A DNA stretch of 64,000 nt from Pseudobutyrivibrio sp. OR37 (GTDB taxonomy: Bacteria > Bacillota > Clostridia > Lachnospirales > Lachnospiraceae), in the NCBI RefSeq assembly GCF_900113655.1, contig NZ_FOQF01000005.1:62001-126000 (forward strand). Reading direction: 5' to 3'. This document shows, in pieces, positions 1 to 64,000 of this stretch (the stretch's first letter is position 1; each line of letters starts with the position of its first letter). A model generated the notes under the pieces. That model did not search any database, was not told where the DNA came from, and saw nothing but the letters and a program-made list of their open reading frames with translations. The position numbers were made by a program, and so were the translations under genes.

Positions 1-3000
1 GATAGTAGCCCTGTCCTCTTTTGAATCTGTCTATGAGCAGGCACCACTGGTCCTTACCTTCTTCATTCTTCTCATTTAACTTGAAGATGATAGGTCCTTC
101 TACTGCATCAACCTTTCCAGGCAATGTCTTATCTAAGAACTTAGAACCTATATCTGTAAACTGACCAAGTACCTTGTCAGCTACATCAATCTTGATTGAG
201 CCGTTTGACTCATTCTTTGTGTAACGATAGTACTTGCCATCGTTACCCTTAATCATTGTTGAATCGATTACCTTGATGATTCTTCCACTGGCATCTCTTC
301 CGCCCTCGTGATAAAGCTGTGGTTCTGTGAAATGAACAAAGTCACGAGTCTTTGCGTAGTAGATTGCGTGGTTCTCATAATCCTGAGTAATCTTTTCATT
401 CTCATCTACCTCTAATCTTGTTGCAGACCAATAAACAACATATTCACCTGTCACATCATCATAAACAAATTCTGGTGCCCATGTGCAGCCAGCGTTTTCA
501 GGAGCTATTTCTGCAAGCCATGGCTTTGACCAGTGAACCAAATCATTTGATTCCCAAACAACTATGCTGTGGCTACCGTTGCTTCCTGCCTGACCCCAGT
601 CTCTGTTATGGTAGATGCTAAGGTCTGTAGAAATCATGTAGAATTTGTCTCCCTCAGGAGTACGAGCAATGTACATATCTCTAAGACCACTTTCACCGAT
701 TGTGCTTTCGATGATTGGATTGTTGTTGTTCAAATCCTCCCAGTTGAATCCATCCTTTGAAACTGAGAAGTAAACCTGCTCATCTGTAGCTGCCCCTTCA
801 GTTCCTGTAAAGTGAACGAATAAGTAACCTACATAATCCTCCACTTTCTTTGGTGCTGCCACTACTGTGCAGTTGTATTCCTTTGTAACAGATGTATCAC
901 CCTTACTAAAGGTTGCTGTAAGTGTTACATCAGTATTACCCGACTGTCTTGTAACTACACCTGCTGGTGTGCTGTCGTAACCAGCATTAGTCTTTGTCTT
1001 TGTGCTGATAATCTTTTCGTCAGATGATGTCCATGAAACTGATACTCCATTTACTTCTGATGGAAGTGAAATGCTGCCTTTAATCTTTTTCATATTAGGA
1101 ATCACATAGCTGTCTGCTACATATTCCACATCACTGATTTCCTGCAATCTGGCTGTCTTACCTGCTGAATAAAGTCTTGCAACATCGTCAGCCTTATATG
1201 CTCTTTCGTATACCTTAACATTGTCAAAATATCCTCTGAAATAATCATCACCTGTGTAGAATGACTTACCCAAATATCCAAGTAAATCCTCACCTAAATC
1301 AGAAACCTTAACACCTGTGTTTTTGTTTACACCGATAAGCTTGCCGTCTCTGTAAAGTGACATCTTGTTGCCATCCATTACGATGGTGATGTTAATCCAG
1401 GTTCTTGATGTGTTTGGATATTTAGCTGATGTCTCAACCTTCTTTTCGCCGCTACTGCTTTCTGCTGTAATAGCAAGCTTTTCAGCTGTTGGCATTGCCT
1501 TGTAGAATAAATACTTTGTATTATCCTGACCAAAGGTGAAGGTGAAGTAATTTCCTGTACGTGTAACCTCATTTACATCAAAGGAAATTGTCATCTTGTC
1601 TCTGCCATCAAAGAATCCCTTAGGAAACTCAAGGTATGCATTGTGGCCACCTACATTTGAACTACCATCAAGATAAAGTACCTTACCGTAATCCTTGTCC
1701 TCCACAATCTGTCCTTTTACAGCCTTACCGTCGTTACCATTTCCTGATGCATCCTTTACAACATTCTTTTTGATTTCTTCATTGAAGTTGTATTCAAGGA
1801 CTGGTTCAGCCTTAATCTGCTCACCCTGAACAGTAACCTTAACCTGGAATTTAGCTCCTTCCTTTAAGAACTCCTCATCTGTCATATTGAAGATTGGAAG
1901 TCCGTCTCTATCAAAGAACACTGCCTTCACATAAGCATTTCTGCATGGGTCATAAAGTGGATCACCTGTATGTGTAGCATGAGTCTTTGATTCTCTTGCA
2001 TGATATACAATAACAAGATTTCCATTCTTATCTGTTGTAAATGAGTTGTGTCCTGGACCAGAAACCTCATCATCAAAATCTGAGCTTGTAAGGATTGGAT
2101 AAGGAAGCTTGGTCCAATTATTTACATCAAGTAAATCTGCCTTTTCATCTGCATACATAAGACCTACGCAATATTCTGAGCCTGTTCCTGATGCAGAGAA
2201 GGTCATGTAAACCTTGCCATCCTTGTGGAATACTCCAGGACCTTCGTTTACTTTGTATCTAACAAGCTCCCAAGCAAATTCTGGCTTTGTAATTAGCTTT
2301 GCCTTGCTTGTAAGCTGTGTAGGATTTTTAGGATCAATTGTTGCGATAAACAGGTAGCTAAGTCCGTCTGGATTCTGAGTATTTTTTGTTTCATCAGCCC
2401 AAACGAGATAGTGCTTTCCGCCTGCCTCAAAATATGTCATATCAAGTGACATTGCATTTAAAATGTTGTCACCGCTAACGGGCTTCACAAGTTCTGGCTT
2501 TCCCCACTTATTAGCATCAAGCATGCTTTCCTTCTTAGGATTTCCCTCGAACTTAATCATGAAAGGTCTGATATTAAATGAGGTACCATTTCCTGTGTTG
2601 AGACCAGCTGTTGCAACTAAATACCAGCTATCCCCGATTTTGTGCATCTCTGGTGCCCAGATAAATCTGCCTAGCTCCTTTGATGTGTTCTCATCCCAAA
2701 CCGCAACTTCTTCTGCTGAGCTTAAATCCTGAATTCGCTTTGCACGTCTAAGAATGATTCTGTCGTAACCATCCTTATCACCGTTTCCTACCATAGGATA
2801 AGATGCTGTGAAATAGTAGTAACCATCATCCTCGTTGTACACTACATAAGGGTCTGCTCTTTCAGGAACAAGTGGGTCTGCAGCATCAGTGAAGTTTGCT
2901 GAGCCTCCCAGAACACCTTCTAGTGTGTAGGTTCCTGGAAGCTCCAAATCTACATTTTCAATACTCTCCTCAGTAAACCTGATGTCGTAATACTTTTCCT

Positions 3001-4948
3001 CATTATTAGAATACTTTGCCATCAAACTATATTTTAATGAATCGGTGTAAAGACGCTCTCTAAACTCTTCTTCTGTAGTGTTTGCAGGTATTACAATCTC
3101 TGGCACAGAATACTTTATAATCTCAGTATTATATGGATTAGTATACTTTTCATATAGCCATCCTGCTTCACTATCTGTAAGGCCAAGCTTGTTTGCATTT
3201 ACAGCATCTGATGGAGCCGTCTTTACTTCATCAAATGTATATCCTTCGATAAGTACAGCCTTATCAAACTTCTCCATATCCTTTGATGTAACAAGATATG
3301 TTCCATCACCAGTCTTAAGATAAATCTCGTAGCGTTCATCAGTAAGGTCGTATAAAGCATCGATGTCTTTTACATTAGAAACAGCTGAACCAGTAGCTAC
3401 AGATTTTTCATTCTTATAATTAATTAAATCATCTGTTTCATATACAAGCAGATTACCTGATGTGCCATCTGCTGCAACCATGTAAAAGCTCTTACCATCA
3501 GCATTTCTAAGTAATACCGGACTCTGATATGCTTTGCTGCCTAACGCTGTGTACATAACAGGCTGATTCTTATGAAGTGGCTTGAATTCTCCATCCACAT
3601 TCATGGCAATCTTCATACCACCGTCCTGTCCAACAGCAGGTTTGTTGCTAACGTAGGTCTCAATATCATAGCCCTGCTGAAGTACTACAACCTTGAACTC
3701 TTTATCCTCTCCGTCAATAGTAGCTGTAAGAATTACTTCCTTGTTCTTCTTTCCTCTTGTAACCTTTCCGTCGTTTGTGATGACATCCTCATTATTTGAT
3801 TTCCATGATATGCTCTTACCATCATATTCCTTTGGAAGATTAATATCATCTGTCACGTAACCCAAGTTGAGAGAAAAATCAACTTCAGTAGCCTTACCTA
3901 CCTTCTTATCAAGAAAGGCCTTATAAAGATCAGCCACGTCACTGTCTGTAAGCTTACCCTGATAAATCTTGTAGTTATCAAGATATGCTCTACAGTATTC
4001 TCCTGAACCCCAGTTGGCTTTTCCAATATAAGTAATAGGATTAGCTCCTAGGATATCCTCAAGCTTGTTGTCTGAGCTAAAGCTTGATTTCTTTTCACCA
4101 TCTACATAAACTACTGTTTCATCCTGAGAATAAACAACATCTATGTGGGTCCATGTGTTAATTGCAATAGGTGTGTTTGTGGTTCCGTTTTCTCTACCGT
4201 TTTTAAAATGCTCGATAGTTAGCTTTGAATTGATGTTAGCTGCACCAAGGTAATATTCTGGACTTGACTGTGGGTTCTCATTTGGGGCTGAGTAGAATAA
4301 CCAGTCTGTTCCAGTTCTTCCAATATTTGCATCAAATGAAATAGAAACAGATTTTAATCCTGCAAGCAGGCTGTCTCCATTTTCCTTGGTAACATTAAGG
4401 AATTGCTTTTTACCATCAGAAAGCGAAATAGCCTTTCCACTTTCACCAAAGCTATCTACAACAGAATAAGTACCTGTTGCCTTAGCACCGCCGCCTGTAA
4501 TGGCTGCATTATCTTCGAGGTTTTCAAAGTCAAAATCTGCAATCAGCTTTAACTTATCTTCATCCTCTTCTTTCTCTTCTTTTTCCTTTAACAGTTTTTC
4601 TTCTTCAAGTAGCTCTTTCTCATCAAGCTCAGCATTTTCATCTTCTTCAGCTTCTTCATCAACATCCTTTTGGGCTTCATTATCGTCTGTTGATTCGTCT
4701 GCTACATCTTCTGCTGAGGAATCAGAGGCAGGAACTTCTTTGGCATCCTCAGAAGGTTGGCTTGTTTCTTCCTCAGATGCTTGTGATTCTTCTTGTGATT
4801 TTTCTTCAGAAGATTCTTCTTGTTTGGTCTCTCCAGCTTCAGTTGCCTGCACTAAAGAAAGACCTGAGCCAGGTGTAAACCCTGACCAGGCCATTGAAAG
4901 TGCAAGAGCTGTAGCTAAGAGACGCTTAAAGTTCTCTTTTTGCATCAT
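1..4948 (-). CDS. Secreted multidomain GH43 glycosidase with two GH43 and two LamG domains (3' end cut by window)
   Basis: At least 1649 codons, open to the window edge. The start at 4948 is preceded by GGGGG six bases upstream; ATG at 4945 is an alternative. Order: signal peptide (about 1-35), long Glu/Asp/Ser linker (36-130), LamG-type domain (about 136-339), atrophied Ig-like domain (340-420), a GH43-like stretch (420-560), GH43 catalytic domain (about 680-990; Asp in RADPYV near 699, acid Glu in NEGPG near 899, WAPEM motif), second LamG (1046-1253), Ig-like (1254-1370), second GH43 domain (from 1371; RDMYIA, WAPEF and VEGPI motifs). By family it cleaves arabinose- or xylose-containing plant polysaccharides outside the cell. 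Exact substrate cannot be read from sequence. The C-terminus, and so any membrane anchor, is outside the window. Confidence 0.9.
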   Translation of the reverse strand, partial: MMQKENFKRLLATALALSMAWSGFTPGSGLSLVQATEAGETKQEESSEEKSQEESQASEEETSQPSEDAKEVPASDSSAEDVADESTDDNEAQKDVDEEAEEDENAELDEKELLEEEKLLKEKEEKEEDEDKLKLIADFDFENLEDNAAITGGGAKATGTYSVVDSFGESGKAISLSDGKKQFLNVTKENGDSLLAGLKSVSISFDANIGRTGTDWLFYSAPNENPQSSPEYYLGAANINSKLTIEHFKNGRENGTTNTPIAINTWTHIDVVYSQDETVVYVDGEKKSSFSSDNKLEDILGANPITYIGKANWGSGEYCRAYLDNYKIYQGKLTDSDVADLYKAFLDKKVGKATEVDFSLNLGYVTDDINLPKEYDGKSISWKSNNEDVITNDGKVTRGKKNKEVILTATIDGEDKEFKVVVLQQGYDIETYVSNKPAVGQDGGMKIAMNVDGEFKPLHKNQPVMYTALGSKAYQSPVLLRNADGKSFYMVAADGTSGNLLVYETDDLINYKNEKSVATGSAVSNVKDIDALYDLTDERYEIYLKTGDGTYLVTSKDMEKFDKAVLIEGYTFDEVKTAPSDAVNANKLGLTDSEAGWLYEKYTNPYNTEIIKYSVPEIVIPANTTEEEFRERLYTDSLKYSLMAKYSNNEEKYYDIRFTEESIENVDLELPGTYTLEGVLGGSANFTDAADPLVPERADPYVVYNEDDGYYYFTASYPMVGNGDKDGYDRIILRRAKRIQDLSSAEEVAVWDENTSKELGRFIWAPEMHKIGDSWYLVATAGLNTGNGTSFNIRPFMIKFEGNPKKESMLDANKWGKPELVKPVSGDNILNAMSLDMTYFEAGGKHYLVWADETKNTQNPDGLSYLFIATIDPKNPTQLTSKAKLITKPEFAWELVRYKVNEGPGVFHKDGKVYMTFSASGTGSEYCVGLMYADEKADLLDVNNWTKLPYPILTSSDFDDEVSGPGHNSFTTDKNGNLVIVYHARESKTHATHTGDPLYDPCRNAYVKAVFFDRDGLPIFNMTDEEFLKEGAKFQVKVTVQGEQIKAEPVLEYNFNEEIKKNVVKDASGNGNDGKAVKGQIVEDKDYGKVLYLDGSSNVGGHNAYLEFPKGFFDGRDKMTISFDVNEVTRTGNYFTFTFGQDNTKYLFYKAMPTAEKLAITAESSSGEKKVETSAKYPNTSRTWINITIVMDGNKMSLYRDGKLIGVNKNTGVKVSDLGEDLLGYLGKSFYTGDDYFRGYFDNVKVYERAYKADDVARLYSAGKTARLQEISDVEYVADSYVIPNMKKIKGSISLPSEVNGVSVSWTSSDEKIISTKTKTNAGYDSTPAGVVTRQSGNTDVTLTATFSKGDTSVTKEYNCTVVAAPKKVEDYVGYLFVHFTGTEGAATDEQVYFSVSKDGFNWEDLNNNNPIIESTIGESGLRDMYIARTPEGDKFYMISTDLSIYHNRDWGQAGSNGSHSIVVWESNDLVHWSKPWLAEIAPENAGCTWAPEFVYDDVTGEYVVYWSATRLEVDENEKITQDYENHAIYYAKTRDFVHFTEPQLYHEGGRDASGRIIKVIDSTMIKGNDGKYYRYTKNESNGSIKIDVADKVLGQFTDIGSKFLDKTLPGKVDAVEGPIIFKLNEKNEEGKDQWCLLIDRFKRGQGYY

Positions 4949-5038
4949 CACTATTCCCCCAATTAAAAATTAAGACAAAAGTCCTTTGTTACACCATAGA
5001 AAAAGATCCCCCAATCCCTTAATCTATGGCAGTTCGTG

Positions 5039-5067
5039 ATAATATAGTAGCCTCAGCTTTATTTTAA
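5039..5067 (-). promoter_or_regulatory. Candidate promoter of the large GH43 gene
   Basis: On the minus strand TTAAAA (5062-5067) and TATTAT (5039-5044) are separated by 17 nt, about 90 nt before the GH43 start. The -35 match is weak. An inverted repeat CCATAG...CTATGG (4993-5028) lies in the leader between promoter and gene; its role is unknown. Confidence 0.35.
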
Positions 5068-5109
5068 GTAAATAGAAATTTCTTCACACTTTTATAAAAA
5101 TAATCGTAA

Positions 5110-5143
5110 AAAATCCAACCTCTATACTAAAAGGTTGGATTTT
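5110..5143 (-). terminator. Rho-independent terminator of the RiPP operon
   Basis: A perfect 11-bp stem (AAAATCCAACC with GGTTGGATTTT) and a 12-nt loop, followed on the minus strand by a T run. It lies 37 nt after the stop of the second precursor gene. Confidence 0.85.
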
Positions 5144-5180
5144 GTACGTGTACATAGATCCTAAAGGACTTACAACTGTT

Positions 5181-5570
5181 CTAATCTGGATCATCTGGAT
5201 AGCAACCGTCCTCTTTTCCGCCATTTCCTCCTATAACACATAAACAAGCATTAACATAGGAATATGAATATCCAGGTTTAGCTCTTCCGCCTCCTCCGAC
5301 AACACAAGCACATGCATAATGATGACTATCTTCTAATCCTCCTCCAACTGCAGGGCATACACATCTTTTTCCCCCTGTGGTAGCAGCAAGCTCATCCATC
5401 GACATTTCTGTCAATTCATCTTCTTGCTTTAGATCATCAGCCTCTATAGTAATTCCACGTTCTAACGCCATACTAATAATAGTTTCAGCGTCAGCATTTT
5501 GTAATTTTTCGATAGTATCGTTACCTTCGTTTGAAACAACTTCCATGAATTTATTAACACTCTCTTTCAT
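5181..5570 (-). CDS. RiPP precursor B: Nif11-type leader and a core with three CxC/glycine modules
   Basis: 129 aa from ATG 5570, which has AAAGGAG nine bases upstream and overlaps the stop of the radical SAM gene (TAATG). An upstream in-frame start at 5618 would lie inside the maturase gene and has no comparable ribosome site. Leader (1-67) is acidic and helical, with the Nif11 pattern of an E/D-rich end and double glycine (66-67). The core (68-129) has cysteines at 70/72, 87/89, 109/111 and 123. Each of the first three pairs is CxC, then two or three hydrophobic/Pro residues, then a glycine run (CVCPAVGGG, CACVVGGGG, CLCVIGGNGG). The likely fate is modification by the neighbouring radical SAM enzyme, leader removal after GG by the C39 transporter, and export. 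The mature structure is unknown. Confidence 0.85.
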   Translation of the reverse strand: MKESVNKFMEVVSNEGNDTIEKLQNADAETIISMALERGITIEADDLKQEDELTEMSMDELAATTGGKRCVCPAVGGGLEDSHHYACACVVGGGGRAKPGYSYSYVNACLCVIGGNGGKEDGCYPDDPD

Positions 5571-7018
5571 TAGATATCGCTCCTTTCCACTTTTAAATAT
5601 TCTTCCACCCCGTAACAAACTGCTTCTGGTCTTAGTTTTGATATCTTATCTATAATTTTTGTGAGCCAACCGTCTCTATAAATCTTGCAAGTCATTTCAT
5701 CTACAGCCAGAACATCATCACGATGAAACATCATGGCGCTTGCTCGGCATCCACCTAGACATAATGATTTATACTTACAATCAATGCACTTTTCATTTCG
5801 AGCTATTATCTCTTCTACTCTGGTATCAATCAATTTCATGTAAGAAGAATCAACCAAACAGTCTCTAAGGCCCATTTCCTGAACAAGAGGGTATTGATTT
5901 TGGAATTCATCTGACATGCTTGCCATGCCCATGCAAGTTTCCGCTCTGCCTTCGGCTGATATGTACATTGTATTTCTCGCGTGTACACACATACTTGCCC
6001 TCATTGGATTCTCGTAGATATGAACAGCTGGTAATTCATAAAAATCAGGTTCACCACCGTCTGCATAAAAAAATCCACCTAAATGTACAAGTATATTCGG
6101 TAAATCCTGGTAGAAAGAGTCAATATACTCGTAATAAACATTGAATACCTCATCTTCTGTCATTGACAGGGCGTTACCATAGTTTCCATCTTTCCATGCA
6201 CCAGTATCTGATATTGGATTTACTTTTAGACTGCGACACCCCATCTGTGTCAGATCGTTTATGCTTTCACGTAAAGAGCCTGCATTATCTTTCCATAAAC
6301 ACATTTCAGCACCAGTTGGAAAACCACGTCTTTGGCACAACAAAAATGCTTTTCTCACAGCCTGCTCAGCCCCTGGAATACCTCTCAACCAATCATGATG
6401 TCCTGTTCCATCAAAACTCATATTGATTTCAGGGTGAATACCTCGTTTTTCCAACTCATCGAGAAATTTCTCATTTACAAGAAAACCATTTGAATAGATT
6501 TGAGTAATGAGTATTTCTCTTTCAAGTAATCCATCCACAATGTCCCAAAAGTCTGAACGTACAAGGGCTTCACCACCTGTCAAAGTGCATCTAAGTACCC
6601 CACAATTCCCCATATCATTAACAATTTTCAATATTTGCTCATGGGTCAGTTCGCCATATTTAGCATCTGGGGCTGACATATAGCAGTGTTTGCATTTACA
6701 GTTGCATTTGCCAGTTATCGACCAATGCACTGTGTTCATATAGCGATTATTGTAAAAAATATATTTTTGTTTTTCTTTGAGCTCTGAGCCTTTTTCACAC
6801 TCTGATACGACACCCTCTTTTACCAATTGTTCTACAAGTTTACGTTGATCATCAGTAATAATAGGAATAGAAAAATCTATTTTTCCATTACACATTTCAA
6901 GAGTATCTAATATAAATTTGTTAACAAACTGAGCTCGTCCATATTTTCTATCTATAATTGCGTATGGTAATTTTTCCCAGCCACAAAGCCTATATCGTTC
7001 ATTCAGCAGATAATACAT
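5570..7018 (-). CDS. Radical SAM/SPASM peptide maturase (Nif11-associated type)
   Basis: 482 aa. The N-terminal ~85 residues look like a PqqD-like peptide-recognition winged helix. The radical SAM core has the CX3CX2C cluster motif (C105, C109, C112; an extra C107 gives CNCKCKHC), a GGE motif (148-150) and later strands typical of the fold. The C-terminal SPASM region supplies candidate ligands for auxiliary Fe-S clusters: C344, C362, C411, C414, C420, C424 and C444. Such enzymes form radical-derived crosslinks or epimers in RiPP precursors. Position between two Cys-rich precursors (16 nt after precursor A, TAATG overlap with precursor B) makes both likely substrates. Ribosome site AAGGAGAG precedes ATG 7018. 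The bond formed cannot be read from sequence. Confidence 0.9.
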   Translation of the reverse strand: MYYLLNERYRLCGWEKLPYAIIDRKYGRAQFVNKFILDTLEMCNGKIDFSIPIITDDQRKLVEQLVKEGVVSECEKGSELKEKQKYIFYNNRYMNTVHWSITGKCNCKCKHCYMSAPDAKYGELTHEQILKIVNDMGNCGVLRCTLTGGEALVRSDFWDIVDGLLEREILITQIYSNGFLVNEKFLDELEKRGIHPEINMSFDGTGHHDWLRGIPGAEQAVRKAFLLCQRRGFPTGAEMCLWKDNAGSLRESINDLTQMGCRSLKVNPISDTGAWKDGNYGNALSMTEDEVFNVYYEYIDSFYQDLPNILVHLGGFFYADGGEPDFYELPAVHIYENPMRASMCVHARNTMYISAEGRAETCMGMASMSDEFQNQYPLVQEMGLRDCLVDSSYMKLIDTRVEEIIARNEKCIDCKYKSLCLGGCRASAMMFHRDDVLAVDEMTCKIYRDGWLTKIIDKISKLRPEAVCYGVEEYLKVERSDI

Positions 7019-7034
7019 CGCTAACTCTCCTTAT

Positions 7035-7418
7035 TTATGATGCACCGCCTCCGCCTACTCCAGGGCACCTACAAAAACCTGCTAGCTTTTTATGTTTTTT
7101 ATCATAATAGAATTGTCCACCTCCTCCAATAACACATCCACAGCCTCCATAAAAGCCATCACCTGATGCACCTGCACCTGCACCTAAACAAGCGCATGCA
7201 GTTGCGCCACCAGATACAGCTTCTAATTCATTTTCATCAAGCTCTGAGGTCTCTAAGTTAAAGTCTTCTTTGACAAGATTGATACCATAACTTTTGGCAA
7301 TCTCAATGCTGGCCGTGATTACACCTTCTTTATCGTCTTCATTTAGTGACTTTAATTTCTTTTGGGCTTCCTCATCTTCACCTAGCATTTCCAGATACTT
7401 ATTCATTTCCTCTCTCAT
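7035..7418 (-). CDS. RiPP precursor A: Nif11-type leader and a core with three CxC/glycine modules
   Basis: 127 aa, start 7418 behind AAAAGGAGG with 7-nt spacing. The leader (1-71) matches the Nif11-like leader pattern: helical repeats, the EDF and ELDENELEAVSGG segments, double glycine at 70-71. The core (72-127) has exactly six cysteines as three CxC pairs: C75/C77, C93/C95, C116/C118. They are followed by LGAGAGA, VIGGGG and PGVGGGG. Spacing between modules is 18 and 23 residues, almost the 17 and 22 of precursor B. Aromatic residues (FY, F) sit just before the second and third modules. It lies downstream of both exporters and directly upstream of the maturase. Confidence 0.87.
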   Translation of the reverse strand: MREEMNKYLEMLGEDEEAQKKLKSLNEDDKEGVITASIEIAKSYGINLVKEDFNLETSELDENELEAVSGGATACACLGAGAGASGDGFYGGCGCVIGGGGQFYYDKKHKKLAGFCRCPGVGGGGAS

Positions 7419-7496
7419 AGTAAAACCTCCTTTTTGCTGCCTTGTACTATAATTCTAAATAAATAATAATATAATTATTATCACAAAAATGTCACA

Positions 7497-9680
7497 CTAC
7501 TGTCCGTCTAATTGCTGTCGTTTTACAAGTTCTGCAAAAAACTGCTGCTTGGCTATTAGCTCCTCATAAGTACCAGATTCAACTATTTGCCCATTATTAA
7601 TCACAATTATTTTATTACAATTCTTAATGGTTGATAATCTATGAGCAATTACGATTCTTGTACATCCCATTTTATCCAAAGCGTCGGAAACCTTTTTTTG
7701 TGTTATGTTGTCCAAAGCACTAGTAGCTTCATCAAAAAATAGTATTTTGGGTCTTGTGGCTATTGCTCTGGCAATCATAATCCTCTGTCTTTGACCTCCC
7801 GAGATACCTCCCTGACCTTCTGTTATCATTGTCTTCATTTTCATTGGCATCTTTTTAATATCATCTGCAATGCCTGCTATTTCTGCAGCTTGCCAGGCTT
7901 CATCTTCTGTCAAATCTGGATTTGTAATTGCAATATTTGAATAAATATCTCCTTGGAATAGAGCCGAATCCTGCATAACTGTCCCAATTTTCCTTCTTAA
8001 TGATGGCAAATCCATGGTGTCAATATTTTGATTGTCGTAATAAATTGCACCCATCTGAGGATGTTCTAGTCCAAGCAGCAATCTTATTAATGTTGACTTG
8101 CCACATCCAGTTTTTCCTACAATAGCAATATAATCCCCAGGCTTTACTTTTAAAGATAAGTTCTTAAACACATATTGTGAATCATCATTATATTTGAAAC
8201 TTAAATTCTCCACTGTTATCATTCCGGAAACGTTATTTACAAGTTGTTTTTCAGCCTCCATCTCAGGCTCAGTTTTTAAAAATGGGGTGGCCATTTCGAG
8301 AATAGGCTTTATTTGAGCAAATGAATCAGTCACTGAAGAAACCGAGTCAAAAGCCCCCATAAGCATTCCGAAGGATGCCATAAATGCATAGTAATAAGAC
8401 TGATTTAGATTACTTTTCACCGCAATGTAATATATAACAATAGTTGAAAATAAATTTATTCCAGCAAAAAAGACGGCGTTTGCCTTTATAAATAAAGGCG
8501 GATTATACTGATATTTAGCTTCCTCCGCATATGCCATAAGCCATTTAGAATAAGCTCTCTTCTCTGATCCTGACAGCTTTAGTTTTTTTATACCTGAAAT
8601 AAACTGATATGAAAGTCCGGCAGTTTTCGCTTGTCTCTTCAATAACTCTCTATCAACTTTCATCTGTATCATACTAGTGGAAACTAAAAAAAATAGTGTG
8701 ATTAGTACAATAAAAATTGCTGGTACCGTAAGTGATTTTGCAAAACTAAATATCTGGAATATATACAAAAGTGATACAAAGGCAGTAAGGCTGGAGCCCA
8801 TTATTATGTCTACAAGTGTGTTACATAATTGGTTAACTGCCAATGAACGATTACATAGCTCGCCAGGACTATACTTTCTGAAAAATCCAGACGGTAAGCT
8901 CATAATCCTCATCATCATTGCGGACTCAACATTAACGGATATTTTTGTCTTAATACGGCTTTGCAGTAATGTTTTTATCCCTTCGAATAATTGATAGGAT
9001 ACAGTAATACAAATCATACATATTACTAAACTAACAATGTATGATGATTCTTTTATTTCGAGAATAGGCCCAACCAATATCCTTGCAAATTCTGGCAAAA
9101 ACATACTTGTAGCGGTTGCCATAAAACTGCATAGTACTATATATACCAAATCATTTAAATAGAGACTTTGCCTCATAAAGACTAATAAATCAATGATGTT
9201 CATCTTTTTATTAGGCAGTGGTCTATATAAATGATATGCTTCTACCTCAAATAGTCCCGCATTATTATTGTTAACCCATTCTCGTTTTTTCGTAAAAGGG
9301 TTTTCAAACCTATATGCGATGTTACCTGGTATTAAAACCACTGGTACATTAAATTCCTTAGTAAAAGCAAGTATTGGGCCAAAGGCATCTTTATACCATC
9401 CTTCAGTGAGCTTTATTTTTCTTTTCATTATTCCTCTTGATTTAAGAATGTAATCAAACTCACTATCTACATCAATCATTTCCTTTGACACATCAATTGG
9501 TCTAAGATGATAAAATCTCATTATTTCATCAATATTACCCTTGATTACCTGTCTTTTATCCTGTATTTTCTCGGCCTGTTCCCCACCTAAAATTGACGAG
9601 ATTACTTTTTTGTATGCATCTTCTAATAATTGCTGATCAGCCGCCTGCCTTTCCTCAATTTGGTTTTTAAACCACCCCAT
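7497..9680 (-). CDS. ABC exporter, second (peptidase-less) subunit of an NHLM-type peptide export system
   Basis: 727 aa. An N-terminal cytoplasmic region (1-160) without protease residues, a six-helix ABC transporter membrane domain (about 165-455), then an ATPase domain with Walker A GKTGCGKST, signature ISGGQRQR and Walker B FFDEATSALD. This architecture matches the second ABC protein of the NHLM bacteriocin export systems that accompany Nif11 and nitrile-hydratase leader peptides. The gene starts 11 nt after the C39 transporter, so the two probably form a heterodimer. A 78-nt, very AT-rich gap separates it from precursor A and could hold an internal promoter. Confidence 0.88.
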   Translation of the reverse strand: MGWFKNQIEERQAADQQLLEDAYKKVISSILGGEQAEKIQDKRQVIKGNIDEIMRFYHLRPIDVSKEMIDVDSEFDYILKSRGIMKRKIKLTEGWYKDAFGPILAFTKEFNVPVVLIPGNIAYRFENPFTKKREWVNNNNAGLFEVEAYHLYRPLPNKKMNIIDLLVFMRQSLYLNDLVYIVLCSFMATATSMFLPEFARILVGPILEIKESSYIVSLVICMICITVSYQLFEGIKTLLQSRIKTKISVNVESAMMMRIMSLPSGFFRKYSPGELCNRSLAVNQLCNTLVDIIMGSSLTAFVSLLYIFQIFSFAKSLTVPAIFIVLITLFFLVSTSMIQMKVDRELLKRQAKTAGLSYQFISGIKKLKLSGSEKRAYSKWLMAYAEEAKYQYNPPLFIKANAVFFAGINLFSTIVIYYIAVKSNLNQSYYYAFMASFGMLMGAFDSVSSVTDSFAQIKPILEMATPFLKTEPEMEAEKQLVNNVSGMITVENLSFKYNDDSQYVFKNLSLKVKPGDYIAIVGKTGCGKSTLIRLLLGLEHPQMGAIYYDNQNIDTMDLPSLRRKIGTVMQDSALFQGDIYSNIAITNPDLTEDEAWQAAEIAGIADDIKKMPMKMKTMITEGQGGISGGQRQRIMIARAIATRPKILFFDEATSALDNITQKKVSDALDKMGCTRIVIAHRLSTIKNCNKIIVINNGQIVESGTYEELIAKQQFFAELVKRQQLDGQ

Positions 9681-9691
9681 TTACATGCCCC

Positions 9692-11869
9692 CTATTCATT
9701 CCTTATAAGTTCCATGTATAAACCATTTAGTTTTATCAGTTCCTCATGAGTTCCTCGCTCAGCAATCATACCTTTATCCAGTACAACGATTTCATCACAA
9801 TCTCTGATTGTAGAAAGACGATGTGCGATTACGATACAGGTAATTCCTCTATTTCGTATTGCCTCCACAACCTTGTGCTCAGTCAACGCATCTAAGGCTG
9901 ATGTTGCTTCGTCAAGAATGATAATTGATGGATCCTGGGCTAGAACACGGGCAATTTCTAGCCTTTGCTTTTGACCTCCGGAAAGATTTTTACCACCATA
10001 CTCTAACCTATGTTTATAATGATCTGGAAGAGCCATTATTTCATCATGCAATGCGGCATCTCTAGCTGCTAAAATCATTTCAAAATCCTTAATTGACTCA
10101 TCCCACATTTTAATGTTGTTTTCTATTGAATCCTCAAAAAGGGTAATGTCCTGATCTACTACGGCAATTGAGCCTACCATGGTTTCACGGGGATATTCAT
10201 TTCTTGTTTTTCCATCAAACAATATTTCACCTGACCATATTTTATATAACCCCGCAATAAGACTGGACATTGTAGATTTTCCGCAACCTGATGCACCTAC
10301 AATTGCTATACTTTGCCCTGCCTTAATCGAAAGAGAAAAATCCTTTATAAACGGCTCATCTAGCCTGGCATATCCAAAAGAAATATTTTTTATCTCGATA
10401 TTCCCTGACAATTTGTTTAGATTATTGTCATTTCTGACTTCGCTATTATCATTTTCGTCACTCGGATAGGAAATGACATCTTCTACTCTCTCAATGTTTG
10501 TTCGCATTTCCTGCATTGTTTTGCCTGCCTGAATAAGTTGTTCCGCTGGATTAATAAATGAACTTAAAAATCCCTGAAACATAACTACAGCACCAATCGA
10601 AAATTTGCCCTCAATAGTCAGTAATACACCTAAAATAAGGACAATATAATTTGCCATGATATCAAGTACAGTTGGTATTAGACTTAAAAAAGTTGTGGTC
10701 TTTATTAATTTGACAGTTTGTTCATTTATAGAAGCCTGAATTCCAGCCCATTTTTGAAAAAATACCTCCTCAGAGCCACTTGCCTTTATTGTTTCAATAA
10801 GATTAATTCCTGTAACTGTAGCTCCTATCAGTTTTCCCGAATCTCGCATTAAAATTCGGGTAATATTAATTCTTTTGTCGGCAATTATTTTAGATATTGC
10901 TACATTTATAGCTACTGTTATAATTCCGATAGATGCCAACATTACGCTCTGCTTTACCATTAATACTAGATAGAAAATCATCATTACGGAATTTAATAAC
11001 AAAGGAGTAAAAGTTTCTATTATAGATGAAGAAATATTTGCACTAAGATTTGCCCTAGATTGAATGTCTCCAGCCAATCTTTGAGAAAAGAATTCCATTG
11101 GAAGTCTTAGAACCTTCCACATATAAGTTGTATTTCCAACAACAGCCATTTTTCCATCTATCTTTATGGAATAGATTGCATTAATCCACATAACAACCAA
11201 CTGAACGATAGAAAAAACAATCAACACACCCATAAATGGTTTTAACCATTCTGGATTTTCTCCAGTCAAAATTCTATCTATGAATATACGTGCTGTTACA
11301 GAATTGAAAATGCCAAATAAATATGCAATCGCTGTTGTGAGCATCAAAAAAAATGTGGCAACGCCTGTTCCCACAAGCCTTTTTCTTGCGTAATCAAGTG
11401 TACTTTTGGGTTTTCCTTCTGGAACAAAATCTTCTGATGGAGTCGGTATTATAACAACGCCACTAAATGATTTTTTAAACTCCTTCTCCGATAACCTTAC
11501 AGTCCCTCTTGCTGGATCGTTTATATAGGCCCACTTTCCTTTAAATCCGCAAAGTACAACAAAATGACAGAAATTCCAGTGTATTATACATGGAAAACTT
11601 GCCTGAGTTATTATGGCATTAGCGCTCATTCTATAAGCTTTTACGTTAAACCCATAATATTTTGCCGCATCAGCCATATTTTTAGCATTGGAACCATCTC
11701 GTGAAACTCCACAGTCCAAGCGTACCTGTTCTAATGGCACCCATTTCCCGTAATACGCCATAACCATAGCCAACGCAGCTGCACCACATTCAAGCATCTC
11801 CAACTGAATAATAACTGGAACTTTTGCTACACCTTTTGTAATTGGTTGTCTAATCTTTTTAATGTCCAT
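9692..11869 (-). CDS. ABC exporter with N-terminal C39 double-glycine peptidase (NHLM type)
   Basis: 725 aa. The C39 peptidase domain (1-140) shows the Cys in LECGAAALAM (C28), His in CHFVVL (H102) and Asp in INDPARG (D118), the expected catalytic triad. Six-helix membrane domain (about 165-455) and ATPase domain follow, with Walker A GASGCGKST, LSGGQKQR and LDEATSALD. C39 exporters cut leader peptides after a double glycine and export the core. Both precursors in this operon carry GG at the predicted leader end. The gene follows the HlyD-like gene by 1 nt, so translation is probably coupled. Confidence 0.92.
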   Translation of the reverse strand: MDIKKIRQPITKGVAKVPVIIQLEMLECGAAALAMVMAYYGKWVPLEQVRLDCGVSRDGSNAKNMADAAKYYGFNVKAYRMSANAIITQASFPCIIHWNFCHFVVLCGFKGKWAYINDPARGTVRLSEKEFKKSFSGVVIIPTPSEDFVPEGKPKSTLDYARKRLVGTGVATFFLMLTTAIAYLFGIFNSVTARIFIDRILTGENPEWLKPFMGVLIVFSIVQLVVMWINAIYSIKIDGKMAVVGNTTYMWKVLRLPMEFFSQRLAGDIQSRANLSANISSSIIETFTPLLLNSVMMIFYLVLMVKQSVMLASIGIITVAINVAISKIIADKRINITRILMRDSGKLIGATVTGINLIETIKASGSEEVFFQKWAGIQASINEQTVKLIKTTTFLSLIPTVLDIMANYIVLILGVLLTIEGKFSIGAVVMFQGFLSSFINPAEQLIQAGKTMQEMRTNIERVEDVISYPSDENDNSEVRNDNNLNKLSGNIEIKNISFGYARLDEPFIKDFSLSIKAGQSIAIVGASGCGKSTMSSLIAGLYKIWSGEILFDGKTRNEYPRETMVGSIAVVDQDITLFEDSIENNIKMWDESIKDFEMILAARDAALHDEIMALPDHYKHRLEYGGKNLSGGQKQRLEIARVLAQDPSIIILDEATSALDALTEHKVVEAIRNRGITCIVIAHRLSTIRDCDEIVVLDKGMIAERGTHEELIKLNGLYMELIRNE

Positions 11870-11870
11870 T

Positions 11871-12290
11871 TTACTCCTTGCTGCTAAACAAAAAATCTAC
11901 AGGACTTGTTTTGTCTTTTACAATAGTTCCGTCATACTTTCCATCAGGTAGAATAACCTCTGCCAATCCAACTGGTCTATCATATTCATCAAATTTCACT
12001 GAGGCTATAGTAAATTTATCGCTTGGAATTTCTACAGTATCACCTGCCTGTATACTGTAATCGCCCATTACTACTACACTAGCCAAATGATCCTCTACTA
12101 CGATTTTAGCTGCTACTGTTGTCTCAAGAGTTCCTGTGGAAGCCCATAAAAATAGGCCTATAAACATTAATGCTACTGAAAAGAGCACAATCCACACTCC
12201 TATGTTTGTTATTCTTAAATAGGATGAAAGCTCATCTGGAGTCGTAATTTTGCTGTTATTAGGATCTTCCTTACTATGATTTTTCCTCAT
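11871..12290 (-). CDS. Short HlyD-like secretion accessory protein (NHLM type, minimal form)
   Basis: 139 aa, far shorter than HlyD adaptors of Gram-negative systems. A cytoplasmic N-terminus ends in TPDELSSYLRITN, typical of NHLM secretion proteins. One membrane helix (about 30-52) and a small extracellular beta domain of about 85 residues follow. The coiled-coil hairpin and lipoyl halves of full HlyD are missing, which fits a cell without an outer membrane. It is the first gene of the RiPP operon; its ribosome site is weak (GGGT only). Confidence 0.78.
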   Translation of the reverse strand: MRKNHSKEDPNNSKITTPDELSSYLRITNIGVWIVLFSVALMFIGLFLWASTGTLETTVAAKIVVEDHLASVVVMGDYSIQAGDTVEIPSDKFTIASVKFDEYDRPVGLAEVILPDGKYDGTIVKDKTSPVDFLFSSKE

Positions 12291-12370
12291 GTTTTTTACC
12301 CATTTTGAAATTTGATGATTATAATTTTTTATTGTAGCAATATAATGTTAAAAATTAATGATTTATCACG

Positions 12371-12412
12371 AAAAAAGGAGCAAACCCTCACTCACTTTGA
12401 GGTTGCTCCTTT
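12371..12412. terminator. Terminator between the S66 peptidase gene and the RiPP operon
   Basis: Stem AAAGGAGCAA/TTGCTCCTTT with a second short stem above it. It is flanked by A and T runs so it can work in both directions. It follows the S66 gene by about 12 nt and so isolates the RiPP operon from the genes before it. Confidence 0.8.
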
Positions 12413-12424
12413 TATCTTAATAAA

Positions 12425-13474
12425 TTATTTACTAAAACTTCCCACATATGAAAGTGAAAGATTTCCACTCTCTACAGTAACATCCACCATTGCACCAGAA
12501 ATAATCGGCATGGCTGGTGGAAGATGTCCCACATCTGCATCCATAACAATTGGCACATTGTATTTGCCAAGGATTCCTGTTACTGCATTGTATTGATCAA
12601 GCCTCATCAGCTCCTGCTTATATGCTGCAAGAGGTCGGCCTATGATAAAGCCCTTTGCATATTTAAACCAGCCTGCTCTATCAAGATTCCACAGAGCACG
12701 TCTGATAGACATTACATTAAGGTCGCAGGCCTCCAAAAACCAGATGATGCCATCCTCCTTATACTTTTCGTTGAATTCAGCTACATTATCATATTTTGTT
12801 CCCACCAGATTAGCCAGACAATCCAGGCAGCCGCCTGTTAATCTTCCGCTAAATTCTGGAAGGCGATTCATTTCGCTTTCACCCATGAAAAGCCTTAGCT
12901 CTTTTGTCTCTGTAAGATTATAGGCTGCATAAGGATGCTCCTCATCCTTTAAAGACTCCAGCTCAAACTTATCATAGCCCGATACCTTATCAAGCTTTCC
13001 TGTTAAAGCCTTTATTGCATCCTCAAGTGCTGGATGCAATTCATGCATTCCAAAAGCACCTACGCATGGCCCGTAAATGGAAGCTGTGTCGCAGATTGTA
13101 TTTAGCAGGAATGTAAAATTGGTATTATCAGAATAACCCATATACCACTTTGGCTCTGCCTTTTTTATAGCTTCAAAATCTACATAATCAAGGGTTTCAC
13201 ACATGAGTTCTCCACCACCGCAGGAAATCAAAACATCATTATCCCCACTGCAGTAATACTCTGTAAGCTCCTTGCCACAGTTTTCTGGAGTGGAGCTGAT
13301 GCCGATACCATCATCCTTTCGGCAGTTTGGGCCTTCTGCAATCTTATAGCCCATTTTCTCAAAACGCTTTATAGCTGCGTCAAGGCAGCTTTTGTATGGC
13401 TCAAAGGTACAGCCAAAGGAAGGAGCTACCAAGCCGATAACTCCTTCCTCTTTTAAATACTCTGGATATTTCAT
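12425..13474 (-). CDS. LD-carboxypeptidase family protein (peptidase S66, MccF-like)
   Basis: 349 aa, full length for the family. The Ser-Glu-His triad is visible: Ser115 in the GYSDNT nucleophile elbow, Glu248 in WFLEACD and His317 in DVGHLPP. S66 enzymes either trim the terminal D-Ala from murein tetrapeptides in the cytoplasm (LdcA) or cleave peptidyl-nucleotide antibiotics (MccF). No signal peptide is present, so it acts inside. It lies just upstream of the RiPP operon but has its own terminator, and its substrate class cannot be decided from sequence. Confidence 0.88.
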   Translation of the reverse strand: MKYPEYLKEEGVIGLVAPSFGCTFEPYKSCLDAAIKRFEKMGYKIAEGPNCRKDDGIGISSTPENCGKELTEYYCSGDNDVLISCGGGELMCETLDYVDFEAIKKAEPKWYMGYSDNTNFTFLLNTICDTASIYGPCVGAFGMHELHPALEDAIKALTGKLDKVSGYDKFELESLKDEEHPYAAYNLTETKELRLFMGESEMNRLPEFSGRLTGGCLDCLANLVGTKYDNVAEFNEKYKEDGIIWFLEACDLNVMSIRRALWNLDRAGWFKYAKGFIIGRPLAAYKQELMRLDQYNAVTGILGKYNVPIVMDADVGHLPPAMPIISGAMVDVTVESGNLSLSYVGSFSK

Positions 13475-13498
13475 GCAACTTTACTCTTTCTATTAATG

Positions 13499-13515
13499 TA
13501 GTCCGCCTGTTACGT
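13499..13515 (-). repeat. 17-bp repeat, copy 1 (ACGTAACAGGCGGACTA on the minus strand)
   Basis: Exact copy of 32144-32160. It overlaps the end of the precorrin-2 dehydrogenase gene and lies 25 nt before the S66 peptidase start. The other copy also sits just upstream of a start codon (kdgK). Confidence 0.6.
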
Positions 13516-14147
13516 TATAGGGTCATACTTATTGCTCCCAGCAGCTCCTCTACCTCTTCGTCGGTTGGGATGCCGTCGTAGCATAGGGCATAGTCTATTA
13601 GCTGTTCGAAAGCGCTTCGTCGGCTTTCTTCTAATGGGAATAATTCGAAGATTGGCTGGCGCCAGCGACCTAGCATTTCGTTTAGCTCACCAAGCTTTGG
13701 TGTGAGGGTTTCTTTTTCCTTGTTTCGTAAAAACTGTGTAAGGGATGGGCTGTTCCCACCACTTGAAAATGCCCCTACAAGATTCTGCTCCTTTAAATAA
13801 GAGCCGAAGGTAAAGGTGCATTTAGTTTTATCATCCACTACATTTACTGGAATACCGCCTTCTTTACACATCATTGAAATCTGGGCGTTTAATTCCTCAT
13901 CGTTTGTAGCAACTACTACAAGCTTTCGCTCCTGCAAATCAAGAGGAGTAAACTCTCTCTGCTCTAACAAAAGATGATCCGTCTCCTCTGATAAAGCAGC
14001 CAAATCCATTGATATTTCCCTGGCGATAACGTGAACCCTTGCACCAAAATCCAAAAGTACTTTTACCTTTTGAAGAGCAACCTTACCACCACCAATTACA
14101 AGACAATTAGTATCTGTTATATCAACAAACATTGGAAAATATGCCAT
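13515..14147 (-). CDS. Precorrin-2 dehydrogenase (siroheme synthase N-domain type)
   Basis: 210 aa. N-terminal Rossmann domain with GGGKVALQKVK (about 19-29) and the conserved VVATND and SSGGNSPSL segments of the CysG N-terminal/Met8 family, then a short helical tail. The family oxidises precorrin-2 to sirohydrochlorin with NAD and may chelate iron to give siroheme. No methyltransferase domain or other tetrapyrrole gene is adjacent, so the substrate must come from elsewhere. Ribosome site AAGGAGGA precedes ATG 14147. It is separated from LysR by 57 nt. Confidence 0.85.
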   Translation of the reverse strand: MAYFPMFVDITDTNCLVIGGGKVALQKVKVLLDFGARVHVIAREISMDLAALSEETDHLLLEQREFTPLDLQERKLVVVATNDEELNAQISMMCKEGGIPVNVVDDKTKCTFTFGSYLKEQNLVGAFSSGGNSPSLTQFLRNKEKETLTPKLGELNEMLGRWRQPIFELFPLEESRRSAFEQLIDYALCYDGIPTDEEVEELLGAISMTL

Positions 14148-14185
14148 AGTCTCCTCCTTACAAAGATATATATATAACCTTTATA

Positions 14186-14199
14186 TCACATTTTTGTGA
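14186..14199. promoter_or_regulatory. Palindrome TCACA-N4-TGTGA, possible operator
   Basis: Perfect 5-4-5 inverted repeat in the 57-nt gap between the LysR stop and the precorrin-2 dehydrogenase start, overlapping an AT-rich stretch with TATAAA. The half-site order is the reverse of a CRP box. I cannot assign a regulator. Confidence 0.3.
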
Positions 14200-14204
14200 A
14201 AAAA

Positions 14205-15146
14205 CTATTCTTCATAAATAACAGACTTGTCTATTTGTGCTAAAGCCGCATCTATCTCCTCAAGATATTTAACACCAATCTTACTTAGGACGGAATTTTT
14301 CTTTGTAATATAGCCTATTTCCATAATGCTATTTGGATTTTCCTCATCCTCTCTATATGGCACAACTATATATCCATCACCATTGTAATCACCCCAAACG
14401 ATTCCTGAGCAAAGGGTATAGCCATTCATAGCCTTAACCAAATTAAGCATAGTAGAACGGTCGGTAACACGAATAGTCTGAGGATAAATATTTTCACTAA
14501 GAATCTCTTCCGCTAAATACTCACTGTTATCGCCCTGCTCGAAATACAAACATGGATAATTCTTCAAATCCTCAAAGCCGATGGATTCCTGCTTTGCCAA
14601 TGGGTGTTCATGCCATAAATATACAAAGGCTCTACATTTAATCAATGAATGAAACTCCACTGCATGCTCGTTAAAAAGCTTATTAAGCGCCTTACGATTG
14701 TAATCACTGATATATAATATTCCGATTTCACTTTTAAGATTGCTTACATCCTTGATGATATTGTGGGTAGTAGTCTCTCTTAAAGCAAAATCAAACTGAT
14801 TCATATCATATTCTTTTGCTGTATCAACAAATGCACGTACTGCAAAGGTGTAGTGCTGAGTGGAAACGCCAAACTTTCTTTTGTAGCTACCCTCATCCTT
14901 GTACTTTTGCATTACAATATCGTATTGACGATAAAAGCCTCTGATATCCTCTAAAAATTCTGCTCCCTCAGGTGTCACAATAACGCCCTTATTGGTACGC
15001 ATAAATATTGTGATTCCAATTTCGTTTTCCAGTTCCTGAATAGCACTGGTGAGTGTAGGCTGCACTATATATAGCTTTTCTGCCGCCTTATTCATAGAAC
15101 CATACTCTTCAATAGTAAGAGCATATAGCACTTGTTGAATTGTCAT
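14205..15146 (-). CDS. LysR-family transcriptional regulator
   Basis: 313 aa. N-terminal winged helix-turn-helix (about 1-60) with the LysR pattern GSMNKAAEKLYIVQPTLTSA and IQELENEIG. The effector domain (about 90-300) has the two-lobed periplasmic-binding fold. The gene lies 12 nt after tcdA and upstream of precorrin-2 dehydrogenase. Target genes and ligand cannot be inferred; neighbouring genes share no single pathway. Confidence 0.9.
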   Translation of the reverse strand: MTIQQVLYALTIEEYGSMNKAAEKLYIVQPTLTSAIQELENEIGITIFMRTNKGVIVTPEGAEFLEDIRGFYRQYDIVMQKYKDEGSYKRKFGVSTQHYTFAVRAFVDTAKEYDMNQFDFALRETTTHNIIKDVSNLKSEIGILYISDYNRKALNKLFNEHAVEFHSLIKCRAFVYLWHEHPLAKQESIGFEDLKNYPCLYFEQGDNSEYLAEEILSENIYPQTIRVTDRSTMLNLVKAMNGYTLCSGIVWGDYNGDGYIVVPYREDEENPNSIMEIGYITKKNSVLSKIGVKYLEEIDAALAQIDKSVIYEE

Positions 15147-15158
15147 GTTATTCCCCTT

Positions 15159-15926
15159 TTACTCTCTGCCAAATACGCCGGTCAAATCTTTTATAACTTC
15201 GCTTGCAAGCACAAGCCCTGCCACCGCAGGTGTAAATGCAATCGAACCTGGTATATCTCTTCTCTCTGTACATTTATGCTCTGCCCCAGGTGGACAAATG
15301 CAATTTGTTCTACAGCTTATGGCCATATCCTCTATTGGACGTGTTGGCTTTTCATCTGAAAATACCACCTTAAGCTTTTTAACACCACGTTTTTTCATCT
15401 CACGACGCATAACCTTTGCCAGTGGACACATGGTTGTTTTATATATATCTGCTACTCTAAATCTGCTAGGGTCCAGTTTATTTCCCGCACCCATACAGCT
15501 GATGACAGGAACATTCTCCTGTTTACATCTCATTATTATTTCGATTTTGGCAGTAACTGTATCTACCGCATCAACTACATAATCATAAGATTTAAAATCA
15601 AACTGATCTGCATTTTCTGGAAGGAAGAAGCACTTATGAATAGTGATATCAGCCTTTGGATTGATATCAAGCATTCGCTCCTTCATCACATCTACCTTAT
15701 TCTTACCTACTGTAGAACGAGTAGCAATAATCTGTCTATTAAGATTTGTAAGACAAACCTGATCATCATCTATCAAATCAAAATGGCCTACACCTGTTCT
15801 TACTAGCGCCTCACAAACATAGCCACCAACGCCACCTATACCGAAGATGGCAACTCTTTTATCCTGCAAGCTATCCATGGCATTTTTGCCAAGTAAAAGC
15901 TCCGTTCTTGAAAACTGGTTTAACAT
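15159..15926 (-). CDS. tcdA: tRNA threonylcarbamoyladenosine dehydratase (E1-like ThiF family)
   Basis: 255 aa. ThiF/E1 fold with the nucleotide loop GIGGVGGYV (about 30-38), the DDDQV and NLNRQ segments, and VVDAVDTV, as in TcdA/CsdL. TcdA uses ATP to cyclise t6A at tRNA position 37 to ct6A. Conserved C-terminal cysteines (NCICPPGAEHKC) are visible. ThiF or MoeB is unlikely because no thiamine or molybdopterin gene and no ubiquitin-like partner is near. It lies 21 nt after larE in an apparent larE-tcdA-LysR string. Confidence 0.87.
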   Translation of the reverse strand: MLNQFSRTELLLGKNAMDSLQDKRVAIFGIGGVGGYVCEALVRTGVGHFDLIDDDQVCLTNLNRQIIATRSTVGKNKVDVMKERMLDINPKADITIHKCFFLPENADQFDFKSYDYVVDAVDTVTAKIEIIMRCKQENVPVISCMGAGNKLDPSRFRVADIYKTTMCPLAKVMRREMKKRGVKKLKVVFSDEKPTRPIEDMAISCRTNCICPPGAEHKCTERRDIPGSIAFTPAVAGLVLASEVIKDLTGVFGRE

Positions 15927-15947
15927 AAATACCTCTAATATTACTTT

Positions 15948-16763
15948 CTATTGAAGTGTTTCATTCATACTTCCTGTACGATAACCCTTCAAATCCAACG
16001 ATACATAAGCAAAGCCATAAGACTTGAAAGTATCGTATATACGATTTCTAAATTCTTCCTCTAGCATTCTAGGAAAATCCTTAGGCTGAAGCTCAATCCT
16101 GGCAACATTATCACCATGGATACGCACTCTGAACTGATTGAAGCCTTCGTCTAAAAGAAGCTGTTCTGCCTTATCCACCATACCCAGCTTCTTTTCATTA
16201 ATGGTTTCACCATAAGGAAATCTACTGGCGAGACATGCAAACGACTGCTTCTCAGCTGTTGGCAGATTAAACTCTCTGGAAAGCTCTCTAATCTCTGCCT
16301 TTGTAAAGCCTATCTCTCTAAGAGGACTCTTAGCACCAAGCTCTGCCACCGCAATAAGCCCAGGCCTATAGTCACCATTATCATCCAAATTAGAGCCTTC
16401 TGCAACATATTCAATGCCCAATCTTTTAGCAAGTTCAAACATCTTCTCAAAAAGCTCATGCTTACACAAATAACATCTGTTTGGTGGATTATCAGCAAAG
16501 CCTTCTATTTCCAGCTCCTCAGACTCCACAATATAGTGTCTGACTCCAAGTGCCTTACAATACTCCTTAGCTTCATTAAGTTCTCTCTTGGGAAACGAAC
16601 AAGATGATGCAGTAACAGCCACTGCTTTATCTCCCAGCGCATCTACTGCTGCATATAAAAGAAATGTAGAATCTACACCACTCGAAAAAGCTACCGCAAC
16701 ACTGCCCAGCCCCTTCAAATAATCCTTCAATCTATCGTATTTTTCAAATATATTTTTATCCAT
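15948..16763 (-). CDS. larE: LarE-family ATP-dependent sulfur transferase
   Basis: 271 aa. N-terminal PP-loop ATPase with SSGVDST (about 27-33). LarE adenylates and sulfurates the nickel-pincer cofactor precursor of lactate racemase. Cysteines C97 and C100 (RCYLCK) plus C177 (FACLASRFPYG) give the three-cysteine arrangement of LarE proteins that hold a [4Fe-4S] cluster, unlike the single-Cys sacrificial type. No larA, larB or larC is in the window. The leader before the start can form alternative stem-loops (see 16776-16837). The start codon follows AGGGG closely. Confidence 0.85.
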   Translation of the reverse strand: MDKNIFEKYDRLKDYLKGLGSVAVAFSSGVDSTFLLYAAVDALGDKAVAVTASSCSFPKRELNEAKEYCKALGVRHYIVESEELEIEGFADNPPNRCYLCKHELFEKMFELAKRLGIEYVAEGSNLDDNGDYRPGLIAVAELGAKSPLREIGFTKAEIRELSREFNLPTAEKQSFACLASRFPYGETINEKKLGMVDKAEQLLLDEGFNQFRVRIHGDNVARIELQPKDFPRMLEEEFRNRIYDTFKSYGFAYVSLDLKGYRTGSMNETLQ

Positions 16764-16775
16764 TAGCCCCTTTTA

Positions 16776-16837
16776 CCTACCTTTTCAGTAGGATGATAAC
16801 AAATAATCCTACCCAGGTCAACACAAACCGGGGTAGG
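16776..16837 (-). promoter_or_regulatory. larE: Leader of larE with mutually exclusive stem-loops
   Basis: In minus-strand order: CCTACCC, GGGTAGGAT, ATCCTAC, GTAGG. Segments 1 and 2 pair (7 bp, followed by a T-rich stretch, so possibly the kinase-gene terminator). Segments 3 and 4 pair (5 bp, just before the ribosome site). Segments 2 and 3 can instead pair over 7 bp (GTAGGAT/ATCCTAC). The arrangement resembles an attenuator, but no known riboswitch fold was recognised. Confidence 0.4.
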
Positions 16838-16848
16838 TACAGCGGGAC

Positions 16849-19800
16849 CTAGCCTAGTATTTCTTCCATTGCGTCCCAATCGAAGATTTGGAGGGCGCTG
16901 CCAAGCTTAGATACTTTTTCTTCGTCCTCGGTTGAGAGGGCGTATTCCTTCAAGGTTTCGATTACATCGGAAGCTCCATCAAAATCCATCTGCTCTACCA
17001 GCTCTTTGAGAACGCTGTAGGCTTCCGTAACTTCCTCCTCTGATATAGGCTCCTTGTCTGAGGTGGCGCTGGCAGAAGCTTCTCCTGCATTATAGAAAGA
17101 ATCCAGTCTATCATATACATATTTGTAGATGAATAGGGTTTCAGGAGTGTTGGTATTGATTAAGTCTATATTGCCTTCCTTGCCAGCCATTTCAAGAACC
17201 AATGCTTTTTCGGATAAGTCCAGGGCGCCTATTAATCTTGCAGAGGATTTAAGGGCATGCACCTGAATGGTGTAGTTCTTAATATCGCCGCTTTCCTGGT
17301 ACTTTCTGATAAGATTGATTTTGTCTAAGGCAGTATCGTAGAAGCTCTTGCAAACGATAAGATAGGTATCCTCATCTCCTGTGGCCTCAATACCCTTGTT
17401 GACATCAATAAATGGCTCATTTCTAAACAGGTCAATTACGCTGTTTACTGCATGACTTTCAGCCTCCATGGCTGCTATATCACTTTCTGTGACAGGTGCA
17501 ATCTTCTCTTCTGGAAGATGCTTTTCAATCATATCCTCGAACTGGATACCATCGATAGGCTTTGAAAGATAATCATCAAAGCCTGCATCAATATATTCTT
17601 CCTTGGCGCCCTTAATGGCATTAGCAGTGAGTACGATGATAGGTGTGTCCGCATTGATTGTGCACTCTTTTTTGATTCCCTGCATTGCTTCTTCGCCGCT
17701 CATGCCAGGCATCATGGCATCCATGAAGATGATATCGTATTTACGTATTTTAGCTAGCTCAATTGCATCCCTACCTGAAGATGCTGTATCTACCTCTATC
17801 TGAATACGTTTCAACAGATTCTTGGCTACGATAAGGTTCATATCCACATCATCCACAACAAGAATTACAGCATTCTTTGCATGGAACTTTTCAACCTTGT
17901 TTTCTCTGTCTTCAAAATCATTATTGTCTCTAAAGTCGCCGATGGTATCGGTGCCACACACAGACTGAATGATTGAGAAGGAGAAGGTTGAGCCCTTACC
18001 ATATATGCTTGAAACCTGAAGCGAGCTGTTCATCTTATCAAGAAGACTCTTGGTGATACTCATTCCCAAGCCAGTACCTTCAACCTTTTTGTTTCTAAAC
18101 TCTTCAATACGCTGATATGGAGAGAACAGCTTCTCTATATCCTCTTCCTTAATACCAATTCCTGTATCACTTATACTTACCTTCAGCTCAATCTGGTCCT
18201 CGGAAACCTTTTCATAATCCATTACGAATTTCACCGAGCCAACGTTAGTATATTTTACGGCATTATTTAAAATATTAATTATTATCTGCTCTATTCTTAC
18301 ATCGTCACCATAGAGCCTTTTTGGAATGTTAGGGTCAACCTCAACTATAAAATCAAGCCTCTTGTCTGTAGCCTTTGGCTGAATCATGTTCACCAAATCA
18401 TTTACAAGAATGCCAAGGTCGTACTCTCCCATGACAAGCTCCAGGTTACCTGATTCAATCTTTGAAAAATCAAGAATATCGTTTATAAGAGCAAGCAAGG
18501 TCTTACTTGCATTTCTGATATCTCTTGCGTATTTTTTGGTTTCGTCTTCCTTGGACTCTCTCGAAATCATTGTGCCCATACCAATGATGGCATTAATAGG
18601 TGTTCTGATTTCATGGGACATGTTGGCAAGGAAAGCAGACTTCATCTTATTGGCATCCTCCTCAGTGCGAAGAGCCTTTTCCAAAGCCTGGGTTTTTTCT
18701 ACTTGTAGCTTTCTAACTATCTGTTCATGCTCCGTCTTCTGTCTCTTGGTGAGGATGTAAACTGCACCGTTGATGATCGACGCTATTATAAAATTCACAA
18801 GTAGAATCAAAATAATATAGAAGTAAACTCTAAAGCCTAAGGTTTCATATACTTCTCGCTCTTTTGTGATGGTATAAACGTTTTCATCTATAACCCTGTT
18901 GTCATCATCAAGAACCTCCACATGGAATTCATAGGTTCCATAAGGAATTAAAAAGTATGATATTGGGCTTATATTGCTAGACAGCACCTTGGTCTTTTCC
19001 TGATCCACGCCATAAAGATAATATCTCACGTAAGGATCTGTTGGTGTGAAATTGTTCAAATCCAATGTAAAGGTGACACGCTTTACGCCTCGTGGGATTA
19101 CTATTTCATCACTGTTTGTAACTGAATAGCTATTGCCATCCAAATCCACACCTGTAATTTTACTTTTGTATTTATCAACAATGATATCGTAATTATTAAG
19201 ATTTAGCTTATAAACACCAGTGCTTCCACAAAGGTACATGTTGCCATTTTCGTCCACACAATTCCACGCATTGCTTGTAAGACTGCCTGGCAATCCAGAC
19301 TTAACATCCAAAAGGTCAAAGCTGTCAGCATCATTGCTTTCCATCAATACATCATATTTGGCCACATATATTCCTGCTCCACCCATAATGAAAGAATTCC
19401 CTTGTGGTGTCTGGTATATATCATAATTATTATAGAAAGGAATTCCTGTAAGCTCCTTTATCTGATTATCCTCGGTCAGGTAACACAAACCACTACCTGT
19501 AACCACATAGATGCCATTTCCCCGTCTATCTCTAACAAGTCTAAGGATAACACCAGCAGAAAGTCCATCCTTCTTTGTGATTACATTCTCAAGCTTATGA
19601 TTTTTGACTATTTCTACTCCATCTCCATCACTACCCAAAAGCAATGTACCATCTGGCAGCTCTAAAATATTTAAAATAGAAGAGCTTTTCAACTCCTCAT
19701 CCAATCTCATTACACAATCTATTTTTCTATCTTTTATAAAGTACAAACCAGTCTCTGCAGAAATAACAATTTCTCCGTTAGATAGAGCATACACAAGCCT

Positions 19801-21651
19801 TGCTCTTCTATCGGTAATCTGTTTCCCTTCAATGTAATTGAAAAATTCACCAGTAGGGGATATTCCCATTATCTCCTTGCCATATCCAGCAATTACCAGA
19901 TTACCTTCAGCATCCTTTGTCATACTTCTTACACGTGTACTATCAAAATAATCTGTGGCTTCATTTTTTATGCTCACTAATGAATCCAAATCAAGAATTA
20001 CAAGTCCATCATCTGTTCCTACATACAGGCAGTTGTCCTGCAGGTATGTTACATTAGCTACAGATGCAGGCTGGTTGCATATACTGAACATATCGATGAA
20101 GCTTGATTTGCTCATGCATAGCAAGCCCCGTCTATATGATGTAAACCAAAGGTTTCCCTGATAATCCTCATATATTTCTTCCACAGCACTGTCAAAATTG
20201 CCTGGATTCAGCACTGTGACATTCATATCAGAATCCATAATTCCAATACCTGAATCCGCTGCAATGTATGCATATCCATTATCCTTAAAATAGATATTGT
20301 TGATGAATATTAAATCCTGTGCTGTAATCTCTTCAATCTTCACGTAATGATTATCTACAAGCTCATATTTATGAATACATTCATGATCGGTTCCAATGTA
20401 AAGATTGTCCTCTTTATCGTATGCAACGCAGCTTGCCCCAGCATCCTCACCAGGAATCCTTGCTACTATTTCTCCAGATGAAAATACAGTTACCTCGCCC
20501 TTTGCATTTAAGGCTGCTACCCTACCGGCACTATCTCTTTGCATACTAAGTACATTTCCGATTTCCTCGTATTTCTTATACAAGAAAATCTTGCCGTTTT
20601 CCATGGTCACATAGCATACTCCTCCAGTGGTAGCTATGTAGAATTTTAAATCATTGTCCTCAACGATATTACTTACCGTATTAGATACAAGTCCCCTTGA
20701 AGTATCAAAATTATAAGCGTGAAGATTATCGTCTATGACAGTAACACCTGCACCATTTGTGCCTACCCACAGATTATCATTTTCATCAACGTACAGGCTC
20801 TGTATTGATCTAACTGTTTGGAATAAATTTACAAGCTGAAAGTTTGTTCCGTTGAAACGATATAATCCACCATAGGTGCCTACCCATATACTACCATCAG
20901 CAGTTTGTGCAACATCATTTGCACATCCTCCAACAAGTCCGTTTTCACTGTTATAAATTCTAGCAACGTGATTTTCGATGGACATGCCACTTGCCTTTGT
21001 TTCAAGTGGAAAGGATAATGCTGTAAGCATAATAGCCAACACCAAAGTGGCCTTTTGTCCCAAAGCTTTTTTCAGCTTCAAGGCAGTCTTCTTTTTTGTA
21101 TAGCCCTTAATATTTAATCTTACTATGTAAATTGAAAATAGACCTAGGAAATTGTCTGCAAAGCATATATAAACTGATGCAATAAAGGACTGACCTAGAA
21201 ATGGCAGATTAAGAGAATTCAAAAAATCCATAGTGGCATCAGGAAGGAAAAGCCCCGTTTTCCCATCAAAAAATGCCATATTCACTATGGTCATCATAAT
21301 AGAACGAACTAATGTGAAGGTTAATGTTAGACTTTGTACAGAAAAAAAACGATTGAGGTATTTATTATTTCTGCTTAGTAAAGCGACAATTATCGCAAAT
21401 ACGAATTCCATAAACAGGTAATAAATATCCTTATGTACGAAAATAGTGCTGATTAATCCGCTAGAAATGGCAACAATAGCCCCTATACAGGCTCCACCAT
21501 AATATGCACCATAAATAGTTCCTGTAACATTTAAAAAACCAGGATACCCTGTGCGCAGTGCCAAAGCACGTCCCACAAGGTTTAAAATTATCCCCAAAAT
21601 TAATATTTTTACTTCTTCCCTAGAAGGCTTTAAATTCATGTCATTCCTCAA
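16849..21651 (-). CDS. Hybrid sensor histidine kinase with propeller sensor, REC and HPt domains (1600 aa)
   Basis: Order: an N-terminal membrane domain with about five or six helices (1-180), one further helix (about 203-222), a beta-propeller sensor of repeated two-component regulator propeller blades (about 225-840; repeated WVGT/LYVGT motifs), a Y_Y_Y domain (about 844-890) and a membrane helix (about 940-967). The kinase follows with HisKA His1013 (MSHEIRTP), HATPase, receiver Asp1311 (FMDAMMPG) and HPt His1465 (VHALKSSARL). The sensor half resembles Bacteroides hybrid regulators of polysaccharide use, but the output end has no DNA-binding domain, so an unlinked response regulator is expected. 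Its start overlaps the HD-GYP gene by 11 nt, which suggests translational coupling. Confidence 0.9.
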   Translation of the reverse strand: MRNDMNLKPSREEVKILILGIILNLVGRALALRTGYPGFLNVTGTIYGAYYGGACIGAIVAISSGLISTIFVHKDIYYLFMEFVFAIIVALLSRNNKYLNRFFSVQSLTLTFTLVRSIMMTIVNMAFFDGKTGLFLPDATMDFLNSLNLPFLGQSFIASVYICFADNFLGLFSIYIVRLNIKGYTKKKTALKLKKALGQKATLVLAIMLTALSFPLETKASGMSIENHVARIYNSENGLVGGCANDVAQTADGSIWVGTYGGLYRFNGTNFQLVNLFQTVRSIQSLYVDENDNLWVGTNGAGVTVIDDNLHAYNFDTSRGLVSNTVSNIVEDNDLKFYIATTGGVCYVTMENGKIFLYKKYEEIGNVLSMQRDSAGRVAALNAKGEVTVFSSGEIVARIPGEDAGASCVAYDKEDNLYIGTDHECIHKYELVDNHYVKIEEITAQDLIFINNIYFKDNGYAYIAADSGIGIMDSDMNVTVLNPGNFDSAVEEIYEDYQGNLWFTSYRRGLLCMSKSSFIDMFSICNQPASVANVTYLQDNCLYVGTDDGLVILDLDSLVSIKNEATDYFDSTRVRSMTKDAEGNLVIAGYGKEIMGISPTGEFFNYIEGKQITDRRARLVYALSNGEIVISAETGLYFIKDRKIDCVMRLDEELKSSSILNILELPDGTLLLGSDGDGVEIVKNHKLENVITKKDGLSAGVILRLVRDRRGNGIYVVTGSGLCYLTEDNQIKELTGIPFYNNYDIYQTPQGNSFIMGGAGIYVAKYDVLMESNDADSFDLLDVKSGLPGSLTSNAWNCVDENGNMYLCGSTGVYKLNLNNYDIIVDKYKSKITGVDLDGNSYSVTNSDEIVIPRGVKRVTFTLDLNNFTPTDPYVRYYLYGVDQEKTKVLSSNISPISYFLIPYGTYEFHVEVLDDDNRVIDENVYTITKEREVYETLGFRVYFYIILILLVNFIIASIINGAVYILTKRQKTEHEQIVRKLQVEKTQALEKALRTEEDANKMKSAFLANMSHEIRTPINAIIGMGTMISRESKEDETKKYARDIRNASKTLLALINDILDFSKIESGNLELVMGEYDLGILVNDLVNMIQPKATDKRLDFIVEVDPNIPKRLYGDDVRIEQIIINILNNAVKYTNVGSVKFVMDYEKVSEDQIELKVSISDTGIGIKEEDIEKLFSPYQRIEEFRNKKVEGTGLGMSITKSLLDKMNSSLQVSSIYGKGSTFSFSIIQSVCGTDTIGDFRDNNDFEDRENKVEKFHAKNAVILVVDDVDMNLIVAKNLLKRIQIEVDTASSGRDAIELAKIRKYDIIFMDAMMPGMSGEEAMQGIKKECTINADTPIIVLTANAIKGAKEEYIDAGFDDYLSKPIDGIQFEDMIEKHLPEEKIAPVTESDIAAMEAESHAVNSVIDLFRNEPFIDVNKGIEATGDEDTYLIVCKSFYDTALDKINLIRKYQESGDIKNYTIQVHALKSSARLIGALDLSEKALVLEMAGKEGNIDLINTNTPETLFIYKYVYDRLDSFYNAGEASASATSDKEPISEEEVTEAYSVLKELVEQMDFDGASDVIETLKEYALSTEDEEKVSKLGSALQIFDWDAMEEILG

Positions 21652-22981
21652 TATCGTTAATAATACTTAAGAAAACATCAACTATTACTGGATCAAACTG
21701 TTTTCCAGAATTAGCCTTAAACTCCTCGATGATTTCCTCTTTTGTAAATTTCTTTCTGTATACCTTTTCCCTATTCATGTTGTCGTAGGCATCAGCAACT
21801 GCAATGATTCGTGCAATAAGTGGTATATCCGTCCCCTTCTTTCCCACTGGATAGCCGCTTCCATCATATTTTTCATGATGGAACATAGCCGCATCTGCAG
21901 CATGTGGAAAGGAATTTAGGGATTCTAAAATATATGCCCCCTTCACAGTATGCATCTGCACTACTTTCTTTTCATCCTCAGTAAGCTTGGTAGTTTTGCC
22001 TAAGATTTTTTCAGGCACTGAATAATTACCTATATTATGCAAAAGGGCTGCATAGTAGATTTCCTCGCAATCTGACTTATCCATACCCATATTTTCAGCA
22101 ATGATTTTTGAATATTTAGCAACATTCTTCGAATGCTCTCTGTGATAATAATCCTTGGCATCAGCAACAATAGCACACAGATTAAAGGTGTCATCCAACA
22201 TCTGATTCTTTACTAAAAGCTGTCCCTCAAAGCCAAGCACTATCCATGCAATAAGTCCACCAACCAGCATCAAAAGCATCCATGCTGGCAGTAAGAACAA
22301 ATAAATAATTCCTGGCACACCTGCAAAATATGATTTATGAATATAATAAGACATTTCATAATCAGATAAATCCACATCTCCAGAGAGACTATATAAAATA
22401 ATTCCTATATTAGCCTGACCAGAGTAATCCTGTGTTGATTTTAATGGTACCTCACTTGAGGATGGACTTGAATCTGGATAATAAATGAAATAATCCCCTT
22501 TTCGTAATGGGATTAATAAATCCTGACCTGCTAAATAATAATTAAGAATAATATCGTCGGTGCTGTAATTTCTAAGATCTACAACCTGTGTTCGTTCCTT
22601 ATCTGTAAACTGATGTACCTCTATTACACCGTTCCAGGCATTGTTGAGGTAGCAATCTTCGCTGATGTTTACTCTAAGCTTCCAATCCTTTAAAAGACAT
22701 TTTGAATTATTGGTGACAGTTGCCTCATAGATTTTCGCATAGATTACCTTATCAGGAAATGCATCATTCTTTTCCCAGGAATCTGTGACTAAGCCTCTTG
22801 GATGGATGTCTGTAGTCACTTCCATTGTAACAGAATCAGCTGTGATTTTTCGCTCTAAATTATTGAATTTATTGACCTGTATCACATGGAATAGAAAACC
22901 TAATATTATTATTACTAAAATAGTTGCAAGGACAGCAAATATCTTTTTTACTAATCCTTGCATCTGCACCAATGTATTCAT
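21641..22981 (-). CDS. Membrane HD-GYP-like protein with extracellular binding domain; HD motif degenerate
   Basis: 446 aa. Helix at about 13-34, an extracellular domain (about 45-215) with a CBM2-like look (tryptophans W100 and W117 in LKDWKLRVNI and NAWNGVI), a second helix (about 222-250) and a cytoplasmic HD-GYP domain (260-446). H283, H344, H368, H369, the DGSGYP loop (373-378) and D397 are present. The metal-binding HD is HN (H315-N316) and the usual HDIGK lysine is Asn319. HD-GYP enzymes degrade c-di-GMP; loss of the aspartate should weaken or abolish metal binding, so this may be a sensor. It sits between an EAL gene and a hybrid kinase in one transcription direction. Confidence 0.82.
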   Translation of the reverse strand: MNTLVQMQGLVKKIFAVLATILVIIILGFLFHVIQVNKFNNLERKITADSVTMEVTTDIHPRGLVTDSWEKNDAFPDKVIYAKIYEATVTNNSKCLLKDWKLRVNISEDCYLNNAWNGVIEVHQFTDKERTQVVDLRNYSTDDIILNYYLAGQDLLIPLRKGDYFIYYPDSSPSSSEVPLKSTQDYSGQANIGIILYSLSGDVDLSDYEMSYYIHKSYFAGVPGIIYLFLLPAWMLLMLVGGLIAWIVLGFEGQLLVKNQMLDDTFNLCAIVADAKDYYHREHSKNVAKYSKIIAENMGMDKSDCEEIYYAALLHNIGNYSVPEKILGKTTKLTEDEKKVVQMHTVKGAYILESLNSFPHAADAAMFHHEKYDGSGYPVGKKGTDIPLIARIIAVADAYDNMNREKVYRKKFTKEEIIEEFKANSGKQFDPVIVDVFLSIINDIEE

Positions 22982-22994
22982 ATAAAACTATCCC

Positions 22995-24740
22995 TTACAA
23001 ATTGCTATTGGATGTTGCTTCCCATTTCATCCCCTTAGTATACATGGTCTCAAGAAGCTCATCCAAAGGCATAGGCTTGCCAAAATAAAAACCCTGAGCT
23101 CTTTCACATCCCACTTCCTTTAAAAACTGGTAATGTTCTTCGGTTTCAACACCTTCACTAAGTGAGGAGAGTCCCATTTCATTAGCAGTCTTTATTATAT
23201 AACTCATTAGGGTTTTTGTCTTTGGATTTTTGTCAATACTACGCAAAAATACCATATCTAATTTCAGTACGTCAAACTCATAATCTGCCAGGGTGGTAAG
23301 TGATGAATATCCGCTACCAAAATCATCTATCCAAATCTCATACCCAGCATCTCTTAGCTTGCGGCAGGATTCCCTGATAAGGCCTGTGTTATCAGAAAAT
23401 GCGCTTTCTGTAATTTCCACATCAATCATCTGTGGTGGAACATCATAGATTTCGCAATAATCAGATAGCATTTTATACACATCACATACTTCAAAATCAA
23501 GACGGGAAACGTTCACTGAAAATGGCACAAGTGTCTCTCCTGCCTCGTAAAGACGTCTATAATCCTGACATACCTTTTTTACTACAAATTCATCTACGAA
23601 ATGAATTAAATGGAAGCGCTCTAAGGTCTCGATAAAATATCCAGGTGGAAGCATACCATTCTCTGGGTCTACCCATCTAACTAAAGCCTCGTAGCCACAG
23701 ATTTCTCCTGTCCTTGTTCTTATGATAGGCTGATAGAAAACCTTAATTAAATCATTAGCTATGGCATCATCGATATGATCAACTACAAACTGCTGCCTTC
23801 TTAAGCTATCCCTGATGATATCGTCATAGATGCAATAATTTACATCATGCCTACTTTTTATACTGTTACAGGCTAGTCTGGCATGGTCACAGGCAAGTCC
23901 TACCTCTGCACGTGGGTCGTCCATGTAATAAATTCCAGCCTTTACCTTCACCTTTTTATTAACGTCATGGGAAAGCAGCATGCTCCTATACACTTCCTCC
24001 ACACACTCTACAACCTCTTCTCTAGGAATTGTTGTAAATACAACAAAATGATCATCCGAAAAACGTGCAACAGTGGCCCCCACAAAAACATTTTTGATGG
24101 TCATTCCAAAATCACGCAATAATTCATCTCCCATCTTAAATCCATTGCGCTCGTTATATAGTTTAAAATTAGGGATATCAAAATGTACGAAGGCCACATC
24201 CTGTCTGCGAATATCCGGCTGCGAAAGAAGAGTCTGAACCTTATTATAGAAAAATGGCATATTAAATAAGCCGGTAAGCTCATCAGTTTCACGATCTGAT
24301 ACTAATGCCTCTGCTTCGGCGTACGAATTACGGTTTTTATTAAGATACTCATTTTGATCCACATCAACTATGAAAACATAGTAAAAGCTCTTTCCGTTAG
24401 ACCAATGGAGCAAATGACCAAAATCCTCTAAATATCTTATTTCACCCTGCTTTGTAATTATTCGATAGCGAACATAATCATGACGCTTTGCGGCATAGAT
24501 TGTCTGCGCTTCAATCTGATTTTCAATCTTGTGCAAATCATCAGGATGAATCATCCCTTTGAAGCTACCGCCTGTGTACTTGATAAAATCTTCATAATCT
24601 TCACAGCCAAATAAATGTATTACATTTGTTTCTGCAAAAATTATTTTTTCGTCGCCACCTGCTTCGTAGATAAAAAATCCACCTGGCAATCCTGTCGGAA
24701 CGGCTCCACACATCATGGTTTCGATGTATTCTTCTTTCAT
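22995..24740 (-). CDS. PAS-GGDEF-EAL protein, predicted c-di-GMP phosphodiesterase
   Basis: 581 aa from ATG 24740, which has GGGGG five bases upstream. The upstream ATG at 24752 has no ribosome site and contains that GGGGG in its own codons. PAS-like domain (about 15-130), GGDEF domain (about 155-315) with SDDHF in place of GGDEF, so no cyclase activity is expected, and EAL domain (about 330-575). The EAL domain keeps YEALVRW, the Glu of VEITES, IDDFGSGYSSL, LKLD and SEGVET. No membrane helix is seen. It likely hydrolyses c-di-GMP in the cytoplasm, opposing the cyclase encoded next upstream. Confidence 0.87.
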   Translation of the reverse strand: MKEEYIETMMCGAVPTGLPGGFFIYEAGGDEKIIFAETNVIHLFGCEDYEDFIKYTGGSFKGMIHPDDLHKIENQIEAQTIYAAKRHDYVRYRIITKQGEIRYLEDFGHLLHWSNGKSFYYVFIVDVDQNEYLNKNRNSYAEAEALVSDRETDELTGLFNMPFFYNKVQTLLSQPDIRRQDVAFVHFDIPNFKLYNERNGFKMGDELLRDFGMTIKNVFVGATVARFSDDHFVVFTTIPREEVVECVEEVYRSMLLSHDVNKKVKVKAGIYYMDDPRAEVGLACDHARLACNSIKSRHDVNYCIYDDIIRDSLRRQQFVVDHIDDAIANDLIKVFYQPIIRTRTGEICGYEALVRWVDPENGMLPPGYFIETLERFHLIHFVDEFVVKKVCQDYRRLYEAGETLVPFSVNVSRLDFEVCDVYKMLSDYCEIYDVPPQMIDVEITESAFSDNTGLIRESCRKLRDAGYEIWIDDFGSGYSSLTTLADYEFDVLKLDMVFLRSIDKNPKTKTLMSYIIKTANEMGLSSLSEGVETEEHYQFLKEVGCERAQGFYFGKPMPLDELLETMYTKGMKWEATSNSNL

Positions 24741-24854
24741 TTTAACCCCCATACAGTCTTTAATGGTATAATACCCCGACTATTACTGTTGATTTTACTA
24801 TACAAATGTGTCTAATATAAGAAAATATTCTGAATATTCAATCTCGTAACGCAC

Positions 24855-26501
24855 CTATATAGTCACCTGATTCTTACCATGAGTCTTTGAATAGTACAGG
24901 TTATCGTCAGCAAGCTTTACCACATCCTGCTCCCCACTTCCCTGGGAACAACCAATACTAACTGTTATCACTAAACTCTTATCAAAATCCCATGGCTGTA
25001 ATTCCATGCTATGTCTGATTCTTTCAGCAATGGCTCCCATATGATAAAGTGCCTCTTTTTCCACAAGAAGTACAAACTCCTCGCCCCCGTATCTATAGGC
25101 CTTTACTCCAAGTACGGTTTCCATATTGAGTAATTCTCCCACCCTAAACAAAACGTCATCTCCATGAAGATGGCCATAGGTATCATTAATATGCTTGAAA
25201 TCATCTATATCAACCATGATCACCCCATAGTTTACTTTGGAATGCTTTGCCAACTTCAAATCATGGGTGAAAATATTTCTGGTAAGTAGATTTGTAAGTC
25301 CATCAAAACGCGCATTTATAATTGGAATCAGCATAAGGACAATTAATATTCCCACGCTAACTACCGCCGTTACCGTAATTGATAACCTTCTTATATGATC
25401 GTTTTGTCTACTCTTATTAATCTCAAGCTCATTCTTTGCATCATATACGATATCGTTAATTACACGGGCGTAAGTGATATTCTGCTGGTCAAAAAGAATA
25501 GCGTAAAGTTCATTTAAAACAAAGTTCAATTCCTTTTGAATTGCTTCATTTCTGGTAGGATATTCCTTCTGCACCTTAAGGATTGTGTATAATTCAGCCT
25601 TCTCGTAATTGTTTTCCTCGCACAATGTCATAAACTCATGTAGGAAATCTATTACTGCCTGTTCTGTTGCCGAGCTATCCATAGTAGTATTGGAATACTC
25701 TTTAATATTCTCTGCGCAAAGGTAGTAGCATTTAGCCTGATAATATGGAATTACAAAATCTCTCAGGCTGATAGTTCTATACACTGGAGTAGTGAACAAT
25801 TTACTATCCTCCCATTTATCAAGAAGCTCCTTGCATTTTGACAGACGACCAGTCTCTTCATATATTCTCGCTAGCCACACATCATTCATGGCACTGTAGC
25901 TTTCAGAATATGGCTCATCCATATGATCTTCAAGAATACTTTTAGATTTCATCAGTGCCGTTTCCGCATCATTGTAATTATATTGCATGAAATACATAAT
26001 TCCCTGCATTCTGTAGGCATAGATTTTAATTTGAGGGTTTTCGATTTCATCTATCGGCTTAATAGAATTTGCACTCTTTAGCATTTCTTCTGCTGCATCA
26101 CTGGCATAGGTATTTAAATAGAAATTTGCCAAATCCAGATAGATGTTATATATCTTGTCGTCTTTGCTGTCTTCTAAATAAAAGATGGCGTAACCCAGGT
26201 ATTTGTAGTAATCAATAGAATCACCCTTTTGCAGATAAATAAGACCTGCTCTTTCACATAGCAAGCCTGCATCCTCATCATAAAGATGACAATTAGAAAT
26301 CAAATTTAAAATGGTCACCAGCTGATCATCCATAGTATCCCAAGATTCCGCCAAATCTTTAGCTATAATATCCTCAACTATCTCGTGATTATATTTTTTC
26401 TCAACATGAATAACTACATGATAAAGAGACTGCACAATTGCCAGCGCAGCCATTGTAAGAATAATGATGTTAATAATTCTCTTATAGGTACTCTTTTTCA
26501 T
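24855..26501 (-). CDS. Membrane diguanylate cyclase with extracellular TPR-like sensor
   Basis: 548 aa from ATG 26501. AGGA is seven bases before this ATG but only one base before the alternative at 26507. Helix at about 9-27, an extracellular helical repeat region resembling TPRs (about 30-365), a second helix (about 368-390) and a GGDEF domain (about 395-548). The active site RYGGEEFV is intact, with the DIDDFKHIND metal-binding segment. It makes c-di-GMP from two GTP. No allosteric RxxD site is evident just before the motif. It is the first gene of the signalling block, 114 nt before the EAL gene. Confidence 0.9.
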   Translation of the reverse strand: MKKSTYKRIINIIILTMAALAIVQSLYHVVIHVEKKYNHEIVEDIIAKDLAESWDTMDDQLVTILNLISNCHLYDEDAGLLCERAGLIYLQKGDSIDYYKYLGYAIFYLEDSKDDKIYNIYLDLANFYLNTYASDAAEEMLKSANSIKPIDEIENPQIKIYAYRMQGIMYFMQYNYNDAETALMKSKSILEDHMDEPYSESYSAMNDVWLARIYEETGRLSKCKELLDKWEDSKLFTTPVYRTISLRDFVIPYYQAKCYYLCAENIKEYSNTTMDSSATEQAVIDFLHEFMTLCEENNYEKAELYTILKVQKEYPTRNEAIQKELNFVLNELYAILFDQQNITYARVINDIVYDAKNELEINKSRQNDHIRRLSITVTAVVSVGILIVLMLIPIINARFDGLTNLLTRNIFTHDLKLAKHSKVNYGVIMVDIDDFKHINDTYGHLHGDDVLFRVGELLNMETVLGVKAYRYGGEEFVLLVEKEALYHMGAIAERIRHSMELQPWDFDKSLVITVSIGCSQGSGEQDVVKLADDNLYYSKTHGKNQVTI

Positions 26502-26671
26502 ACTCATGTCCTATAGTGATGAATCAATACAAGAAATACTTATATTCCTTTAAATAATACCTTAAATATATGAAAAAACTGTATAATAAATTCTATACTC
26601 AATTTTGGAAGAACACTAGGGCTTTAAGTAAACGATTAAGTAGAATTCATAATTTGTTCACAGTTTATACA

Positions 26672-26700
26672 TAGACAAACCCCAAAAATGATACTATGAT
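26672..26700 (+). promoter_or_regulatory. Promoter of the 49-aa gene
   Basis: TAGACA (26672-26677), 17-nt spacer, TATGAT (26695-26700). The transcript would start near 26707. This excludes translation from the upstream ATG at 26696 and supports the start at 26777. Confidence 0.5.
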
Positions 26701-26710
26701 GAAGAAGTTC

Positions 26711-26767
26711 ATTGGGGTTTTTAAAGATACCCCATTGGAGAAAATATGTGTAAACACCATGGGGAGG
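26711..26767 (+). promoter_or_regulatory. Leader with alternative pairing around the ribosome site of the 49-aa gene
   Basis: GGGGT (26714-26718) can pair with ACCCC (26729-26733). The overlapping CCCCAT (26730-26735) can instead pair with ATGGGG (26759-26764), which contains part of the ribosome site GGGGAGG (26761-26767). The two pairings exclude each other. This is seen by eye only. Confidence 0.3.
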
Positions 26768-26776
26768 CGTGAAAAA

Positions 26777-26926
26777 ATGGCAATTGGTGAAATTATTACA
26801 TGTACAGGACCAGAAGATCTTTTCAGGAGGGCAGAAGACCTTCAGCAGAAAGGATTTCAGACTGTATTTGTAGCACGAAACACTCTTAAGGTCGTTGGAG
26901 TTATGCAAGAAAAAAAGGCTAGCTAA
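26777..26926 (+). CDS. Small protein of unknown function (49 aa)
   Basis: Start 26777 behind a strong GGGGAGG site with 9-nt spacing. The sequence begins MAIGEIITCTGPEDLFRRA and ends in a basic tail QEKKAS. The pattern suggests strand-helix-strand, with two hydrophobic strands (GEIITC, TVFVARNTLKVVGVM) around an amphipathic helix. I do not recognise a family. Promoter, ribosome site and a strong terminator all surround it, which argues for a real monocistronic gene. A 76-aa version from 26696 is possible but lacks a ribosome site. Confidence 0.65.
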   Translation: MAIGEIITCTGPEDLFRRAEDLQQKGFQTVFVARNTLKVVGVMQEKKAS

Positions 26927-26941
26927 AATTAATTAGCTAGC
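26918..26941 (+). repeat. Inverted repeat at the 3' end of the 49-aa gene
   Basis: GCTAGCTAA and TTAGCTAGC around a 6-nt loop. The stop codon lies in the left arm. It precedes the terminator by 18 nt. Confidence 0.6.
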
Positions 26942-26959
26942 GCTTATGAGGGGATGTAT

Positions 26960-26991
26960 CGAGATAGGACTTAAGTCCTATCTCGTTTTTT
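26960..26991 (+). terminator. Strong terminator after the 49-aa gene
   Basis: A perfect 26-bp palindrome (13-bp arms CGAGATAGGACTT/AAGTCCTATCTCG) followed by six T on the plus strand. It also lies 2 nt after the convergent GH43 stop at 26994 and may stop both transcripts. Confidence 0.85.
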
Positions 26992-26993
26992 AT

Positions 26994-29900
26994 TTACCCT
27001 CTTTTCCTAACAATCACAACACCTGTTACTGCTGCTACGATTGCTATTACTATTACAACTACTGCTATTGGATTTACACCATTTGCTGTAACTGATGTTT
27101 CCTCTACTGCTTCTGGAGTTTCTTCATCCTCTATAGTAGTTATAGTAGTTTCTGTTTCCTGGGATTCTAAATCCTGGGTTTCTGTTTCCTGAGTTTCTTC
27201 TGCGCTGTTATCCTCTACAGCTTCCTCTGATTCTTCTGTTTCCTCAGCTTCTGCTTCATCCTCAACTGTTACTGTCTTTGTTACTTTTGTTGAAGACTTT
27301 GTTGTCTTCTTTGCATCAGTGCTTGCTGTCTTTGTTACAGCGCCTGCTGTTGGAACTGCTGCATCTACTATAGTAGCAGTGTTTGCTGCAGGAGCAGGTG
27401 CTACTGCTGCACCACTTGAAGAATTTGACGAACCGCTTGTTGAACCTGAATTGTTTGAAGTACCTGGTGTACTTGGAGTACTTGGTGTACTTGGCTTAGA
27501 AGGTGTGCTTGGCTCTGATGGTGTATCAGGAACTTCTGGTGTATCTGCTTCCCCTTGCTTAAGCTCCTCTGCTGAAGGTCTTGTAGCAGTGAAAAGTGCT
27601 GTGGCAATTTTGTCCACATCCTTGCCATCATTTACTCTTACAACAATACCATTGTTAAATATATCATGCTCTGCTGCACTAACCTGAAGAGGTGCAAAGG
27701 CAGATTTGATAGACTTAAGTAGTGTTGTAACAATGCCTTCAATTTCTTCTACAGTGTCCCCAGCTTCAGAATCATCCTGTATTTCATCAGCATCATTTGT
27801 CTCATCATCAGACTCAGTAATATCTTCATCTATTATCTTCTTCTCTGACTCTTCTAATACCTCTTTTACATCAGACTCTTCTGTATCATTTAATTTCTCA
27901 TCGTAAAGCATTGTTGATGGAACATTTACTGAATACCAGCCGTTACCAATGTGAGCCATTTTCTTTCCCGGATATTCTCCAAGTAAATCCTTCTGCTCTT
28001 CGTCTACCGCATATACGAATGTATCAGATGGGAATTCTGTGTTATCAAGCTTAACATAAACCTTTGTCTGGCCTTCTACTTCTGGCTCTTCCTCATCGAT
28101 AGCCTTTTCAACAACCTCTGGCTGTTCAGGCTGCTCTGGTTCCTCTGGCTCTTCTTCCTTTTCCTTATATGTGCTTTCGTATATATCCTTTATCTCGCTA
28201 CCTGTAAGGGCTGTATCGTATATACGAACATCATCAAACATTGCATTTCTAACATCTTCATCTGTCCAAATATCTCCTGCGCCTACCATTACATGATTAG
28301 CATTCTGAATTGCTGCGCCTTGTCCAGAGAAGCAATTTGAAATATCTTTTTTATCGTATACTATCTCATTTCCATTCAGATATACCTTAATTCCATTTGG
28401 AGCTACTGTGTAGGTTACAAGCTGCCATTTGTTTGTAAGGTCACTGTAAGATAAGCCTGGAACTGCATCTGAATAATCATTTGCATTAATTCTTCCAATC
28501 AGGTTTGCTCCAATTCTAGTCATTGGATATGTTCCTGTAGATGCTCCATCTGCCAGCCAATCTGCTTCAAATAATGCACTGTGCTCCCATGTAGATGAAT
28601 CAATATTTACCCACATGCTTACAGTGTATCCGGCTTTATCCACATTGGAAAATACATCGCTTGGTAGTGATAAATAGTTTACCTGCTTGTTGCCAGCTTC
28701 ATTTTCAAGCTTAAGCACCTGACCTCTTTCTTCATCAGTAACCACCTTAGCATCACCCTTAAGTGTTGCAGCGCTATCTTTTGTAGATGCTGATGTAGCA
28801 CTAACAGCATCTCCATCAACACTATCAAAATCGTAGCCTACGATTACCTTTGGAGCATCGTATACAAGCACCTTAAATGTAGCATCTGTGCTGTAACTAT
28901 TTACCGTAACTTTGCCTGTAAGAGTAACCTCTGTATCTGATGAAGGAGTGCCTACCTTACCATCAGCTGAAAGTACAGTCTGATTATCTGATGACCATTC
29001 AATCTTAGCCTTGCCAAGTTCAGTAGGAAGCTGAATATTCTCACGTGTTGATTCAGGAATAATATCCTTAAGCTGCTCAATCACCTTGCCTGCAGCTGTT
29101 TCATCTGTTTCCTCGTATTTGCTTCCCCAGATTGCAAGGTTGTTATTTCCGTTTGCAGTAAATGTCATGGTCTTTTCACCATTGTCATTTGTCTGCTTGA
29201 AGAACACGCCCTTGTAGGTTGCATTATCAGCATTGATTGTTACGTATGTGTAATCACGGCCTGTTGCATCTGCCATTGACCATGTACCTGTTACATCACC
29301 TGTAACTGTGCCGTCTGCATTCAACTCAACAGACTGAGTAGAAATCATGCTACCGTCCTTTTCACCATTGCCATGATTTACATATTCGTATGTACCAACC
29401 ACATCATCCATAGTGTACTTTTGAATCTGCTCGTTTCTGTTTTCATAAACAGCTGTTACAAGCCAGTCATCCTCGTTTAAGAACTGCTGATGAACTCTAA
29501 CCTCATGTCCCTCTCCTCTTGAAGAATCAAGGAAGCGCTGATGATAGATAAGGTAATACTTTCCGTCATCTGTGATGAGTGCTGAGTTGTGACCTGCTGC
29601 ACGATAGCCTGGCTGACCGTAGAACTGGTAGTTACCAATCAGCTTTGTACCGTACTGATAGCAATTCTTTCCACTACCTGCTGCATTCTTTCCAGATGCA
29701 TCCTCGTATGGTCCTAATGGATTCTTAGAACGGAACAATCTCATGTTGTAACCGCCTGTTGTTGTAAGACCACCGTAGGTTTCATACATGTAATAGTAAC
29801 CAGTGTTTTTGTCGTATTCGATGTATGGACCTTCACCTGACTGATGATTTCCACCAGCGATGTGTGTTCCAAAATATCTATCAACAAAATTTCCACTTGT

Positions 29901-30740
29901 TGCATCTACGCCATCCTTACCTGGGTAGATAGCCTCACCTGTCTTCTGGTCGATTTCAAGAATGAAAAGACCACCTGACCATGAGCCGTAAACCATATAA
30001 AGATGCTCGCCTGTTGCATCATAGAAAAGTGTTGGATCAATTGCGTTTGGAGCATAATTATTATTCCAGCTGCCGTTTGAATTGAAGCACTTCCATGTGC
30101 TTACATCACCATCAATCTTTCCTTCTTCTATAAGCTTGTTGAATGGAAGATAGTCATTTGTGTATGTAGTATCTCTAGTACTGTTGCCGTCATAATTAAC
30201 CTTACCAGTGTTTGTAAAGCCAGAATATACTACAGTTCCGCCGTAGCTGTAACCTCCATCTGCTCTGTCACTTACCATGTAGCCGATGCAGGAACGGCGC
30301 CAAGTTGATGATGCACTATAGTAGAGCATGTAAGCTCCCTTGTGACCATCAGCCCAAACATAGTTTGGATTGTAGATTACATCTGGAGCCCAAACTGCAT
30401 AGCCGCCCTTGCAATCTCCATCGTCATAGCCTGCCCACTTGAAGGACTCGGCCAAGTTCTCCTTTACATTTCCGTAGATTGGATTGTTTCCAACACTTTG
30501 ATAGTCTGTAGAAACCTGAGTCCAATTTACTAAATCAGATGATTTTGCAGTAGCAATATGCGATCCGAATACATAGTACTCATTGTTGTACTCAAAGATT
30601 GATGGATCATGCACCATTACTCTGTCGATTTTTTCAGCTGCATTGGCATCAATAGAACCAACACCAGAAAGCTGAAATGCAGGAGTTGCCATAGCCGCTA
30701 CCATAGATAGGGCTACAGCCTTTTTCGCTAATTTCTTCAT
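26994..30740 (-). CDS. Membrane-anchored GH43 arabinan endo-1,5-alpha-L-arabinosidase, multidomain
   Basis: 1248 aa. Signal peptide (about 1-35), GH43 propeller (36-440; base Asp45 in VHDPSI, WAPDV, acid Glu303 in SGEGPY, AGHNS) and the C-terminal beta domain usual for two-domain arabinanases (about 440-550). These are followed by an Ig-like domain (555-650), LamG (650-870), and a CBM26-like domain starting near 883 (YVKLDNTEFP, EYPGKKM, GWYSVNV) whose last strands (FNNGIVV) come only after an acidic insert of about 80 residues. Then a Pro/Ser/Thr linker (1060-1113), an acidic stretch, and a C-terminal helix with an RKRG tail but no LPxTG. Likely acts on arabinan at the cell surface. Endo versus exo action is inferred from family resemblance only. 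Confidence 0.88.
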   Translation of the reverse strand: MKKLAKKAVALSMVAAMATPAFQLSGVGSIDANAAEKIDRVMVHDPSIFEYNNEYYVFGSHIATAKSSDLVNWTQVSTDYQSVGNNPIYGNVKENLAESFKWAGYDDGDCKGGYAVWAPDVIYNPNYVWADGHKGAYMLYYSASSTWRRSCIGYMVSDRADGGYSYGGTVVYSGFTNTGKVNYDGNSTRDTTYTNDYLPFNKLIEEGKIDGDVSTWKCFNSNGSWNNNYAPNAIDPTLFYDATGEHLYMVYGSWSGGLFILEIDQKTGEAIYPGKDGVDATSGNFVDRYFGTHIAGGNHQSGEGPYIEYDKNTGYYYMYETYGGLTTTGGYNMRLFRSKNPLGPYEDASGKNAAGSGKNCYQYGTKLIGNYQFYGQPGYRAAGHNSALITDDGKYYLIYHQRFLDSSRGEGHEVRVHQQFLNEDDWLVTAVYENRNEQIQKYTMDDVVGTYEYVNHGNGEKDGSMISTQSVELNADGTVTGDVTGTWSMADATGRDYTYVTINADNATYKGVFFKQTNDNGEKTMTFTANGNNNLAIWGSKYEETDETAAGKVIEQLKDIIPESTRENIQLPTELGKAKIEWSSDNQTVLSADGKVGTPSSDTEVTLTGKVTVNSYSTDATFKVLVYDAPKVIVGYDFDSVDGDAVSATSASTKDSAATLKGDAKVVTDEERGQVLKLENEAGNKQVNYLSLPSDVFSNVDKAGYTVSMWVNIDSSTWEHSALFEADWLADGASTGTYPMTRIGANLIGRINANDYSDAVPGLSYSDLTNKWQLVTYTVAPNGIKVYLNGNEIVYDKKDISNCFSGQGAAIQNANHVMVGAGDIWTDEDVRNAMFDDVRIYDTALTGSEIKDIYESTYKEKEEEPEEPEQPEQPEVVEKAIDEEEPEVEGQTKVYVKLDNTEFPSDTFVYAVDEEQKDLLGEYPGKKMAHIGNGWYSVNVPSTMLYDEKLNDTEESDVKEVLEESEKKIIDEDITESDDETNDADEIQDDSEAGDTVEEIEGIVTTLLKSIKSAFAPLQVSAAEHDIFNNGIVVRVNDGKDVDKIATALFTATRPSAEELKQGEADTPEVPDTPSEPSTPSKPSTPSTPSTPGTSNNSGSTSGSSNSSSGAAVAPAPAANTATIVDAAVPTAGAVTKTASTDAKKTTKSSTKVTKTVTVEDEAEAEETEESEEAVEDNSAEETQETETQDLESQETETTITTIEDEETPEAVEETSVTANGVNPIAVVVIVIAIVAAVTGVVIVRKRG

Positions 30741-30778
30741 TATCCCCCTTTACCTTTCCTTTCTTCCTTAATTTAGCT

Positions 30779-30800
30779 TAATCTAAACTATTTTAGATTA
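30779..30800. promoter_or_regulatory. Palindromic operator candidate in the arabinanase leader
   Basis: TAATCTAAA and TTTAGATTA around CTAT, 9-4-9, about 20 nt downstream of the -10 box of the GH43 promoter. Position fits a roadblock repressor or an mRNA stem-loop. No other copy was found in the window. Confidence 0.4.
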
Positions 30801-30818
30801 TCCCTTTCTTCCTTTCAT

Positions 30819-30847
30819 TTTATACATCATTTTTAATACATCTTCAA
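30819..30847 (-). promoter_or_regulatory. Promoter of the GH43 arabinanase gene
   Basis: Minus strand: TTGAAG (30842-30847), 17-nt spacer, TATAAA (30819-30824). About 80 nt before the start codon, with GGGGGA as ribosome site. Confidence 0.65.
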
Positions 30848-30947
30848 TATAAATTGAGTAATAGCTGGGGGTAATTACTGATTTTTGTAAAATACTTTAC
30901 TATTTTGCTGCTAAAATTTGTCAATTATTCATAAAATATCTTAAAGT

Positions 30948-30999
30948 AAAAAAGCCCGCCACAGTATCCACTGACTAACGCAATGTATTCTGTAACGGG
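30948..30999 (-). terminator. Terminator of the hexuronate operon
   Basis: CCCG/CGGG and ACAG/CTGT stems with small internal mismatches, followed on the minus strand by a T run (30948-30953). It lies 36 nt after the kdgK stop. Confidence 0.65.
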
Positions 31000-31035
31000 A
31001 TGTCTAAAAAAAGTATTGAAAAATGGGTTTAGTGA

Positions 31036-32133
31036 TTAGCGTTTTACTCTGGCACCAGCTCCACCCATAATGGCCTCTACTTCGGCGCATGTAGCCATTG
31101 TTGTGTCGCCAGGTGTTGTCATGGCAAGAGCACCATGAGCTGTGCCGTATTCTACAGCCTTTGCCGCATCTCCTGTGGTCATAAGACCATATACAAGTCC
31201 AGAAGCGAAGGAATCGCCTCCACCTACTCTATCAAGAATCTCAAGGTCCTTATAATCCTTTGCCTTATGAATCTGACCATCAGCCCAGCAAAGAGCAGAC
31301 CAGTCATTTACTGTTGCAGTCTTTACAGTACGAAGTGTTGTTGCTACCACCTTGAAGTTTGGATAAACCTTGGCAGCTTCATCAATCATCTTCTTATAGC
31401 CTTCGATATTAAGCTCCTTAAGATTTGCATCATTTCCTTCAATCTCAAAGCCAAGGCAGGCTGTGAAATCCTCTTCATTACCAATCATAACATCAACATA
31501 CTTGGCTATTTCCTTATTAACCTCCTGAGCCTTTGCAAGACCACCGATAGCAGACCACATAGAGGCACGATAATTTAAGTCGTAAGAAACAACTGTGCCA
31601 TACTTCTTTGCAGTCTTGATAGCCTTGATTACAGTTTCAGCAGATTGCTCTGAAAGAGCTGCATAAATTCCACCTGTGTGGAACCATCTTACACCAAGCT
31701 CACCAAAGATATAGTCAAAATCGAAATCCTTATCTGTTGCCTGAGAAATTGCAGTGTTTGCTCTATCTGAACAGCTAAGAGCGCCACGAATGCCAAAGCC
31801 TCTTTCTACAAAGTTAATACCATTACGGCACTCTCTTCCTATTCCGTCTGTCTTCTTCCAATTAATAAGCTTTGTATCTACACCACCCTGCAAAATAAAA
31901 TCTTCTACAAGGTGACCTACTTCATTATCAGCAAATGAAGTGATTACTGCTGTATCCATACCGAAGCATCTTCTAAGACCGCGGATAACATTATATTCTC
32001 CGCCACCTTCCCAGACCTTAAACTCTCTGGCTGTGCGAATTCTGCCTTCGCCTGGGTCAAAACGCAACATTACCTCACCTAGAGATACTGCGTCATATTT
32101 ACAATCTTCTTTTTTTCTAAGTTCTAAGTTCAT
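31036..32133 (-). CDS. kdgK: 2-keto-3-deoxygluconate kinase (PfkB family)
   Basis: 365 aa. PfkB sugar kinase with the N-terminal GGGEYNVIRGL substrate and lid motif (about 43-53) and C-terminal DRVGGGDSFASG containing the catalytic Asp. It phosphorylates KDG to KDPG, the step between UxuA and KdgA, both encoded in the same operon. The ribosome site AGGAG is directly preceded by a 17-bp repeat shared with 13499-13515. It is last in the operon, followed by a terminator. Confidence 0.88.
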   Translation of the reverse strand: MNLELRKKEDCKYDAVSLGEVMLRFDPGEGRIRTAREFKVWEGGGEYNVIRGLRRCFGMDTAVITSFADNEVGHLVEDFILQGGVDTKLINWKKTDGIGRECRNGINFVERGFGIRGALSCSDRANTAISQATDKDFDFDYIFGELGVRWFHTGGIYAALSEQSAETVIKAIKTAKKYGTVVSYDLNYRASMWSAIGGLAKAQEVNKEIAKYVDVMIGNEEDFTACLGFEIEGNDANLKELNIEGYKKMIDEAAKVYPNFKVVATTLRTVKTATVNDWSALCWADGQIHKAKDYKDLEILDRVGGGDSFASGLVYGLMTTGDAAKAVEYGTAHGALAMTTPGDTTMATCAEVEAIMGGAGARVKR

Positions 32134-32143
32134 ATCAATCTCC

Positions 32144-32160
32144 TAGTCCGCCTGTTACGT
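32144..32160 (-). repeat. 17-bp repeat, copy 2
   Basis: Identical to 13499-13515 (ACGTAACAGGCGGACTA in the gene direction). It ends 11 nt before the kdgK start, abutting the ribosome site. Confidence 0.6.
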
Positions 32161-32239
32161 ATACAAGCATTATATTTCTACGCTCAGCATAGAAAGCTTC
32201 GCTTAAGAAACATAATAGCTTGTCTACTACAGGCTCATT

Positions 32240-32298
32240 TAATTATTGCGGCTACATATATTTGGCAAGCGGGAGCATGTAATACTTGGAAGCCGCAA
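32240..32298. repeat. Intergenic palindromic repeat, copy 1
   Basis: TTGCGGCT (32246-32253) and AGCCGCAA (32291-32298) form the ends of a hairpin in the uxaC-kdgK gap. About 38 nt of it (32240-32276) recur in inverted orientation, with several mismatches, at 36451-36490. The remaining 171-nt gap holds no other recognisable feature. Confidence 0.5.
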
Positions 32299-32304
32299 CG
32301 TTTT

Positions 32305-33705
32305 TTATAAGCTGAAATATTCTACTGCGTTGCTACCGCATATACGTTTTACGAGGGTACGTAAATACGATAGGTCTGCCGGGTATTCTCCTGCCTCAAC
32401 CCAGGTACCGATTTTATTACAGAGGATTCGGCGGTATAGCTCGTGGCGTGGGAAAGACAGAAAGCTTCTGGAATCTGTAAGCATTCCTACAGATGTGGAA
32501 ATTAAACCAGCATCTGACATTGCTTCGATTTGTCGTTCCATTCCGTTTTTGTGGTCACAGAACCACCATGCTGCGCCTAGCTGTACCTTACCCTTGATAC
32601 CTTCTTCATTGCTGCAGAAAGTAGATGCCATTACAGCAAGCATTTCTGTATCCTTTGGATTTAGGCAGTACAATATTGTCTTTGGCAATTCCTCTGTTAA
32701 ATCCATTGCTGAAAGCAACGCTGCCAGCTGAGGTGCATAATTGAAATCTGCCATTGCATCAAAGCCTGTATCTGCTCCAAGCAATTTATAAAAACGTTCT
32801 GAATTGTTGCGGATAGCTCCTATATGAAGCTGCATTACAATATTTTGTCTTGCATATTCCTTTCCTAGCTCTGTAAGTACATAGCCTTTAAACTTGCCAA
32901 TTTCCTCTTCAGAAAGCTTGGCTGCTGCAAGACCCTTTTTGAATATATTGTTGACCTCTACTTCTGTGGCCGCTACATAGAAAAGCCCTTCTAGGCTATG
33001 ATCTGAGACTCTACATCCGTTTTCCATAAAAAACTTAAGTCGGTTTTTGAGTGCCTTCAAAAGTGAGCTCACATCTGTAATCTGCAGGCCTGCTACACCC
33101 CCTAATCTTTCGATATAGGTTGCAAATTCAGGCTTTTCGATTCCCATAGCCTTCTCTGGTCTAAAGCTTGGAAGCACCTTTATTTCAAAGCCATCATCAC
33201 GAAGCTTCTTGTGCCACTGCAGGTTGTCTGCAGGATCATCTGTGGTGCATAGGACAGACACCTTCTGCATTCTTAGGAGGTTTCTAACCGAAAAGTCTTT
33301 TGTTTTAAGCTTTGCGCTACACTCCTCCCAGATTTCCTTTGCGGTATCTGGATTGAGAGGCTTTGTAATTCCAAAATATCTTTGAAGCTCCAAATGAGTC
33401 CACTGATACAATGGATTTCCAATAAGATTCTGCACTGTGTCTGCCCAAGCCACAAATTTATCATAAGGATTTCCATCACCTGTGATAAACTTCTCTGAAA
33501 TACCATTTGCGCGCATAGCACGCCATTTATAATGATCTCCTCCAAGCCATACCTCTGCTATGTTATCAAAGCATTTATCCTCATATATTTCCTGAGGATT
33601 TAGGTGATTGTGGTAATCTATTATTGGAGCCTGTTCTACTTCCTTAAATAGACTTTTTGCAGTATCGCAGGTAAGCAAAAAATCTTTATCCATAAACGAC
33701 ATCAT
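32305..33705 (-). CDS. uxaC: Glucuronate isomerase
   Basis: 466 aa, full length. N-terminal IIDYHNHLNPQEIYED metal-site motif, then FDNIAEVWLGGDHYKWRAMR, typical of UxaC in the amidohydrolase superfamily; C-terminal FPRHELYRRILC is also conserved. It converts D-glucuronate to D-fructuronate (and galacturonate to tagaturonate). ATG 33705 overlaps the uxuB stop (ATGA), so translation is probably coupled. Further ATGs at 33702 and 33693 are possible starts. No transporter for uronates is in the operon. Confidence 0.93.
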   Translation of the reverse strand: MMSFMDKDFLLTCDTAKSLFKEVEQAPIIDYHNHLNPQEIYEDKCFDNIAEVWLGGDHYKWRAMRANGISEKFITGDGNPYDKFVAWADTVQNLIGNPLYQWTHLELQRYFGITKPLNPDTAKEIWEECSAKLKTKDFSVRNLLRMQKVSVLCTTDDPADNLQWHKKLRDDGFEIKVLPSFRPEKAMGIEKPEFATYIERLGGVAGLQITDVSSLLKALKNRLKFFMENGCRVSDHSLEGLFYVAATEVEVNNIFKKGLAAAKLSEEEIGKFKGYVLTELGKEYARQNIVMQLHIGAIRNNSERFYKLLGADTGFDAMADFNYAPQLAALLSAMDLTEELPKTILYCLNPKDTEMLAVMASTFCSNEEGIKGKVQLGAAWWFCDHKNGMERQIEAMSDAGLISTSVGMLTDSRSFLSFPRHELYRRILCNKIGTWVEAGEYPADLSYLRTLVKRICGSNAVEYFSL

Positions 33706-35198
33706 AGTCTGTTCAATTCCTTTCTGACATTGCCCTTACCCTGTAATCTCACATATATCTCAAGGATTCTTGACGCTAGATTATCCTCATATAAATCTAC
33801 ACCAAACACATCTGTTCTTTTAAGTACATCCTTTGCTGGAAGTCCTTTCAGCTCATTTAATAATGGATCTGGACTCTGCTCAAAAGGCTTACCTTCATCA
33901 TCGATTCCCTCAAGATATCTTAAATAGCCTGCAAGAACAAATGGAATGACATTTAATTTGTCTGTTCCAAGTGATGAATTAGCACGGTATGCCTTGATGG
34001 TCTCACCAAATCTGATTGGAAGCTTTTGTGAGGTATCGCAGGCAATACGCTGTGGTGTATCTGGCATAAATGGATTTGGAAGACGCTTTGTAAGAACAGC
34101 GTTTAGGAAATCCTCTGGAGATATAACTCCAGGATTTACTACTGTCTTCATTCCCTCATCCTTGCCAAGAGTAGTAACTAATTTTTTTAAAGCTGCATCA
34201 TCCATTTCATCATGGATTGTCTTATAGCCAAGAATACACCCATAAATAGCAAGTGCTGTGTGAAGTGGATTAAGGCAGGTACAAACCTTCATCTTTTCTG
34301 TTTTATCTACAGTGATTCTATCCGTAAATACGATACCACCCTTTTCTAAAGCTGGGCGTCCGTTAGGGAATAAATCTTCAATTACTAAATACTCTGTCTC
34401 CTCCGCATTTACGAAGTTTGCAACGTATGTATTTTTGCTAGTTACAATAGGCTCTGCAGCTTCTACTCCATCTTCAATTAACATCTGCTTAACAGTGTCA
34501 TCTGGTCTTGGAGTGATTTTATCAATCATTGTAAGTGGGAAGGCTACAAGCTTTGGATTCTCAATATATGCAAGAAATTCTTCCTCACATTTACCCTCCT
34601 TGAACCATTCCTTTGCAAGCTCTACAACAGCCTCCTTAAGCTTGTCACCGTTATGAGAACAGTTATCCATGCTTACGATTGAAATTGGAAGTGCTCCAGC
34701 CTTAAATCTTTCTAATATAAGACCTACCACCTTTGACATATAGGCCTTTGTCTTATATCCCTTTTCTGTGATTGTAAAGCTTACCATCTGGAGAGATGGT
34801 GCTCGGAAAATCTCACGTAATCTTTCGATTTCCTTTTCATTTTCTTCATCAAGAATACAAGATTCCACAATAGAACCAACTACCTTTTTTTCTACTGTTC
34901 CATCTGCCTTAAGTGTTGCAAGAATGCTTAAATCATCACAAGCTCTGTTATACTTTTCTATGATTTCGTAATCATAACCCTCAGCGACTATTAGGCCTTT
35001 ATCTAGTACTCCCTCATCTAACAGTTTATCTACCACATTAGCCTGGAAAGCTCTGAAAATATTTCCTGCTCCGAAGTGAATCCATGTAGGGTTTTTCTTT
35101 GTATTTGCGATAACTGCTTCTCTATCATAATTTGGAAGCTTATAGCCTTTTGCTTCCCATGCCGCTCTATCCTTTATGCCTTCGTTTGTTAATTTCAT
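33702..35198 (-). CDS. uxuB: Fructuronate reductase (mannitol dehydrogenase family)
   Basis: 498 aa from ATG 35198 with GGAGAG seven bases upstream; an earlier in-frame ATG at 35222 lies in a repeat and lacks a site. Rossmann region with WIHFGAGNIFRAFQA near the N-terminus and the mannitol dehydrogenase signature around SMDNCSHNGDKL. It would reduce D-fructuronate to D-mannonate with NADH. UxaB (tagaturonate reductase) is a close relative, but the adjacent uxuA, which uses mannonate, favours UxuB. Confidence 0.85.
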   Translation of the reverse strand: MKLTNEGIKDRAAWEAKGYKLPNYDREAVIANTKKNPTWIHFGAGNIFRAFQANVVDKLLDEGVLDKGLIVAEGYDYEIIEKYNRACDDLSILATLKADGTVEKKVVGSIVESCILDEENEKEIERLREIFRAPSLQMVSFTITEKGYKTKAYMSKVVGLILERFKAGALPISIVSMDNCSHNGDKLKEAVVELAKEWFKEGKCEEEFLAYIENPKLVAFPLTMIDKITPRPDDTVKQMLIEDGVEAAEPIVTSKNTYVANFVNAEETEYLVIEDLFPNGRPALEKGGIVFTDRITVDKTEKMKVCTCLNPLHTALAIYGCILGYKTIHDEMDDAALKKLVTTLGKDEGMKTVVNPGVISPEDFLNAVLTKRLPNPFMPDTPQRIACDTSQKLPIRFGETIKAYRANSSLGTDKLNVIPFVLAGYLRYLEGIDDEGKPFEQSPDPLLNELKGLPAKDVLKRTDVFGVDLYEDNLASRILEIYVRLQGKGNVRKELNRL

Positions 35199-35223
35199 TT
35201 TAATCTCTCCTTTTTCCCTCATC

Positions 35224-35261
35224 AGTCAGCTGCGCTGACAGCTTCCCCCAAGGGGGGAAGC
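35224..35261. repeat. Dispersed palindromic repeat between uxuA and uxuB
   Basis: Two adjacent hairpins: GTCAGC-TGC-GCTGAC, then GCTTCCCCC-AA-GGGGGGAAGC. Sequences of this kind recur in intergenic regions of gut Firmicutes. Only one copy is in this window. It may act as an mRNA-stabilising or processing site inside the operon. Confidence 0.6.
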
Positions 35262-36329
35262 CTATTTGTTGCTCTTTACTATAGCTTCCCAAAGTCCATT
35301 GATGTAGGCAGCGCCGAGGGCTCTGTCGTAAAGGCCGTAGCCTGGCATTGCTTTTTCGCCCCAAATCATTCTGCCGTGGTCTGGACGGATTGGTCCCGTG
35401 AAGCCTATATCATAAAGTGCCTTTACGATTTCATACATATCGAAGCTTCCGTCTGAAGAAAGATGTGCAGCCTCCTCGAAATCTGTAGGTGAATTAAACT
35501 TAAGGTTTCTAACATGTGCAAAATGAATACGTCCCTTTAAGCTTCTAATCATATCTGGCAAATCGTTCTCAAGATTTGTTCCATAAGAACCTGAACAGAA
35601 GGTTACGCCGTTATGTGGGTTATCTACCATCTTCATCATTCTATGGATGTTTTCCTTGTTAATGATGATACGAGGCAAACCAAAGACTGGCCATGCTGGA
35701 TCATCTGGATGAATAGCCATGTTGATATCATACTCATCACAAACTGGCATGATTCTCTCTAAGAAATATTTAAGATTCTCAAACAAATCCTCGTCTGTAA
35801 TATCCTTATACTCATCAAACAATTCCTTTACATGAGCAAGTCTATCAGGCTCCCAACCTGGCATTACAGTACCATTCGTATCACCTGAAATTGATTCAAA
35901 CATCTTCTCAGGAACAAGTGCATCTACTGCCTCCTGTGTATATGCAAGAACTGTTGAACCATCAGCTCTTTTTCTTGCAAGCTCTGTTCTGGTCCAGTCA
36001 AATACTGGCATGAAGTTATAGCAAACCAGGTGAATATCCTCTTCACCCAGGTTCTTCAAAGTCTCAATATAATTATCAATGAGCTCATCACGGCTAGGCT
36101 TGCCCAGCTTGATATCCTCATGTACATTTACGCTTTCAATGCCTGCCACCTTAAGACCTGCAGCCTCTACCTGCTCCTTAAGGGCGTGGATGCGCTCACG
36201 GCTCCACACTTCACCTGGCTTTGTATCGTACAGCGTGGTGATTACGCCATGTACGCCAGGGATCTGTCTAATCTGCTCAAGTGTTACGGTATCGAAATCC
36301 TTACCGTACCATCTAAGTGTCATTTCCAT
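35262..36329 (-). CDS. uxuA: Mannonate dehydratase
   Basis: 355 aa, full length. N-terminal MTLRWYGKDFDTVTLEQIRQ, then VNVHEDIKLG, AIHPDDPAWPVFGLPRI and FAHVRN, all typical of UxuA with its His/Asp/Cys metal site. It dehydrates D-mannonate to 2-keto-3-deoxygluconate. GGAGGAG lies seven bases before ATG 36329. It is flanked by 168 nt (towards kdgA) and 63 nt (towards uxuB) of repeat-containing spacer. Confidence 0.93.
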   Translation of the reverse strand: MEMTLRWYGKDFDTVTLEQIRQIPGVHGVITTLYDTKPGEVWSRERIHALKEQVEAAGLKVAGIESVNVHEDIKLGKPSRDELIDNYIETLKNLGEEDIHLVCYNFMPVFDWTRTELARKRADGSTVLAYTQEAVDALVPEKMFESISGDTNGTVMPGWEPDRLAHVKELFDEYKDITDEDLFENLKYFLERIMPVCDEYDINMAIHPDDPAWPVFGLPRIIINKENIHRMMKMVDNPHNGVTFCSGSYGTNLENDLPDMIRSLKGRIHFAHVRNLKFNSPTDFEEAAHLSSDGSFDMYEIVKALYDIGFTGPIRPDHGRMIWGEKAMPGYGLYDRALGAAYINGLWEAIVKSNK

Positions 36330-36450
36330 CTAATTACTCCTCCAAATCTGTACTGCTCCCCTCTATAACTCCGTGCTCCCGCAAGCCATCTCCCATTGCA
36401 GTCAAGGAATCCTCCCTAAAGGGTCCCTCCTTAACTACATGGGGCCCTCT

Positions 36451-36490
36451 TGCTCGCGCTTGCCAAGTCTATGTGGTCGCATTATTAGTT
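36451..36490. repeat. Intergenic repeat, copy 2 (inverted relative to copy 1)
   Basis: Core GCTTGCCAA...TATGT.G..CGCA matches the reverse complement of 32240-32276 at about 31 of 38 positions. It lies in the kdgA-uxuA gap; the related string TGCTCCCGCAAGCC occurs at 36374. The rest of this gap holds nothing else recognisable. Confidence 0.45.
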
Positions 36491-36497
36491 ATGAATA

Positions 36498-37139
36498 TTA
36501 TGCTCTAACCTCTTTCACGATATCCGCTGCTTCGTGGGTCAAGGTCGCAATGGCCTCGAAGTCACCGCTTGCAATCATGTCACCCTTTACCATCCAGGTG
36601 CCGCCGCAGGCTACGATGCGGTTGCATTTTAGGTAGTCACGTACGTTTTCTTTGTTGATTCCGCCAGTTGGCATGAAGCTAAGCTTTGTATAAGGTGCTG
36701 CTACAGCCTTTATCATTGGAAGACCACCTGCTGGCTCGGCTGGGAAGAACTTTACAAAATCAAGTCCTAGCTCCATAGCCTGCTCCATCTCACCTGGTGT
36801 CTGAACGCCTGGGCAGATTGGATAGCTCTTCTCAATACAATGATGTACAACTGTTGGATTAAAGCCTGGTGCTACAATAAACTTTGCACCGGCTGCTACT
36901 GCTCTATCTGCCTGCTCACAGGTAAGAACAGTGCCTGCACCTACCAACATATCAGGAAATTCCTCTGATAATACTCTGATAGTTTCTTCTGCTGCTTCTG
37001 TTCTGAAGGTTACCTCGGCCGCTGGAAGACCACCCTTAATCAAAGCCTCTCCCAAGGCCTTTGCATCCTTTGCATCCTCTAAAACAACAACTGGTATAAT
37101 ACCAATTTCTTGTAATTTTGCTTTTATCTCATCATACAT
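36498..37139 (-). CDS. kdgA: KDPG/KHG aldolase
   Basis: 213 aa from ATG 37139, nine bases after AGGAG; ATG 37148 abuts that site directly and is less likely. Conserved AEVTFRT (Glu and Arg), VGAGTVLT, PGFNPTVV, Schiff-base lysine in FVKFFPAE and MPTGGI. It splits KDPG to pyruvate and glyceraldehyde 3-phosphate, the last step of the pathway encoded here. It is the first gene of the operon, transcribed divergently from the AraC gene. Confidence 0.92.
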   Translation of the reverse strand: MYDEIKAKLQEIGIIPVVVLEDAKDAKALGEALIKGGLPAAEVTFRTEAAEETIRVLSEEFPDMLVGAGTVLTCEQADRAVAAGAKFIVAPGFNPTVVHHCIEKSYPICPGVQTPGEMEQAMELGLDFVKFFPAEPAGGLPMIKAVAAPYTKLSFMPTGGINKENVRDYLKCNRIVACGGTWMVKGDMIASGDFEAIATLTHEAADIVKEVRA

Positions 37140-37176
37140 TTTTCCCATCTCCTCACATTACTAATATGATGGTAAT

Positions 37177-37210
37177 ATCTTACATTAGCCCCCGAAATTG
37201 TCCCATTGTC
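37177..37210 (-). promoter_or_regulatory. kdgA promoter region with direct repeat, likely AraC-type activator site
   Basis: Direct repeat ATTGTC-CC-ATTGTC on the plus strand (37197-37210; GACAAT twice on the minus strand) lies 14 nt upstream of a -10-like TAAGAT (37177-37182) and overlaps where the -35 should be. No good -35 hexamer is present, as expected for an activator-dependent promoter. The divergent AraC protein is the obvious candidate. Confidence 0.5.
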
Positions 37211-37264
37211 ACCCTTGCGACCTATATTGCATTTATTGCGGTAGTATGGTATTTTCATCTTATT

Positions 37265-38137
37265 ATGAAAAAGAATTTAAAATCAGAATTTAGTACAAGA
37301 CAATATATGATTTCCAGGGATTTCGAGATTTACTATTACAGTGATAAGAAAATCCCTGCTGTTGCTGCCCACACCCACGATTACTACGAATTCTATTTCT
37401 TCATCGATGGGCACATCATTATGCATATAGATGGAAAGGAATTTACACCTACCCCTGGAACCCTTATTGTAATTCCGCCTAGGATGAAGCACTTTGCCAG
37501 ACTGGTTGATGGCTCCATCTTCTATCGACGTTTTGTATTCTGGGTTACCAAGGATTATCTGGATATGCTTGCAAACGTTTCTAACGATTACAATTTTCTT
37601 CCTGATAAAACTGCAGATGATAAATTCTTCATCCACAAATTTACTGATATTGAATTCAACACTATTCAGGGTAAAGGCTTTACTCTTATAGATGAGATTC
37701 ACTCCAACAGATTTGGACGGGACGCGAAGATTCTGCTTTCCGTAAGTGATTTCATTTTGACAGTAAGCCGTATGGTATTTGAGGCCACCAATCCTACTAT
37801 AGAAGCTGCTGATTCTACCAGCCTGTACCAAAGCATCATCATATATATCGAAAACCATATAGATGAGGATCTTTCCTTAGATGTGTTGGCGGAAAAGCTT
37901 CATGCAAGCAAATTCCACATCTCCCACATTTTCACAGAAACCAGTGGAATTCCTCTGCATAAATACATAACAAAAAAGCGCCTCGACATGTGTCGAGACG
38001 CTATATTAAGCGGTGCCGATATTGCTGCTGTAGCCGAAACCTACGGCTATAGCGATTATTCTGTGTTCTACCGCGCCTTTGTAAAGGAATACGGTAAATC
38101 ACCTAAAAAATACAAGGATGAAATACTGCGAAACTAA
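37265..38137 (+). CDS. AraC-family regulator of the hexuronate operon (predicted)
   Basis: 290 aa from ATG 37265. Upstream in-frame codons (from 37118) overlap kdgA and are probably untranslated; the ribosome site is poor. N-terminal cupin domain (about 25-110; AAHTHDYYEFYFFIDG, PGTLIVIPPRMKH) and C-terminal double helix-turn-helix (about 190-288; LAEKLHASKFHISHIF, GYSDYSVFYRAFVKEYGKSP). Divergent placement beside kdgA suggests it senses a uronate intermediate and activates the operon. It converges on the next gene with a 4-bp gap. Confidence 0.85.
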   Translation: MKKNLKSEFSTRQYMISRDFEIYYYSDKKIPAVAAHTHDYYEFYFFIDGHIIMHIDGKEFTPTPGTLIVIPPRMKHFARLVDGSIFYRRFVFWVTKDYLDMLANVSNDYNFLPDKTADDKFFIHKFTDIEFNTIQGKGFTLIDEIHSNRFGRDAKILLSVSDFILTVSRMVFEATNPTIEAADSTSLYQSIIIYIENHIDEDLSLDVLAEKLHASKFHISHIFTETSGIPLHKYITKKRLDMCRDAILSGADIAAVAETYGYSDYSVFYRAFVKEYGKSPKKYKDEILRN

Positions 38138-38141
38138 TACA

Positions 38142-38546
38142 CTACTTTTTCTTGGCAAATGGATTACCTGATAATGATATTTTATTTCGTTCCTTTCTAA
38201 GCTGTTTAAGCTGAGCTACTGACATCATTTTCTTAGAACGTTTAGTGTATTTAATCTTAAGCTCCTCAGGCTTGTACATTTTCATTATTCCTGTGTAGGT
38301 AATGAGTGTACCGTCTGATTTAGTTACACATCTTCTATTGATATGTATATGGTAGTTTGAAACGGAATTATTGATGATGAGCTCTGCAATTCCCTTATCA
38401 TCATTTATCTCCCCGCTAAGTACCTTTGCCTGAAAGGTATAAATATCCATGATGGTAACATTAGCATCTTTATATTTTTTTTGAGCCTCCTTCGCGGCTG
38501 TAATAGTTTCCTGATCAGGAGCCTTTATCGTAAATTTATTGCCCAC
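38142..38546 (-). CDS. Hypothetical protein (134 aa)
   Basis: Starts at GTG 38546, with GAGGG about five bases upstream. No recognised domain. The N-terminal half is mixed (AKEAQKKYKDANVTIMDIY) and the C-terminal 45 residues are strongly basic (KRSKKMMSVAQLKQLRKER, NPFAKKK), which suggests nucleic-acid or membrane-surface contact. It lies downstream of yesN in the same direction with an 80-nt gap that contains the palindrome CACTATAGTG (38615-38624). Confidence 0.6.
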   Translation of the reverse strand: MGNKFTIKAPDQETITAAKEAQKKYKDANVTIMDIYTFQAKVLSGEINDDKGIAELIINNSVSNYHIHINRRCVTKSDGTLITYTGIMKMYKPEELKIKYTKRSKKMMSVAQLKQLRKERNKISLSGNPFAKKK

Positions 38547-38625
38547 AGTTTCCCTCGCAATTATCTGATAACGTTATATATTAGTTCTATTTTTTAACAT
38601 TCAGAATTATTGTACACTATAGTGC

Positions 38626-40050
38626 TTAACCGCGCAAGGCATTCTTTCTAAATTCACTTGGCGAAACACCCACATAAGCCTTAAAGCTTTTCATAAAATG
38701 CTTTTCATTGTCATAGCCCACTTTTGCAGATATTTCATTTACCTTTAAATCAGTATCTGAAAGAAGTCGCTTGGCCTCTCCCATTCTAAGGTCCTTCACG
38801 TAAGTTATAAAATTTGTTCCCGTGACATTTTTAAATTCTGTAGAAAACAATGAATAGTTCATTGATATATGGTTACTTACCACTGCCATATTTAAATCAC
38901 TGGCATAATTTTCATTTATAAATGTTATAGCCTCATTAATCTTTAAGGCAGTTTGATCTACCTCTAAAATCTGGCAAAGCTCCTGTTGCTTGGAAAAGAT
39001 AAATTCCATAAAGCCTTCTCTGTAATTATCCAGGCAATCGGTAACTAAAGGATGTGCCAGCTCTTCAGATAGCTTAAGCTTATGAACAGCTTCAAGCTTA
39101 AGAGCAAATGTATCTATAGTCTTAAGAAAATCATTTGCTGGAATCTGCCCTCTTACTGCTGCAATGAAAAAGCCATCCCATTCCTTTTTTAATTCCTTAG
39201 GCTTGTCGGCTCCCATCATCTGAACCCTGGCGCTAATTGCATTTTCCTCGGTAAGCTTTGTGGCAGTCTTAATCAACTCCTCTGGAACTGCTGGTAAATC
39301 ACAGTCCACTACACTCATGTTTTGAAGAAAGGCTTCTATTCTTCTGTTGAAAGCCTGTTCATAGGCCTTTTTCAAATCCGTTACCACAGAGTAAACATCA
39401 CTCACTCCAATGTACCTGATTCCCTGCAGCTGCTTTAAGCTATCAGCAGGAAGAATATATACATTGCAGCCCATTATAGCTTTCAAGGTAATTCCGGCAT
39501 GGATGTGAGCATTAGACACTGGCTCTGTAACGACAACCACATAGGCCTCCCCAACTTCTCTAGTTAGGGTTTGGGCTAAAAGCATGGTGTTGTCATCTGT
39601 AGATGCTTTATCCCTTAGCATGTATTTCAGAAGCTGATTGTCTAATGCATCCAGCTTTTCCTTATCCTCAATGCGATGATTAATCTCCGCATCCAGCTTT
39701 TCCAATATAGTCTTAAGCTTGTCCCTTTCCACCGGCTTTAAAATATACTCTCTCACACCATGACGCATCATTTCTACAGCATAAGAAAAATCGTCATAGC
39801 CACTGATAGCTACGGCAAGTGGTGGATTGTCCAGTTCCTGCATTGCCTGAACCAGCTCGATGCCATTCATTTTTGGCATTCTGATATCTGTAAACATTAC
39901 ATCTATCTGTTCCTTGGCCAAAATGTCCATGGCTGCAATACCATTATTGCATTCTATTACCTCTTCCACAGGTACACCGCTTCTTTTTATCATGGCGGTA
40001 ATTCCCTGTCTTATAAGCTTTTCATCCTCAACAACTAAAACCTTCTTCAT
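38626..40050 (-). CDS. AraC-type response regulator (YesN-like)
   Basis: 474 aa from ATG 40050 with GAGG six bases upstream. Receiver domain (1-125; phospho-acceptor Asp55 in MFTDIRMPKMNG, Lys in ILKPVERDKL), a long linker domain (about 130-370), and an AraC helix-turn-helix (about 375-474; NHISMNYSLFSTEFKNVTG, VGYDNEKHFMKSFKAYVGVSP). The partner is the histidine kinase encoded 9 nt upstream. It is the best candidate to bind the shared element found before the GH16, GH94 and transporter operons. Confidence 0.9.
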   Translation of the reverse strand: MKKVLVVEDEKLIRQGITAMIKRSGVPVEEVIECNNGIAAMDILAKEQIDVMFTDIRMPKMNGIELVQAMQELDNPPLAVAISGYDDFSYAVEMMRHGVREYILKPVERDKLKTILEKLDAEINHRIEDKEKLDALDNQLLKYMLRDKASTDDNTMLLAQTLTREVGEAYVVVVTEPVSNAHIHAGITLKAIMGCNVYILPADSLKQLQGIRYIGVSDVYSVVTDLKKAYEQAFNRRIEAFLQNMSVVDCDLPAVPEELIKTATKLTEENAISARVQMMGADKPKELKKEWDGFFIAAVRGQIPANDFLKTIDTFALKLEAVHKLKLSEELAHPLVTDCLDNYREGFMEFIFSKQQELCQILEVDQTALKINEAITFINENYASDLNMAVVSNHISMNYSLFSTEFKNVTGTNFITYVKDLRMGEAKRLLSDTDLKVNEISAKVGYDNEKHFMKSFKAYVGVSPSEFRKNALRG

Positions 40051-40059
40051 AAACAACCT

Positions 40060-41886
40060 CTAATACTTGTTAGTAATATTCTCTACCCTTCTCATAGGTA
40101 TTTTCACACTAACCTTTGTGTAGCAGCCTTCCTTTGTAGCTACATCAATTCCATAATCCATTCCAAAGGCTACATGTAATCTATCCTGAACATTCTTAAG
40201 ACCGATTCCATTTCCCGAGCCTCCACCTGTAGCAATTTCACCTGAAATCTTTTTCTTAAGCCTATCTAATTCCTCATCATTCATTCCTCTGCCATTGTCA
40301 GTGATTTCAATGAGACAGTCATCCCCTACAATCACACCCTTTATGTAGATTGTGGTGTCCTCTGCTATTTCCTCCACGCCATGAATTATGGCATTTTCGA
40401 TAATAGGCTGAAGGGACATCTTTGGCACACGCTGATTCATAATGGACATTGGCAGGTTTAATGAAAGAATAATATCGTAATCAAACCTGAGATTGATAAG
40501 AGCCATATAGTTTTTGATGTACTCTAATTCCTCTGATACAAGCACCAGCTCTGACGTCCACTTCATACTGTATCGAAGGAGCTTTCCTAGGCTTGTAATG
40601 GCATCAGAAATATCATATTCCTCCTGCATCTCCGCCATCATTTTGATGGACTCTAGCACGTTGTATATAAAATGGGCATTGATCTGATTCTGCAATGCCT
40701 TAATCTGACTATCCTTTGCAAGAATCTCTCTATCAATATTCTGCTGCATTAGACTTTGGATGTTATCCAGCATTCGATTAACCTGATGAGCCAATTCTCC
40801 CATCTCGTCATCACGGCCAGTTTCTAAAGCTCTGACAGATAAATCTCCCTTTCTAACCTGTCTGATGGTATATAAAACGGCATAAAAGTTTTTTAACACC
40901 TGACGTACCAAACCATCTACCACAAATGACAGTAATATCAGAATCAATATCATCCACATAACAAAGGCGTTTCGCTGTCTGTAGACCTCATTTAGGCTGC
41001 CTGATATATCCTCAACAGAAACCAGGGTTCCTGAAAGCTCCTTTATATACATTCCAGATATAACACTTTTATCTTCCTTGCTATAGTAGGTTTCAATGTC
41101 CTGATTCTCAATTTTTTTGGCATTAGCCTCCATTTTGGCTGCTAAATTAAGGGCGATTCTTTTAACCTTTTCATCAGACCTCTTACCAAAAATTACATTA
41201 CCATCTTCTGTAACAAAGCAGCTAATTTCACTTGGGACATTTTCATACAATGATGGAAACATGGTCTTCATTTTCATACCGGCCTCGATAGCTCCAAGAA
41301 AACCATATTTCTTATTATTTATTGGTGTAATCAATGCCATCATGGGAGCATTATCACTGGAAGAAAAAAGATTATCCTTGTAGTCATATACCCAGCCACC
41401 GTCTAAGGCATATCCCTTCCAAGGCTGCCTTTGCATTCTTGAAGCTGTGTACATAACAGGCATCATCTCCTGCACATTATCGTTAGCGGCATAATATCTA
41501 GCGCCCCCTAAAACAGGGTTGGTATTAATCAGCCTTTCTAGGGCTGCAACATCATTCTTATATATCTCAATCCATTCCTTTGTGGTGAAGCTATCCTGGT
41601 TCTTAGCACTTATAAGCACTCTGTTCATAGTTTCATCTGAAAGGAAAAACTGCGTAATCATATTGATAGAATCGATATTATTATGAATACTATCCTGGCG
41701 TCTGGCCATGGTGGAATCCAGATAAGAAACGTTCTCCTTGATTGTAGACTGCTCCATGTTGTAGAACATTACCCCGCTTAATATAGCAATAGGTACCATA
41801 ACAAAGACAAGAATTATGGCAGTCAATTTTCTATTCAGTTTTAACCCTTTAATTGATTCCCAATTTTTTCTTTGCTTCAACAACAT
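40060..41886 (-). CDS. Sensor histidine kinase (YesM-like)
   Basis: 608 aa. Helix (about 20-42), extracellular sensor (about 43-285), second helix (about 290-310), HAMP (about 312-365), His_kinase domain with QINAHFIYNVLESIK (His near 405), and HATPase with N box PIIENAIIHG and the GNGIGLKNV G box. It belongs to the LytS/YesM group common for sugar sensing in Firmicutes. The first 38 nt overlap the preceding binding-protein gene. AGGAG lies 13 nt before the ATG, slightly far, so the start is not certain. Confidence 0.88.
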   Translation of the reverse strand: MLLKQRKNWESIKGLKLNRKLTAIILVFVMVPIAILSGVMFYNMEQSTIKENVSYLDSTMARRQDSIHNNIDSINMITQFFLSDETMNRVLISAKNQDSFTTKEWIEIYKNDVAALERLINTNPVLGGARYYAANDNVQEMMPVMYTASRMQRQPWKGYALDGGWVYDYKDNLFSSSDNAPMMALITPINNKKYGFLGAIEAGMKMKTMFPSLYENVPSEISCFVTEDGNVIFGKRSDEKVKRIALNLAAKMEANAKKIENQDIETYYSKEDKSVISGMYIKELSGTLVSVEDISGSLNEVYRQRNAFVMWMILILILLSFVVDGLVRQVLKNFYAVLYTIRQVRKGDLSVRALETGRDDEMGELAHQVNRMLDNIQSLMQQNIDREILAKDSQIKALQNQINAHFIYNVLESIKMMAEMQEEYDISDAITSLGKLLRYSMKWTSELVLVSEELEYIKNYMALINLRFDYDIILSLNLPMSIMNQRVPKMSLQPIIENAIIHGVEEIAEDTTIYIKGVIVGDDCLIEITDNGRGMNDEELDRLKKKISGEIATGGGSGNGIGLKNVQDRLHVAFGMDYGIDVATKEGCYTKVSVKIPMRRVENITNKY

Positions 41887-43438
41887 ATTTGTATCGTTTC
41901 TCCTGTAGGCTGTCGAATCCTAGCTCTACACGCTGAGTTTTGTAGTCCTCAAGAATTCTGTCAAATTCCTCATCACTTTCCGCTAAAATCAACTGCTGCA
42001 GTGTATCTGCCCACAGTGCTTTTAACTGACCGTCTATATATGCATCCTCTGTATCAGCAGGAAGTATAACATCATATTGCCCGGTATACTTAGCGTACTG
42101 ATAGGTCCATTCCTCCAGCTGTGTGGTAGGGGATATAATATCTGGCTCCCATTTCAGCTGCATAACATTGTCCTGCAGCATCCAATAAGCATCATCAGCT
42201 CCGTAAATCAAATCGTAGCTGGCTCTGTCAGTATTAAGCATCTTTAGAACATCTGGCTTGATAACAGGCTTGTCGTCTATCATGTCGTAGGTGATGCCTT
42301 CAACCCCCAGATATACCATCTTTTGACCTTCTTCAGAAATAAGGTAATCAATAAACTGAATTGCTCTATCGGGATGCTTGCAGTTCTTTGAAATCATAGT
42401 AACTGTCCAGCCGCTGGCTGTGTTTGTAGGCAGAATATGGTCATCCTTATTTTCGTTCTTCGGACCATCCACTGCTATATAAACACTGTTTGGATTTTTG
42501 GAATATAAAATCTTCTGCTGGGCTGCCATGTCAGTGTACTGATAGAGCATACAGAAATATCTGCCCTCAGCAATCTTCTCTTCCATCTGTGTTCTCTGGT
42601 CGATGAAAACATCTGTAGACAAATAGCCTTCAGCATTAAGCCTTCTAAACATCTTTAGCCATTTGATGTATTCTTCGTCTGTGTTTCTATCGTAAAGCTT
42701 GCCATCCTTTTCATAAGGCACAGCCAAAAAATTCTGTATGTACTGGTCAAAGGATACATTTCCCTGATCGTCAAAAAGATGTGCCCCGATTGGAATAAGT
42801 GGCTTTCCATCTATCTGTGGAAACATTTCCTTGGCCTTTTTAACGGCTCTTTCAAAGCCCTCTATGGTAGTCATATCTGGACTGCCAATTGCTTCATAGA
42901 TATCCTTTCTAACAAGGAAGGTTTGATTACTGCCAATCCTTTCGTTGTTTTCCACGTCCTGAGGAGTAATAGAAGAACAAGGATAGCCATAGATATTTCC
43001 ATCACTTTGGGTGTACCAGCTTACAGCCTGTTTGTCGCATACCTGATAAAAATATGGGTCGTACTCATCCGCAAGCTCGTTGATGGCATAAACCATGTCC
43101 TTTTGAATCATTTCGTTTACCTGTGGCTCCCACCAGCCCAAGGTAATCAAATCTGGAAGTGAGCCTGATTCAATAAGAGCATTAAGCTTTTCCACCTCAT
43201 TTCCCTGCGGTGTAATGAAATTAATATCTACCCCTGTTTTTTCCGTAATGGCCCTGGACACCACATTGCTGCCCCAGCCTGTGTTGAACCAGGAATAGTT
43301 AATATACCAATCCAAGGTAACAATGTCATTTGAAGAGGATTCCCCCTGCTTTGCATCCTTTGCCCCGCAGCCTGTTACCATGGTTGTAGCCAGTAATAAC
43401 GCTATTAATTTATTAATCGATTGTGCGCAATTTTTCAT
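41849..43438 (-). CDS. Extracellular solute-binding lipoprotein linked to the YesM/YesN system
   Basis: 529 aa from ATG 43438, which gives a good lipoprotein signal (MKNCAQSINKLIALLLATTM, then VTGC lipobox). The longer reading frame from 43486 would bury the signal. Family 1-type sugar-binding fold; TLDWYINYSWF and SEEGQKMVYLGVEG segments are typical of the long LipO/YtcQ-like group. The coding end overlaps the kinase gene by 38 nt. As this locus already has a binding protein at 45336-46733, this one may present ligand to the sensor kinase, or serve another transporter. Confidence 0.8.
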   Translation of the reverse strand: MKNCAQSINKLIALLLATTMVTGCGAKDAKQGESSSNDIVTLDWYINYSWFNTGWGSNVVSRAITEKTGVDINFITPQGNEVEKLNALIESGSLPDLITLGWWEPQVNEMIQKDMVYAINELADEYDPYFYQVCDKQAVSWYTQSDGNIYGYPCSSITPQDVENNERIGSNQTFLVRKDIYEAIGSPDMTTIEGFERAVKKAKEMFPQIDGKPLIPIGAHLFDDQGNVSFDQYIQNFLAVPYEKDGKLYDRNTDEEYIKWLKMFRRLNAEGYLSTDVFIDQRTQMEEKIAEGRYFCMLYQYTDMAAQQKILYSKNPNSVYIAVDGPKNENKDDHILPTNTASGWTVTMISKNCKHPDRAIQFIDYLISEEGQKMVYLGVEGITYDMIDDKPVIKPDVLKMLNTDRASYDLIYGADDAYWMLQDNVMQLKWEPDIISPTTQLEEWTYQYAKYTGQYDVILPADTEDAYIDGQLKALWADTLQQLILAESDEEFDRILEDYKTQRVELGFDSLQEKRYKYVVEAKKKLGIN

Positions 43439-43444
43439 GATCCT

Positions 43445-43473
43445 ATTATACTTGCTTACCTCAATTCTTTCAA
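43445..43473 (-). promoter_or_regulatory. Consensus promoter at the start codon of the second binding-protein gene
   Basis: Minus strand: TTGAAA (43468-43473), 17-nt spacer, TATAAT (43445-43450). The expected transcription start falls on or next to the A of ATG 43438, implying a leaderless or nearly leaderless mRNA. Confidence 0.5.
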
Positions 43474-43519
43474 CAAATATTGGCAAAGGACTGCCGCGAA
43501 ATGCGCCAGTCCCATTAGT

Positions 43520-44347
43520 TTATTCTTTTACACTGCCAGCAGAAATACTGCTAATGATATAACGTGAGCAAAATGCAAATACTATCATGATAGGTACAAC
43601 AGATATTGCAACGCCAAGATATATAGCTCCCTGATTCTTCTGTAAATCAGTAGCCGCATTTAATGTAGAAATCATTACAGGTAGTGTCATCTTATTAGGA
43701 GTATTTAAAAGTATTAATGGCATCAAATATGAGTTCCAGTTTCCAATAAATGCGCCAATAGACATGGTTGCAATACCAGGTGCCATAATTGGCAGTACGA
43801 TTTTATGGAAGGTGTGGAGCTCTGATGCACCATCTATTCTTGCTGCTTCAAGCAAAGCCTTTGACAATGTAGATTTAACATACTGTCTAAGGAAGAAAAC
43901 AATTCCTGGAGCTGCTATTGCTGGAACGATTAATGGTACATAGGAATCGATAAGTCTCAGCTTTTGGCATAGGTTATAAAAGCCTATTAGAGAAAGCTGA
44001 GCAGGTATCATCATAAATACCACAATCACCTTGAATAACAGGTTGTTTCCCTTCCACTCATACATGGCCATTGCATAGGCTGTAATAGCCGAAAAATAAG
44101 CGGTAAGGAGAGTTGCGGGCACAGCCACCTTGATACTGTTAAAGAAACCTCTGAAGAGATTCACATAAGCAAACAACACAACCCAGTTATCCTTTAGGCT
44201 ATGCCCGGGAACAAATGAAAAAGAATGTGTGATTTCCACTCCTGATCTTGTTGAATTAACAATCATCAGCCAGAAAGGAAGTAGGCAACCAAGAGCCAGC
44301 ACTATAAGTGCAATGTAAAGTATTACTTTTTTTATTTTTGTAGCCAA
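43520..44347 (-). CDS. ABC transporter permease for oligosaccharides (MalG-like)
   Basis: 275 aa with six membrane helices. EAARIDGASELHTFHKIVLP is the EAA loop that contacts the ATPase. It pairs with the permease encoded 3 nt upstream to import sugar from the binding protein at 45336-46733. The beta-glucan context suggests short beta-1,3-gluco-oligosaccharides as cargo. No ATPase gene is present in the locus; such transporters in Firmicutes often share an MsmX-type ATPase. Confidence 0.9.
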   Translation of the reverse strand: MATKIKKVILYIALIVLALGCLLPFWLMIVNSTRSGVEITHSFSFVPGHSLKDNWVVLFAYVNLFRGFFNSIKVAVPATLLTAYFSAITAYAMAMYEWKGNNLLFKVIVVFMMIPAQLSLIGFYNLCQKLRLIDSYVPLIVPAIAAPGIVFFLRQYVKSTLSKALLEAARIDGASELHTFHKIVLPIMAPGIATMSIGAFIGNWNSYLMPLILLNTPNKMTLPVMISTLNAATDLQKNQGAIYLGVAISVVPIMIVFAFCSRYIISSISAGSVKE

Positions 44348-44350
44348 AGC

Positions 44351-45274
44351 CTAGTCCTCCTTTCCGCCAATAAATTTAAACTCAAGTACTGATACAATTA
44401 ATATTATGATAAACAGTGTGTAAGCTATTGCCGATGCAAAGCCAACCTGATGAGTTTCAAAACCAAATTTGTACATGTACATAACTACAGTCTGAAGTGT
44501 TCCTCCTGGCTCACCTGCTGTAGATGCACCTGCCACTCCGTTAATAAGGAATGGTAAATCAAAAAGCTGTAATCCACCAATCAATGATGTAACTGCTACA
44601 TATAAAAGAATTGGCCTAAGCAGTGGTAATGTAATCTTTCCAAAAGTCTTCCATCTGCCTGCTCCATCTATTGCTGCCGCTTCAAAATAATCCTGTGGAA
44701 TTCCCTGGACACCGGCCATAAGCATGATGAAGGAATTTCCGAACCACATCCAAGCCTGAATAACTGATACAACAGCCCATGCTGTAGAACGCTGGCCCAA
44801 CCAGTTAACCTGCTGGTCAATGATTCCCATTGCTAGGAGCATCTGATTAAATGATCCATATTTCCAATCAAGTAATGTTTTAAAAAGGAAAGCCACTGAG
44901 GTTGCCGCAATAAGATTTGGTAAATAGTAAATTGCTCTAAATACAGGAAGTCCTGCCATCTTGTATTTAATATCCGAAAATACGATAGTAAGTAAAAATG
45001 CTAAACCAAGCTGTAATACAATATTAAGACTCCACATTTTTACGGTGTTGTAAAGTGAGCGCCAGAAGAATTTATCTCCCACAACACGCTTGTAATTTTC
45101 CAGTCCCACCAGAACTGGCTCACCATAACCCTTGTAGTCTGTAAAGCTTAAATACAGGGTTCTAAATACTGGGTATACACTAAAAATTAAAAAAACGATG
45201 ACGAATGGGAGCACAAACAGATATGCTGCATTATTCCTATTCTTCATCACATTTTTCATAGAAAAAGCTTTCAT
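44351..45274 (-). CDS. ABC transporter permease for oligosaccharides (MalF/UgpA-like)
   Basis: 307 aa with six predicted helices. The EAA loop FEAAAIDGAGRWKTFGKITLP is visible. It forms the membrane channel with the MalG-like permease (3-nt gap). It lies downstream of the binding-protein gene, separated by a 61-nt gap with an intercistronic hairpin. Confidence 0.9.
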   Translation of the reverse strand: MKAFSMKNVMKNRNNAAYLFVLPFVIVFLIFSVYPVFRTLYLSFTDYKGYGEPVLVGLENYKRVVGDKFFWRSLYNTVKMWSLNIVLQLGLAFLLTIVFSDIKYKMAGLPVFRAIYYLPNLIAATSVAFLFKTLLDWKYGSFNQMLLAMGIIDQQVNWLGQRSTAWAVVSVIQAWMWFGNSFIMLMAGVQGIPQDYFEAAAIDGAGRWKTFGKITLPLLRPILLYVAVTSLIGGLQLFDLPFLINGVAGASTAGEPGGTLQTVVMYMYKFGFETHQVGFASAIAYTLFIIILIVSVLEFKFIGGKED

Positions 45275-45296
45275 CCAATCCTCCCTTTTTTATATC

Positions 45297-45318
45297 GGGG
45301 CTGACAATAGCCAGCCCC
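45297..45318 (-). other. Intercistronic hairpin between binding-protein and permease genes
   Basis: GGGGCTG and CAGCCCC around an 8-nt loop. No T run follows on the minus strand, so it is not a full terminator. Hairpins here usually protect the 3' end of binding-protein mRNA and raise its level over the permeases. Confidence 0.6.
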
Positions 45319-45335
45319 TTTTCATCATCTGAAAA

Positions 45336-46733
45336 TTATCTTTCAACTGTGATATCTGGATATGTAGATTCAACTACATCATAGAATTCTGCGATTGCAT
45401 CATCCTTGTTCTTTTCGCCTGTCTTGATTGCTGTGATTGCAGCCCCCCAAGCATCGTTGATCACCTTGTCGTAACGAGTTACCTTTGAATAATCAATGTG
45501 CTCTGCCTGGCTCTGCCAGAATGAATACATGTGCTGGTTACCGTAAACTGGGTTCTCATCATCCTTGTGCTTTTCAAGGACAGAGATAAGTGAAACTGTG
45601 TCGCCTTCAGATTTTTCAATCCACCACTCAGCTGTCTCCTCATCAAGTGTTACCCACTTTAAGAAGTCCCAAGCAAGATCTTTATGCTCAGAATTTGCAG
45701 AAATTCCGATGAATGTACCACCGCCGAAGCCGTAAGCTGGACCCGAGCACACTCCCCACTTGCCTGATGTCTCGCCTACATTATCTCTAAGTGTAAGAAC
45801 ACCCCAGCTAGGAAGACCAAATGCAAATACTTCTGTCTTATCCAAATCCTTTGTTGCTTCCTCGAACTGTTCAGCATCCCAAACGTTTACTGAATCATCT
45901 GCATAGTTCTGGATGTCAGCTGTAAGGATAGGTACCTCGCCTGCCATTGCCTGATACCATGGTGTTGACCACTGGTTTGCATAGGCTGTGTAATCGTTCT
46001 GATATAAATCAACTACAAGGTCCATGTAATCAAGACGAGCCTGATTTACATTGAGCTTTCCATCTACTACCCAAGCGCTGTCACCTGAGAAATAGTTGAT
46101 TTCTGCATCTGATGCGAAGATTCTGTAGCCGTTATCCTTAAGTGTCTTTGCTGTAGTAAGAACTGTGTCGTAATCAGCAAAAAGCTTTCCGATTTCTTCT
46201 GGATCATCTGTACCAAATACAGTCTCAGCTATATCTCTACGATAGTAGATACCTGCTGGTGTAATCTGGTAAGAAATAGCTCTCTGGATTCCTTCTGAAT
46301 CCTGGCCAACCTTCCATACGTAATCAACAATCTGATCTGCGTAATCCTGTGCATTGTATGGTGCCTGGTTCAAATCCTCAAAGTAATTAGCATCATAGAA
46401 ATCTTCAAGCATCTGTGGCTCACCAACGATGATATCTGGTGTAGTCTGTCCACCATTAAGAGCTGTCTGCACCTTTGTAACATAATCTGCAGGCTCAATA
46501 ACTACTGTCTCAATCTGAACATCAGGATTAAGCTCTGCATACTTTTCAGCGAAGGTCTGAAGATCCTTTGCAAGAGTCCAGATAACAAGCTTTTCTCCGT
46601 CCTCGCTACCTACTGTTGCTGAATCAACATTCTCACCTTCTAGGGTGGCACTGCTGCCATCGCTTCCGCAGGCTGCAAGTGAAAGTGTCATTGCACCTAC
46701 GAGAAGAGTTGCTAAGAATTTTTTTAGCTTCAT
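45336..46733 (-). CDS. Sugar-binding lipoprotein of the beta-glucan ABC transporter
   Basis: 465 aa. Lipoprotein signal (MKLKKFLATLLVGAMTLSLA, then lipobox AACG at about 19-22) and an acidic linker before the family 1 binding fold (about 48-460), rich in Trp and Tyr for sugar stacking (SAWVVDG, WSTPWYQAMAG). It is first in the transporter operon. Its promoter shares the GACAC element and exact spacing with the GH16 and GH94 promoters, so the cargo is probably the GH16 product. Ribosome site GGGAGGA precedes ATG 46733. Confidence 0.88.
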   Translation of the reverse strand: MKLKKFLATLLVGAMTLSLAACGSDGSSATLEGENVDSATVGSEDGEKLVIWTLAKDLQTFAEKYAELNPDVQIETVVIEPADYVTKVQTALNGGQTTPDIIVGEPQMLEDFYDANYFEDLNQAPYNAQDYADQIVDYVWKVGQDSEGIQRAISYQITPAGIYYRRDIAETVFGTDDPEEIGKLFADYDTVLTTAKTLKDNGYRIFASDAEINYFSGDSAWVVDGKLNVNQARLDYMDLVVDLYQNDYTAYANQWSTPWYQAMAGEVPILTADIQNYADDSVNVWDAEQFEEATKDLDKTEVFAFGLPSWGVLTLRDNVGETSGKWGVCSGPAYGFGGGTFIGISANSEHKDLAWDFLKWVTLDEETAEWWIEKSEGDTVSLISVLEKHKDDENPVYGNQHMYSFWQSQAEHIDYSKVTRYDKVINDAWGAAITAIKTGEKNKDDAIAEFYDVVESTYPDITVER

Positions 46734-46798
46734 TTTTTCATCCTCCCAACCATTTAGTTGTTTTGTTGTGTAACTGTTAGTTACTGTTTATGTAATGA

Positions 46799-46859
46799 AT
46801 TATAGAGGCCATCCTCTACTGAAAAAATGATACTTTTTTTATTTAGGTGTCATTTTTAT
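46799..46859 (-). promoter_or_regulatory. Promoter and shared element of the transporter operon
   Basis: Minus strand: an A-rich lead-in, TGACACCTAAATAAAAAAAG (from 46852), then TATAAT at 46799-46804, 47 nt after the G of GACAC (46851). No consensus -35, as expected for activation. The left part overlaps the 3' end and terminator of the preceding phosphorylase gene. Confidence 0.65.
46823..46857 (-). terminator. Terminator at the end of the GH94/GH161-like operon, overlapping the next operator
   Basis: AAAAATGATAC pairs with GTGTCATTTTT (one T-G wobble) around a 13-nt loop, with T-rich flanks on the minus strand. It includes the last codons of the 1021-aa phosphorylase gene. Confidence 0.6.
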
Positions 46860-49800
46860 AGTGATAGAAATAGCACACCTGTCTCTTATTTTTTCTGCTA
46901 ACTCTCCGGCAATCTTTTCTCCTTCAATGTCTGCTACTGTGCCATCCTTTAATTCCACATGGTAGCTTTCGATTCGGTAATTTTCTGGCATGTAATCCTG
47001 ATATTTATCAAAGCAATAGGTAAGCTTTGTAGAGCCAAGCAATGTGGCACTGACTTGGTATTTGTCATCACATTTATCAATCAAATACTTTGGAATAGCT
47101 GGAGCCACGTTAAAGCAAAGCTGCCCCTTTTCATCCAGGGTAAATATATTTTTTCCAAAGAACATCAGCTTCCACATGCTGATAAATTCTATAGTGGAGC
47201 CTGATAGTCTTGCCACAAAGCCCTTACCATGAATTCTTTCATTTGGATTCTTAGAGCTTGCAATAAAGGAAGAATTTTCTAAGGTGCTTCTTCCGTATAC
47301 GTCCCTTTCTAAAAATGGCACTGCAGCCTTCTTGAAATCATCAAAAAATTCTTCATATAAACCGCTTCTTAACAGCTCTAGCAGATATTTGTATTCCATG
47401 TGAAGCCAGATGGATTCATTCTCAAGCCAGCCTGGGGTGAAGGCTCTACATCTTCCCAGCTCAAAGCTGGCATCCTGCAAAGATGCATTTACCTTATACA
47501 TGGATAGCTTTTCATCATATAAATCGCTGGCTTTTACCTTTGAATACATTTCCTTTTTTGTATTGATATCGCTACCAAGCTTTAAGAAACGCACTGGCCC
47601 TTCTAAGAAATAAGGAACCTGCACAAGGCTAAAATGCTTTGGTACAATACCAGCTTCCTTCATTTCATAATCATCTATTTCATAGGTGAAATATGCAGGA
47701 GCGATGCCATTTCCAAGCTCTACTGCCTTTTCAACTGCTGCATCCATTGTGTTTTTGAAGGCAGCAAAAACTTCATTAATAAAATTTGCCGACATTTCAT
47801 TTGTCTTACCTGAAAAGCCATCGTATACAGCCTTTCTATAATCTTCCTTAATATCGTTTTTACGATTCCATTTTTCCATGGAATCCTCCACCTCCTGCTC
47901 CACCTTATAAATCTGAAGAACAAGTGTGGCTACCTCTTCTGGCAATGTAATTGATTGGCCATATTTGCAAAGCTCATTGCTGACAAACTCAATCATTCTG
48001 GCAAGCTCGTAGGTTTCGTTCATTGATGAGCCAAGAAGTCCTGGAAGACCATTTAAGGCATCATACCAGCCTGGCTTTCCACCCTCCATCTCAACTCCAA
48101 GACCGTAAGCATCCAGTGTGGCAAGCTTTATGGTAGACATTAAAATAAGCTTTGCCATAAGACTCATGGTAACCTCGTTGCCCTGTGTATCAAATGCATA
48201 GCTTGGGTCTTCTGTAGTGTTGGTTCTTTTTTCCAGATAGTAATACTGTCTTACCCCAGCATCAGTCTTTTCATAGCGCTCAAATCTATTTCGCACCTTT
48301 TCCTTGGCATCAAAGGCTTTTACCTTAGTTTCAAATAAAAGCTTCTTTTCCTCGTCTGGATAAATCTCCAAGAAATCCTCTATTAAATCCAGGTTATAGG
48401 TCCAGTGATCACTCCAATAGCCTTCACCGAAATCCGCATTTACGATATCCTTAGCATCTGCCATTATCTGGTCAAATAGCTGTTGTTGCTCTTCTTTAAA
48501 CTGCCCATCTGCCTTATCCATAATGGCTGCTGCAAGTGTGCCTGGAGTAAATGGTTCTATAAGTCCTAGGTCTTTTGCCTTTTCAGATACGTATCGCATC
48601 TGTTCAATCTTAAGTGGATTGTAGCCATCCAACTGAATCAGCGAATAGAACATTTCTATATTCTTTGATTTTACGATTGGGCTAAAAAATGTATCACAAC
48701 GTCTGTTTTGATTAACATCTCTAAAGTTACCATTTCCCTGAGAATAGAATTCTGGTGACATTGAAAAGTAATTGTAATCTCGTTCTAAATCGCCATGCTT
48801 TCTAGAATATACATAGTAGGTGTGCTTTCCTCCCAGCTGAATTGGAGTGCCACCTCTAAGCAAGTTATCCATGTAATTGTATCTAACGTAGTTATCAAAG
48901 ATTTTGTCAGCAGTGTGGCTTGCAACACTTTCTGTTAATTCATCAGCAAGCTTTGTGGCCTCTGCAAACTTTCCTTCAAAATAATTTCCATCGATTTTAT
49001 TTCCAAGGAAATCCATTAGAATATCCTTGTTTCTAACCTGACCAATCATTTCATAAAGTGTGATTGTTTCGCCTCCAGCAAGTGATTTTGATTCTCCAAA
49101 GAATGCGCAAGGTAATTCGTTGGAGGTATTTTGACTTCCACAAACAAGCTTTTCTAAATCGGAATTTTTAAAACCAACTGCCTGCTCAAAGGCTAGGTCG
49201 TATTCAAATACCACACGTGGATCTACAATCACTGGAAGTAAGCTGCCATCAGCTCTTTTTCCCATGGCAAAATTTCCACCCTCAACCTTTTTAACTACAG
49301 CCGAATCCTCCATGCTTACTCGCACACGATAATATGGAACCTTTGATTCCACATCCTCTACCTGCATCCATGCCTTTGTGGTTTGAGCCATCATCTTAAG
49401 GCTCTCCTGTCCTACACCAAAAGGCACCAATGCTGGCATACCATCTAGTATTTCAAAGTCTCTTTTTTTATCTGCAAGATTAGTTATTTCCACCACACGC
49501 ATGAGAGATGCAATCTTTTCACCAGGAAGTGTACTGTAGCTTACCTTCACCTTAATCTGATTTTCTACATCCTCGTCCTCGATAGTCAGACTGTTCATAT
49601 AAACTGTCATCTTTGTTTTAGAGGCTGGATTTTTGAAGGGCTCAAAGTATTTTCCATCTGCTTTTATAAATGTGCGAAAGCCTGTGCGTCCCACCATCTG
49701 ATATGCAGTGTGTGCAGGATAGAATTCCATTATTCCATGGTCCTTGTCCTGCACACCGAAGCTGACTACTGCCTGCCCGCGGTTTACTGTATAGCACCAC

Positions 49801-49904
49801 ATAGGAATTCCGTGAAGTCCAGCTATACCTGGAAGAAAGCTGGCAAATTCGCTTTTTATTCCATAGTTTTCAATAACATCCTTAACGCTTGTTACTATTT
49901 CCAT
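46839..49904 (-). CDS. GH94-related glucan phosphorylase, probably GH161/GH149 type (beta-1,3-glucan)
   Basis: 1021 aa, no signal peptide, so cytoplasmic. N-terminal beta-sandwich (SFLPGIAGLHGIP, YTVNRGQAVVSFG, AYQMVGRTGFRTF) and an (alpha/alpha)6 barrel with GNGNFRDVNQNRR; Asp396 there is the probable catalytic acid. The plan resembles cellobiose phosphorylases, but motifs differ from classical GH94 and recall the GH161/GH149 beta-1,3-glucan phosphorylases. It would release glucose 1-phosphate from imported oligosaccharides. It starts 20 nt after the GH94 gene. Substrate is inferred from the GH16 neighbour and remote similarity; beta-1,4 or beta-1,2 glucans are not excluded. Confidence 0.72.
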   Translation of the reverse strand: MEIVTSVKDVIENYGIKSEFASFLPGIAGLHGIPMWCYTVNRGQAVVSFGVQDKDHGIMEFYPAHTAYQMVGRTGFRTFIKADGKYFEPFKNPASKTKMTVYMNSLTIEDEDVENQIKVKVSYSTLPGEKIASLMRVVEITNLADKKRDFEILDGMPALVPFGVGQESLKMMAQTTKAWMQVEDVESKVPYYRVRVSMEDSAVVKKVEGGNFAMGKRADGSLLPVIVDPRVVFEYDLAFEQAVGFKNSDLEKLVCGSQNTSNELPCAFFGESKSLAGGETITLYEMIGQVRNKDILMDFLGNKIDGNYFEGKFAEATKLADELTESVASHTADKIFDNYVRYNYMDNLLRGGTPIQLGGKHTYYVYSRKHGDLERDYNYFSMSPEFYSQGNGNFRDVNQNRRCDTFFSPIVKSKNIEMFYSLIQLDGYNPLKIEQMRYVSEKAKDLGLIEPFTPGTLAAAIMDKADGQFKEEQQQLFDQIMADAKDIVNADFGEGYWSDHWTYNLDLIEDFLEIYPDEEKKLLFETKVKAFDAKEKVRNRFERYEKTDAGVRQYYYLEKRTNTTEDPSYAFDTQGNEVTMSLMAKLILMSTIKLATLDAYGLGVEMEGGKPGWYDALNGLPGLLGSSMNETYELARMIEFVSNELCKYGQSITLPEEVATLVLQIYKVEQEVEDSMEKWNRKNDIKEDYRKAVYDGFSGKTNEMSANFINEVFAAFKNTMDAAVEKAVELGNGIAPAYFTYEIDDYEMKEAGIVPKHFSLVQVPYFLEGPVRFLKLGSDINTKKEMYSKVKASDLYDEKLSMYKVNASLQDASFELGRCRAFTPGWLENESIWLHMEYKYLLELLRSGLYEEFFDDFKKAAVPFLERDVYGRSTLENSSFIASSKNPNERIHGKGFVARLSGSTIEFISMWKLMFFGKNIFTLDEKGQLCFNVAPAIPKYLIDKCDDKYQVSATLLGSTKLTYCFDKYQDYMPENYRIESYHVELKDGTVADIEGEKIAGELAEKIRDRCAISITIKMTPK

Positions 49905-49924
49905 TTTCTATCTCCCTATACCTT

Positions 49925-52648
49925 CTATTTCAATTCCACTTCTATTACGTGAGTTTTTTCATTCCAAGAATCCAACTGATTTTCAGGAATGCTAACCATA
50001 TTTTTCTGTCCCTTAATAATGCAGGTATTATCCACAATCACCTGACCGATTTCGTATTCCTTATAGCTTTTTTTCTTAGGGTTTTTGTAGATAACTGTAA
50101 AGCTATGACCTCTGAAGTTCAGTGATATTGTGGCTATACCATTTTCATCAAACTGCTCCTTCATTAGCTTTGGTTCGATATTCAAATCTCCTGCACTACC
50201 TCTTACGCCAAAGGCTTCTATTATCATTGTCATTAAATACCAGCTGGCTGCACCAGTAAGATAACTATATAGGCCTCTGCCATCAGCATTAAAATATTCT
50301 GGTATGCCAGGATAGATATGACTCTTGTCAAAATCTGCTGCTGTCTCAAACAATGTATTAAGTGCTTTGAAGCCTTCCTTTGCATAGCCTCTTTTATACA
50401 ATGCTGCTGCATACATAACAGCCATATGTGAAAACACTGCCCCATTTTCCTTGTCGCCATAGGAGAATCCAAACATTCTGCCTAAATCTGTTTTAAGCTC
50501 CCCAAAATCTGTGTTTAGGGTATATCCACCTATGTCCTTCTTATACAGATATTTATCCACCGCACTTATAATGGAATCCACTGCATCCCTTTTAGCGGTG
50601 CCACTCATAATAGCAAATACCTGGCCTGTAAGCATCATCCTTACATTGCCATCTATTACGCCTTCCACCTTGTTTTTGTTGTTGTCGTAATAGCCGTTGT
50701 ACCAGCCATTTCCTTCACCATCTGTCACCCATTCATGGCTTCGGATTTGCTTCATTAGAAATTCCGATTTATGCTCTAAAAGTAAGGCGATTTTTTCTAT
50801 GCTTACATTTACTCGTTCTCCAGACAGGCCATTTTCGATGGAATCCATGTAGCTATCCAAAATATGAAGCTTTTCCTTTGGATTGGCAAATGCCCCAACT
50901 GAATCCTCTTCTAGTAGAAGCAAAAGCTCCTTTGCAATCAGCATCTCCCTTTCCTTAGATTTAGCCATGAAAATTCGTAAATACGTAGCAAGCTCTTTTA
51001 GATTGCCTGCGTAACCACAGGTAAATGCCACGCTTTCTCCGTTTTCTGCAGCCATATCTAAAGCATCGTTCCAATCTGCATTTCTAAGCTTTATATGACC
51101 ATGTACCCCCACGTCATAAAATGCAGTAAGACCTTCAATCAAAAGGTGTTCTAGAACTGTTCCCTTATATACAGCTCCTGTTACAGTTTTCTGGATTAAA
51201 TCAGAAGACTGTGCCATTGCTTCATCCAGTTTTCCACCTCTATGCATTAAAGCATCTCTAAAATATGTGACCTCCTCTTTGAATAAATCCAAATCTCCTG
51301 TCTGGTCCATATATAGCTTTACTGTAAGAAATGGCCAGAAGCCGTGGTCCATCCACACTCTAGGTATTCCATTTCTATCACCCTTAAACTCACCTGGCTT
51401 ATCACCTATGATTGTGGCGTTGCTTCCATCCATTCGAACTCCCTTGAAATTATCAAGAAGCATCTGCCTTACACCTGTAGGGTCTGTTAACAGCAGGGCA
51501 AGACAATCCTGCCATAGGTCTCTCCAGCCTCTGCCACCTCTTCCGTAATCATGATGAGGTAGGAAGGAGCAACCAAATATTCTTCTAAGCTCTGGCTGAA
51601 ATGCCACCCACTCCATAAATCCATCGAATGCAGGATTTCCTGTATTAAAATGAATTGGGGTTTTATTAATCCAGTAAGTCTTTGTTTCAGACAGCTTTTC
51701 CATTATCGTATTTACGGATTTAATGTATGCTCGTACCTTATCTATCTCACCAAGATTATCAGTGGATGCCATGCCTATAGCGATTTGATAAGTCTTTTTC
51801 TCCCCTGGATTTAAGGTTACTTTTTCAAATCTTAGGGCTGCCAAGCATTCCTTTCCATTTACCTTGTCCCCAGAATGCATCCATTTATCCTTTTTACCTT
51901 TTCCATCTAAAAGACTTCTTGGGCGAAGAAAAGTGCCACCATCTCCTAAATAATCATCTGCATCAGCCATAAATTCAGTTGGTGCATTTCCATTTTCATC
52001 TCGACCAAAGACATAATATGTACTGTCGTTAATCTTATGTCCCCTTTCATCAAAGGATAGTGTAGGCTGCATAAGCACACCATCTTCTACTATGGCTGCT
52101 CTGTTAAGAAGGGATGTTACATGCCTATGGTCCCTTAGATTATCAGCACTTCTGCCAAACACAGGTATGGCGGCTACCGCTTCAAAATTTATAGGTGTCT
52201 CACTTTTATTTTCTAGAGTAACAACCATTATCTCTGCATTTTCGCCTGTTAAATCAAAAATAGTAGTCGTTGCTGCAAGGCCCTTTGCCTTATTTAATCT
52301 TGTGACTGTCTGCCACATACGACCTGCCGTAAGCTTTACTTCGTCCTCAGCCTCGGTAAACCTATTAGCTTCCTGCATAGCAGATACACCTGTTGCAGAC
52401 CAAAGGCCTCCATCCATTATCAAAAAGAAATTTCTGGTATCTCTGTCACTGCTTAAATTCATTATGCTTTTAGGCGCCAGCAAAAAATGATTTTGGTCCG
52501 TCTTGGCATCACCTCCAAAATCCGGAGTGACAGCACTCTTTAACCCCTTGTTGCTGGCAAGTGGCAAATATAATCCGCTGGTATGCTGCGGATTGTTAAT
52601 TTCAAAGCTTCCATTTTCATCAATAAAATTTATTTTGCTCATAGTCAT
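49925..52648 (-). CDS. GH94 phosphorylase, candidate laminaribiose/beta-1,3-oligoglucan phosphorylase
   Basis: 907 aa, cytoplasmic. N-terminal GH94 beta-sandwich (SGLYLPLASNKGLKSAVTPD) and helical barrel with HHDYGRGGRGWRDLWQDC; Asp377 is the probable general acid. RNADWNDALDMAAENGE and GFPFLT-like segments (GFWPFLTVKLY) are typical of GH94. It splits a disaccharide or short oligosaccharide with phosphate to give glucose 1-phosphate. It heads a two-gene operon with the GH161-like gene. GGGAGG precedes ATG 52648 by 4 nt; ATG 52642 is an alternative start. Laminaribiose is inferred from locus context. Confidence 0.82.
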   Translation of the reverse strand: MTMSKINFIDENGSFEINNPQHTSGLYLPLASNKGLKSAVTPDFGGDAKTDQNHFLLAPKSIMNLSSDRDTRNFFLIMDGGLWSATGVSAMQEANRFTEAEDEVKLTAGRMWQTVTRLNKAKGLAATTTIFDLTGENAEIMVVTLENKSETPINFEAVAAIPVFGRSADNLRDHRHVTSLLNRAAIVEDGVLMQPTLSFDERGHKINDSTYYVFGRDENGNAPTEFMADADDYLGDGGTFLRPRSLLDGKGKKDKWMHSGDKVNGKECLAALRFEKVTLNPGEKKTYQIAIGMASTDNLGEIDKVRAYIKSVNTIMEKLSETKTYWINKTPIHFNTGNPAFDGFMEWVAFQPELRRIFGCSFLPHHDYGRGGRGWRDLWQDCLALLLTDPTGVRQMLLDNFKGVRMDGSNATIIGDKPGEFKGDRNGIPRVWMDHGFWPFLTVKLYMDQTGDLDLFKEEVTYFRDALMHRGGKLDEAMAQSSDLIQKTVTGAVYKGTVLEHLLIEGLTAFYDVGVHGHIKLRNADWNDALDMAAENGESVAFTCGYAGNLKELATYLRIFMAKSKEREMLIAKELLLLLEEDSVGAFANPKEKLHILDSYMDSIENGLSGERVNVSIEKIALLLEHKSEFLMKQIRSHEWVTDGEGNGWYNGYYDNNKNKVEGVIDGNVRMMLTGQVFAIMSGTAKRDAVDSIISAVDKYLYKKDIGGYTLNTDFGELKTDLGRMFGFSYGDKENGAVFSHMAVMYAAALYKRGYAKEGFKALNTLFETAADFDKSHIYPGIPEYFNADGRGLYSYLTGAASWYLMTMIIEAFGVRGSAGDLNIEPKLMKEQFDENGIATISLNFRGHSFTVIYKNPKKKSYKEYEIGQVIVDNTCIIKGQKNMVSIPENQLDSWNEKTHVIEVELK

Positions 52649-52673
52649 CCTTCCTCCCCATTAATCTTTTCTT

Positions 52674-52733
52674 ATCTTATGGAAAGGCAGACACTAAAAA
52701 AAGGACACCTTTTTTATATAGGTGTCCTTTTTT
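52674..52733 (-). promoter_or_regulatory. Promoter and shared element of the GH94 operon
   Basis: Minus strand: ATAAAAAAGGACACCTATA (from 52733), then TAAGAT at 52674-52679, 47 nt after the G of GACAC (52726). Here the element is a perfect palindrome (GGACACC/GGTGTCC). No consensus -35 is present. Confidence 0.65.
52699..52731. terminator. Terminator of the GH16-GH3 genes, overlapping the GH94 operator
   Basis: AAAAGGACACCT/AGGTGTCCTTTT, 12 bp, 9-nt loop, with A and T runs on both sides. It lies 22 nt after the GH3 stop and can work in both directions, although on the minus strand it also forms the operator of the next operon. Confidence 0.8.
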
Positions 52734-52752
52734 ATTATGCTTTGAAATATGA

Positions 52753-55158
52753 TTAATCGAATTTCAAAATTGTATTAAGTATTCTTTTTGCGTTGAGCTT
52801 TAACTGGTCGTGATCAAGTGCTCCCTTTTCATCTGCAGCCTTAAGGCGCTTTGGATAGCCGTTACCCATCTTAAGGTCATTGCCTGCATTTGATTCCTTG
52901 TAATGCTCGCCACGTGTCCACCAGTCTGATGTGACCATACCCTCATAGCCCCACTCTTCGCGTAAGATACCTGTGAGAAGGTCATGGCTTTCAGATGCAC
53001 GCTCACCGTTGATTGCGTTATAGGCACTCATGATTGTGTAAGGCTTTGCTTCCTTAACGACGATTTCAAAGGCCTTCAAGTATATCTCGCGAAGTGCACG
53101 CTCTGATACTCTTGAGTCACTGTGCTTTCTGTTAGTTTCCTTATTGTTGCAAGCGAAATGCTTTACAGATGCTCCCACATGATTGCTCTGAATTCCGTTT
53201 ACAAGAGCTGCTGCAAGCTTACCTGCTACGATTGGGTCTTCTGAATAGTATTCAAAGTTTCTACCGCAAAGTGGATTACGATGAATATTGATAGCTGGTG
53301 TAAGCCATACTGCAAGATTGTTTTCCTTAAGCTCTTCACCGCCTGCTTTTCCTACCTGCATAAGAAGATGTTCATTCCAGGTGCAAGCTAAAAGTGTTGC
53401 ACATGGGAAGGCTGTAGTAAGTATGCCTGTTTCAGGTGCAATTCTAACACCAGCAGGGCCATCAGCTGTCATAGCGCTAGGCACACCGTATTCAGGAAGA
53501 TTACCAAAGCCAAAGGTATTGGCAACACCTGTGTTAGGCTGACCACCTACAAGATGCATTAAATCATCTAAGGATAGCTGCTCCACAAATTCATCTAAGG
53601 TAATCTTGCCTTCTGCCACCTCAGCTAAAGTGTGAGCACCCTCCTTAAATGGATGAATCAGGCAATAGCATTCACGTGAGCGTACCTCTGGTGTAAGTCC
53701 TTCCTCTGTACCAGGCTCCATCTTTGTGATAACACTTTCGTTAATGTCCTTATGCTTGCCCTGTGGCAATGCTTCGTAAGAACCATCTGCAAGCATACGT
53801 TCCTTAAGCTCTACAGGTGATAGCTTGTGTGTAAGCTCTTTAATGATTTCATCCTTTTCGTTGTCCCACACAAAATCTACCTTAGCAACATCTAAAGAAT
53901 CATTTCCAAGGCAAAAGCGATATTCACCTGCTTCTAATACATAGCTGGCTTCCTTAACCTTTCCCAAATCATCATAGGAAGACATCTGGTACTTGCTAAC
54001 TGAAAGTGTAAGAATCTGGCTATCACCTGGCTGCAAGCATCTTGTCTTTGCAAAATCCCCAAGTTCTCTAACAGGCTTTCCAAGCTTACCCTGTGGGGCG
54101 CTGTAATATAGCTGTACCACCTGCTTACCAGGCTTAGTCCCTGTGTTTGTAACCTTTACAGTGAAATAGAAGGTATCATCACAAAGTGACATAGATACAA
54201 TATTACTTTCGAAGCTGGTGTAGCTAAGACCATATCCAAATGGATACACGATTTTCTTATCAGCACCAGGTATGGTTAAGAAATATCTATAGCCCACGTA
54301 AATATCTTCGTTGTAATTTACATATTCGAAGGACTCATGGAAGCCCTTTGTGGATGGATAATCATCCAGGCTGCCTGCAAAGGTATCTACTAATCTACCT
54401 GATGGATTAACTGTACCAAGAAGCACGTTAGCTGCAGCATCGCCGCCTTCCATACCGCCCTGTCCCATGTAAAGGGCTGCATTTATTCCATCCTCCTTAA
54501 GCCATGTTAAATCGATAACACCGCCGATATTAACTACTGCAATTACCTTTTTGAAATTGCTCTTTACAGTATCAATAAGCTTCTTTTCTTCCTTTGTAAG
54601 ATAGAAATCTCCATCTGGGAAAATCTCCCCAGCTATCTTTGGCATAGAGGTCTCTGTCTCCCATGGATTGTATTCGTTGTTGCATTCAACATCACTTCTG
54701 TCCCAGCCCTCACCTGAGAATCTGCTGATAACGATGATGGCTGTATCTGTGAATGCCTTGGCCCCCTGTAAAAGCTCATCTGTAAGTGTTGGTTCTGCAG
54801 TCATTCCAGGAACTCGGCCATTTTCATACTGATGCTTTAAATCATCCCTATAGAAGCTAATAAGTGGCTCGTATACTGAAACGCCCTTGGCTGTCAGACC
54901 ATCGTACAGGCTATGTACGTATTCACAATATACATCACCTGAACCGCCGCCACCTTTTACGTAATCTACACTGCCTTTTCCAAACAATGCAACTGGTCTT
55001 TCCTTGGAAAGTGGAAGCGTTCCATCATTTTCAAGCAGTACCATTCCTTCCTCCGCAGCTTTTCTTGAAAGCTGGATATGTTCCTCACAGCCCGTAACTC
55101 TTCTGTCCCCTTTTAGTGGAAGAGCTGGCTGATATAATAATCTAGACCATTTTTGCAT
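52753..55158 (-). CDS. GH3 beta-glucosidase with permuted domain order
   Basis: 801 aa, no signal peptide, so cytoplasmic. The usual order is reversed: the C-terminal sandwich (about 25-300; RKAAEEGMVLLENDGTLPL) and fibronectin-like domain (about 300-440) come first. The catalytic barrel follows (about 500-795; ADGPAGVRI, GRNFEYYSEDP, KHFACNNKE, nucleophile Asp745 in MVTSDWW). This permutation is known for BglA of Butyrivibrio fibrisolvens and Ruminococcus albus. It removes terminal beta-linked glucose from short oligosaccharides. It lies 69 nt downstream of GH16 without a clear terminator between, so both may be co-transcribed. Confidence 0.92.
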   Translation of the reverse strand: MQKWSRLLYQPALPLKGDRRVTGCEEHIQLSRKAAEEGMVLLENDGTLPLSKERPVALFGKGSVDYVKGGGGSGDVYCEYVHSLYDGLTAKGVSVYEPLISFYRDDLKHQYENGRVPGMTAEPTLTDELLQGAKAFTDTAIIVISRFSGEGWDRSDVECNNEYNPWETETSMPKIAGEIFPDGDFYLTKEEKKLIDTVKSNFKKVIAVVNIGGVIDLTWLKEDGINAALYMGQGGMEGGDAAANVLLGTVNPSGRLVDTFAGSLDDYPSTKGFHESFEYVNYNEDIYVGYRYFLTIPGADKKIVYPFGYGLSYTSFESNIVSMSLCDDTFYFTVKVTNTGTKPGKQVVQLYYSAPQGKLGKPVRELGDFAKTRCLQPGDSQILTLSVSKYQMSSYDDLGKVKEASYVLEAGEYRFCLGNDSLDVAKVDFVWDNEKDEIIKELTHKLSPVELKERMLADGSYEALPQGKHKDINESVITKMEPGTEEGLTPEVRSRECYCLIHPFKEGAHTLAEVAEGKITLDEFVEQLSLDDLMHLVGGQPNTGVANTFGFGNLPEYGVPSAMTADGPAGVRIAPETGILTTAFPCATLLACTWNEHLLMQVGKAGGEELKENNLAVWLTPAINIHRNPLCGRNFEYYSEDPIVAGKLAAALVNGIQSNHVGASVKHFACNNKETNRKHSDSRVSERALREIYLKAFEIVVKEAKPYTIMSAYNAINGERASESHDLLTGILREEWGYEGMVTSDWWTRGEHYKESNAGNDLKMGNGYPKRLKAADEKGALDHDQLKLNAKRILNTILKFD

Positions 55159-55227
55159 TGTTTGTATGCCTCCTACTATGTTTTATTTCTTTAATCTTAG
55201 CTTTTGACTAATGATTTTTAAAGTCTT

Positions 55228-58200
55228 TTATTGTCTCTTTTTAAGATGATTTCTAACCACAAAGGAACATGCTGTGAAAACTGCAAAGGCCGCCATTATT
55301 CCGACCACAGCAAAGACATTAAAGCCATTATTTCCTTCTATTGTTTGTTCTGCCCCTTTTGGAGTTTCCTCCTGTTGGATTGTTGTCTCCTCCTCATTGC
55401 TTTGAATAGTTACAACTTCATCAGAATCATCTACTACTTCTTCGGCTTCTTTAGACTCATCAGCATATACTTCTGAACCTTCAGATTGTTCTTCTGATTT
55501 TACTACTGTTTTTTTAGTCTTCTTTGAAGCTGATGCATTAACAGTTTTGCTAACATCAACGCTATTATCTACGTTTCCTGCTGTTGGAGTTTTAGTCTCT
55601 TCGATAACTGTAGTATTATTTGATGCACTTGTATTGCCGATAGTACTAGCGCTTCCTGAATTTACAGGTTTTGCTGGGCTTTCATTTGTCTTTTCATAAA
55701 ATACACTATCTGAAACAGTTTCATTATCTACTTCACCTACAACAGCGGTCTGCTTTACTAAATCAATCTTTGCATTCTTAAATGCGAAGGCGGCATCACC
55801 ATTTGCTCCACTGTTACCGAATCCAAAGTTAAGATGCACTGATGATATGCTGGCATCAGCTACAAATTCCTTCTCATAGTGATTAAATCCATCTTCAGAC
55901 TTTGAATTATCAAAGCTTACAGTCTCAGGGCCATCAGCGAATACATGCCAGCTACCACCATTTTCCTGGATGATGTACTGGAATGTATTGTTATGATTTC
56001 CAGAAAGGTTGTAATCAAATGAAAGCACATACTTCTGTCCTGCTACCAATTCAAAATCGCCAGATGCAAGCTGAGGAGAATACCAGCTGCCTCCGCTTGT
56101 AATACCAGACATTGTTACGGCTCCATCCTGATTTTCAAGAGGGATTTCAACACCGCCGCCGTTATCACCTCTGTAGCTGCTATCAGTCTTAAGTGGATGC
56201 TCATCAGCATTTGATTTTTGATTAGCACCATTCATGTATACATTATCAAGCTGTACCTTAGTACCCTTAGCAAATGTAAATGCAACAACTGCATTTTCCA
56301 CAGCTTCCCTGGTTTCAAAGGCAAGTGTATAATGTCTTACTCCATCTGCCTTTTTATAAAAGGCTGTAGCACTTCCAAGCTGTCTTCCAAGCTTAAGCTC
56401 ATTCCCCTTTTCTGTAAGAGTATAAGCGCCAACCTTTACGGCACTATCTGCCTGACTATACATGTCAAATTCCACAGTATACTTATCAGCTGAAAGCTTC
56501 ATATCTGGCTGGTAGATGGTAGCTCCATTTTTTCCTGTTGAAGAAATCTCTGCTCTTCTTTCGTAATATTTCTTACCATCAGTTATTCCTTCGTAATTTG
56601 TTTTTGAAGCTACATCCACAACCATCATGTCATCTGAACCGAGAGCTTCAGTTGTGTATCTTCTAACATTTAATTTTGTGTTTGAAAGAGCTGCCCAATA
56701 GCCAGTTCGATTATCCCCTTGATCAAATGTGCCATTGTATATCATGTTACCGTCTGATAAAGGTGTTCTAGCCTTTTCACTGGTACCAAGGGCTGCAGGG
56801 TCCACTATCTCCACCTTAGGATTTGCAATATAGACATTTCCTGAAGCCTGAGCGCCAAAGTTAAATTCGATTCTACAGTTATCAAAATCCTCAGTCTGGG
56901 CGAATGTATATGAGTAGTGAGTCTTTTCTTTTGTAAGTTTAGCCTGAGTCACACCATAGGTGCTCCAGCCCTTCCATTCCTTGGAATCACAATTTACAGT
57001 TTTTCCTACCATTCCTCCATCAGCGTAAGCATCAAAGGATACCTTATACACATAGCCTGCTTTGGCATCGTAATGTCCAATAAGCTGTACTGAATAATCC
57101 TGTGAGCCCGGAGAAGCTATAGCCACCTTGGCCCAAGCCGTATCATCCTTAGTTAATTTATCAAGCTTTGCATCAGTTGCATCCTGCTGATATGAAAGAT
57201 ACCATTTATCTTTATCAGCTGATGAATCACTCATGCCGCCACCTTCACAGGTCTCAAGGTTTTCTTCTGTTAAATCGGCAATCTGATTAATACCAGCATA
57301 ATCCTTCCAATTTTCTGCTGCATTATCTGATGCTTTTCTTGTTACAGTATCTGGATATCCATCCTCCTTTTGGAAAACTCTTACATAATCCACATACATG
57401 TTGATATCTTCATCAAATCTTGCTTTGTTTACACTTCCGCCAAACTGACCACTATCTACAGCCAAATTTAAAAGCATGTAAAAAGGCATATCAAATGGTG
57501 CATCAAATGCAAGACTATCAGATGCTCCAGGAATAGCGCTCTCCCAATTGTTGAGAGTATTTATTGGCTTACCATCATAGTACCAGGTAATTTCCCCTGG
57601 CTGCCAATCAATTGCATAGGTATGGAAATATGTATAATCACTATCAAGATTTACATATCCACTTCCCTTATATACATGTGTAGGGGTGCCCCAATGGAGG
57701 GTTCCGCATGCCACATCATTATCCTTGTCTGTAAATGCACCACAGGTTTCCATGATGTCAATCTCACCTGAAACAGGCCAATTGCCATATACAGTAGTGC
57801 TTTGTGGCAACATCCAAAATGCTGGCCATGCACCTGCTGTTGCTGGCAGTGCTATACGTGCCTCCACATAGCCATAGGTTGTATTAAACAGCGCCTCTGT
57901 TGGCTTGGTAGTGCGGAGTCTTGCTGATGTATAATTCTTGGCACTCTCAGTTTTATAGGTGTAGCCATTCTCTCGCTTTGCAGTGATTCTAAGTACACCT
58001 TCACCCTCGCCATCATCATTCAAATCCTCGTTAACGCCCACATTTTCTGGTCTATTAGTGTAACACTGTAATTCATTATTACCCCAACCGTAGTTACCAC
58101 AATCTGTGGAGCCATCGCCTAATTGATAAGCCCAGTTATCCAGGTTAAGTCCTGTGGCCTTATCCACACTAGCATCGCCATAGTTACCATCAAACTCATC

Positions 58201-59004
58201 TGCCCAAATTAATTCATACCCAGCTTTTGTCTTACCTGAATCCTTAGCATCAAATTCTGAATTATCCTTTGTAAAATCGTGCTCTTTCCCCTTTTTCTTC
58301 TCGTCATCACCTATATCTACTGGCTCTTTCTCCCCCTCTGTAATAACAAGATTCTCAAGCGTGATTTCTCCACTTCTACTTACCTCCTCACCAGACATCT
58401 GCCCAAGTGCAAAGAATAGATATGGTTTTTCGCTGAACTCACCACAGCTTACAGACTTCATATAATGCATTTTCTTTCCAGCATCTAATGAAACTTTTTC
58501 TGCTATAAATCCATTTCCATCATCCAGCTTTAAAAAGAAGTCCTTGTCCACCGTGGATGTGATATCAAATTCAAGTGTGTATGTAGTATTATTATGAAAT
58601 CCTAAATCCTTGATAATATATTGGATTGCCCACTCACTATTTGCCCATCCAAAGTTTTTCACATGGAAGTCGACCTTGTCTTTACTGGTCACGGCATCAG
58701 CATTTGCACCTGCCCAGTCGCTTCCCACATATAGCTCCGTATCTTTTTCCTTAAAATTTACTGAAGCTTCAGATTCCCCATTTTCTTCTTCCTCAGCTTC
58801 AAGCTCTGGCTCTTGCTCTTCTTTCTCTTCTTGTTCTTCTTGCTCCTCTTTCTCTTCCTCTTTCTTTTCTTCCTCATCTTCAAGCTCCAGCACTTGCTCT
58901 TCATCCTTTTCGTCCGCAAGGGCAATCAAGCCTGTACTTGAAAATGCCAGTGCTACAGCCAAACCTGTGGCACAGAGCCTTTTCGTTAGCTCCTTTTTTT
59001 TCAT
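55228..59004 (-). CDS. Membrane-anchored GH16 endo-beta-1,3-glucanase (laminarinase) with CBM4/9-like domains
   Basis: 1258 aa. Signal peptide (about 1-31), acidic Glu-rich linker (32-80), CBM4/9-like domain (about 85-225) and GH16 domain (about 258-540). GH16 has the laminarinase-type active site E414-x-D416-x-x-E419 in GEIDIMETCG and the WPAFWMLP motif. Three further CBM4/9-like sandwiches follow (about 555-720, 745-905, 920-1070), then an acidic Thr/Ser linker, a C-terminal helix (about 1226-1248) and a basic tail HLKKRQ without LPxTG. It should cleave beta-1,3 or mixed-linkage glucan at the outer surface. The promoter carries the shared GACAC element. Confidence 0.92.
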   Translation of the reverse strand: MKKKELTKRLCATGLAVALAFSSTGLIALADEKDEEQVLELEDEEEKKEEEKEEQEEQEEKEEQEPELEAEEEENGESEASVNFKEKDTELYVGSDWAGANADAVTSKDKVDFHVKNFGWANSEWAIQYIIKDLGFHNNTTYTLEFDITSTVDKDFFLKLDDGNGFIAEKVSLDAGKKMHYMKSVSCGEFSEKPYLFFALGQMSGEEVSRSGEITLENLVITEGEKEPVDIGDDEKKKGKEHDFTKDNSEFDAKDSGKTKAGYELIWADEFDGNYGDASVDKATGLNLDNWAYQLGDGSTDCGNYGWGNNELQCYTNRPENVGVNEDLNDDGEGEGVLRITAKRENGYTYKTESAKNYTSARLRTTKPTEALFNTTYGYVEARIALPATAGAWPAFWMLPQSTTVYGNWPVSGEIDIMETCGAFTDKDNDVACGTLHWGTPTHVYKGSGYVNLDSDYTYFHTYAIDWQPGEITWYYDGKPINTLNNWESAIPGASDSLAFDAPFDMPFYMLLNLAVDSGQFGGSVNKARFDEDINMYVDYVRVFQKEDGYPDTVTRKASDNAAENWKDYAGINQIADLTEENLETCEGGGMSDSSADKDKWYLSYQQDATDAKLDKLTKDDTAWAKVAIASPGSQDYSVQLIGHYDAKAGYVYKVSFDAYADGGMVGKTVNCDSKEWKGWSTYGVTQAKLTKEKTHYSYTFAQTEDFDNCRIEFNFGAQASGNVYIANPKVEIVDPAALGTSEKARTPLSDGNMIYNGTFDQGDNRTGYWAALSNTKLNVRRYTTEALGSDDMMVVDVASKTNYEGITDGKKYYERRAEISSTGKNGATIYQPDMKLSADKYTVEFDMYSQADSAVKVGAYTLTEKGNELKLGRQLGSATAFYKKADGVRHYTLAFETREAVENAVVAFTFAKGTKVQLDNVYMNGANQKSNADEHPLKTDSSYRGDNGGGVEIPLENQDGAVTMSGITSGGSWYSPQLASGDFELVAGQKYVLSFDYNLSGNHNNTFQYIIQENGGSWHVFADGPETVSFDNSKSEDGFNHYEKEFVADASISSVHLNFGFGNSGANGDAAFAFKNAKIDLVKQTAVVGEVDNETVSDSVFYEKTNESPAKPVNSGSASTIGNTSASNNTTVIEETKTPTAGNVDNSVDVSKTVNASASKKTKKTVVKSEEQSEGSEVYADESKEAEEVVDDSDEVVTIQSNEEETTIQQEETPKGAEQTIEGNNGFNVFAVVGIMAAFAVFTACSFVVRNHLKKRQ

Positions 59005-59050
59005 GTAATTATACCTCCCATATTTGACATGAACTGTCGACTTTAATTTG

Positions 59051-59110
59051 ATTATGGGCGATTAAGAAACAATAAATAAGGCGGTGTTTTTTATTCAAGT
59101 GTCATTTTTT
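59051..59110 (-). promoter_or_regulatory. Promoter and shared element of the GH16 gene
   Basis: Minus strand: ATAAAAAATGACACTTGAAT (from 59110), then CATAAT at 59051-59056, 47 nt after the G of GACAC (59103). Unlike the other two copies this one is not palindromic, which separates operator function from terminator function. No consensus -35. The start codon is 47 nt further on, behind GGGAGGT. Confidence 0.65.
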
Positions 59111-59124
59111 ATAGAACCTGGCAC

Positions 59125-59155
59125 AAAAAAAGTGCTTTGGATTTCTCCAAAGCAC
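59125..59155 (-). terminator. Terminator of nrdD
   Basis: GTGCTTTGGA and TCCAAAGCAC (10 bp, loop TTTC), followed by seven T on the minus strand. It lies 15 nt after the nrdD stop. Confidence 0.85.
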
Positions 59156-59169
59156 CTTTGAAAGCATTT

Positions 59170-61557
59170 TTAATTTTCATCAACATACTTCTGAATGTTA
59201 CTTGCGTTAGCATAGCGCTTAACATCATCACCATTTACAACAACAAGTGTAGGTGCCTGCATGACGCCATACTTCTTTGTCATATCTACCTGCTCCTCAG
59301 CATCAACAAGGATATAATCCTCATCCTCTAATATTTCCTTTGCTCTAGCGCAGTTAGGACATGTCTTTGTAGTGAAAAGATACTTCACACCAGTAGCTGG
59401 CTCCTCAGAAACAATTTCAAGATTCACCTCTGGCATCTCCTTTTCAACTCGCTCCTTGTACTGCTCGCCAGCACGACGGCAAACGCTACCAGCAATATCG
59501 TAGAGCTTACGATTCTTGAACTCCTGAGTCTTTCCTTCGTTCCAGTTCTGTACTGGACGATAGTAACCAGTGATTCGGCTGTAAACCTCTGCTGGCTTTC
59601 CGCAATGAGGACATGTAAAATGCTCACCTGCAATATAGCCATGCTCCTTACATACTGAGTATGTTGGAGAAAGTGTGTAGTATGGAAGCTTGTAGTTTTC
59701 TGCAATCTTTCTAACAAGATTTGCTGCTGACTCCCAAGTAGGAAGCTTCTCACCAAGGAACGCATGGAATACTGTACCAGATGTATAAAGTGTCTGAAGC
59801 TCATCCTGAACCTCAAGGGCATCAAAAATATCTGATGTGTATTCTACTGGCATGTGTGAGCTGTTTGTATAGAATGGTGTATCACCTTCCTTACCAGCTG
59901 TAATGATATCTGGGAACTGCTCTCTATCATGCTTTGCAAAACGATAAGTAGTAGATTCTGCTGGTGTAGCCTCAAGGTTATAAAGGTCACCGTACATCTC
60001 CTGATAATCAGAAAGACGCTCACGCATGTGGTTAAGAACATCCTTTGCAAACTGCTGAACTCTCTTATCTGTCATATCTGCGCGAAGCCAATTAGCATTA
60101 AGACCTACCTCGTTCATACCGATAAGACCGATTGTAGAAAAGTGGTTGTTAAAGGTTCCTAAATATCTCTTTGTATAAGGATATAATCCCTCATCAAGAA
60201 GCTTTGTAATAACGCCACGCTTAATCTTAAGAGAACGTGCGCTGATATCCATAAGCTTGTCTAATCTAGCATAGAAATCTGCCTCATCCTTTGCCTGGTA
60301 TGCAATACGAGGAAGATTGATGGTAACTACACCAACTGAGCCTGTACTCTCACCTGAGCCAAAGAAACCACCTGACTTCTTACGAAGCTCTCTAAGGTCA
60401 AGACGAAGACGGCAGCACATAGAACGAACGTCGCTTGGCTCCATGTCTGAATTAATATAGTTACTAAAATATGGAGTACCATATTTAGATGTCATTTCAA
60501 ATAATAATCTATTGTTTTCTGTATCTGACCAATCAAAATCACGTGTGATTGAATATGTTGGAATTGGATACTGGAAACCACGGCCATTAGCATCACCCTC
60601 GATCATAATCTCAAGGAATGCCTTATTGACCATATCCATTTCCTTCTTGCAGTCCTTGTATTTGAAGTCCTGCTCCTTGCCACCAACGATAGCTGGAAGC
60701 TCTGCAAGGTCGTTAGGTACTGTCCAATCCAAAGTAATATTTGAGAATGGTGCCTGTGTACCCCAACGAGAAGGTGTGTTTACACCATATATAAATGCCT
60801 CAAGGCACTTTTTAACCTCTTCGTATGAAAGATTATCTGTCTTAACAAATGGTGCAAGATATGTATCAAATGATGAGAAGGCCTGAGCGCCAGCCCATTC
60901 ATTTTGCATGATACCAAGGAAGTTTACCATCTGATTGCAAAGTACTGACAAATGCTTTGCTGGAGCAGATGTAATCTTACCTGTGATTCCACCTAAGCCC
61001 TCCTGAATGAGCTGCTTAAGTGACCAACCTGCACAGTAACCTGTAAGCATAGAAAGATCATGAATATGGATATCAGCATTGCGGTGTGCATTTGCAATTT
61101 CCTCATCATAAATCTCTGAAAGCCAATAGTTGGCAGTGATTGCACCAGAATTTGAAAGAATAAGTCCACCTACAGAATATGTAACTGTAGAATTTTCCTT
61201 AACTCTCCAATCCTCTACCTTAACATAGCTATCCACAACATTCTTGTAATCAAGAACTGTAGACTTCATGTTACGCATTTTTTCGCGCTGTTTTCTATAT
61301 AAAATGTATGCCTTTGCTACATCTGTATAGCCAGTTTGCTCCAAGACATTCTCAACTGAATCCTGAATATCCTCAACTGAGATTTTGCCTTCTTTAATTT
61401 TTGACTGAAAATCTGCTGAGACTCTAAGCGATAATAAACCAATAATATCATCGTTATAAGCTTTGCCAGTAGCTTCAAAAGCCTTAGCTATCGCATCGTT
61501 GATTTTCCCTAAATTAAATTCTGCGATTTGTCCATCTCTTTTTACAACATCAAACAA
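59170..61557 (-). CDS. nrdD: Anaerobic ribonucleoside-triphosphate reductase with fused C-terminal redoxin domain
   Basis: 795 aa. N-terminal ATP-cone (about 1-90), then the 10-stranded barrel of class III reductases, zinc site (CKEHGY and CPHC, about 638-656), and glycyl-radical loop RITGYYRPVQ with Gly664. After it comes an unusual glutaredoxin/thioredoxin-like domain (723-795) with CPNC (C733, C736) and a cis-Pro motif QAPTL. It reduces NTPs to dNTPs without oxygen. The fused redoxin suggests electron supply through disulfide exchange rather than formate. No nrdG activase is adjacent in this window. Tandem NrdR boxes lie upstream. Confidence 0.93.
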   Translation of the reverse strand: MFDVVKRDGQIAEFNLGKINDAIAKAFEATGKAYNDDIIGLLSLRVSADFQSKIKEGKISVEDIQDSVENVLEQTGYTDVAKAYILYRKQREKMRNMKSTVLDYKNVVDSYVKVEDWRVKENSTVTYSVGGLILSNSGAITANYWLSEIYDEEIANAHRNADIHIHDLSMLTGYCAGWSLKQLIQEGLGGITGKITSAPAKHLSVLCNQMVNFLGIMQNEWAGAQAFSSFDTYLAPFVKTDNLSYEEVKKCLEAFIYGVNTPSRWGTQAPFSNITLDWTVPNDLAELPAIVGGKEQDFKYKDCKKEMDMVNKAFLEIMIEGDANGRGFQYPIPTYSITRDFDWSDTENNRLLFEMTSKYGTPYFSNYINSDMEPSDVRSMCCRLRLDLRELRKKSGGFFGSGESTGSVGVVTINLPRIAYQAKDEADFYARLDKLMDISARSLKIKRGVITKLLDEGLYPYTKRYLGTFNNHFSTIGLIGMNEVGLNANWLRADMTDKRVQQFAKDVLNHMRERLSDYQEMYGDLYNLEATPAESTTYRFAKHDREQFPDIITAGKEGDTPFYTNSSHMPVEYTSDIFDALEVQDELQTLYTSGTVFHAFLGEKLPTWESAANLVRKIAENYKLPYYTLSPTYSVCKEHGYIAGEHFTCPHCGKPAEVYSRITGYYRPVQNWNEGKTQEFKNRKLYDIAGSVCRRAGEQYKERVEKEMPEVNLEIVSEEPATGVKYLFTTKTCPNCARAKEILEDEDYILVDAEEQVDMTKKYGVMQAPTLVVVNGDDVKRYANASNIQKYVDEN

Positions 61558-61766
61558 TTCTACTCACCAATTTCCTTTCTCTAGTATCCTTAAGAAGTGT
61601 GTCAAAAGGACTCCCCATACATCTAAGATACTCGACTTGTTTATATGTTATCAAAATATAGTAAGGCATTCAATGGATAAAAACTAGATATAGTGCTTTT
61701 CGTCATAATTACCTAAAATAACGTTTTCAATTTGATAAATTTCTAGGTGGAATTATGTTTCAACAC

Positions 61767-61815
61767 ACACAATATTTGGTATTTACACACAAAATGGACA
61801 CACCATATATGGTAT
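61767..61815 (-). promoter_or_regulatory. Tandem NrdR boxes upstream of nrdD
   Basis: ACACAATATTTGGTAT (61767-61782) and ACACCATATATGGTAT (61800-61815) both fit the NrdR consensus and are 33 bp apart start to start, about three helical turns. NrdR represses ribonucleotide reductase genes when dATP is high. They lie about 210 bp before the nrdD start, implying a long leader; the core promoter between was not resolved. Confidence 0.75.
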
Positions 61816-61831
61816 GCCCATTATTACCAAA

Positions 61832-62785
61832 TTATCGAGTTTGTAGGAAAACTAGCTCCTTAGATGCAACTTCATCATCTGGGTAGCTATCAAGATATTG
61901 TGTCAAGATGTCTTTCGCTTCGGAGTATCTATCCAGCTTTTCCAAAGCAGCTACCTGCCCCTTCATAAGTGCTGGCATATTATCAATTGAATCAAGAGTC
62001 AACCCTGCCTGATAATAGCTTAAAGCGCTTTCATAATTACCATTTGTCATTTCAATGTCACCTAAAGCAGCCATGGCATCGCTTGTTACTTCATCTGAGG
62101 ATGCGTACTCTTCCAAAAGCTTCTGCGCCTTATCAAAATCTCCAGCGTCCTGATAAATCTTGGCTAAGTATAGCTTTGCTTCAATTACATCCTTATCAAT
62201 GGCCGCCTCAAGATTTTCAGTGGCATCAGCTGTCTGTCCAAGCATGTAATAGATTCTGCCTTTATAGTATTTGCCATTGGCCGATTTGTCGGAAACCTTT
62301 AAGGCATCATTCAAATAGACTAAGCCCTGGTCTGTATATCCAAGTGAATTAAGGTTTTCATATATCTGTATATATAGAAGGTAATTTTTTTCATCGATTG
62401 CAACTGCAGCATCATAATCAGTTATGGCTTCGCCAACCTCTCCTTCATTGGCATATATACTTCCTCTTAAAAAATAGGCTTCGTAATTTTTTTTGTCATA
62501 TTTAATAAGATAAGTGTAAGTCTTTTCTGCGTCCTTAAAATGTCCGCCCTTAAACTGCGCTGCCGCTTTATAATAATTTATATCAATCTCTAAATCGGTA
62601 ACCTTTCCGATAGACTTTCCAAGTGCCTTATTGAATAAATCAATAGCATTATCATAGTCCCCTGAATCTAATGCTTCAATTCCCTGGTCTCTAAGATCTA
62701 TTTCTGTCTGATTGTATTTGCCGCAGCCTACTAAAGCTGTGGTCATTGATATTGTTAGTAGTAATAATATAATCTTTTTTCTCAT
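61832..62785 (-). CDS. TPR-repeat lipoprotein
   Basis: 317 aa from ATG 62785. Lipoprotein signal MRKKIILLLLTISMTTAL followed by lipobox VGCG. The rest is a solenoid of about eight tetratricopeptide repeats (for example ALDSGDYDNAIDLFNKAL, EAYFLRGSIYANEGEVGEAI, AALGDIEMTNGNYESALSYY). It is probably a surface scaffold for protein contacts; the partner is unknown. The reading frame stays open to 63487, but that extension lies opposite a real gene and would bury the signal peptide. No clear ribosome site is seen before 62785. Confidence 0.83.
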   Translation of the reverse strand: MRKKIILLLLTISMTTALVGCGKYNQTEIDLRDQGIEALDSGDYDNAIDLFNKALGKSIGKVTDLEIDINYYKAAAQFKGGHFKDAEKTYTYLIKYDKKNYEAYFLRGSIYANEGEVGEAITDYDAAVAIDEKNYLLYIQIYENLNSLGYTDQGLVYLNDALKVSDKSANGKYYKGRIYYMLGQTADATENLEAAIDKDVIEAKLYLAKIYQDAGDFDKAQKLLEEYASSDEVTSDAMAALGDIEMTNGNYESALSYYQAGLTLDSIDNMPALMKGQVAALEKLDRYSEAKDILTQYLDSYPDDEVASKELVFLQTR

Positions 62786-62838
62786 AAAAAATATTTTAAC
62801 AAAGATACAGTTCTTTGTGTAGGGATAATCTAATATTA

Positions 62839-62866
62839 TTGACTGTGAATGGTAACATGATATTAT
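62839..62866 (+). promoter_or_regulatory. Promoter of the CNNM/CBS gene
   Basis: TTGACT (62839-62844), 16-nt spacer, TATTAT (62861-62866). The start codon follows 46 nt later behind AAAGGAG. Confidence 0.7.
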
Positions 62867-62912
62867 ATAGTTAATATTTATTAGACATATTAGCACAAAG
62901 GAGAAAAAATAA

Positions 62913-64000
62913 TTGGACACACACCTGTTAATTAGATTTATAGTTCTTATTTTACTTCTTGCTCTTTCAGCATTTTTTTCGTCAGCTGAAACCGCTCTAA
63001 CTACGGTTAACAAAATCAAGCTAAAAACTATGGTAGACGATGGAAACAAAAAAGCCTTACGTGCATTAAATGTTGCCAGCCGTCCTAAAAAAATGCTATC
63101 AGCAATATTAATAGGAAATAATGTTGTAAATCTTTCTGCGTCTTCACTTGCTACTACCCTTGCCATTGATATATTTGGAAGTGTGGGTGCAGGTATTGCT
63201 ACAGGCATACTTACTTTATTAATATTGATTTTTGGTGAGATAACACCTAAGTCGATTGCCACACTTAATTCTACAAGCCTCAGTCTTTTATTCGCTCCTG
63301 TAATTGGCTTTCTGATGTGGCTACTTACTCCAGTGATTACAATAGTAAATTTTTTATCGGGAATTATTATCAAGCTATTTGGTATTGATCCGGATTTCAA
63401 GGATGAAACTATTACTGAGGAAGAAATTCGTACCATGGTAGATGTAAGCCATGAAAGCGGTGCCATTGAAGGTGACGAGCGCACCATGATTCACAAGGTA
63501 TTTGATTTTTCTGATGCCTGTGCCAAGGAAGTTATGATTCCTAGAATAGATATGACAATGGTGGACGCTGACATAAGCTACGAGGATTTGATTGCAGTCT
63601 TCAAGGAAGATATGTACACCAGAATTCCTGTATGTGAGCCTGATACTGAAAATATTATCGGTATTGTAAATATGAAGGATTTCCTTGGTGTCTTTCCTTC
63701 CCAGGATTTCAATGTTAAAAACTACATCAGAGATGTTTATTATACCTTTGAAATGAAAAATGTTTCTGATTTGTTTGATGAAATGCGTGAAGAATCCGCT
63801 ACCGTTTCTATCGTATTAGATGAATACGGTGATTTATCAGGTATGATTACAATGGAAGACTTACTTGAGGAAATCGTAGGTGAGATTCGTGATGAATATG
63901 ACGAGGACGAAGAAGACCCTATCATTAAATTAAGCGAGCGAGAATATCAGGTCCTTGGTTCTATGAACCTTGAAGACCTGTGCGATATTATCCCTCTTGG
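62913..64000 (+). CDS. CNNM/CBS-domain membrane protein (HlyC/CorC family), 3' end cut by window
   Basis: At least 362 codons, open to the window end. Translation starts at TTG 62913, nine bases after AAAGGAG. CNNM domain with four helices (about 1-150; SAFFSSAETALTTVNK, LIGNNVVNLSAS, FGEITPKSIA) and a CBS pair (about 205-330; MIPRIDMTMVDAD, YTRIPVCEP, DEYGDLSGMITMEDLLEEIVGE). The start of the CorC/HlyC domain follows (REYQVLGSMN). Such proteins export or regulate magnesium and related divalent cations. It is transcribed divergently from the TPR lipoprotein. Confidence 0.9.
   Translation, partial: MDTHLLIRFIVLILLLALSAFFSSAETALTTVNKIKLKTMVDDGNKKALRALNVASRPKKMLSAILIGNNVVNLSASSLATTLAIDIFGSVGAGIATGILTLLILIFGEITPKSIATLNSTSLSLLFAPVIGFLMWLLTPVITIVNFLSGIIIKLFGIDPDFKDETITEEEIRTMVDVSHESGAIEGDERTMIHKVFDFSDACAKEVMIPRIDMTMVDADISYEDLIAVFKEDMYTRIPVCEPDTENIIGIVNMKDFLGVFPSQDFNVKNYIRDVYYTFEMKNVSDLFDEMREESATVSIVLDEYGDLSGMITMEDLLEEIVGEIRDEYDEDEEDPIIKLSEREYQVLGSMNLEDLCDIIPL

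Follow-up and report, generated by a model that had tools for sequence, protein, structure and literature searches.

A radical SAM operon of Pseudobutyrivibrio with Nif11-like leaders, tandem CxCxxxGxG cores and a proposed glycine-acceptor, sactipeptide-like product

Bonds between a cysteine and a glycine of the sactionine type are known from streptosactin (Cys31-Gly34, PMC8172795), and RumMC2 makes a Gly61-Cys41 bridge in an engineered peptide (PMC8188230). That NHLP/Nif11 clusters of anaerobes can include radical SAM genes was noted in 2014 (PMC4289311), and NCBIfam includes a model of a Nif11-class radical SAM maturase, TIGR04103. Nif11/NHLM clusters with radical SAM genes, the Cys-Gly sactionine and the two-hairpin sactipeptide are all in print already; a Nif11-led form with tandem, all-glycine modules was not found in the literature searched.

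The window, that is, the whole stretch of DNA analysed here, comprises 64,000 nucleotides from Pseudobutyrivibrio sp. OR37, a ruminant gut bacterium. It contains an operon that an earlier note, made from the sequence, had described as a RiPP operon of possibly new type.

The operon and its proteins

The operon lies on the minus strand, from 12290 to 5181, and so do all features given below. The earlier note had claimed six genes in one direction between two terminators, and all six open reading frames were confirmed in the stated order, which from 5' to 3' is a HlyD-N-like protein, an exporter with a C39 domain (C39-ABC), a second exporter (ABC2), precursor A, a radical SAM/SPASM enzyme and precursor B. 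A terminator-like stem-loop with a U tail is located 3' of precursor B (5108..5143, -17.6 kcal/mol), and another one separates the operon from the S66 peptidase gene upstream of it (12371..12413, -22.7 kcal/mol). Both fold much more strongly than shuffled sequence (z of -5.6 and -5.4, respectively); a terminator scan picked up neither. A promoter-like site 5' of precursor A (7466..7495) has 10 of 12 matches, as a consensus match only, and across the whole region such sites are no more frequent than in shuffles (36 found vs a mean of 37.7). No Rgg regulator with SHP was found among the six operon genes; beyond the operon, profiling covered the S66 gene.

On the export side, C39-ABC (9692..11869) passes the NHLM exporter model TIGR03796 with 869.6 bits (cut-off 853.3) and contains the leader peptidase domain Peptidase_C39 (E 9.7e-34). 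ABC2 (7497..9680) falls slightly below the cut-off of TIGR03797, the second NHLM exporter model (682.3 vs 709.4 bits), and a C39 domain is absent among its 17 Pfam matches. The first gene (11871..12290) encodes a short membrane protein of 139 aa that resembles the HlyD N-terminus and matches TIGR03794 only at model positions 1-54 of 421, with 17.0 bits against a cut-off of 156.2. Short HlyD-like forms, of 74-169 aa, also adjoin NHLM genes in relatives.

Precursor A (7035..7418, 127 aa) and precursor B (5181..5570, 129 aa) each have a Nif11-like leader that ends in GG (...LEAVSGG and ...LAATTGG, respectively) and three CxCxxxGxG modules in the core, to which B adds a seventh cysteine. The start ATG of B overlaps the stop of the enzyme gene by one base (TAATG). 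The Nif11 leader model TIGR03798 matches both precursors below its cut-off of 32.3 bits (A with 24.8 bits, 1.9e-5; B with 22.5 bits), while Pfam Nif11 gives 0.028 for A and no match for B. In an alignment of 15 of the 18 family precursors, which leaves out L071, one from L076 and one from L068, TIGR03798 is matched by all 15 at E <= 0.01 (best 8.3e-14) and Pfam Nif11 by 11.

The radical SAM/SPASM maturase (5570..7018, 482 aa; Radical_SAM 5.1e-18) has the motifs C105xxxC109xxC112 and C344-x12-G357-x4-C362...C411x2C414x5C420x3C424...C444. The three cluster cysteines and the seven SPASM cysteines are conserved in 27/27 aligned rows, and G357 in 26/27. These rows, which also form the enzyme tree, are 27 of 30 distinct enzymes, omitting L037 and L039 (<400 aa) and L038 (by choice); three near-identical Pseudobutyrivibrio copies are in neither the tree nor the cysteine count. 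The enzyme thus has the CX3CX2C motif, as given in PMC6231123, and the SPASM/twitch cysteines expected of a sactipeptide maturase. These profile matches and conserved cysteines support the assignment as a RiPP operon with Nif11-like leaders, NHLM export with C39 and a radical SAM/SPASM maturase.

The proposed profile check of precursors and enzyme gave the TIGR03798 matches below the cut-off and, among the best 25 of 63 matches of the enzyme, no curated maturase model that passes its cut-off. The scores of NirJ (86.9 bits) and ScmE (83) are above those of StsB (72.1 vs a cut-off of 625), TIGR04103 (72.1 vs 725) and AlbA (51 vs 850). The missed StsB and AlbA cut-offs argue against close kinship to these sactisynthases, not against sactionine chemistry. 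The best solved-structure profile match is the sactisynthase SkfB (7.6e-14, next 2e-7), over the radical SAM core only. The N-terminal ca 95 residues form a conserved region, for which profile searches gave no matching family or solved structure; an AlphaFold model of the enzyme, from an alignment with the three near-identical Pseudobutyrivibrio copies, had a pLDDT of 41.7, too poor to judge an RRE.

The register of the core modules

The modules of precursor A are CACLGAGAG (A1, 7170..7196), CGCVIGGGG (A2, 7116..7142) and CRCPGVGGG (A3, 7047..7073), and those of precursor B are CVCPAVGGG (B1, 5337..5363), CACVVGGGG (B2, 5286..5312) and CLCVIGGNG (B3, 5220..5246). Locus L050 carries natural variants of A2 (CGCVIGGAG) and B3 (CLCIIGGSG). 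The pattern C0-x-C2-x-x-x-G6-x-G8, three per core, is found in the window precursors and in those beside homologous enzymes. Over 30 modules (window, L027, L069, L071 and L076, with the three near-identical Pseudobutyrivibrio copies not counted), Gly occupies +6 in 30/30 and +8 in 29/30, and the whole register is present in 29/30, the sole exception being a Gln at +8 in one CxC3 module (L076c). Positions 5 and 7 vary, with Gly in 18/30 and 17/30, respectively. The earlier note had given the core pattern as CxC plus GGGG; the register given here is stricter.

The rule was spotted in nine modules (window A and B, L027) and tested on the 21 others (L069, L071, L076), where Gly is present at +6 in 21/21 and at +8 in 20/21. 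In each module set, none of 20,000 residue shuffles and none of 20,000 segment rotations reached the joint register count; the modules within one precursor, and the four precursors of L076, are non-independent events. The shuffles, together with the rotations, of which the latter preserve Gly runs, rule out a core that is merely Gly-rich. Furthermore, among places 5-8 the modules CTCTYFGAG, CTCIQSGVG and CWCVFSGSG retain Gly only at 6 and 8. In the CxCxC forms, +10 is Gly, Gly and Tyr in the three cases, compared to Gly in 6/27 otherwise; three cases are too few for a claim of a third rung.

The matching DNA pattern has 36 hits in the own genome, six of them within the two precursor genes. Two of the 30 hits outside, chosen by eye, were opened and are, by sequence reading, a P-loop protein and a lipoprotein-like secreted protein, neither of them a precursor; one further hit is out of frame inside the C39 exporter gene. 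Three other Pseudobutyrivibrio genomes carry the operon too, as near-identical loci, and in these the seventh cysteine of B is replaced by Arg. Between the four genomes, none of the ten amino-acid-changing core codons is at positions 0, 2, 6 or 8, for which we estimate a chance of about one in ten, and one codon at these positions changes synonymously. A chance origin of the core register is excluded, and the operon recurrence and the genome pattern counts agree with this.

A scan of genome contigs found only the three near-identical Pseudobutyrivibrio loci, and no relative was found in viral contigs, or in plasmids searched with the enzyme and with precursor B. Cores without three CxC modules, that is, the mixed and lone-Cys cores L026, L054, L047, L068, L049 and L074, were counted apart. 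More distant relatives, which have other cores or no precursor passing the filter, were excluded from the counts. The enzyme of L070 groups with the CxC-type enzymes and has no CxC precursor within the 9 kb examined; its contig ends 168 bases past its last small precursor-like ORF.

Proposed chemistry and alternatives

The register is symmetric: the offsets of its pairs have a constant sum (0+8, 2+6), like the rungs of an antiparallel ladder. Glycine has only its alpha carbon to offer as acceptor. Given this symmetry and the absence of a beta carbon in Gly, the best reading is that of nested sulfur-to-alpha-carbon (sactionine) bonds. We therefore favour, with moderate confidence, a product in which each module would contain two such bonds, C2-G6 (inner) and C0-G8 (outer), making it a triple-hairpin, glycine-acceptor, sactipeptide-like peptide. 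The lone-Cys relatives, in which Gly is the commonest residue at +4, the ten conserved cluster cysteines of the enzyme family, the core codon changes, none of them an amino-acid change at the four key positions, and the two Cys-Gly precedents also speak for it. Of the crosslinks or epimers that had been suggested, crosslinks are the likelier, since the constant acceptor-like residues are Gly and not epimerisable. The hairpin register, the known Cys-Gly sactionine and the SkfB match to the radical SAM core also lend no support to the statement that the cores fit no nameable RiPP class, and its wording 'not sactipeptide-like' was probably wrong.

We infer the following pathway. The radical SAM/SPASM enzyme would bind the Nif11-like leader, abstract a C-alpha hydrogen from the chosen core glycines and join each of them to a cysteine sulfur. 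The C2-G6 bond, which would close a three-residue turn, and the C0-G8 bond would be formed in each module, to yield three small double-rung hairpins in series per core, with 12 bonds in the two peptides together. The C39 exporter would then cut after GG and the NHLM proteins would export the product. This would result in two exported RiPPs, which may act as antibacterials on other Gram-positives of the gut.

Confidence is lower for the outer rung than for the inner one, because in the mixed-core relatives, which are nearest to the window in the enzyme tree, 4/5 CxC modules have Ala or Asn at the outer place. The Gly residues could also be conserved for a turn and not for a bond. An alternative is a product with the C2-G6 sactionine only, in which C0 would be a free thiol, a disulfide or a metal ligand and G8 would be kept for the turn. 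The Ala and Asn residues just mentioned are consistent with it, as are the Gln of the one CxC3 module and the lone-Cys relatives, which possess just the inner partner at +4 (Gly in 9/15, Asn in 4, Ser in 2). However, G8 is kept in 29/30 CxC modules while position 7 varies freely, and we regard this option as unlikely.

A further option, also improbable in our judgement, is that the CxC/GxG modules bind metal or have a structural role and that the enzyme performs other radical chemistry, such as C-C or C-O crosslinking, epimerisation elsewhere or splicing at Xaa-Tyr-Gly. Radical SAM/SPASM maturases catalyse many reactions, no curated maturase model among the best 25 of 63 matches passes its cut-off, and Xaa-Tyr-Gly, a spliceotide target (PMC11002830), occurs in precursor A as FYG. 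That triplet is, however, present by reading in 2/10 cores (window A and L076d) and absent from precursor B, and between -12 and +15, Cys aside, the only near-constant residues are the Gly at 6 and 8.

The same range bears on a ranthipeptide, whose thioethers, like those of freyrasin or SCIFF peptides, would link Cys to a residue other than Gly at its beta or gamma carbon. A SPASM enzyme and Cys-rich cores with six module cysteines each would suit it. Yet every offset from -12 to +15, Cys places aside, has Gly in at least one of the 30 modules (in only one at -8 and -6, where 9/30 modules have no residue), which leaves no non-alpha acceptor at a fixed offset that would suit all modules, though bonds at varying offsets could. 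No SCIFF model appears among the complete precursor matches or the best 25 of 63 of the enzyme, and no match named CteB in the solved-structure list (19 sequences, E up to 1). This makes a ranthipeptide very improbable. A silent or decaying operon with unmodified peptides is equally hard to credit: the enzyme is carried by only 4/29 genomes searched in the genus, the window's own included, but all six frames are intact in the window and the three further genomes, and the core amino-acid changes spare the four key positions. A lanthipeptide was rejected, as no LanB/LanC, LanM or LanKC is among the profile matches listed for the six operon proteins (for the enzyme and the exporters, the best 25 NCBIfam matches).

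If the nested sactionine reading is true, the orphan Nif11/radical SAM cluster acquires an exact, testable bond map, and sactionine chemistry is extended to tandem, all-glycine acceptors. We consider the chances evenly balanced that this amounts to a distinct glycine-ladder sub-class of sactipeptides in Pseudobutyrivibrio and other members of its family, with Nif11-led tandem C-x-C-x3-G-x-G cores and up to six nested Cys-Gly C-alpha bonds per peptide made by one enzyme. Its code would be Cys n to Gly n+4 and Cys n-2 to Gly n+6, with the number of rungs following that of the cysteines, that is, one for lone-Cys, two for CxC and perhaps three for CxCxC (L071, L076). A Nif11-like leader followed by three CxCxxxGxG units would be a search rule for peptides with several hairpins. 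Should the peptides be antibacterial, they would also have a bearing on competition between ruminant gut bacteria.

Comparison with known systems

Classical nested sactipeptides have a constant-sum partner numbering, and the ruminococcin C core contains a CVC motif and has long loops. To our knowledge, thurincin H and subtilosin A have one hairpin per peptide, mixed acceptors and no tandem CxCxxxGxG modules. They share the nested hairpin topology (PMC8326336, PMC8172795) that is predicted here. Ruminococcin C, also from a gut clostridial host, has a core of two hairpin domains with four C-alpha thioethers, but the natural acceptors given for it are not Gly and its leader has 19 residues (PMC8188230); the SPASM cysteine layout of RumMC1/2 is similar to that of the window enzyme (PMC8172795).

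The N11P/NHLM clusters described in 2010 have the same TIGR03798-like, GG-ending leader and TIGR03796 and TIGR03797 exporters, and differ in their cyclodehydratases or LanM (PMC2887384). Spliceotide systems (PlpX) likewise pair a radical SAM enzyme with NHLP or Nif11-like leader precursors, but PlpX excises tyramine at Xaa-Tyr-Gly (PMC11002830), a triplet found in just the two cores named above. Freyrasin (PapB) and other ranthipeptides have multiple Cys thioether rings per peptide (PMC8326336, PMC11002830), as predicted here, but the freyrasin bonds go to the Asp beta carbon, which Gly does not have.

Streptosactin (GGG family of the streptococcal RaS-RiPPs, enzyme GggB) is like the predicted product in having a radical SAM/SPASM maturase and a bond from Cys sulfur to the alpha carbon of a downstream Gly (PMC8172795, PMC13361665). 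Its 14 residues hold two four-residue rings that are not nested (Cys25-Ser28, Cys31-Gly34), and the system is under Rgg/SHP control and has a protease of its own, GggC. The Pseudobutyrivibrio locus, in contrast, combines a Nif11-like leader and NHLM export with Cys pairs that are predicted to be nested, to +4 and +8, and in tandem.

The operon and its leaders

In the window's ORF listing, six consecutive genes occupy 12290-5181 on the minus strand. The first encodes 139 residues that resemble only the N-terminus of the NHLM HlyD model (17.0 bits), and it is followed by an NHLM exporter with a C39 domain (869.6 bits, over the cut-off), a second NHLM exporter (682.3 bits, slightly under it) and then, in order, precursor A, the radical SAM/SPASM enzyme (482 residues, 7018-5570) and precursor B; these genes and domains are observed directly. 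U-tract stem-loops lie at both flanks, with folding z values of -5.4 and -5.6 against shuffled sequence, and neither is picked up by a simple terminator scan. The enzyme stop and the start codon of B have one base in common (TAATG), which suggests that their translation is coupled.

Immediately upstream, beyond a terminator-like stem-loop, is an S66 LD-carboxypeptidase-like gene (12425-13474, minus). Some S66 peptidases (MccF) confer immunity to microcin C. Just downstream, a gene for a very large protein (2-4951, minus; at least 1650 residues, with a signal-peptide-like start and a Glu-rich N-terminal region) exits the left edge of the window, and a Ser-rich plus-strand ORF (4500-4973) is antisense to it.

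Against the Nif11 leader model, both A and B give weak leader matches that stay under its cut-off. An alignment was made of 15 of the 18 family precursors seen; all 15 match this model at E up to 0.01 (best 8.3e-14), and GG is present in 15/15. Other matches of precursor A, also below threshold, are to TIGR04149, a model of radical SAM targets (17 bits against a cut-off of 25), and to class II bacteriocins. Leader binding and cleavage are predicted; since the very short leader of a triple-CxC precursor in the related locus L071 (9246-9530) retains little beyond the ELDAEELDAVSGG end, this end may suffice for recognition.

The register of the core modules

The cores had been described in the earlier note as 'CxC plus GGGG'. 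Cys/Gly modules are indeed there, but their line-up gives a stricter rule, C0-x-C2-x-x-x-G6-x-G8, with offsets counted from the first Cys. It was first spotted in nine modules, those of A, B and locus L027, and the test set consists of 21 modules, drawn from L071, two L069 precursors and four L076 precursors, all reached via enzyme homology and not via the core. Gly is found at +6 in 9/9 discovery and 21/21 test modules, and at +8 in 9/9 and 20/21 (one Gln). At positions 5, 7 and 9 it occurs in 5/9, 7/9 and 3/9 discovery modules, and in 13, 10 and 0 of the 21 test modules. The modules CTCTYFGAG, CTCIQSGVG and CWCVFSGSG of L069b have Gly at 6 and 8 and none at 5 or 7.

The observed joint Gly count was reached in 0/20,000 residue shuffles and 0/20,000 Gly-run-preserving rotations of each set, and rotations of the nine-module set reached the single-position counts twice and once in 20,000, these being tallies over modules that are not independent: those of one core, and the four L076 precursors, must share ancestry. 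The 26-base DNA pattern that corresponds to the module has 36 matches in the organism's own genome, six of them inside genes A and B, and a profile search of that genome with the precursors returned only A and B plus one insignificant match (0.5).

Both the register and its conservation are observations. Between the cores of four Pseudobutyrivibrio genomes there are ten amino-acid-changing codons, three of them within modules (GGGG to GGAG, GGNG to GGSG and one V to I). Positions 0, 2, 6 and 8 carry none of the ten, and one synonymous change. These are 24 places among 118 core residues, and because chance would give the same avoidance about one time in ten, it lends the rule weak support.

In lone-Cys relatives the inner partner is kept: the residue at +4 is Gly in 9/15, Asn in 4 and Ser in 2. 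The five CxC modules of lone-Cys or mixed relatives have Gly at +4 of the second Cys in 5/5, and Ala (2), Asn (2) or Gly (1) at the outer place. C-x3-G/N units are still present at L049 and L074, where the enzyme is ~29% identical.

Some loci show further core variants. At L076 (1551-4545) one enzyme is followed by four tandem CxCxxxGxG precursors, an array of core variants. Three modules, in L071 and L076, have a third alternate Cys (CxCxC) with Gly, Gly and Tyr at +10, hinting at three-rung hairpins. Nif11-like precursors with zinc-ribbon-like CxxC cores, a type different from CxCxxxGxG, adjoin related radical SAM enzymes at L032 (10445-11862), L048 (9334-9810) and L069 (10182-10604).

Enzyme tree and distribution

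In the enzyme tree the window belongs to a 10-row clade (support 92/93). NHLM exporter genes lie near 6/9 other members in the stretches examined (L027, L047, L068, L069, L070 and L071), and none were found in about 20 kb of L026 and L054; for L076, minus-strand ORFs of a 6-kb contig were covered. The window groups at 100/100 with L054, L026, L047 and L068, four loci that have mixed or lone-Cys cores. The triple-CxC core is seen in the window, L071, L027, L069 and L076, with L071 placed beside the window's group at weak support (80/56). The triple CxC would be either ancient and then reduced, or of multiple origin. The L070 enzyme falls among CxC enzymes, but no CxC precursor is visible on its contig, which ends nearby.

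Loci whose enzymes are 99-100% identical to the window's are found in three records of Pseudobutyrivibrio: P. ruminis SIG311 and two from deer reticulum. The distribution is rare and patchy: in overlapping samples, each of which includes the genome of the window, 4/29 genomes of the genus have the enzyme, as do 14/397 of the family (E up to 1e-40), 7/392 of the order and 2/391 of the class (both 1e-60), and by profile 13/337 (1e-90) and 7/351 (1e-120) of the family.

Predicted bonds, function and known systems

In the predicted pairs C2–G6 and C0–G8, which share one symmetry centre like antiparallel hairpin rungs, the Cys sulfur would be joined to the Gly C-alpha. Because Gly, the constant partner, lacks a beta carbon and is not epimerisable, sulfur-to-C-alpha would be the natural reaction, and the Cys–Gly sactionine is the natural reading of the register, with the bonds, their places and their stereochemistry as predictions. 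A fixed ranthipeptide-type bond, whose acceptor is a beta or gamma carbon, does not fit all 30 modules, because Gly occurs in at least one of them at each offset from -12 to +15, Cys positions excepted (at -8 and -6 in just one module, 9 modules having no residue there). If the sactionine model is right, the seventh Cys of the window's precursor B (codon 123, 5202-5204, minus, DGCYPDD; Arg in the other three genomes), which lies outside the modules, should stay free.

Both CX3CX2C and a complete seven-Cys SPASM motif (definition in PMC6231123) are present in the enzyme, and these ten cluster Cys are found in 27/27 aligned rows. Its profile finds the sactisynthase SkfB first among solved structures (7.6e-14; next 2e-7), over the radical SAM core alone. 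Among its best 25 of 63 NCBIfam matches, all four models named here being missed by far at their cut-offs, the non-RiPP NirJ (86.9 bits) outscores the RiPP models StsB (72.1), the Nif11-class maturase TIGR04103 (72.1) and AlbA (51). For these reasons kinship supports the sactionine reading weakly, and the chief argument for it is the substrate rule.

By default, A and B can be guessed from the exporter type to be a putative exported antibacterial pair, activity being predicted, and they may instead serve in signalling. None of the six operon genes was recognised as a dedicated immunity gene, a role that export may fill.

A 2010 paper described Nif11/NHLM precursors with GG leaders, together with NHLM exporters (PMC2887384), and radical SAM genes were noted in NHLP/Nif11 clusters of anaerobes in 2014 (PMC4289311). 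Among the matches listed by full-text searches of open-access papers, judged by title and abstract, no recognisable description of Nif11-led CxCxxxGxG peptides was found. In a 2026 survey of rumen isolates, rule-based calls number 4 for sactipeptide clusters and more than 200 for ranthipeptides, and 'Nif11' and 'radical SAM' are both absent from its main text (PMC13289728). NHLP/Nif11-like leaders are also found on the substrates of the spliceotide enzyme PlpX (PMC11002830). As for the bond itself, streptosactin has a natural Cys–Gly sactionine, from Cys31 to Gly34 (PMC8172795), and in an altered peptide a Gly61–Cys41 bridge is formed by RumMC2 (PMC8188230).
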